A DNA stretch of 32,022 bases from Chlorobiota bacterium. GTDB lineage: Bacteria; Bacteroidota; Chlorobiia; Chlorobiales; Chlorobiaceae. Below the pieces are notes generated by a model. The model was not told the origin of the DNA and did not search any database. It saw only the letters and a list, made by a program, of their open reading frames with translations. Below are positions 1-32,022 of this stretch, in pieces (position 1 is the first letter of the stretch; each line of letters starts with the position of its first letter). The DNA lies in assembly GCA_016868665.1 (NCBI GenBank), contig VGGK01000024.1, positions 1 to 32,022 on the forward strand. Reading direction: 5' to 3'. The position numbers and the translations under genes were made by a program.

Positions 1-154
1 AGCGGTTTTTTCTGGTTTAGCGGGTCGGGCAGGAATGCTGCCGTTCATTTCCTGACTGTGGCCTGTTAACGAACGTTCACTGTTGAGCGTATGTCAGCGT
101 GTACCTCTTCTCGTATGCTCATTAGGCGCTTGCAAGTTCATTTCTTTTTTCTTC

Positions 155-1438
155 ATGAAGAACATTCTGTTTCTGTCTGTCAATTTTCCTCCGATGCTTA
201 CGGAGGGCTCTGCAAGGGCCTTCAGGCTTTTTTCCAAGTTTCCGGAACTCGGATGGGCGCCTATGGTTGTTGCGCCGGCAGAGGTGGCGTGGGATGAAGC
301 GGATGCATGCCGCATCGGGTGGGAGCTTTCCGGTTATTCCGGGATTTATCGTACCGGAGAAGTTATAGCCGCTTCGACCTTCGGGCCGGAACGCGCTGCG
401 CAGTTGCTGGAGGGTAATACTGCGTCAGCCTTGACATCCTCGCCGCTCAGGATGATATCGGGCATGCTTCCGGGATCGAACCTCGTGTCGGGCTGGGAGA
501 AGCAGGCGGCCTCCATTGCCGCCGATATCATTACCCGGTATGATACCGTCGATGCAATCTATGCTCAGGGACCTCCTGCAGCTCCGTTGCTTCTTGCGCT
601 CGATATTTCTGCAAAACACGGCATTCCTGCCGTTTTTGATCTTGTGGCTCCTGTCGACGGTTTTTCTTTGCCCGGCACCAGCCGACAGCACCTGGCAAAA
701 ATCGAGGAACGGGTGGTGACTTCCGGCCACACGATCATGACTCCGACCAGAGCATTGAAGGAGTACTTCCTGAAGAAATATTTCGGAAAGGTTACCCATG
801 ACGATATTTCGATTGTTTCGGACTTCTGTCTGATGCCCGCGGAAATAGCGTCCATGGCATCGCAGAAGCGTGACGGCGGAACGCACCTGCTCGTTTTTGC
901 CGATCATCGGGTTCAGGGCAGGGATTTCAGGCGGTTCATGCAGGCACTTGGCGCTTTTATGAAACAGGCAGGAGCCTGCATGGGAGGTGTGTCGGTTCGG
1001 TTGATCAGCAGCTCCCAGGAAGAATCGAATAAACACATCCGGAAGTATCTGCAGGATGCATCCGTTTCATGCAGCCATCGACTGCAGGACAAGGAGGAGC
1101 TGGATGCCATAGCGCAATGCGACATTTTCTGTTTTATCGGAGGTACGGACGAATCCTCGCAACTCATTCTTCCTGAACGGCTGCTCGATGCTCTCTGCAT
1201 GAACAGGAAGCTTCTGGTGTTCGGCCCGGACAGTCCTGCTTCGCAGCTCGCTCTTGAAACCGCCGGTTTTTCTGCTTCCCTGGATGATGTGCCGGCTGTA
1301 ATTCAGGCGCTGCAAGCTGCGGTTGACGATTCGGAAAAATCCGTACAGGTCGGCGGATCACGCCCGCCTGAGAGGTATGCTCCGGATGCAAGCGATGGGG
1401 ATCTTGCAAAATTGCTTGCCTATCTGCTTCCTGTCTGA
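155..1438 (+). CDS. GT-B-like glycosyltransferase (family 4/1-like)
   Basis: The 427-residue product opens with a Rossmann-type strand and loop (ILFLSVNFPPMLTEGSARAFR), as in the N-terminal half of GT-B enzymes that process cell-surface sugars. The C-terminal half has the layout of a nucleotide-sugar-binding domain: CDIFCFIGG, then LPERLLDAL, then NRKLLVFGPDSPASQLALE near residues 340-385, comparable to the 'PsKl.eyla.g.Pvl' region of GT4 enzymes. A textbook EX7E motif is not evident. The open frame extends upstream to a TTG at 83, but the ATG at 155 is preferred because the Rossmann strand begins there and the upstream peptide looks random. Neither start has a clear Shine-Dalgarno. Donor and acceptor sugars are unknown; the str operon downstream gives no clue. 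Family call is likely, precise role unknown. Confidence 0.75.
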   Translation: MKNILFLSVNFPPMLTEGSARAFRLFSKFPELGWAPMVVAPAEVAWDEADACRIGWELSGYSGIYRTGEVIAASTFGPERAAQLLEGNTASALTSSPLRMISGMLPGSNLVSGWEKQAASIAADIITRYDTVDAIYAQGPPAAPLLLALDISAKHGIPAVFDLVAPVDGFSLPGTSRQHLAKIEERVVTSGHTIMTPTRALKEYFLKKYFGKVTHDDISIVSDFCLMPAEIASMASQKRDGGTHLLVFADHRVQGRDFRRFMQALGAFMKQAGACMGGVSVRLISSSQEESNKHIRKYLQDASVSCSHRLQDKEELDAIAQCDIFCFIGGTDESSQLILPERLLDALCMNRKLLVFGPDSPASQLALETAGFSASLDDVPAVIQALQAAVDDSEKSVQVGGSRPPERYAPDASDGDLAKLLAYLLPV

Positions 1439-1622
1439 GCCCATTTCTCCCGCAAGGTTCATTATCGTGTATCCGGCGACTTGTTTTTATTGTGATGAAC
1501 GAGAAAAAATGCCATTCCTTATTTTGTTTTTTGCTTCGATTGAATTACATTGGTTGTCCTTATGGATTTTTATGATTTACATCGTGTAACATCAGACGTT
1601 TAAAAGAAAAAGAATTTTCAGT
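1439..1622 (+). promoter_or_regulatory. AT-rich leader and presumed promoter region of the str operon
   Basis: This 184-bp gap holds no gene and becomes strongly AT-rich after about 1500. TATGAT at 1571-1576 matches five of six bases of a -10 box. The best upstream partner is a weak TTGGTT at 1550-1555, with only 15 bp spacing. A TTGTCC at 1554 with TACATC at 1578 is an alternative. A promoter for rpsL-rpsG-fusA-tuf is expected here because it is the first gap before the translation genes, but the exact boxes are uncertain. No convincing terminator for the preceding glycosyltransferase gene was found. Confidence 0.35.
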
Positions 1623-2027
1623 ATGCCGACGATCCAGCAGCTTATCAGGAGCGGAAGAAGTGTAAAGGCGTCAAAAACAGCGTCTCCGGCGCTGGAAAAA
1701 TGCCCGCAGAAAAGAGGTGTTTGTACGCGCGTATATACGACAACACCGAAAAAGCCTAACTCGGCATTGCGGAAGGTTGCTCGTGTAAGACTTTCCAATA
1801 AAATAGAGGTTACAGCCTACATTCCCGGTGAGGGTCACAATCTTCAGGAGCACTCCATCGTGCTGATACGCGGCGGAAGGGTGAAGGATCTTCCGGGCGT
1901 GCGCTACCATATCGTGAGGGGTTCGCTGGATACGTCAGGCGTTGCCGATCGAAAACAGAGCCGTTCGAAGTATGGCGCCAAGCAGCCCAAGGCTGGCGCG
2001 GCTGCACCGGCAAAGGGTAAAAGATAA
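1623..2027 (+). CDS. rpsL: 30S ribosomal protein S12
   Basis: S12 sits at the decoding centre of the 30S subunit and controls tRNA-selection accuracy. The protein has 134 residues, about ten more than the E. coli form because of an Ala/Lys-rich C-terminal tail ([12 protein letters not shown]). The two classical streptomycin-resistance loops are wild-type: [10 protein letters not shown] from residue 42 and [13 protein letters not shown] from residue 84. Asp89 in the second loop corresponds to the beta-methylthiolated aspartate modified by RimO. It is the first gene of the str group, 27 bp upstream of rpsG. Identity is certain. Confidence 0.99.
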
Positions 2028-2054
2028 ACTGAATTTATAATCCTGAAGAAGAAT

Positions 2055-2522
2055 ATGTCGAAAAAAGGTAGCTACAAAAGTATCGGTGGTGATTTTCGCT
2101 ACGGAGATGAGAGTGTCGCCCGATTCATTAATGCGGTGATGCTTGACGGTAAAAAGGATGTTGCGGCCAGGATCGTATACGATGCTTTCGATATTATTGC
2201 CGAGAAGATGGGAGGGGAAGATCCTCTGGAGGTTTATCGCAGGGCCATGTCCAATATCGCTCCGGTAGTGGAGGTTCGCAGCAAAAGGGTTGGTGGTGCG
2301 ACTTACCAGATTCCGATGGAGGTAAAGCCTTCACGGAGGGGTGCTTTGGCGTTTCGCTGGTTGAAGCAGTATGCGGGCAAGCGCGGTGGTCGGTCAATGG
2401 CTGAAAAATTCGCAGCCGAACTTATGGATGCGGCTAATGAGCAGGGGGCGTCGGTGAAGAAGCGCGACGAGGTTCACAGGATGGCTGATGCGAACAAGGC
2501 GTTCGCTCACTTCCGGTTCTGA
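2055..2522 (+). CDS. rpsG: 30S ribosomal protein S7
   Basis: S7 nucleates assembly of the 3' major domain of 16S rRNA and lines the E site. The 155-residue product has the usual family length. Recognisable blocks include [14 protein letters not shown], the helix with [23 protein letters not shown], and [19 protein letters not shown], ending in AFAHFRF. It lies between rpsL and fusA in the standard str order, with a 50-bp gap to fusA. In E. coli S7 represses its own operon by binding its mRNA; no matching leader structure could be demonstrated here. Confidence 0.99.
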
Positions 2523-2572
2523 TTTGTTCCCGGCGAATAACTATAGGTAGATAAAAGACTAATTTTTGTGTT

Positions 2573-4687
2573 ATGACACGGCAGGTTGCTTTGGATAGGG
2601 TGCGCAATATTGGTATCATGGCTCACATCGATGCCGGTAAGACGACGACGACGGAGAGGATTCTTTATTATACCGGCCGTCTTCACCGCATGGGTGAGGT
2701 GCACGAAGGTGGCGCGACGATGGACTGGATGGAGCAGGAAAAGGAGCGTGGTATTACGATCACCTCGGCGGCGACCACATGTTTCTGGGCTCCGAAGTTT
2801 GGCAGTTATGCCGGAATCAAGCACAGAATCAATATTATCGATACGCCCGGACACGTCGATTTTACTGTTGAGGTCGAGCGTTCACTGAGGGTGCTTGATG
2901 GTGCCGTTGCTCTTTTCTGTGCTGTCGGCGGTGTCGAGCCGCAGTCCGAAACCGTATGGCGTCAGGCTAACAAGTACGGTGTTCCGAGAATTGCTTATGT
3001 CAATAAGATGGATCGTACGGGCGCAAACTTCTTTGAGGCGGTCAAGGCCATCAGGGAGAGGCTCGGAGCCAATCCGGTTCCCCTACAGATTCCGATCGGG
3101 GAGGGCGAGATGTTTGCCGGATTCGTCGATCTTATCAGGATGAAAGGGATTATTTATAACAAGGATGACGGCAGCACCTATAACGAAGTTGAGGTTCCTC
3201 ATGACCTGCAGAATGAAGCCAGGACATGGAGGATCAATATGCTTGAAGCGGTTTCCGAAGTCGATGAAACCCTTCTCGAGAAATATCTGAACGGCGAGGA
3301 TATTACCGAAGAGGAGGTCCGCAAGGTGCTCCGCCAGGCCACCCTGAATGTGGACATTATTCCGGTTCTGTGCGGTTCATCGTTCAAGAACAAGGGCGTG
3401 CAGTTTATGCTTGATGCGGTAGTCGAATACCTTGCATCTCCGGTCGATGTGGGTGCTGTCGAGGGACATCATCCGAGAACCGAGGAGCCGGTCGTTCGCG
3501 AGCCTAATGATGAGGAGCCGTTCGCCGGTCTCGCTTTCAAGATTGCTACCGATCCTTTTGTCGGCAAGCTGACCTTTTTCAGGGTTTATTCCGGCGTGCT
3601 CAAAGCAGGCAGTTATGTGCTCAATACGATGACCGGCAAGAAAGAACGTATCGGGCGCGTACTGCAGATGCATTCGAACAAGCGCGAAGATATCGATTCG
3701 GTTTATGCCGGCGATATTGCCGCTGCCGTCGGTCTGAAAGAGGTGAGAACCGGCGATACTCTCTGTGATGAAAATCATCCTGTTGTGCTTGAGAAAATGG
3801 TTTTTCCCGAGCCGGTTATTCAGATCGCTATCGAGCCGAAGACGAAAGCGGATTCCGACAGGCTCGGAATGTCGCTCGCAAAGCTTGCGGAAGAGGATCC
3901 GACATTCAAGGTCAAAACCGATGAAGAGACTGGTCAGACGCTGATTGCAGGTATGGGCGAGCTTCACCTCGAAATTCTGGTCGATCGACTCAGAAGAGAG
4001 TTCAAGGTCGAAGCTAACGTTGGCCAGCCGCAGGTTGCCTATCGCGAAACCATTCGCAAGGCGGTCGAGCACGAAGGCAAGTTTGTCCGTCAGTCCGGAG
4101 GTAAAGGTCAGTTCGGTCTTGTGAATCTCAAGGTAGAGCCGCTCGAAGAGGGCAAGGGATATGAGTTTGTCGATGCCATCAAGGGCGGCGTCATTCCCCG
4201 TGAATATATTCCTGCCGTCAATGCCGGTATCCAGCAGGCGCTGAAAGACGGTGTCGTTGCAGGTTATCCGATGCAGGATGTGAAGGTTACGCTCTTCGAC
4301 GGCAAGTACCACGAAGTCGACTCGTCTGAAATGGCGTTCAAGATCGCCGGTTCCATTGGTTTCAAGGGAGCTGCAAAAAAGGCCGATCCAGTGCTTCTCG
4401 AGCCTATCATGAAGGTGGAGGTTGTGACTCCGGAAGAGTATCTCGGCGATGTGATGGGAGACCTGTCGAGTCGTCGCGGACACATCGAAGGCATGGGGCA
4501 GCGCGCCGGAGCGCAGTTCGTAGGTGCCAAGGTGCCGCTCTCCGCAATGTTCGGATACTCGACCGATCTGCGTTCGATGACGCAGGGACGCGCCAACTAT
4601 TCGATGGAATTCGACTGTTACCGTGAAGTGCCCCGCAATATTGCGGATGCTCTGCAGGAGAAAAGAGTGAGCAAGGATTCGGAATAA
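2573..4687 (+). CDS. fusA: Translation elongation factor G
   Basis: EF-G is the cytoplasmic GTPase that drives mRNA-tRNA translocation and, with RRF, ribosome recycling. The 704-residue protein has the standard length. GTPase motifs are intact: G1 AHIDAGKTT at residues 17-25, the switch I block ERGITI, G3 DTPGHVD and G4 NKMD. These are followed by the EF-Tu-like domain II, domain III ([16 protein letters not shown]), domain IV ([14 protein letters not shown]) and domain V with [15 protein letters not shown]. The start is supported by the family-typical [11 protein letters not shown] beginning about 11 residues in. A long open frame on the opposite strand is a composition shadow. Confidence 0.99.
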
Positions 4688-4753
4688 GTGTATACAGGCA
4701 GTACCAGTTTTCATTATTACAACAATAACAGACAATCCACAGGGAGATAAGTT

Positions 4754-5935
<1,182 letters not shown>

Positions 5936-5954
5936 TCCAGAGTGATGCTGTCCC

Positions 5955-5986
5955 GGGGCGGGGCTATAACCTCCCGCCCCTTTTTT
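5955..5986 (+). terminator. Intrinsic terminator between tuf and rpsJ
   Basis: GGGGCGGG (5955-5962) pairs perfectly with CCCGCCCC (5973-5980) around a loop of about ten bases, and six T residues follow directly at 5981-5986. This is a textbook rho-independent terminator 19 bp after the tuf stop codon. Only 28 bp separate its T-tract from the rpsJ start, so either it is leaky or rpsJ is transcribed from an unconventional start. Confidence 0.9.
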
Positions 5987-6014
5987 ATTGCTAACAAAGA
6001 AACAGGGTTGACAA

Positions 6015-6326
6015 GTGGCTGTACAGCAAAAGATAAGAATCAAGCTCAAGTCTTACGACCATAGCCTGGTTGACAAATGGGCTTTACGGATTATTGATGT
6101 GGTGAAGCAGACGGATGCCATCATCTTCGGTCCCATACCGCTGCCGACCAAGGCGCATGTTTATACGGTAAACCGCTCTCCGCATGTCGATAAGAAATCC
6201 CGCGAGCAGTTCTCGTTTTCGTCCCATAAAAGGCTGATCGAGATCATCAATCCTACTGCCAGGACCATCGATATGCTGATGAAGCTCGAGCTTCCAAGCG
6301 GTGTAGATGTTGAAATTAAGTCTTAA
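6015..6326 (+). CDS. rpsJ: 30S ribosomal protein S10
   Basis: S10 is a 30S head protein and, with NusB in other bacteria, a transcription-antitermination factor. The 103-residue product shows the family pattern [11 protein letters not shown], then [25 protein letters not shown], then [20 protein letters not shown]. The start is a GTG: homology begins two to four residues after it and no ATG is available upstream. It opens the S10 group just after the tuf terminator, with only a poor ribosome-binding site (ACAGGG). Any NusB-S10 antitermination role here is untested. Confidence 0.98.
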
Positions 6327-6349
6327 CGAATTAGAAAAGCTAATCATAT

Positions 6350-6979
6350 ATGGGTGCGATTCTTGGAAAGAAAATCGGCATGACCCGTTTATACAATGAT
6401 AAACGCGAGGCGATATCCTGTACTGTTATCCAGGCAGGCCCGTGCTTTGTGACGCAGGTGAAGAGTGCAGAGAAGGATGGCTATGACGCGTATCAGATCG
6501 GTATCGGGGAAAGAGATGAAAAAAAGGTCAACAAACCACTGCAGGGTCATTACAGGAAGGCCGGAGTCACACCAGGCTTTATGATGGCGGAATTCACCAA
6601 AGCCTATTTCAGCGAAGAGCTCGAGGCAGGCAATCCGGTCAGCGTGGAGTCGTTCAGGGAAGGCGAAAAGGTCAACGTTCTTGGTGTTTCCAAGGGTAAA
6701 GGCTTTGCTGGCGTGGTCAAACGCCATAATTTCGGCGGCGGATCCAGAACGCATGGTCAGTCCGACAGGCTGCGTGCTCCAGGTTCGGTCGGCGGATCTT
6801 CCGATCCGTCAAGAACATTCAAAGGTACGAGGATGGCCGGACGCATGGGAAGCGACAATATCACCGTCAAGAATCTTGAGATCGTCAGGATTATGCCGGA
6901 ATCCAATCTGCTGGTGATCAAAGGTGCAGTGCCGGGTGCAAAGAACTCCTATGTAAAGATTGTTTCTATCAAAAAGTAA
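6350..6979 (+). CDS. rplC: 50S ribosomal protein L3
   Basis: L3 is an early 50S assembly protein whose long loop reaches the peptidyl-transferase centre. The 209-residue product begins [15 protein letters not shown] and carries the conserved segment [24 protein letters not shown], followed by [24 protein letters not shown] and [10 protein letters not shown]. The position of E. coli Gln150, methylated by PrmB, is not glutamine here (GSVGGSSDP rather than GSIGQNQTP), so that modification is not expected. It sits 23 bp after rpsJ and 20 bp before rplD, the standard S10-operon order. Confidence 0.99.
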
Positions 6980-6999
6980 ACGCTGATAGCACCATAGTT

Positions 7000-7626
7000 A
7001 TGGAACTCAAAGTCTTAAATACCAGCGGCACTGAAACAGGGGAAGTTGTTACGCTCAGTGATGAAATCTTCGGCGCTGAAATATCGGAACATGCAATGTA
7101 TCTCGATGTCAAATCGATACTTGCCAACAGAAGACAGGGCACGCATAAAGCGAAAACCCGTGCGGAAGTAAGAGGCGGCGGCAAAAAGCCGTATCGTCAG
7201 AAAGGTACGGGAAATGCGCGCCAGGGCTCAACCCGCTCACCGCTTATGGTTGGCGGTGGAACTATTTTCGGTCCCCAGCCGCGCAGCTACGAGCAGAAAG
7301 TCAACAGGAAGGTCAAGCAGCTTGCCCGCCGTTCGGCGCTCAGTACGAAAGCCCAGGCCGGCCAGATCGTTGTGGTCGAGGATTTCAAACTCGGCGAGAT
7401 CAAAACAAAGCCCGTGGCTGATATATTGAAAAACCTCGGTCTTGCTGAAAAGAAGACCCTCATGCTGACTCCGGAGTATGATATGGTCATCGCACGTTCG
7501 GGGAGAAATATCGAAGCCCTCAATATCATGACTGCAGAAAAGGCTTCGACGTATGATATACTTGACAGTCAGGCGGTAGTTTTCCAGAAAACCGCATTGA
7601 AAAAAATAGAGGATACATTAGGGTAA
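7000..7626 (+). CDS. rplD: 50S ribosomal protein L4
   Basis: L4 lines the polypeptide exit tunnel and in E. coli also represses the S10 operon. The 208-residue product has the L4 tunnel-loop region TRAEVRGGGKKPYRQKGTGNARQGS (residues about 52-76) and the downstream segment GGGTIFGPQPRSYEQKVNRKVKQLARRSALS. The C-terminal domain contains NIEALNIMTAEKASTYDIL. No leader hairpin of the E. coli autoregulatory type was seen upstream of rpsJ. Assignment is certain from sequence and order. Confidence 0.99.
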   Translation: MELKVLNTSGTETGEVVTLSDEIFGAEISEHAMYLDVKSILANRRQGTHKAKTRAEVRGGGKKPYRQKGTGNARQGSTRSPLMVGGGTIFGPQPRSYEQKVNRKVKQLARRSALSTKAQAGQIVVVEDFKLGEIKTKPVADILKNLGLAEKKTLMLTPEYDMVIARSGRNIEALNIMTAEKASTYDILDSQAVVFQKTALKKIEDTLG

Positions 7627-7658
7627 TTGCAGGTTTCCAGTAAAAAGGAGTGAATGAG

Positions 7659-7970
7659 ATGAAAAACCCGTTGTTACGGCCATGGTTAACGGAAAAAAGC
7701 ACAGGCCTGACCGAAAAGAAAGGTCAGTATGTGTTTGTTGTCAAGCCGGATGCAGATAAAACCGACATCAGAAACGCTGTGGAAAAAAAATTCGGCGTAA
7801 CAGTTACATCGGTACGTACCGTGAACTGTCTTGGAAAGTCGAAACGGCAGTATACCCGGAAAGGGCTGATTGCCGGTAAGAAGAGTGACTGGAAAAAAGC
7901 CGTCATCACGCTGGCAGAAGGGCAGTCAATCGACTACTACTCCGGTTCTGCACAGAAAGGCGAAGGATAA
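7659..7970 (+). CDS. rplW: 50S ribosomal protein L23
   Basis: L23 lies at the exit-tunnel mouth and is the docking point for trigger factor and SRP. The 103-residue product shows [45 protein letters not shown] and a basic loop [27 protein letters not shown]. The open frame reaches a GTG at 7650, but AAAAAGGAG at 7642-7650 is placed eight bases before the ATG at 7659, so that ATG is chosen. It follows rplD by 32 bp and precedes rplB by 28 bp. Confidence 0.98.
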
Positions 7971-7998
7971 AATACAACAAGGATAGATCATAATTGCA

Positions 7999-8838
7999 AT
8001 GGCAATCAGGAAATTAGCGCCGATAACACCAGGGTCGCGGTTCATGTCATACCCTGGCTTTGACGAGATTACAAAAAGTGAGCCGGAAAAAAGTCTTCTC
8101 GTTCCACTCAAGAAAAGCGGGGGCCGTAACAGCGCCGGACGTAAGACTTCCCGTCACAGAGGCGGCGGACACAAGCGTCATTACCGTATCGTTGACTTCA
8201 AAAGGAACAAGGACGGCATTCCTGCAAAAGTCGCTGCAATCGAGTATGATCCGAACCGTTCATCAAGAATTGCATTATTGCATTACAATGATGGAGAAAA
8301 ACGTTATATTCTCGCCCCGAAAGGTATGAGGGTCGGCGACCAGGTCGAGAGCGGTGAAAAGGTTGAAATCAAGGCTGGCAATACCATGCCTCTGAGAAAC
8401 ATTCCGTTGGGCACCGATATCCACAACGTCGAGATGCGGGCCGGCAAGGGAGGACAGATCGTGCGTTCAGCCGGAGCATTTGCAGTACTTGCAGCTCGTG
8501 AAGGTGATTACGCCACTCTGAGACTCCCATCCGGAGAAATCCGCAAGGTAAGGGTCGAGTGTCGCGCTACTATCGGTGTCGTAGGTAACGCGGATCACGA
8601 AAATATCGTGCTTGGAAAAGCCGGAAGAAGCCGCTGGCTCGGTATCCGGCCTCAGACAAGAGGTATGGCCATGAACCCGGTCGATCATCCGATGGGCGGC
8701 GGTGAAGGCAAATCGAAATCCGGCGGCGGAAGAAGGCATCCGAAGTCGCCTTGGGGACAGCTTGCAAAGGGTCTGAAAACGAGAAACAGAAAGAAAGCCT
8801 CTTCAAAGCTCATAGTCCGCGGCAGGAACGCCAAATAA
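7999..8838 (+). CDS. rplB: 50S ribosomal protein L2
   Basis: L2 helps join the subunits and is needed for peptidyl-transferase activity. The 279-residue product aligns well with E. coli L2 by eye: [65 protein letters not shown] and [17 protein letters not shown]. The functionally important histidine (E. coli His229 in mature numbering) is kept as His230. The second histidine of the usual DHPHGGGEG is Met232, a substitution I recall as common in Bacteroidetes and Chlorobi. It has its standard place between rplW and rpsS. Confidence 0.99.
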
Positions 8839-8871
8839 TTGTAGCGCTTAATTATAACAAGCAGAGAAAGT

Positions 8872-9168
8872 ATGCCAAGATCACTTAAAAAGGGACCGTT
8901 CATTGAGACCAGACTGGAACAGCGGATCCTTGATATGAACACCAGGGGCGAAAAGAAGGTCGTAAAAACCTGGTCCAGAAGTTCAATGATTTCACCTGAT
9001 TTTGTCGGTCACACGATTGCCGTCCACAATGGCAAAACTCACGTTCCTGTGTATGTCAGCGACAACATGGTTGGCCACAAGCTTGGCGAGTTCGCTCCGA
9101 CCAGAAACTTTCGCGGCCATGCCGGCGGGAAGTCTGAAAAAGGCGGCTCGGCACCAAGGAAAAAGTAA
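8872..9168 (+). CDS. rpsS: 30S ribosomal protein S19
   Basis: S19 pairs with S13 in the 30S head near the A site. The 98-residue product is typical: [11 protein letters not shown], then [54 protein letters not shown]. It has a short Lys/Ser/Gly-rich tail ([12 protein letters not shown]). It lies 33 bp after rplB and 29 bp before rplV in the usual S10-operon order. Confidence 0.99.
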
Positions 9169-9197
9169 CATGAATAACGCGAAAGGGTAAGATAACC

Positions 9198-9560
9198 ATG
9201 CAAGCAAAAGCAATATTACGTCATACGCCAACATCGCCCAGAAAGATGCGTCTTGTGGCAGGCCTCGTTCGTGGTAAACAGGTCGATCAGGCAAAAGCTA
9301 TTCTCCTGAACTCTACAAAAAGCGCTTCAAGGAATGTCATGCTGACCCTTAAATCGGCTGTTGCCAATTATGCGCAGCTCAATCCTGATGAGAGGGTAAG
9401 CGATCAGGAACTGTTTGTCAAAGCTGTATACGTCGATCAGGGTGCGACACTCAAAAGAATGCTCCCTGCACCGATGGGGCGTGCTTACAGGGTTCGCAAG
9501 CGTTCGAATCACCTGACTGTCATCGTCGACAAGGTTACCAATCCAGTAAATAAAAAATAA
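9198..9560 (+). CDS. rplV: 50S ribosomal protein L22
   Basis: L22 forms part of the exit-tunnel constriction; its beta-hairpin is a known site of macrolide-resistance changes. The 120-residue product has the family pattern [28 protein letters not shown] and ends in the beta-hairpin [26 protein letters not shown], without insertion or deletion that I could see. It is followed 13 bp later by rpsC. Confidence 0.98.
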
Positions 9561-9573
9561 CAAGGAGAGAACA

Positions 9574-10326
9574 TTGGGTCAGAAAGTTAATCCTACTGGA
9601 TTCAGGCTTGGTATCATAAAAGACTGGACTTCCCGCTGGTACGACGACAGTCCTGTTATTTCGGATAAAATCAAGCAGGATCATGTTATCCGCAACTATG
9701 TGCAGGCAAGGCTGAAAAGGGAGAAAGCCGGTATTGCGCGCATCGTTATCGAGCGGACAACAAAACATATAAAGATAAATATCTATGCGGCCCGACCGGG
9801 CGCCGTCGTAGGTCGCAAGGGCGAAGAGATCAATAACCTCTCCCAGGAATTGAGCCGTATTACAGGTAAAGAGGTCAAGATCGATGTCGTAGAGGTGGTG
9901 AAACCGGAAACCGAGGCCCAGCTCATCGGTGAGAATATCGCTTACCAGCTCGAAAATCGCGTCTCGTTCAGAAGAGCCATGAAGCAGGCTATCCAGCAGG
10001 CGATGCGTGCCGGAGCAGAAGGCGTAAGGATACGTTGCGCCGGACGACTCGGCGGTGCAGAGATTGCCAGGGCTGAGCAGTACAAGGAGGGAAAGATTCC
10101 GCTCCATACCATTCGCGCCAATGTGGACTATGCAAGCGTAACTGCGCATACCATTGCCGGTACCATAGGTATTAAAGTCTGGGTGTACAAGGGCGAAGTA
10201 CTTGTTCAGCGTATCGATGCCATTGAAGAGGAAGAGCTGAAGAAGATGAAAGACCGCCGCTCCGATTCGAAGTCGAGGCCCCGCGACCCGCGCAGCAAAC
10301 GCCGTCGCCGTACCAAGCGCGCATAA
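9574..10326 (+). CDS. rpsC: 30S ribosomal protein S3
   Basis: S3 lies at the mRNA entry channel and contributes to helicase activity. The 250-residue product begins [22 protein letters not shown], has the KH-domain signature [13 protein letters not shown] at about residues 72-84, and the C-terminal domain [32 protein letters not shown]. The start is TTG: an AAGGAG at 9562-9567 lies six bases upstream and the family start (M-GQKVNP) falls on this codon. A very basic tail ([10 protein letters not shown]) extends the C terminus by roughly 20 residues beyond the folded domain. Confidence 0.98.
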
Positions 10327-10368
10327 TGATTTATACATTACAATCAGAAAAAGAATGGAGTTGTCGGT

Positions 10369-10788
10369 ATGTTAATGCCAAAAAGAGTTACATATAGAAA
10401 GACGCAGCGGGGTCGCATGAAGGGAAATGCGGGCCGTGGAACGACCGTGTCTTTCGGTTCTTTCGGTCTGAAAGCTCTGGAGCCGGCGTGGATAACGAGC
10501 CGTCAGATCGAGGCCGCTCGTGTTGCCATGAACAGGTATATGAAAAGGGACGGGAAGATCTGGATCAGGATATTTCCTGATAAGCCTGTAACCAAGAAAG
10601 CCGCTGAAACCCGAATGGGTTCAGGTAAAGGTTCTCCGGAATTCTGGGTAGCCGTCGTAAAGCCCGGTAGAGTCATGTTCGAGGCTGAAGGCGTATCGAA
10701 AGAGATTGCTTCGGAAGCGTTCAGGCTCGCAGCAAAGAAACTGCCGATCAAGACAAAGTTCATTGTTCGGCCGGATTACGAAGGATAA
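10369..10788 (+). CDS. rplP: 50S ribosomal protein L16
   Basis: L16 sits by the A-site tRNA elbow in the 50S subunit. The 139-residue product begins [24 protein letters not shown] and continues with [28 protein letters not shown] and [39 protein letters not shown], all diagnostic. The first ATG is used because family members begin M-L-x-P-K-R; the second ATG two codons on would lose this. GGAG lies eight bases upstream. It stands between rpsC and rpmC as usual. Confidence 0.99.
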
Positions 10789-10821
10789 CCGACCAACATA
10801 TACGACAAGAGGATTATAACC

Positions 10822-11028
10822 ATGAAAAAGCACGAAGTAGCTGCCATGAGCAAGCAGGAATTGATCGACAGGATCAGTGAGCTCGAGGACAGGATAGCCG
10901 ACATCAATTTCTTTAAGGTGATCGAACTGCCTCAGAATCCGATGGTGTTCCGCAATTCGAGACGGGATATCGCCCGAATGAAGACACAGCTTCATAAACT
11001 GAACGCTGCAGACGCCGGGAAGAACTGA
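10822..11028 (+). CDS. rpmC: 50S ribosomal protein L29
   Basis: L29 is a small two-helix protein near L23 at the exit-tunnel mouth. The 68-residue product shows the pattern MSKQELIDRISELEDRIADINFFK and NPMVFRNSRRDIARMKTQLHKL. The first ten residues (MKKHEVAAMS) could be shortened by using an internal ATG at 10846, but the full form has the usual length. It lies between rplP and rpsQ. Confidence 0.96.
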   Translation: MKKHEVAAMSKQELIDRISELEDRIADINFFKVIELPQNPMVFRNSRRDIARMKTQLHKLNAADAGKN

Positions 11029-11058
11029 TCAGGGCAATAACAAACGGTTTACGATTCA

Positions 11059-11358
11059 ATGGAAGAAAATAAAACAGGAACTGCCGCAATGGAACAGAAA
11101 GCCGCCGCAAGGGGACGTAAAAAAAGCTGGCAGGGCAAGGTCGTCAGCGACAAAATGGACAAGGCAATAGTTGTTGCAGTCGAGCGCAGGGTACAGCATC
11201 CGGTCTACAAGAAATATTTCAAGAAGACCACCAGGCTGATGGCGCACGACGAAAAAAATGAAGCAGGCATCGGAGATCTCGTGAAAATCGTAGAGTGCAG
11301 GCCGCTGAGCAAAAGAAAAAGCTGCCGTCTCGTCGAAATCATCGAGAAAGCCAGGTAA
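11059..11358 (+). CDS. rpsQ: 30S ribosomal protein S17
   Basis: S17 is a primary 16S-rRNA-binding OB-fold protein of the 30S body. The conserved core is [48 protein letters not shown] followed by [24 protein letters not shown]. At 99 residues it carries an N-terminal extension of about 18 residues compared with E. coli; an internal ATG at 11089 would remove ten of these. Neither start has a clear Shine-Dalgarno, so the 5' end is slightly uncertain. Confidence 0.96.
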
Positions 11359-11394
11359 GAAGGACTCTTTATACATTAAAAAGGTTGAATCAGG

Positions 11395-11763
11395 ATGATC
11401 CAGAAAGAAACAAATCTGGTTGTTGCAGATAACAGCGGTGCCAAGAAAGTTCGTTGTATTCATGTCTTCGGCGGAACCGGCAGACGTTATGCAGGTCTCG
11501 GCGACCAGGTGATCGTATCGGTCAAGGCCGCTGTTCCTGGCGGTGTGGTTAAAAAGAAAGATGTCTGTAAAGCGGTTGTGGTCCGGTGCGTCAAGGAGCA
11601 GAAAAGAAAGGACGGATCATATATCCGTTTCGATGAAAATGCCGTCGTGCTGCTCAATGCGCAGGGTGAACCGAGAGGTACACGAATATTCGGACCAGTC
11701 GCCAGAGAATTACGCGACAGAAAATATATGAAAATCGTATCTTTGGCGCCTGAAGTGCTGTAA
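11395..11763 (+). CDS. rplN: 50S ribosomal protein L14
   Basis: L14 lies at the subunit interface and binds the silencing factor RsfS. The 122-residue product has the exact family length, with [80 protein letters not shown] and [10 protein letters not shown]. It opens the spc part of the cluster. Unusually, its stop codon is followed after only nine bases by a tRNA gene rather than directly by rplX. Confidence 0.99.
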
Positions 11764-11772
11764 GGTTTTCAA

Positions 11773-11845
11773 GCGGGAGTAACTCAGTTGGTAGAGTCAC
11801 AGCCTTCCAAGCTGTTGGTCGCGAGTTCGAGTCTCGTCTCCCGCT
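11773..11845 (+). tRNA. tRNA-Gly (anticodon TCC), reads GGA/GGG
   Basis: A complete cloverleaf can be drawn by hand: acceptor GCGGGAG/CTCCCGC (seven perfect pairs), D-stem ACTC/GAGT, anticodon stem ACAGC/GCTGT with loop CTTCCAA (anticodon TCC at 11806-11808), a five-base variable region, T-stem GCGAG/CTCGT with loop TTCGAGT, and discriminator T. CCA is not encoded. The gene lies within the spc operon, nine bases after rplN and 34 bases before rplX on the same strand. It is therefore probably co-transcribed with ribosomal-protein mRNA and released by RNase P and a 3' tRNA nuclease. Confidence 0.97.
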
Positions 11846-11879
11846 CAGGATTTTATGAATACTATCATATCAGTGAAAA

Positions 11880-12122
11880 ATGAAAACAGGGATCAAAAAA
11901 GTCAAGCTGCATGTCAGAAAAGACGACAATGTCGTTGTCATCAGCGGAAACGATAGGGGTAAGGCAGGAAAGGTGCTGAAGGTATTTCCACAGAAATGCA
12001 GGGTGATCGTTGAGGGCGTGAACATCAGAAAGCGCCATATGAAACCCACGCAGAGCCATCCGCAGGGAGCCATTATCGAAAGGGAGTTTCCGATCCACGC
12101 ATCGAACGTCAAGAAAAGTTAA
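11880..12122 (+). CDS. rplX: 50S ribosomal protein L24
   Basis: L24 initiates 50S assembly and later sits near the tunnel exit. The 80-residue product contains the KOW-type core [50 protein letters not shown] and [18 protein letters not shown]. It is shorter than the 104-residue E. coli protein, ending soon after the ASNV segment, a length seen in several phyla. It follows the embedded tRNA-Gly gene; a processing event at the tRNA would leave a 5' end about 34 nt before its start codon. Confidence 0.97.
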
Positions 12123-12182
12123 GCAGCAACAGTAATACATAAGCCGGGATGACCAAGACCATTCCGGAAATAACAGATAATA

Positions 12183-12770
12183 ATGACAAAGAAAAAAGAA
12201 ACAGCACCTGCCGAAAACGTCGAAGCTCGCCTTGATGTATTCTACCGTGAGAAGGTCGTTCCCAGGCTCATGGAGAGGTTCCAGTACAATAACATCATGA
12301 TGGTGCCGAAGCTTCAGAAAATAGCCATCAATATCGGTGTCGGAGAAGCAGCCGCAGAGCCGAAGCTGCTTGAGACCGCCATGGCCGAGCTTGCGCAGAT
12401 CACCGGTCAGAAGCCCCAGATACGCAAATCGAGAAAGGCGATTTCAAACTTCAAGCTCCGCGAAAATCAGGCAATCGGATGCCGGGTAACGCTGCGCAGA
12501 AAAACCATGTACGAGTTTCTTGACCGTTTTGTCAGTCTGGCTGTTCCGAGGATACGTGATTTCCGCGGTCTTAACGATACCAGTTTCGACGGACGGGGCA
12601 ACTATACAACAGGTATCAGGGAGCAGATCATATTCCCGGAAATCGATATCGATAAAGTACCGAGAATATCAGGAATGGATATCACTTTTGTGACATCCGC
12701 TGCTACCGATGAAGAGGCGTATGTACTGCTTGCCGAGCTTGGTATGCCATTCAAAAAGAAGAACAACTAA
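12183..12770 (+). CDS. rplE: 50S ribosomal protein L5
   Basis: L5 binds 5S rRNA in the central protuberance. The 195-residue product includes [68 protein letters not shown] and [20 protein letters not shown]. An N-terminal extension of about 15 residues ([15 protein letters not shown]) precedes the normal start of homology. The 60-bp gap before it, after rplX, is longer than its neighbours but has no convincing promoter or hairpin. Confidence 0.99.
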
Positions 12771-12788
12771 CTTATCAGGAAATCCGAA

Positions 12789-13058
12789 ATGGCCAGGAAA
12801 AGCATTATTGCACGGAACGAGAAAAGGAAAAAGCTTGTAGAAAAATATGCTGCAAAGCGCGAAGAGCTGTTGAAAGCCGGCGATTACGAAGCGCTTCGCA
12901 AACTGCCGAGAGACAGCTCCGCAACCAGGGTCAGAACCCGTTGCGTCCTTACCGGTCGTGGAAGAGGTGTGTACGAGAAATTCGGGCTATGCCGCCAGAT
13001 GTTCCGGAAACTCGCCCTTGAAGGCAAGATTCCGGGTGTCAGAAAGGCAAGCTGGTAA
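12789..13058 (+). CDS. rpsN: 30S ribosomal protein S14 (long, zinc-free type)
   Basis: S14 is a 30S head protein. The 89-residue product is the long form without paired CXXC zinc motifs: [36 protein letters not shown], then [39 protein letters not shown]. Two isolated cysteines remain but are too far apart for a zinc knuckle. It lies 18 bp after rplE and 63 bp before rpsH. Confidence 0.98.
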
Positions 13059-13121
13059 GGGGTTCAGTATTACCGGAAAAGAGAGAGATTTGTTCATTTT
13101 TGAAAGTAACCAACGTTTGCT

Positions 13122-13517
13122 ATGCCTGTAACGGATTCTATTGCAGATTATATCACCCGCATCAGAAATGCGGGGAGAGCGAAAAATAAAACCACCGATA
13201 TCCCGTACTCGAAGCTGAGGGAGAATATATCCCGTCTGCTTGTTGATAAGGGTTATATAAAGAACTTTACTGTCATCACGGCTGAACAGTTTCCGTTCAT
13301 TCGGGTCGAGTTAAAATATGTCGCAGAAGGTGAGCCTGCGATTCGGGAGATTACAAGAGTGAGCAAGCCCGGAAGAAGAGTGTACCAGGGCAAAGACATC
13401 AAGAAGTATCTTGGCGGCCTCGGACTTTACATTCTTTCTTCATCGAAAGGCATCATTACCGATAAAGAGGCCCGCGAGCAGGGCGTCGGCGGTGAGATAC
13501 TCTTCCGTATCTATTAA
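13122..13517 (+). CDS. rpsH: 30S ribosomal protein S8
   Basis: S8 is a primary binder of 16S rRNA helix 21 and in E. coli also represses the spc operon. The 131-residue product shows [42 protein letters not shown], and the diagnostic C-terminal half [51 protein letters not shown]. No S8-binding-like mRNA hairpin was identified near rplE. Confidence 0.99.
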
Positions 13518-13545
13518 TTCATAAGCCAAAGCGTACAGGAATATC

Positions 13546-14085
13546 ATGTCAAGAATAGGAAAAATGCCGATAGTTCTGGGCAACCAGGCAAAGATCGAGG
13601 TCAGTGATGGTAATATAACGGTGACCGGTCCGAAGGGCACGCTTGAGCAGGCGATGGTTTCGCAGGTGTCGGTGAAGGAAGAAAATGGATCCGTTACCGT
13701 AGAAAGAATTGATGACAGCAAAAAATCCCGTGCAATGCACGGGCTATACAGAATGCTTATCAGCAATATGGTTGAGGGCGTTACGAAAGGGTTCACCAGA
13801 AAGCTCGAAATCGCAGGCGTCGGATACCGCGCCGAACTGAAAAACGATCTGCTGGCGCTCTCTCTCGGCTATTCTCACATGATCTATTTCAAAGCACCCG
13901 ACAGCATCACAATAGAGGTTCCGGATCAGACAACCATTCTCATAAGCGGCATTGACAAAGCGCTTGTCGGTCAGGTAGCCTCCAAGATACGTTCATTCAG
14001 GAAGCCTGAACCGTATCGAGGCAAGGGTATCAAGTACGCAGGTGAGATCATTCGACGCAAGGAAGGCAAGGCCGCCGGCAAGTAA
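13546..14085 (+). CDS. rplF: 50S ribosomal protein L6
   Basis: L6 lies near the sarcin-ricin loop and factor-binding site. The 179-residue product has the usual length, with [72 protein letters not shown] and the C-terminal [33 protein letters not shown] signature. It sits between rpsH and rplR as in most bacteria. Confidence 0.99.
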
Positions 14086-14128
14086 GAGCGAAAACAGTCA
14101 GGCAATAACATTATTACGGTTGAAGAGA

Positions 14129-14488
14129 ATGAGTCAAATCGATAAAGCCTCACGCAGGCAAAAAATCAAGGACAGAAGCAGAAAGCAGGTCCATGGAACG
14201 GAAACGAAACCGAGACTCTGTGTTTACAGAAGTCTGTCCCAGATCTATGCGCAACTTATCGATGACGATAAGGGCGCGACCATCATGGCCGTATCGAGTA
14301 TGTCCAGGGAAAACAAGGCTCTTGAAGGCACGAAAACCGATGTCTGCCGTCTTGTAGGCAAGCAGCTCGGAGAAATGGCGAAAGCCCGGGGCATTACCAG
14401 CGTCATATTCGACAGGAACGGATTTCGTTATCATGGCAGAGTGAAAGCGTTGGCGGATGGTGCTCGGGAAGCCGGCCTGGTCTTTTAA
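14129..14488 (+). CDS. rplR: 50S ribosomal protein L18
   Basis: L18 binds 5S rRNA with L5 in the central protuberance. The 119-residue product contains [49 protein letters not shown] and the end [26 protein letters not shown]. The open frame runs upstream to 14042 and would overlap rplF, but the ATG at 14129 follows a GAAGAGA purine tract and matches the family start. Confidence 0.98.
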
Positions 14489-14512
14489 AAAACATTACAA
14501 AGAGAACGATAC

Positions 14513-15031
14513 ATGTCGAAAATATCTGCAAAGAATATCAGGCCCGGTGAATTGAATCTGAAGGAGAAGCTGGTTCATATCAACAGAACAGCCAAGGTTG
14601 TAAAAGGCGGCAAGCGTTTCGGATTCAATGCTATTGTAGTGGTTGGCGACAAGGAAGGTCATGTCGGATATGGTCTCGGTAAAGCCAATGAAGTTCAGGA
14701 TGCCATTGCAAAAGGGGTCGAAGACGGAAAGAAGAATGTGATCAAGGTTCCCATCATCAAAGGCACTATTCCGCATCAGGTTATTGCAAAATACGGTTCA
14801 GCCAAAGTGCTTATGAAGCCGGCAACTCCCGGTACCGGTCTTATTGCCGGTGGAGCAGTTCGCGCGGTGCTTGAAATGGCAGGAGTTCATGATGTGCTGA
14901 CCAAATCGCTTGGCTCATCCAATCCGCATAACGTTGTGAAAGCTGCGATCAGGGGACTGCAGAGCATGTCCGATGCGATGGATGTGGCCGAAAGACGGTC
15001 AAAGAGCCTTAAAGAGGTTTTTGAAAGCTAA
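14513..15031 (+). CDS. rpsE: 30S ribosomal protein S5
   Basis: S5 acts in decoding fidelity at the back of the 30S decoding centre. The 172-residue product has the N-terminal double-stranded-RNA-binding-like domain ([46 protein letters not shown]) and the C-terminal domain with [39 protein letters not shown]. The loop around VVKGGKRF, where spectinomycin-resistance changes are known, appears wild-type. It precedes rpmD by 21 bp. Confidence 0.99.
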
Positions 15032-15052
15032 ACAGAAGATAGAGAAGAAGTC

Positions 15053-15238
15053 ATGAGCGAGAAAACAATACGGATAACTCAGGTTCGCAGCGTTATAGGG
15101 TGCACCAGAAAACAGAAAGATACGATTAAGGCTCTTGGTCTCGGTCGCCCGAATTACTCGGTGGAAAAGCAGGACAATCCCTGTCTTCGCGGTCAGATCC
15201 GGGTGGTTCAGCACCTTGTAAAGGTTGAAGAGAATTAA
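15053..15238 (+). CDS. rpmD: 50S ribosomal protein L30
   Basis: The 61-residue product has the L30 pattern KTIRITQVRSVIGCTRKQKDTIKALGLGRPNYSVEKQDNPCLRGQIRVVQHLVKVEE. L30 is a small peripheral 50S protein that is absent in some bacteria. A GAGAAGAAG purine stretch precedes the ATG. It lies between rpsE and rplO as expected. Confidence 0.97.
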   Translation: MSEKTIRITQVRSVIGCTRKQKDTIKALGLGRPNYSVEKQDNPCLRGQIRVVQHLVKVEEN

Positions 15239-15271
15239 GATTTTACTAATAGCAAGTCGGGAATCGATATC

Positions 15272-15829
15272 ATGGATTTAAGTTCACTTCGTCCAGCAAA
15301 AGGCGCGGTAAAAAACAAAAAACGTGTCGGCCGCGGACAGGGGTCCGGTAATGGAACTACAGCCGGTAAGGGTAATAAAGGCCAGCAGTCAAGAAGCGGT
15401 TATCAGAAGCCGATCAATGAAGGAGGTCAGATACCGATTTATCGCCGTCTTCCTAAATTCGGCTTTACTCCTCCGGACAGAAAGTCTGTCAAGACACTCA
15501 ATGTCTCACAGATAGAGGCATGGATCGAGGAAGGTCTTATTGATGGAACCGAGATTTCCGTGCTGGACCTGAAGGCATTGTGCAATGCAAGTTACGCCGA
15601 TTACTTCAAGATTCTCGGTAACGGCGAAATCACCAAGCCTGTAAATATAACGGCACATTTTTTCAGCAAAAGCGCCGAAGAGAAAATAGCAAAAGCTGGC
15701 GGTTCGGTTACAAAGGCCTACCGTACGCTTGAAGAAGCTTCCAAAATAGCAGATCTGTCGGTCGAAGAGGCTCTCCTGAAACCGAAAGCTCCGCTGGTAA
15801 AGAGAGTTAAGAAATCAGCAAAGTCCTGA
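15272..15829 (+). CDS. rplO: 50S ribosomal protein L15
   Basis: L15 is a late-assembling 50S protein. The N-terminal part is diagnostic: MDLSSLRPAKGAVKNKKRVGRGQGSGNGTTAGKGNKGQQSRSGY followed by EGGQIPIYRRLPKFGF. The globular C-terminal part ends near KAGGSVTKAY. At 185 residues it is about 40 residues longer than E. coli L15 owing to a C-terminal extension rich in Ala, Glu and Lys (EEASKIADLSVEEALLKPKAP..KSAKS). secY follows after 17 bp. Confidence 0.98.
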   Translation: MDLSSLRPAKGAVKNKKRVGRGQGSGNGTTAGKGNKGQQSRSGYQKPINEGGQIPIYRRLPKFGFTPPDRKSVKTLNVSQIEAWIEEGLIDGTEISVLDLKALCNASYADYFKILGNGEITKPVNITAHFFSKSAEEKIAKAGGSVTKAYRTLEEASKIADLSVEEALLKPKAPLVKRVKKSAKS

Positions 15830-15846
15830 ATATCGCCTGACCCGTT

Positions 15847-17178
15847 ATGAAGCTTATCGAAAGTATACGCAATATCAATAAAATCCCGGAGCTTCGGCAG
15901 CGGATCCTTTATGCTCTTCTTCTTCTGTTCGTTTACAGGCTTGGTTCTCACATTACCTTACCGGGCGTCGATGCGGCAGCGGTAGCTTCCGCATCACCTG
16001 CCCACTCGAACGATCTTTTCGGACTGTTCGATCTCTTCGTCGGAGGAGCCTTTACGCGTGCATCCATCTTTTCGCTGGGCATAATGCCCTACATCTCGGC
16101 TTCCATTATCATACAGCTTCTCGGAGCTGTTACCCCGTATGTGCAGAAACTGCAGAAGGAGGGTGAGGAAGGTCGTCAGCGAATCAATCAGATGACCCGT
16201 TACGGCACTGTGGTCATTGCAGCACTGCAGGCATGGGGGGTAACGGTCAGTCTTGCCAGTCCTGCATCATTCGGCAGGATGGTGGTTCCGGATCCGGGAT
16301 GGTTCTTTACCCTGAACGCAGTAGTCATTCTGACGGCATCGACAGTATTCGTCATGTGGCTTGGTGAGCGAATAACAGAAAGGGGTATCGGTAACGGGAT
16401 ATCGCTCATCATCATGATCGGCATACTTGCCGCTTTTCCGCAATCGCTTGTTGCCGAATTCAGATCGGTATCGCTCGGGAGCAAAAACTGGATTGTCGAG
16501 ATCATCATTCTTGCGATGATGGCCGCAATCGTAGCATTTGTTGTTGTGCTGACTGTAGGAACGCGCAGGATACCGGTTCAGCACGCAAAGCGGGTCGTCG
16601 GGAGAAAAGTCTATGGCGGCAGCACGCAGTATATTCCCATGCGCATCAATACAGCCGGCGTCATGCCCATTATTTTTGCGCAGTCGATCATGTTCCTTCC
16701 CTCCACATTCATTTCTTTTTTTCCGGAAAACGAAATGATGCAGAGCTTATCGGGAGTCTTTGCTTATGATTCCTGGTGGTATGCGCTGATATTCGGCACC
16801 ATGATTGTCTTTTTTACCTACTTTTATACGGCCATCGCCTTCAACCCCAAAGAGGTTGCAGATACAATGCGAAGGCAGGGGGGATTCATTCCGGGCGTAA
16901 GGCCGGGCAAGAGCACTGCTGATTTCATCGATAACATCCTTACCCGCATTACCCTCCCAGGGGCCATATCTCTGGCACTGATCGCGGTGCTTCCGACATT
17001 TCTGACCAAATTTGCTAACGTAACACCCGGATTTGCGCAGTTTTTCGGAGGAACGAGTCTGCTCATTATTGTCGGTGTCGGCCTCGATACCCTTCAGCAG
17101 ATCGAAAGCCATCTGCTCATGCGTCATTACGACGGATTCATGAAGACCGGCAAAATGAGAAGCAGACAGAAGTCGTAA
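15847..17178 (+). CDS. secY: Preprotein translocase subunit SecY
   Basis: SecY is the channel subunit of the SecYEG translocon in the cytoplasmic membrane. The 443-residue product has the family length and ten predictable hydrophobic segments, beginning with ILYALLLLFVYRLGSHITLPGV. Diagnostic elements include the plug region after residue 55 (NDLFGLFDLFVGGAFTRASIFSLGIMPYISASIIIQLL), GERITERGIGNGISLIIMIGI, the cytosolic loop TRRIPVQHAKRVVG, and FNPKEVADTMRRQGGFIPGVRPG. It closes the spc group. map follows after 12 bp, without the adk gene often found there. Confidence 0.99.
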   Translation: MKLIESIRNINKIPELRQRILYALLLLFVYRLGSHITLPGVDAAAVASASPAHSNDLFGLFDLFVGGAFTRASIFSLGIMPYISASIIIQLLGAVTPYVQKLQKEGEEGRQRINQMTRYGTVVIAALQAWGVTVSLASPASFGRMVVPDPGWFFTLNAVVILTASTVFVMWLGERITERGIGNGISLIIMIGILAAFPQSLVAEFRSVSLGSKNWIVEIIILAMMAAIVAFVVVLTVGTRRIPVQHAKRVVGRKVYGGSTQYIPMRINTAGVMPIIFAQSIMFLPSTFISFFPENEMMQSLSGVFAYDSWWYALIFGTMIVFFTYFYTAIAFNPKEVADTMRRQGGFIPGVRPGKSTADFIDNILTRITLPGAISLALIAVLPTFLTKFANVTPGFAQFFGGTSLLIIVGVGLDTLQQIESHLLMRHYDGFMKTGKMRSRQKS

Positions 17179-17190
17179 GGGACAGACTGG

Positions 17191-18000
17191 ATGATTATCA
17201 TAAAGAGTGAGCGTGAAATCGAACTGATGCGGGAATCGGGAAGGCTGACGGCCATGGTGCTCGATATGCTTCAGGAAGAGATAAAGCCAGGTATGACAAC
17301 CGGAAAGCTTGATGAATTGGCCGAGGCGTTTATAAGGGATCATCATGCAGTGCCGAGTTTTCTTAATTACGCGCCAAAGGGAGATCCCGATGTGACGCCC
17401 TATCCGGCGACGCTTTGTGTTTCTATCAACGAAGAGGTCGTACACGGAGTCCCGAGTCCGAAGCGGGTTATTCGTGAAGGAGATATCGTATCGGTAGACT
17501 GCGGCGTTTACAAAGGGGGATATCACGGGGATTCTGCAAGGACCTATGTGCTCGGCACAATCGAAGAAAAGGTTCAGCAGCTTGTAGACGTTACGCAGGA
17601 ATGTCTTGAGCTTGGCATTGCGCAGGCAATCGAGGGAAATCGTCTGCATGATATTTCAGCTGCCGTCGAGGAACATGCGCGTTCATTCGGTTTCAGCGTT
17701 ATCGAAAACATGGTAGGACACGGAATCGGCAGCGAGCTGCATGAAGACCCCGCTGTTCCCAATTACGGAAGACGACATACCGGAGTGAAGCTCAGGGAAG
17801 GCATGGCGCTCGCCATCGAGCCTATGATAGCTCTCGGACGCTCTCGAAAAGCGGTCAGCAAACGGGGCGGCTGGGTAGCCGTTACTGAAGATGGAAAACC
17901 GTCAGCTCATTTTGAGCATACGGTTATAGTCAGGCCGGGGAAGGCGGAAGTGCTTACCCGCTCATTACTTGAACATGGAGCGCCATCAGGGCGCTCGTAA
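17191..18000 (+). CDS. map: Methionine aminopeptidase, type I
   Basis: This cytosolic metalloenzyme removes the initiator methionine from nascent proteins. The 269-residue product carries the full active site: His85 (VVHGVPS), metal ligands Asp103 (VDCGVY), Asp114 (GDSARTY), His177 (GHGIG), Glu210 (IEPMI) and Glu242 (HFEHTV). There is a small insertion before the first histidine (YAPKGDPDVTPYPATLCVS) compared with the shortest type I enzymes, and no N-terminal zinc-finger extension. It lies between secY and infA, a common coupling with protein export and initiation genes. Confidence 0.97.
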   Translation: MIIIKSEREIELMRESGRLTAMVLDMLQEEIKPGMTTGKLDELAEAFIRDHHAVPSFLNYAPKGDPDVTPYPATLCVSINEEVVHGVPSPKRVIREGDIVSVDCGVYKGGYHGDSARTYVLGTIEEKVQQLVDVTQECLELGIAQAIEGNRLHDISAAVEEHARSFGFSVIENMVGHGIGSELHEDPAVPNYGRRHTGVKLREGMALAIEPMIALGRSRKAVSKRGGWVAVTEDGKPSAHFEHTVIVRPGKAEVLTRSLLEHGAPSGRS

Positions 18001-18027
18001 AACTTCTGAATTCAAAGGAGCTTACCG

Positions 18028-18246
18028 TTGGCCAAAGAAGAAGCGATCGAGATTGAAGGCGTTATCGTTGATGCGCTGCCGAATGCGCAGTTCAAGGTGA
18101 AACTTGAAAACGGCCTTGAAGTGCTTGCGCATGTATCGGGAAAAATCAGGATGCATTATATCCGAATCCTGCCGGGCGACAAGGTAAAGGTGCAGATATC
18201 TCCCTACGATATTTCAAAAGGGCGGATTACCTATCGGTATAAATAA
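18028..18246 (+). CDS. infA: Translation initiation factor IF-1
   Basis: IF-1 is the S1-like OB-fold factor that occupies the 30S A site during initiation. The 72-residue product has the exact family length: [71 protein letters not shown]. The start codon is TTG, supported by AAAGGAG at 18014-18020 eight bases upstream and by the conserved M-AKE N terminus. A 113-bp AT-rich gap separates it from rpmJ. Confidence 0.98.
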
Positions 18247-18359
18247 ACGTTTAAAAACGATCAATCATGTGTTGATTGTAAATACAATATTTTGTACATT
18301 ACAAGCCTTTCAGATTTTTCTATAGACAGATGATTTAATTATTGTATGCGGGGTCAATT
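18247..18359 (+). promoter_or_regulatory. AT-rich gap with candidate promoter for the alpha operon
   Basis: This gap contains no gene and is clearly richer in A and T than its flanks. TTGATT at 18272-18277 and TACATT at 18295-18300 are separated by 17 bp and form the best promoter-like pair. It would give a leader of about 50 nt before rpmJ. Partial dyad symmetry is present (ATCAA...TTGAT at 18260-18276, and GTAA..ACAA facing TTGTACATTAC). The gap divides infA from rpmJ and suggests an independent transcription start for rpmJ-rpsM-rpsK-rpsD-rpoA-rplQ. Confidence 0.35.
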
Positions 18360-18476
18360 ATGAAAATATATTCTTCCATCAAAAAGCGTTGTGAGCATTG
18401 CCGTATCATAAAGCGAAAAGGAAAGCGTTTTGTGATCTGCAAAGTGAATCCGAGTCATAAGCAGCGCCAGGGTTGA
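18360..18476 (+). CDS. rpmJ: 50S ribosomal protein L36 (zinc-binding type)
   Basis: This very short gene encodes 38 residues: [20 protein letters not shown] followed by [19 protein letters not shown]36 is the smallest 50S protein. Cys11, Cys14, Cys27 and His33 form the CCCH zinc site, so this is the zinc-containing form. It falls exactly where expected between infA and rpsM, 34 bp before rpsM, and opens the alpha group. Confidence 0.98.
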
Positions 18477-18510
18477 TCTTCAGAAATAATCAATAGAACC
18501 AATAGAGCAC

Positions 18511-18888
18511 ATGAGGATAGCTGGGGTAAATTTGCCGCTGAACAAGCATGCGGTCATTGCTTTAACGCATGTTTACGGTATCGGAAGTACTTCCGCCAAG
18601 CAGATTCTGCAGAGGGCAGGCATCGCTCCCGACAGGAAGATTTCCGAGTTGAACGATGAAGAAGCGCATGCGATAAGGGAGATTATTGCCGAAGATTACA
18701 AGGTTGAAGGTCAGGCTCGCGGTGAACAGCAGCTTGCGGTCAAGCGTCTTATGGATATCGGCTGCTACAGGGGTTTGCGACATCGCCGCTCGCTTCCTGT
18801 GCGTGGACAGCGGACACAGACCAATGCGAGAACCAGAAAAGGTAAGCGCAAGACGGTTGCCGGCAAGAAAAAGGCAGTGAAGAAGTAG
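18511..18888 (+). CDS. rpsM: 30S ribosomal protein S13
   Basis: S13 lies in the 30S head, contacts the P-site tRNA and forms the B1 bridges with 23S rRNA and L5. The 125-residue product begins [33 protein letters not shown] and ends with the diagnostic [38 protein letters not shown]. It is the second gene of the alpha group. Confidence 0.99.
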
Positions 18889-18932
18889 TAGGTTAGCAAT
18901 ACATCAACTTTGAGACTTTAGAGTGTACGCTC

Positions 18933-19316
18933 ATGGCAACAGTTAGCAGGAAAAAGAAGAAAGTAAAGGTTACCCCTGAAGGTGCTGTTCATATCAAGGC
19001 ATCGTTCAATAATATTATGGTGACCATTACCGATCTCCATGGAAATACGGTGTCCTGGTCAAGTGCAGGAAAAAACGGATTCAGGGGATCTAAAAAGAAT
19101 ACTCCGTATGCTTCGCAGGTGACCTCCGAAGCAGCCGCAAAAGAGGCCTTTGATCTCGGTATGAGAAACGTCCAGGTGTTTATCAAAGGACCTGGAGCCG
19201 GAAGAGATGCGGCCATAAGGGCGCTTCAGGGTGCGGGTCTCGAGGTTCGTTCCATCAGGGATATTACACCGCTGCCGCATAACGGCTGCAGGCCGCCTAA
19301 ACGAAGAAGGGTCTGA
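18933..19316 (+). CDS. rpsK: 30S ribosomal protein S11
   Basis: S11 lies on the 30S platform near the E site. The 127-residue product includes [111 protein letters not shown]. The C-terminal [11 protein letters not shown] is diagnostic. The first residues ([14 protein letters not shown]) form the usual basic N terminus. Confidence 0.99.
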
Positions 19317-19354
19317 TTTTTATTATTCATAGAATTTTCAATGAAGCAATTGAT

Positions 19355-19966
19355 ATGGCAAGATTTAGAGGCTCAATAACAAAAGTATCCCGCCGGTTAG
19401 GTATTGCGCTTTCGCCGAAAGCCGAAAAATATCTTGAAAGACGACCTTTTGCCCCTGGACAGCATGGACAGTCGAGAAGAGGAAAGGTTTCCGAGTATGC
19501 GCTGCAGTTGAGGGAAAAGCAGAAGATGAAATATCTCTACGGTATTCTTGAAAAGCAGTTCAGGAACTACTACAAGAAGGCCGTATCGCAGAGAGGCGTT
19601 ACCGGTGATAACCTTGTCAGGCTTCTTGAAAGACGATTCGATAATGTTGTCTATCGTGCCGGTTTTGCACCCTCGCGAGCAGCATCCCGTCAGCTTGTAA
19701 CGCACGGGCATCTTCTGATCAACGGAAAGAAAGTCAACATTCCGTCATATCTTGTCGCGCCCGGCGATCTTATCGAGTTCCGTCAGAAGAGTCGGAACAT
19801 GGCAGCTGTAGCCGATTCGCTCAGCAAGGCTCCGGAATCCCGTTTTCCTGCCTGGATACAGGTAGACAAGGCTAACCAGAAAGCAGTTTTTCTCAGTGTT
19901 CCCGAGCGCGAAGATATTCAGGAGCCGTTCAACGAGCAGCTTGTCGTTGAGTTGTACTCCAAGTGA
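19355..19966 (+). CDS. rpsD: 30S ribosomal protein S4 (zinc-free type)
   Basis: S4 is a primary 16S-rRNA-binding protein, an accuracy factor, and in E. coli the repressor of the alpha operon. The 203-residue product begins [19 protein letters not shown] and has [48 protein letters not shown]. An S4 RNA-binding domain follows with [46 protein letters not shown]. The N terminus lacks the four cysteines of zinc-binding S4. No S4-type pseudoknot could be identified upstream of rpsM by eye. Confidence 0.99.
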
Positions 19967-19989
19967 TTTTAACGAACCCCAAGGTATAA

Positions 19990-20982
19990 ATGACTATGAT
20001 ATACCAGATGCAGATGCCTGCGAAAATAGAGGTTGAAGACGCTACGCATACGGAAAGTTACGCAAGGTTCATTGCGCAGCCGCTGGAGAGGGGGTATGGT
20101 GTGACACTTGGAAACGTTATGCGTCGTGTGCTCCTTGCTTCTCTTCCCGGAACTGCGATTACCGGTCTGAAAATCGATAATGTCTTTCACGAGTTTTCGA
20201 CCGTCGAAGGCGTAAGGGAAGATGTTCCCGAGATTGTGCTTAATCTGAAAAAGGTTCGGTTCCGTTCAAACTGCAAGAGAAACTGCAAAACGTCTCTGGT
20301 GCTTGTCGGGCCGAAAGAGTTCACTGCCGGAGATATTATTGCCCAGGAAGGCGAATTCGAAGTGCTCAATAAGGATCTGCATATCGCTACGATCAACGAT
20401 GGTTCTACGCTGAAGATCGACCTGTTTATAGGCAGGGGTCGAGGATACCTTCCTGCAGAGGAAAATCGTCCGGACGGCATGCCGATAGGCTTCATTGCCA
20501 TCGATGCGATTTTCACTCCGATCAGAAACGTCAAGTTCACCGTCGAGAATACACGCGTCGGGCAGCGTACCGACTACGAAAAAATGATTCTCGATGTGGA
20601 GACCGACGGATCCATCAGTCCGGATGATTCCATCAGTCTTGCCGGAAAGATCATCAACGAGCACGTGACCTTTTTTGCGAACTTTTCTCCCACCGAAGAA
20701 GAGTTCACCGAAGAGGAGTTCAAGCAGCAGGACGACGAGTTTGAAAATATGCGAAAGCTGCTCAATACAAAAATTGAGGATCTCGATCTTTCGGTACGTT
20801 CGCATAACTGCCTCCGACTTGCCGAAATTGATACGATCGGCGACCTTGTATCGAGGAAAGAGGACGAACTGCTTAACTACAAGAACTTCGGGAAAAAGTC
20901 TCTCACCGAACTTAAGGAGCAGCTTGAAAAATTCGATCTGAAATTTGGTATGGACATCACCAGGTATCAGATGAAAGGGTAA
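19990..20982 (+). CDS. rpoA: DNA-directed RNA polymerase alpha subunit
   Basis: Alpha dimerises to seed RNA polymerase assembly. The 330-residue product has the N-terminal domain motif [55 protein letters not shown]. An acidic linker follows ([18 protein letters not shown]). The C-terminal domain [38 protein letters not shown] contains the arginine of VRS that contacts UP elements in E. coli. Two ATGs, at 19990 and 19996, are two codons apart; AAGGTA at 19981 fits either, so the N terminus is uncertain by two residues. Confidence 0.98.
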
Positions 20983-21028
20983 ACAATTAACTGGATTATT
21001 TTTGAATTTTTGAGATCAGGAATCAGTC

Positions 21029-21493
21029 ATGCGTAAAGTCAAGCCGGCAAGAAAACTCGGAAGAACAGCGGCACATAGAAAAGCCACGCTGGACAATCTG
21101 TCCACCCAGCTGCTGCTCCACAAGCGTATTGAAACGACGGAAGCAAAGGCGAAGGAAACCAGAAAGGTCGTCGAAAAAATCATCACCAAAGCCCGTAAGG
21201 GAACCGTACATGCCCAGCGCGAGATTTTCAAGAGCATCCGCGACAAGGAAGCCATCAAGATGCTCTTTGAAGAAATTGTCTCCCGCATCGGAGATCGCAA
21301 CGGCGGTTATACACGCATCGTAAAACTTGCGCCGCGTTTCGGCGATGCAGCGAAAATGGCGGTTATCGAACTGGTTGACTACTCGGAAGCTCCATCGAAA
21401 CAGGTTCAGACAGGAAAGCAGGATCGCGCAAAACGAGTCAAGGGATCGAAGAAAGCAGAGGGAACGTCAGTGGCGGTTTCATCGGCAGAGTGA
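21029..21493 (+). CDS. rplQ: 50S ribosomal protein L17
   Basis: L17 is a 50S surface protein near the tunnel exit. The 154-residue product begins [55 protein letters not shown] and contains [49 protein letters not shown]-terminal tail of about 30 residues rich in Lys, Gln and Ser extends beyond the E. coli length. It is the last gene of the ribosomal-protein supercluster and is followed by a strong terminator. Confidence 0.98.
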
Positions 21494-21524
21494 TATTCCT
21501 TTCTGTACCGGCATAAGAATCATC

Positions 21525-21580
21525 GATAGTCATTGCCCGGAAAGTATCGATTACTTCCGGGCAATGACTATCTCTTTTTC
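21525..21580 (+). terminator. Long-stem terminator closing the alpha operon
   Basis: The arm at 21525-21542 (GATAGTCATTGCCCGGAA) is perfectly complementary to 21555-21572, giving 18 base pairs. Inner pairing (GTA/TAC) continues past a one-base bulge to a small TCGAT-type loop. A T-rich stretch (TCTTTTT, 21573-21579) follows on the + strand, 32 bp after the rplQ stop. The right arm lies inside the last codons of the convergent rsmG gene. On the - strand no T-tract follows, so efficient termination is expected mainly for rplQ transcripts. Confidence 0.88.
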
Positions 21581-22216
21581 CGCAAAAAACGGGCTGAACA
21601 CGCTTATCGGAAAATGTTCGACAGATGTCGGAAAGCCATGATGTGCATGACTTGCCTCAAGAGCGGTTCTGATTTCTGCGTCGAGATCGCCTCCCTTCAG
21701 ACAGATCAGCAAGCCCCCGGGTTTAAGAAGCCGTCCGGCATACCCGCATAGCTGTTCGAGCTGTGCGACCTGTCTGCTGAGTACGGTATCGAAAGAAAGT
21801 CCGTTAATCTCCTCTACTCTTGAATGCAGTGCTACGGCATTGGTAATGCCGAGATCCTTCAGCATGGCCTGGCAGGCCGCAATTTTTTTACCTGTCGAAT
21901 CGACCAGCAGAAATCGGGTGTCCGGATAAGCTATTGCGAGCGGTATTCCCGGAAGTCCTCCTCCGGTTCCGAGGTCCAGAACTTTCTCCCCCGCGTAAAA
22001 GGGATGGAATACGCCCATGAGGAGGGAATGAAAAACATGTTTTATGATGACCGGCGCATCCTCTTTCCTGCTGATGAGATTTATTTTCCTGTTCCACTGT
22101 TCCAGAAGCGACGCATAACAGGCAAGGCTCTCAAGCTGTAATGGAGTCAACGAAAGGTTGGCATGCGAGCAGAGTTTTCCGAGGGCGTCTGAATCTTCTT
22201 TGCGGCGTTTCATCAT
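21551..22216 (-). CDS. rsmG: 16S rRNA (guanine-N7)-methyltransferase RsmG (GidB)
   Basis: RsmG uses S-adenosylmethionine to methylate N7 of G527 in the 530 loop of 16S rRNA (E. coli numbering). The 221-residue product shows the GidB pattern: [16 protein letters not shown] near residues 37-52, HVFHSLL, then SAM motif [22 protein letters not shown] (residues 79-99), [21 protein letters not shown] and the motif with [12 protein letters not shown]. Two adjacent ATGs (22216 and 22213) could start it. Its last codons (IVIARK-stop) are formed by one arm of the terminator of the convergent rplQ transcript. It is not next to gidA here. Confidence 0.96.
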
Positions 22217-22260
22217 GATGGTTTAACGATTACTGAGGTTACTGGAAAAAAAGATATTTT

Positions 22261-22289
22261 AGCATGAATGGCAAATTGCCATTCATGCT
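22261..22289. repeat. Near-perfect 14-bp palindrome between divergent genes
   Basis: AGCATGAATGGCAA (22261-22274) and TTGCCATTCATGCT (22276-22289) are exact reverse complements around a single A. A-rich sequence (GAAAAAAAGATATTTT) lies on the left and CATTTTTCATT on the right. Transcripts from either strand could form a hairpin followed by U-rich sequence. It sits between rsmG (-) and the guanylyltransferase homologue (+), which diverge, so a simple gene-end terminator is not expected. An operator, or an insulating bidirectional terminator, are the alternatives. Confidence 0.8.
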
Positions 22290-22334
22290 CATTTTTCATT
22301 GATCGCTGCCGGAAGAAGTTGACGGGAGCAGTTC

Positions 22335-23507
22335 ATGCCCGTGCCACGAAGTATGACTGCATCAAGTCCGGGAAAAACGACGTCAGATATGGATAGCCCT
22401 TTGAACACACACGTATACGCCATCATTATGGCAGGTGGTCCTGTCAAGGCACTATGGCCGGCAGCAAGAAAAAGCCGTCCGGTTCATTGCCTCGATTTTT
22501 TCCATCAGGGCGCCCTCATAACGCATATTATCAATTGTATTGAATCGACAGTCGCGTCAGACAGGACTTTTGTAATCACGAGCAAAGAGGGCAGGGAGTG
22601 TCTTCTGAAGAACGGTACGTCAATCAGACCCCGGAATATCATCGCAGAGCCGATTGCACGCAATACTGCGATCTGTATCGCACTTGCAACGGCTTACATT
22701 AAAAAAATCGATCCCGACGCTATCACCATTGTGCTGCCTTGCGACCATCACATCGGAGACCTTGCGAAATTCAGGGAGGTTATTCAGGCAGGAATTACGG
22801 TCGCTGCTGAAAAAAACGGTCTCGTAACCATTGGCGTTAATCCCGAGTATGCCGAGACGGATTATGGGTACATACAGGCCGATGAACAGCTTCCTGTGGG
22901 GCTTTCCGGAGACCCTGCAAACGGATTCAGCCTGTTCCGCGTGAAAACATTTGCCGAGAAACCCGATTATGCCACTGCAGTACAGTTTCTGGAAAGCAAG
23001 GATTTTTTCTGGAACAGCGGAATATTCATCTGGCATATCGAAGCTGTCTGGCAGGAGTTAGAGCGATCGATGCCTGATCTTTTCAAAGACCTTCTGGTCA
23101 TGTATGAACATATCGGAACGCCGGACGAAGGAGCTGTGATCGAAGATATCTACAGCTGGGTACATCCGGTTTCGATCGACTACGGCATCATGGAAAAAGC
23201 AGATTCCGTTTTCATGATCGCTGCGGATTTCGGCTGGACGGATCTGGTCAACTGGGATGAAGTCGCCAAGGTGGCTGCCGGCATCGAGGGCGCGGAAGAG
23301 GCCTGTGAACTGGATGTCCTGAGGATGGAGAGTCCCGGAGTGTTTCTCAGAAAACCGCAGGGAAAAGCCGTCTGCCTGATCGGAGTAAGCAATCTTATCG
23401 TTATCGATACGGGAGATGCGCTGCTGATATGCAGCAAGGGGGAGTCCTGCAGGGTTTCAGGAGCGATCGACCAGTTCAGGCGCGAGAACAGGGAAGAATT
23501 GCTGTAG
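22335..23507 (+). CDS. Mannose-1-phosphate guanylyltransferase homologue with degenerate GTP-binding signature
   Basis: Family members make GDP-mannose from mannose-1-phosphate and GTP. The 390-residue product follows the family along its length: YAIIMAGG, IIAEPIARNTAICIALATAYI, VLPCDHHIGD, ETDYGYIQ, the sugar-phosphate motif FAEKPDYATA, FFWNSGIFIWH, SIDYGIMEKAD, ADFGWTDLVNWDEV and LIVIDTGDALLIC. The N-terminal pyrophosphorylase signature (usually GGSGTRLWP...PKQFL) reads GGPVKALWP...PVHCL, losing the second glycine, the arginine and the lysine. Activity is therefore uncertain. GGGAG six bases before the ATG at 22335 supports that start; the ATG at 22389 (372 residues) fits family length better. 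No neighbouring sugar genes are present. Confidence 0.85.
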   Translation: MPVPRSMTASSPGKTTSDMDSPLNTHVYAIIMAGGPVKALWPAARKSRPVHCLDFFHQGALITHIINCIESTVASDRTFVITSKEGRECLLKNGTSIRPRNIIAEPIARNTAICIALATAYIKKIDPDAITIVLPCDHHIGDLAKFREVIQAGITVAAEKNGLVTIGVNPEYAETDYGYIQADEQLPVGLSGDPANGFSLFRVKTFAEKPDYATAVQFLESKDFFWNSGIFIWHIEAVWQELERSMPDLFKDLLVMYEHIGTPDEGAVIEDIYSWVHPVSIDYGIMEKADSVFMIAADFGWTDLVNWDEVAKVAAGIEGAEEACELDVLRMESPGVFLRKPQGKAVCLIGVSNLIVIDTGDALLICSKGESCRVSGAIDQFRRENREELL

Positions 23508-23524
23508 GCCTGCCTTTACGGAAA

Positions 23525-24979
23525 TCAGGACTCCGCTTTCAGCGACCAGCTTGCACCATCGCGGGTGTCCTGCACCTCTATACCGGCCTCGAGCAGTTCG
23601 TTCCTTATACGGTCGCTCAGGGTGAAATCCCTGTTTCTGCGAGCTTCGCTCCTCATATCGAGGAGCAGCGCGACAACCTTCTCGAGCGCTTTTCCGCTTT
23701 TCGCCTCCGTCAGGGCGGTCGGTTCTCCTGCTGGCGCTATGATGCCGAGAACTGTCCCTGCAAAGGTATCGAGAAAAGCCACCGCATCTGACAGGGCTTC
23801 CGATGACAGCCCTTCGGGTTTATCGAGCGCGCTGTTGACGGTTTTCGAAAACTCGAAAAGAACCGAAACCGCAAGCGGAGTGTTGAAATCGTCATCCATT
23901 GCATCCCCGAACTTCATACGGAATTCGTCGGCGTCGAAGATGCCGATGCCCGGCACGGCCTGCAGCAGGCGTTTGCGGGTATCACGCATTTTTTCCAGTC
24001 CCGAGGAAGACGCATGTATTGTGGCCTCGGAAAAATCAAGAGGTGAACGGTAATGCGACTGAAGGATGAAGAACCTTATGACCATGGGATCTGTGGTTCG
24101 GAAAAGATCCTTGAGATTGACAGAATTCTTCAGGGATTTCCCCATTTTAATTCCGCCCACGGTCACCATATTGTTATGCATCCAGTAGCGTACGTAAGGT
24201 TTACCTGTTGCGGCTTCCGACTGCGCGATTTCGCACTCGTGATGGGGAAACTTGTTCTCCATACCCCCGCCATGGATATCTACCGTGTCGCCGAGATATT
24301 TCATCGACATGGCTGAACATTCGACATGCCATCCGGGATACCCCATTCCCCATGGAGAGCGCCATTGCATGAGATGTCCCTCTTCGGCTTTTTTCCATAA
24401 CGCGAAATCGGATGGATGGCGTTTTTCGCTCCGGGTTTCCACCCTGGTGCCGGATTGCAGCGCCTCCTGATCGGTTCTGCCGGAGAGCTTTCCATACTCC
24501 GGAAATGATCCTACCGAATAATAGACGTTCCCGTTCACCTCATAGGCATGGCCTTTCTTCAGCAGCTCTTCGATCAGGGCTATCTGTTCCGGAATATGCC
24601 CGGTAGCCGTCGGTGCGATATTGGGGCGTTCTACGCCGAGCCGGTCCATGTCATCATAGAAGCTGCGGGTATAATATTGAGCGATCTCCATGGGATCGGT
24701 CTTTTCGATCCGGGCCTGACGGGATATTTTATCCTCTCCCTCGTCGGCATCGTCGGTAAGGTGTCCGACATCGGTGATGTTCTGCACATACCTTACCCTG
24801 AAACCGCTTTGACGCAGCCAGCGGGCAACCACATCGAACGAGACGTAGCTTTTTGCATGGCCGAGGTGCGCATGGCCGTAAACAGTCGGACCGCATACGT
24901 ACATACCGACAATGCCGGGGTGTACCGGTACGAACGGTTCTTTCTTTCGGGTCAGGGAATTATAAATCTGTAGAGCCAT
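23525..24979 (-). CDS. cysS: Cysteine--tRNA ligase
   Basis: CysRS charges tRNA-Cys in the cytoplasm. The 484-residue class I synthetase shows MYVCGPTVYGHAHLGH at residues 26-41, with zinc ligand Cys29 and the HIGH motif as HLGH. It also has VQNITDVGHLTDDADEGEDKI, WHVECSAMSMKYLGDTVDIHGGGMENKFPHHECEIAQSEA with the remaining Cys/His/Glu zinc ligands, and the KMSKS loop as KMGKSLKNS. That KMSKS variant is, from memory, usual for Bacteroidetes and Chlorobi. The C-terminal helical domain follows. It converges on the guanylyltransferase homologue with 17 bp between stops and diverges from engB. Confidence 0.98.
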   Translation of the reverse strand: MALQIYNSLTRKKEPFVPVHPGIVGMYVCGPTVYGHAHLGHAKSYVSFDVVARWLRQSGFRVRYVQNITDVGHLTDDADEGEDKISRQARIEKTDPMEIAQYYTRSFYDDMDRLGVERPNIAPTATGHIPEQIALIEELLKKGHAYEVNGNVYYSVGSFPEYGKLSGRTDQEALQSGTRVETRSEKRHPSDFALWKKAEEGHLMQWRSPWGMGYPGWHVECSAMSMKYLGDTVDIHGGGMENKFPHHECEIAQSEAATGKPYVRYWMHNNMVTVGGIKMGKSLKNSVNLKDLFRTTDPMVIRFFILQSHYRSPLDFSEATIHASSSGLEKMRDTRKRLLQAVPGIGIFDADEFRMKFGDAMDDDFNTPLAVSVLFEFSKTVNSALDKPEGLSSEALSDAVAFLDTFAGTVLGIIAPAGEPTALTEAKSGKALEKVVALLLDMRSEARRNRDFTLSDRIRNELLEAGIEVQDTRDGASWSLKAES

Positions 24980-25010
24980 GGTGCGCGTCGTGAGATGTCC
25001 GTGATGACTG

Positions 25011-25058
25011 AAAAACCTTACGGAAGTTAAACATTTGGGTTTTTAACGCAAGGTTTTT
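25011..25058. repeat. Nested inverted repeats in the cysS/engB divergent region
   Basis: AAAAACCTT (25011-25019) and AAGGTTTTT (25050-25058) are exact reverse complements. Nested inside them GTTAAA (25026-25031) faces TTTAAC (25042-25047). In RNA from either strand this makes a long AT-rich hairpin ending in a U-tract. The region lies 31 bp upstream of cysS on its strand and 65 bp upstream of engB, so it could be a leader structure or an operator. Pairing is visible; function is unknown. Confidence 0.55.
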
Positions 25059-25123
25059 AGCTTCCTTTTTACCACAGCTTCCGTATATGGGCAAGACCAT
25101 TCCGGATCGTCAGACGCCATGGC

Positions 25124-25702
25124 ATGAACATCACTAACGCTGTTTTTTATAAAAGTGTTTCCACTCCCTCCGGTCTTCCCGATGAAACGTTTCCCGAGAT
25201 TGTCTTTGTCGGTCGCTCCAACGTAGGAAAATCTACGCTTCTCAATTCGCTGACCGGTATCAGGGGGCTGGCCAAAACGAGCTCCACTCCCGGAAAAACC
25301 AGATTGATCAACTATTTCCGGATCAACGGGGAACTCTATTTCGTCGATCTTCCCGGGTATGGTTACGCAGCGGTCGGAAAGCAGGAGAAAGCCCGATGGG
25401 GCAATCTTCTGGAAGCATACATCCAGTCGAGGCGATCGATTGCTCTTGTGCTTCTCCTGATCGATTCCCGCCATCCCGCAATGGTCTCTGACAGGGATAT
25501 GGCCGATTTTCTCGAATTTCACGGCAGGCCGTACGGCGTCATCATGACCAAGGACGACAAGCTGACTCAGAAAGAGCGCAGCGCCGCACTGCGCACCATG
25601 GAAAGTTTCTCGGCAAAAGCCAAATTTATTGTAAATTATTCATCTTTTTCCGGAAAGGGGAAAGCGCAGCTTCTTGCCCATTTCGAACACTCTATCGGTT
25701 AA
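25124..25702 (+). CDS. engB: Ribosome-biogenesis GTP-binding protein EngB/YsxC/YihA
   Basis: EngB-type GTPases act late in 50S subunit assembly and are also needed for normal division. The 192-residue product has G1 GRSNVGKS at residues 30-37, the switch region [14 protein letters not shown]3 DLPGYGYA at 75-82, G4 TKDDKL at 142-147 and a terminal G5-like [13 protein letters not shown]. The length is typical. It is transcribed away from cysS and is followed 12 bp later by purA, suggesting co-transcription. Confidence 0.97.
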
Positions 25703-27019
<1,317 letters not shown>

Positions 27020-27040
27020 TAAAACGAGGAGAAACCCGAT

Positions 27041-27346
27041 ATGGCCCTTCTCGATATTACCGTCATTCCCCTCGACGGAAGAAGTTCCGGTTTCAGCTCT
27101 TTCGTAGCCGGACTTCAGGAACTCCTTGCCGGAAGCGGCTGCAGCTTCCGGCTGCACGATATGGGTACCACGGTTGAAGGGTCGGTCTCCGATCTTTTTC
27201 TTCTTGCGCAGCGTCTGCACGAGCACGCCTTCAGCCTGGGAGCCGAAAGAGTCTACACGGTCATCAAAATCGACGACCGGCGCGACCGCCGGGTTCACCT
27301 GGGCGAAAAGATCGCCTCGGTACAGGAGAAAATAGGGGGCGCCTGA
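27041..27346 (+). CDS. MTH1187/YkoF-type thiamine-binding family small protein
   Basis: The 101-residue product matches the small ferredoxin-like-fold family formerly called DUF77 (PF01910, 'Thiamine_BP'). It has an N-terminal strand LLDITVIPLDG, an amphipathic helix FSSFVAGLQELLAGSG, the hallmark LHDMGTTVEGSVSDL, a second helix with LAQRLHEHAFSLGAERVYT, and the end VIKIDDRRDRR. Some members bind thiamine-like ligands as homotetramers, but the cellular role is generally unclear. AGGAG lies about nine bases before the ATG. It is placed between purA and bchN, probably co-transcribed with purA. Confidence 0.85.
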   Translation: MALLDITVIPLDGRSSGFSSFVAGLQELLAGSGCSFRLHDMGTTVEGSVSDLFLLAQRLHEHAFSLGAERVYTVIKIDDRRDRRVHLGEKIASVQEKIGGA

Positions 27347-27473
27347 GAGTACGGGATTAAAGAAAAATATTATATCTTCAGAATCTTAATGTTTGACCGC
27401 CCGGGACGCCGTTTATGCGTTCTTTCCCGCAACAGGGAGTGCGGTCGGTAACGATTTCAGGAGGAAAAACTTC
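27347..27473 (+). promoter_or_regulatory. Promoter region and potentially structured leader of bchNBL
   Basis: This 127-bp gap has a TATTAT -10-like box at 27368-27373, without a good -35. The following leader can fold: GACCGC (27395-27400) pairs with GCGGTC (27441-27446), enclosing CGGGA (27402-27406) paired with TCCCG (27425-27429) and an inner ACGC/GCGT. TCCC at 27425-27428 can alternatively pair with GGGA at 27435-27438. A strong Shine-Dalgarno, AGGAGG at 27460-27465, follows outside the fold. The pairings are visible; a regulatory role is inference. Confidence 0.35.
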
Positions 27474-28736
27474 ATGATGCAGGTTCCCGGCGAATTCCCG
27501 ATTATCAAGGAAGACAATGTTACGCACAGTTTCTGCGGCCTTGCCTGTGTCGGCTGGATGTACCAGAAGATCAAGGACAGTTTTTTTCTGATTCTCGGCA
27601 CCCATACCTGCGCCCATTTTCTGCAGAACGCGCTTGGCATGATGATCTTTGCCAAGCCCCGTTTCGGCATAGCGCTGATCGAGGAGGGCGATCTTGCCAA
27701 ACACGAGCCGGGGCTTGAGGATATTGTAGCCGAAATCAAGGCGGATCACCACCCGTCGGTGATTTTTCTGCTTTCTTCCTGCACTCCGGAAGTGATGAAA
27801 GTCGATTTCAAAGGTCTTGCCCACCACCTCAGCACTCCCGAGGTACCGGTGCTTTTCGTTCCTGCAAGTGGACTTGTCTATAACTTCACGCAGGCTGAAG
27901 ATTCGGTTCTCCATTCACTTGTTCCCTATTGCCCGGAAGCGCCGGCAGGAAAGAAAAACGTCGTGTTTCTCGGTTCGGTCAACGACGTTACAGCCGACGA
28001 CCTTCGCGCGGAAGCCGAAGAACTCGGCATTCCGGTAGGAGGATTCCTTCCGGAATCGCGTTTCGACCGCATGCCGGCCATCGGCCCCGATACCGTCCTC
28101 GCGCCCATTCAACCCTATCTGTCGAGAGTCGCCGTCAAGCTTGCCCGCGAACGGGGAGCGCGTGTGCTGAACTCGCTTTTTCCGTTCGGGCCGGACGGCA
28201 CCAGAGTATTCTGGGAGGACCTCGCAAAAGAATTCGGTATCCAGGTTGACCTTCGCGACCGCGAGAAAGCCGCATGGGAGAAGATCCGCCAGCAGACGGA
28301 ACTACTGCGGGGCAAAAAAGTATTTCTGACTGCAGACACCATGATGGAGCTGCCGCTCGCCCGCTTCCTGAAAAGCGCGGGCGCCGATGTAGTGGAGTGC
28401 AGCAGCGCATACATCAACAAGAAATTCCACTCCCGCGAGCTTGAAGCGCTCGAAGGCGTTCGGGTAGTCGAGCAACCTAATTTTCATCGCCAGCTGGAGG
28501 ATATCAAGCGGGATCGGCCCGATCTGATCGTTACATCGCTCATGACGGCTAACCCCTTTGTCGGCCACGGTTTCATCGTCAAATGGAGCATGGAGTTCAC
28601 CCTCATGTCCATTCACAGCTGGTCAGGGGTGTTTACGCTGGCAAACCTTTTTGTTTCGCCGTTCAACCGCCGCAGCAAACTGCCAGCGTTCGACGAAACG
28701 GTATGGCTCGAAGGCGTCATGCCGAGCGCGGAATAA
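27474..28736 (+). CDS. bchN: Light-independent protochlorophyllide reductase subunit N
   Basis: BchN pairs with BchB in the MoFe-protein-like component of dark-operative protochlorophyllide reductase, which reduces the D ring during chlorophyll and bacteriochlorophyll synthesis. The 420-residue product has the three cysteines that ligate the NB 4Fe-4S cluster: Cys21 (FCGLACVGW), Cys46 ([23 protein letters not shown]) and Cys103 ([13 protein letters not shown]). [20 protein letters not shown]-like and FVSPFNRR segments mark the C-terminal part. The open frame begins at 27393, but AGGAGG eight bases before the ATG at 27474 fixes the start; a second ATG follows directly. It is the first gene of bchN-bchB-bchL. 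Confidence 0.97.
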
Positions 28737-28775
28737 ACCAATGAACGCAACAGCAACACTAACTGTCATAAGCGT

Positions 28776-30383
28776 ATGCGCTTAGCTTTCTGGCTTTACG
28801 AGGGTACCGCATTGCACGGTATCAGCCGGGTCACCAACAGTATGAAAGGGGTGCACACTGTTTACCATGCGCCTCAGGGAGACGACTATATCACAGCCAC
28901 CTACACCATGCTCGAACGCACGCCGGAGTTTCCGGGTCTTTCCATCAGCGTGGTACGCGGACGCGATCTTGCCCAGGGGGTATCGAGGCTTCCGGCGACC
29001 CTGCAGCAGGTGAACGAGCACTACAATCCGGAACTAACGGTTATCGCACCGAGCTGCAGCACCGCTCTGCTTCAGGAGGACCTTCGCCAGCTTGCCATGC
29101 ATTCAGGCGTGCCCGAAGAGAAGCTGCTGGTCTATGCGCTCAATCCGTTCAGGGTATCCGAAAACGAAGCCGCTGACGGCCTCTTCACTGAACTGGTGAA
29201 ACGGTATGCCGCAGAACAGGAAAAAACTGCCGAACCATCGGTCAACATCCTCGGTTTCACCTCTCTGGGTTTCCACCTGAGAGCCAATCTTACAAGCCTG
29301 CGCCGCATGCTTCAGACGCTCGGCATCAAGGTCAACGTCGTGGCTCCCTGGGGCGCCGGAACGGACGATCTCCGCAAGCTCCCGGCCGCCTGGCTCAATA
29401 TCGCCCCGTATCGCGAAATCGGAGCCTCTGCTGCCGCATATCTTTGCGACAGGTTCGGCATGCCGGCCCTCTATGATGCGCCGCTTGGCGTTGAACCCAC
29501 ACGACAGTGGCTTGAAGGCATCGTCAGGGAAATCAATATCGTCGCTGCCGCCAAAGGAGCCCCGCTGCTCAGAATGCCGGCACTCAGGGCATTTTCGCTT
29601 GACGGCCTGAGCGCGCCGAGCGGTGTGCCATGGTTTGCCCGTACCGCCGACATGGAAAGCTTCAGCGGCAAGAAAGCCTTTGTTTTCGGCGACGCAACCC
29701 ACACCGTCGGAGTAGTGAAGTTCCTTCGCGACGAACTCGGCATGCAGATCATCGGCGCCGGAACCTACCTTGAGCGCCATGCTGCATGGGTAAAAGAACA
29801 GCTTCAGGGGTACCTGCCCGGAGAACTGATGGTAACCGACAAATTCCAGGAGGTTTCGGCATTCATCGAAGAAGAGATTCCCGACCTCGTCTGCGGCACC
29901 CAGATGGAGCGGCACAGCTGCCGCAAGCTCGACGTGCCCTGCATGGTGATTTCGCCGCCGACCCATATCGAAAACCACCTGCTCGGCTACTACCCGTTTT
30001 TCGGGTTCGACGGAGCAGACGTTATGGCCGACAGGGTCTACATCTCATGCAAACTTGGCCTCGAAAAGCATCTCATAGACTTTTTCGGCGATGCCGGACT
30101 GGAATACGAAGAGGAAGCCGCTTTGCAACCTGATACGGCAGTTTCGTCGAACGGCCACGAGTCGAACGGGCCTGAGAGCGCGACATCCGTCGCAACTCCG
30201 GCACAGGCAACCGATCCTGACGGCATGAGCTGGACCGATGAAGCGGAGAATATGCTCAAGAAGGTTCCGTTCTTCGTTCGCAAGAAAGTTCGCAAGAATA
30301 CCGAAACCTTCGCCCGACAGCAGGGCGAGAGCTGTATTACCGCCGACGTATTCAGGCAGGCAAAAGAGTCGCTCGGCGGATAA
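28776..30383 (+). CDS. bchB: Light-independent protochlorophyllide reductase subunit B
   Basis: BchB forms the catalytic heterotetramer with BchN and supplies the aspartate that is the unusual fourth ligand of the NB cluster. In the 535-residue product Asp36 (APQGDDY) coincides with Asp36 of Rhodobacter capsulatus BchB. Other family segments are [104 protein letters not shown]. After the core comes a Ser/Asn/Ala-rich linker of about 40 residues, then a C-terminal PCP_red domain from residue 484 ([21 protein letters not shown]...). It lies 39 bp after bchN. Confidence 0.97.
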
Positions 30384-30417
30384 GGATTTTATTCAACCAC
30401 ATTATCCTGTTCTCATT

Positions 30418-31248
30418 ATGAGTTTAGTCTTAGCGGTGTACGGCAAGGGAGGTATCGGCAAGAGCACGACCAGCGCCAATATATCCGCAGCCCTGGCCCT
30501 CAAGGGAGCCAAGGTACTGCAGATCGGCTGCGACCCCAAGCACGACAGCACCTTTCCCATTACCGGCAAGCTCCAGAAAACCGTGATCGAAGCGCTCGAA
30601 GAGGTTGATTTCCATCACGAAGATCTCACTGCCGAAGATATCATCGAAACCGGTTATGCCGGTATCGACGGCCTCGAAGCCGGCGGCCCACCCGCAGGAA
30701 GCGGCTGCGGAGGCTATGTCGTAGGCGAATCGGTCACCCTTCTCCAGGAGCTTGGTCTCTACGACAAGTACGACGTCATCCTCTTCGACGTGCTCGGCGA
30801 CGTGGTCTGCGGCGGATTCAGTGCACCGCTCAACTATGCAGACTACGCCATCATTATCGCTACCAACGACTTCGACAGCATCTTTGCCGCCAACCGCCTC
30901 TGCATGGCCATTCAGCAGAAAAGCGTCCGCTACAAGGTCAAGCTGGCCGGCATCGTAGCCAACAGGGTAGACTACGCCAAAGGCGGAGGCACAAACATGC
31001 TCGACCAGTTCGCCGAAAAGGTCGGAACCAGGCTGCTCGCCAAAGTACCCTATCACGAACTGATCCGCAGGAGCCGGTTTGCCGGAAAAACCCTCTTCGC
31101 CATGGACGACAGCGAAGAAGGAAAGGAAGAGTGCCTGCAGCCATACCTTCAGATTGCCGAAGACATTCTCTCCGAAAACCCGAAATCCTCGGTGCCTGTA
31201 CCAATCGGCGACCGCGAGATATTCGAAATCGTCGGCGGCTGGCAGTAA
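30418..31248 (+). CDS. bchL: Light-independent protochlorophyllide reductase ATP-binding protein BchL
   Basis: BchL is the NifH-like homodimeric ATPase that delivers electrons to BchNB. The 276-residue product has the P-loop GKGGIGKST at residues 9-17, CDPKHDST at 38-45, and the two cysteines that bridge the 4Fe-4S cluster: Cys97 (GSGCGGYVV) and Cys131 ([16 protein letters not shown]). The open frame continues upstream into bchB, but the ATG at 30418, followed by [11 protein letters not shown], is the family start. It is separated from bchB by 34 bp and followed by an intrinsic terminator. Confidence 0.98.
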
Positions 31249-31281
31249 GCCGGGACGGAGTGCGGCATAATTTCACAGAAG

Positions 31282-31300
31282 CGGGCAGGTGCCCGTTTTT
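31282..31300 (+). terminator. Intrinsic terminator after bchL
   Basis: CGGGC (31282-31286) pairs with GCCCG (31291-31295) around the loop AGGT, followed directly by five T residues and a further T-rich stretch (GTGCTTTT). It starts 33 bp after the bchL stop codon and separates the bch operon from the repeat region. Confidence 0.75.
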
Positions 31301-31323
31301 GTGCTTTTAAGGGCGCAGGTGAA

Positions 31324-31356
31324 TGGGACATATGGGACTGATGGGACGAATGAGAC
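31324..31356 (+). repeat. Degenerate 9-bp-period array, TGGGAC orientation
   Basis: TGGGACATA, TGGGACTGA, TGGGACGAA and TGAGAC succeed one another with an exact 9-bp period. The hexamer TGGGAC is kept in three units and changed by one base in the fourth, while the three-base spacers vary. This is the reverse-complement motif of the perfect array at 31411-31448. Confidence 0.85.
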
Positions 31357-31410
31357 AAGAGAAAAAGAATAAAATACTTGCATAGTTCGCAAACACTGTC
31401 TTTATTCTTT

Positions 31411-31448
31411 CATAAGTCCCATAAGTCCCATAAGTCCCATAAGTCCCA
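31411..31448 (+). repeat. Perfect 9-bp tandem array (CATAAGTCC)4 plus two bases
   Basis: CATAAGTCC occurs four times without change at 31411-31446, followed by CA, so that GTCCC recurs every nine bases at 31416, 31425, 31434 and 31443. It faces the degenerate TGGGAC array at 31324-31356; 31416-31448 can pair with that array at about 28 of 33 positions around a loop of about 59 nt. In one frame the array would read as repeated His-Lys-Ser, but the downstream gene more likely starts after it. Confidence 0.95.
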
Positions 31449-31461
31449 GACACGATGCCTC

Positions 31462-32016
31462 ATGACCAAGATCATCCTGCCTCACGGGGGTTACCGGGAA
31501 CTCCTGTCTTACCGGAAATCCGAAATAGTCTATGACATCACGTGTCGGTTCTGCCAGCGGTTTATCAGCAGGGGAGACCGTACTGTCGATCAGATGGTAC
31601 AGGCTGCGCGATCAGGCAAGCAGAACATCGCCGAGGGCAGTCAGGCTGCCGGGACATCGAAAGAGACTGAAATCAAACTGACCAGCGTAGCCAGGGCGAG
31701 CCTTGAAGAGCTTCTTCAGGACTACTATGACTATCTGCGAGTGCATGGATTTTCGGTTTGGGAAAAACAGTCGCCTGAAGCGCTCTATGTGAGAAAAATT
31801 GCAAGCGGTCCAAAAGTGACTTATGAGGCATTTCGGGAATTCGTTGAAACCCGTTCTGCAGAAGTGATTGCAAATATTGCCATCTGCCTCATTCATCAGA
31901 CCAACTACCTTCTTGATCGGCAAATACAAAAGCTTGAAAAGGATTTTCTCAAAGAAGGAGGAATCCGGGAGCGGATGACCCAGGCCCGTCTGCAGGCAAG
32001 AAGTCGGGGGAGATAG
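31462..32016 (+). CDS. Four-helix-bundle protein with 'suffix' domain (S23/Avd-like superfamily)
   Basis: The 184-residue product starts MTKIILPHGGYRELLSYRKSEIVYDITCRFCQRFI and carries the four-helix hallmark QMVQAARSGKQNIAEGSQA followed by KLTSVARASLEELLQDYYDYLR. After a variable stretch comes IANIAICLIHQTNYLLDRQIQKLEKDFLKEGGIRERMTQARLQARSRG, which resembles the 'four helix bundle suffix' family (TIGR04258 from memory). Related small proteins include the spirochaete 23S rRNA intervening-sequence protein and Avd of diversity-generating retroelements. No reverse transcriptase is present here and the function is unknown. The frame is open back to 31378 through the repeat array; the ATG at 31462 is preferred because homology starts there. 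Confidence 0.85.
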   Translation: MTKIILPHGGYRELLSYRKSEIVYDITCRFCQRFISRGDRTVDQMVQAARSGKQNIAEGSQAAGTSKETEIKLTSVARASLEELLQDYYDYLRVHGFSVWEKQSPEALYVRKIASGPKVTYEAFREFVETRSAEVIANIAICLIHQTNYLLDRQIQKLEKDFLKEGGIRERMTQARLQARSRGR

Positions 32017-32022
32017 ATCGAG

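What the first reader, a model, noticed from the sequence alone, without database searches (positions are those of the whole stretch)
31324..32016. Facing 9-bp-period arrays immediately upstream of a four-helix-bundle gene: a possible small mobile or regulatory unit
Seen: a degenerate TGGGAC-type array (31324-31356) and a perfect (CATAAGTCC)4 array (31411-31448) are in opposite orientation, have the same exact period, and could form a long imperfect hairpin (about 28 of 33 positions paired by hand). The four-helix gene starts 13 bp after the second array. Known: four-helix-bundle proteins of this superfamily occur as 23S rRNA intervening-sequence proteins and as Avd in diversity-generating retroelements, where they bind nucleic acids or an RT. 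Inference: the array RNA hairpin or DNA may be the ligand or regulatory target of the adjacent protein, making a self-contained RNA/DNA-protein module placed at the end of the bch operon. Similar GTCCCATAA-type arrays near such genes in Bacteroidetes and Chlorobi are a vague recollection, not verified.
Basis: partly seen in the sequence, partly recalled or inferred. Interest (0 to 1): 0.65.

Follow-up and report, generated by a model that had tools for sequence, protein, structure and literature searches.

The report
Helix-bundle gene bracketed by cognate arrays
A small non-enzymatic bacterial protein gene is bracketed by hairpin-forming arrays of a 9-base word, and surveys across many bacterial phyla show that the word and its spacing follow the protein's subfamily, so protein and repeat look like partners in an undescribed, apparently spreading genetic element.

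Summary
In detail: both arrays, their period and 28/33 pairing are confirmed. The association is real and general. Period-9 arrays are strongly concentrated next to four-helix 'suffix' (TIGR04258) genes in 84 Chlorobi/Bacteroidetes loci and in 80 loci from more than a dozen phylum-level groups, whereas four-helix genes without the suffix have arrays of period 7 or 8 instead. The 6-base core follows the protein tree: TRGGAC in the window's clade, ARGGAC, NYGGAC and TCNGAC in others. The window's gene is bracketed by two direct copies of the hairpin. A relative has a single hairpin and no gene at the same site. Solo arrays occur almost only in genomes with the gene family. The protein has the S23/Avd fold and no enzymatic domain was found. 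Best reading: a gene-plus-cognate-array element that works somewhat like REP/RAYT or solo LTRs but belongs to neither. Binding and movement are inferred. Sense-RNA pairing as the selected feature is not supported, and a resident reverse transcriptase is not consistently present.

The parts
31324..31356 (+). Array U+: four TGGGAC(N3) units, 9-bp period (the last unit is TGAGAC)
31411..31448 (-). Array U-: (CATAAGTCC)4.2, i.e. four perfect TGGGAC units on the minus strand
31315..31458 (+). Long imperfect hairpin formed by the facing arrays and the spacer (53 pairs in the RNA MFE, z -9.2)
31321..31448 (+). Copy 1 of the hairpin as a direct repeat; copy 2 (92.4% identical) follows the gene in contig C85:128-259, outside the window
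31462..32016 (+). Four-helix-bundle protein with C-terminal suffix domain (184 aa; TIGR02436 + TIGR04258; S23/Avd fold)
31858..32004 (+). Suffix domain TIGR04258
31896..32022 (+). 127-bp exact overlap with the start of contig C85, which continues the locus
30418..31248 (+). bchL, upstream neighbour (start inferred at [12 protein letters not shown])
   Evidence: recognised from sequence
31282..31309 (+). Terminator-like CGGGCA-GG-TGCCCG plus T-rich tail after bchL, between bchL and the arrays (seen by eye; below the thresholds of the scanner; similar GC-rich hairpins follow bchL in relatives)

Best explanation
The locus is a member of an undescribed class of gene-plus-cognate-array elements. 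A small S23/Avd-fold four-helix protein is bracketed by facing arrays, usually of 3-5 short words, that are the recognition sites of that protein or of its close kin. SHOWN: position, period code, word-clade match, locus-specific matching of the two ends, direct-repeat bracketing, a one-hairpin allele in a relative, and co-occurrence of dispersed solo arrays with the gene family. INFERRED: the oligomeric protein binds the array (each 6-base word plus 3-base spacer would be one subsite) and, by holding folded or single-stranded array DNA or its transcript, promotes copying or recombination of arrays, so that hairpins spread as solo copies and the gene can be gained or lost between two direct hairpin copies, leaving one. 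The enzyme that cuts or copies is presumably a host function and is not identified.
For: Enrichment: 73 of 133 period-9 arrays within 1 kb of the suffix domain in 84 loci with up to 9-kb flanks; 79 of 122 in 80 loci from other phyla. Exact 6-mer pairs are 4.7-fold enriched at spacing 9 and 0.9-1.2-fold at 7, 8, 11 and 12. Control genes of the same superfamily without the suffix: 1/30 with period-9 arrays against 48/84 and 49/80; instead they have period 7 (24-39-fold) or 8 (39-49-fold). The two ends of one locus match each other far better than ends of other loci (above all 2000 permutations). Unit tracks the protein tree: 18 changes against 29.9 shuffled, 0/200. All 7 of 198 genomes with TGGGACx3 arrays carry the family, p=1e-6; 18 of 19 genomes with GTGGACx3 carry it, p=4e-17, and the contrast holds inside two genera. 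Direct hairpin copies flank the window's gene; one-hairpin allele without gene in G295. Units per array peak at 4.
Against: No binding or movement was observed. No enzymatic domain was found. No target-site duplication was defined. Some genomes have arrays without a detected intact cognate gene: G295 (85% complete), G110 (one array), G378 (only a zinc-ribbon-clade gene found, 9% contamination), and G052/G063 for GTGGAC (only a relic with stops). Some suffix loci have no detectable array (about 40%). Related genomes are not independent, so the p-values overstate.
Confidence: 0.6

Rival explanations
1. Regulatory hairpin only: the arrays are cis-acting RNA or operator elements that autoregulate the adjacent gene; no mobility.
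For: Very stable predicted hairpin; arrays sit just before start codons and after stops; Avd-type proteins are part of an RNA-RT complex (8ub7 etc.).
Against: Solo arrays lie far from any four-helix gene, up to 56 matches per genome. Both ends carry arrays. Arm mismatches show no G.U bias on the sense strand: 68 G.U against 79 A.C (suffix), 70 against 90 (plain).
Confidence: 0.15
2. An IVS-like RNA element: as in 23S rRNA intervening sequences, the arrays form a stem enclosing the ORF that RNase III excises from transcripts; spread is by rare insertion.
For: Same protein superfamily (PF05635, TIGR02436); 23S IVS are ORFs bordered by inverted repeats cut by RNase III, and mobility of IVS has been proposed (PMC4990558). 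Plain four-helix genes are enclosed by + and - arrays as terminal inverted repeats, some inside operons.
Against: The locus is not in rRNA. Suffix loci often carry a hairpin at each end rather than one enclosing stem. No wobble bias.
Confidence: 0.12
3. Ordinary simple-sequence repeats produced by slippage in intergenic DNA, with the gene merely inserted in or tolerated near them.
For: Some arrays are clearly expanded by slippage (12 perfect units in C17; at least 8 in G295).
Against: Period and word depend on the protein subfamily; unit number peaks at 4 rather than decaying; arrays face each other; genome-level dependence on the gene.
Confidence: 0.04
4. The protein is a host chromosome- or phage-related DNA-binding factor and the arrays are its operator network, kept for benefit rather than selfish spread.
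For: Solo arrays conserved at orthologous places in two genomes (L313/L329, L321/L335, L334/L308); a Planctomycete prophage contig holds arrays in many intergenic gaps.
Against: Patchy presence of the gene (49 of 394 genomes) and gene loss leaving a hairpin suggest dispensability; 73% protein identity between different phyla suggests horizontal spread.
Confidence: 0.09

Closest known systems
23S rRNA intervening sequences (IVS) with S23 ORF (PF05635/TIGR02436)
   Same: Protein superfamily; ORF bordered by complementary repeats; horizontal, dispensable, origin unexplained (PMC4990558)
   Different: Not in rRNA; ends are tandem arrays of a short word with a subfamily-specific period; suffix domain; dispersed solo arrays
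Avd of diversity-generating retroelements
   Same: Fold: Z 11.8 to Avd chains in the DGR ribonucleoprotein (8ub7, 8ub8), 11.4 to 4dwl
   Different: No reverse transcriptase, template or variable repeat recognised beside the gene; sequence similarity is only distant
REP sequences with RAYT (REP-associated tyrosine transposases)
   Same: Gene bracketed by hairpin repeats; solo hairpins dispersed in genomes with the gene (comparison from general knowledge)
   Different: No Y1/HUH transposase; hairpins are made of 9-bp word arrays rather than a REP palindrome
Heptamer arrays such as TAACTGA in Beggiatoaceae, Cyanobacteria and some Bacteroidetes (PMC4679880)
   Same: Short intergenic direct repeats, 2-6 copies, near start codons, patchy and apparently horizontally spread; the 7-bp period is that of the plain four-helix loci found here
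   Different: That paper linked them to no four-helix gene (terms absent); whether they have a cognate gene was not tested here
Solo LTRs of LTR retrotransposons
   Same: Gene between two direct repeats versus one repeat alone at the same site
   Different: No retroviral-type proteins; repeats are 130-bp hairpins

Membership tests
TIGR04258 four helix bundle suffix protein | Score above curated cut-off | tested here: met
   95.3 bits, cut-off 40
S23/IVP four-helix superfamily (TIGR02436, PF05635) | Profile match and fold | tested here: met
   TIGR02436 29.6 bits, cut-off 24; PF05635 27.8 bits, below its cut-off of 33.8; fold Z 16.0 to 2gsc and 13.7 to 2rld (S23 family)
23S rRNA intervening sequence (IVS) | Located inside a 23S rRNA gene helix | tested here: not met
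   Lies between bchL and an alpha-amylase-like gene; no rRNA match in Rfam
23S rRNA intervening sequence (IVS) | Excised by RNase III | not testable with these tools
   needs RNA data
Diversity-generating retroelement | RT gene with template and variable repeats beside Avd-like gene | tested here: inconclusive
   No RVT_1 match on contigs C24 or C85 (own-genome matches lie on C23, C1 and C4); template and variable repeats were not searched for
REP/RAYT element | Y1 (HUH) tyrosine transposase | tested here: not met
   Only four-helix/suffix domains found in the protein; fold is a helix bundle
REP/RAYT element | Hairpin repeats beside the gene, with dispersed solo copies in the genome | tested here: met
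Integron gene cassette | attC sites and an integron integrase | not tested
   considered because hairpins flank a gene as direct repeats; no search for IntI or attC
MITE / transposon | Terminal inverted repeats with target-site duplication and a transposase | tested here: inconclusive
   Inverted ends present at plain four-helix loci; target duplication not resolved; no transposase recognised in the element

The most novel reading that the evidence does not exclude
A whole protein superfamily (S23/IVP/Avd fold) reads short tandem arrays with a code in which subfamily sets period (7, 8, 9 or 10 bp) and word, and drives the spread of these arrays in trans without an enzymatic domain of its own; 23S rRNA intervening sequences and previously unexplained heptamer arrays would be branches of this one system.
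Probability: 0.4. Interest if true: 0.92.

Novelty: categorically new. Interest (0 to 1): 0.82.

Why it matters
It gives thousands of 'four helix bundle protein / S23' genes a candidate partner, explains at least some of the short tandem arrays scattered in bacterial genomes, and turns the old question of whether and how 23S intervening-sequence ORFs are mobile into something directly testable: a protein, a predicted word, and a predicted spacing for each clade. If binding is confirmed it would also be a natural set of small helical proteins with a readable sequence code.

Tried and rejected
Chance or generic microsatellite: rejected by period and control-gene tests. Known RNA family: only sub-threshold plant microRNA matches typical of any long hairpin. 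Known defence gene: only weak PADLOC hits, E 0.003-0.006. Sense-RNA pairing as the selected feature: no G.U excess. Resident reverse transcriptase as the mover: RVT_1 not found in several array-rich genomes, including G366 (84% complete), G402, G418 and G193, nor in complete G052/G063; this does not exclude RTs lost later or missing from drafts. Viral origin of the gene: no relative in IMG/VR by pattern, though arrays occur in a few viral contigs. Sequence search of PDB gave only a weak 2gsc hit, E 0.26; Foldseek alone gave no E<=0.001. Literature searches found no paper linking these genes to arrays, but only open-licence full texts were searched and the curator comments of TIGR04258/TIGR02436 could not be read. 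A survey centred on another phylum could not be run.

Full report
OBSERVATION. 31324-31356 holds three exact and one near TGGGAC units at 9-bp spacing; 31411-31448 holds 4.2 perfect CATAAGTCC units on the opposite sense. No other place in the window has three identical 6-mers at spacing 9, and Markov windows gave none. The RNA fold pairs 28 of the 33 positions of the first array with the second at z -9.2; the DNA fold is similarly strong. The gene runs 31462-32016 (184 aa) and is TIGR04258 'four helix bundle suffix' (95 bits) on a TIGR02436 bundle.

THE WINDOW IS CUT SHORT. The window is the entire contig C24. Contig C85 starts with the window's last 127 bp at 100% identity, the kind of overlap an assembler with k=127 would leave (inference), and continues with a second copy of the hairpin, 92.4% identical over 132 bp and in the same orientation, then a convergent alpha-amylase-like gene. 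So the gene is bracketed by two direct copies of the hairpin. The join is supported independently by a relative: in G295 (same genus) bchL is followed by its terminator-like hairpin, one TGGGAC/GTCCCA hairpin with at least eight GTCCCATAA units, and the same amylase gene about 310 bp downstream, with no four-helix gene. That single hairpin aligns both to the window's upstream hairpin with its flank (79%) and to the downstream one (83%). Gain or loss of exactly gene plus one hairpin fits this best. In other members of the genus the same site has the gene (G024), a remnant (G252), decayed hairpins (G056, G149), TAGGAC-type arrays (G145, G181, G225) or nothing recognisable (G015, G090).

IS THE ASSOCIATION GENERAL? 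TIGR04258 occurs in 49 of 394 genomes of the phylum. Eighty loci with up to 9-kb flanks plus four of the host's own were scanned with Tandem Repeats Finder: 73 of 133 period-9 arrays fall within 1 kb of the suffix domain, while periods 7, 8, 11 and 12 are not concentrated there. Exact 6-mer pairs are 4.7-fold enriched near the gene at spacing 9, 2.9-fold at 10, and 0.9-1.2-fold at 7, 8, 11 and 12. An independent set of 80 relatives (56-73% identical in the best segment) from Planctomycetes, Verrucomicrobia, Lentisphaerae, Nitrospirae, Acidobacteria, Desulfobacteria, Gammaproteobacteria and others repeats this: 79 of 122. The two sets share at least one record (L157 and L077). The usual layout in the gene's direction is GGAC array, GTCC array, gene, GGAC array, GTCC array, though many loci show only part of it. 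Some clades also carry arrays inside the coding linker between bundle and suffix.

CONTROL AND A SURPRISE. Four-helix proteins of the same superfamily without the suffix served as control. Only 1 of 30 has a period-9 array, against 48/84 and 49/80. But they have arrays of their own: period 7 (24-39-fold enriched) or 8 (39-49-fold), on the plus sense before the gene and the minus sense after it, and none at 5, 6 or 9-11 beyond background. The host's own plain four-helix gene (contig C41, L237) has 7-bp arrays while the window's gene has 9-bp arrays. So the period goes with the protein subfamily.

CO-VARIATION. Within a locus the two ends resemble each other far more than ends from other loci, as inverted repeats for plain genes and as both inverted and direct repeats for suffix genes; the observed means exceed all 2000 permutations. 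The word tracks the protein: on a tree of 43 labelled proteins the 16 words need 18 changes against 29.9 when shuffled, 0 of 200 as low. The window's clade mostly has T[GA]GGAC (also TAAGAC, GGGGAC); its sister clade, which includes a gammaproteobacterium and deltaproteobacteria, A[AG]GGAC and close variants; the EGGFTERL clade GTGGAC, ATGGAC, TTGGAC or 10-bp ACGGAC; the clade with a topoisomerase zinc ribbon (PF01396) TCNGAC. Arrays peak at four units (3:24, 4:48, 5:5; consistent).

SOLO ARRAYS DEPEND ON THE GENE FAMILY. TGGGACx3 arrays occur in 7 of 198 sampled genomes, all 7 with TIGR04258, p=1e-6. All 7 also carry a window-clade gene; this narrower comparison (p=2e-11) was assigned by me from the best matches. 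GTGGACx3 arrays occur in 19 of 394, of which 18 carry TIGR04258; within genus g2 the counts are 0-56 with the gene and 0, 1, 0, 0, 0 without, and within g1 4/21 against 0/44. Up to 56 matches per genome lie mostly in intergenic gaps away from any four-helix gene. Exceptions: G295, G110 and G378, and G052/G063, which have only a relic of the GTGGAC-type gene with stop codons. In genomes of other phyla the same words again go largely with the matching clade, with a few crossovers.

PROTEIN. AlphaFold gives a confident all-helical model (pLDDT 91.9). It matches 2gsc at Z 16.0, the S23-family protein 2rld at 13.7, and Avd chains in the DGR ribonucleoprotein at about 11.8. The tool's own note warns that helical bundles reach Z about 13 by chance, so the Avd match rests also on the known S23-Avd kinship (general knowledge). 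No enzymatic domain was found.

MECHANISM. Shown: position, period code, word-clade match, paired ends, bracketing by direct hairpins, one-hairpin allele, gene-family-dependent solo arrays. Inferred: the protein binds the arrays; this binding promotes their spread; the gene is gained or lost between hairpins. RNA or DNA is open: arm mismatches show no excess of G.U on the sense strand, which gives no support to sense-RNA pairing as the thing selected. A resident RVT_1 reverse transcriptase is missing from several array-rich genomes, so it is not a consistent partner.

COMPARISON. The nearest kinds are 23S intervening sequences (same protein superfamily, inverted ends, but in rRNA; PMC4990558), REP/RAYT (same logic, but a transposase) and heptamer arrays of unknown cause (PMC4679880). 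For the first two a defining feature was tested and not met; for the heptamer arrays membership was not tested. No paper linking these genes to arrays was found in the library searched; curator comments on the NCBI families were not readable, so part of this may be known to curators.

CAUTIONS. Related genomes are not independent. About 40% of suffix loci have no array detectable at the thresholds used. The C24-C85 join is by overlap and synteny, not by a spanning read.

Noticed in passing
L370 and L371 (Planctomycetaceae genome G394, contig C63, 20-52 kb): A prophage-like contig (terminase, E 6e-104; head maturation protease, E 9e-79) carries TGGGAC arrays or facing pairs in many intergenic gaps: 12 or more of the genome's 15 TGGGACx3 matches. 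Either arrays accumulate in phage DNA or the phage uses them.
   Followed up: partly
L236-L305, e.g. L237, L246, L266, L270: Plain four-helix (TIGR02436) genes are enclosed by facing arrays of period 7 or 8, some inside operons (apparently before nuoD or a thiolase gene by their first residues); L270 ends are 22/22 complementary.
   Followed up: yes
L107, L108, L137, L155 and the host's own contig C30 (L037): A four-helix-suffix clade fused to a topoisomerase-type C4 zinc ribbon (PF01396), with TCNGAC-type arrays also inside the coding linker.
   Followed up: partly
L142, L136, L110: A clade with a 10-bp instead of 9-bp period (ACGGAC-type words), also inside the gene's linker.
   Followed up: partly
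L334 and L308: Mixed solo hairpin: a GTGGAC array facing a TGGGAC array at the same orthologous site in two genomes, so words of two clades meet in one place.
   Followed up: no
L043 (own contig C17) 3569-3673: Solo array expanded to 12 perfect TGGGAC units in the host genome.
   Followed up: no
L375-L508: TGGGACx4 and GTGGACx4 arrays occur in 54 and 116 stretches of IMG/VR viral contigs, although no suffix-protein relative was found there.
   Followed up: no
L039 and L040 (own contigs C81, C67): Two about 90%-identical versions of one region, each with a decayed suffix gene; C81 also has GTCGAC/GTTGAC facing repeats. Possibly two strains in the assembly.
   Followed up: no
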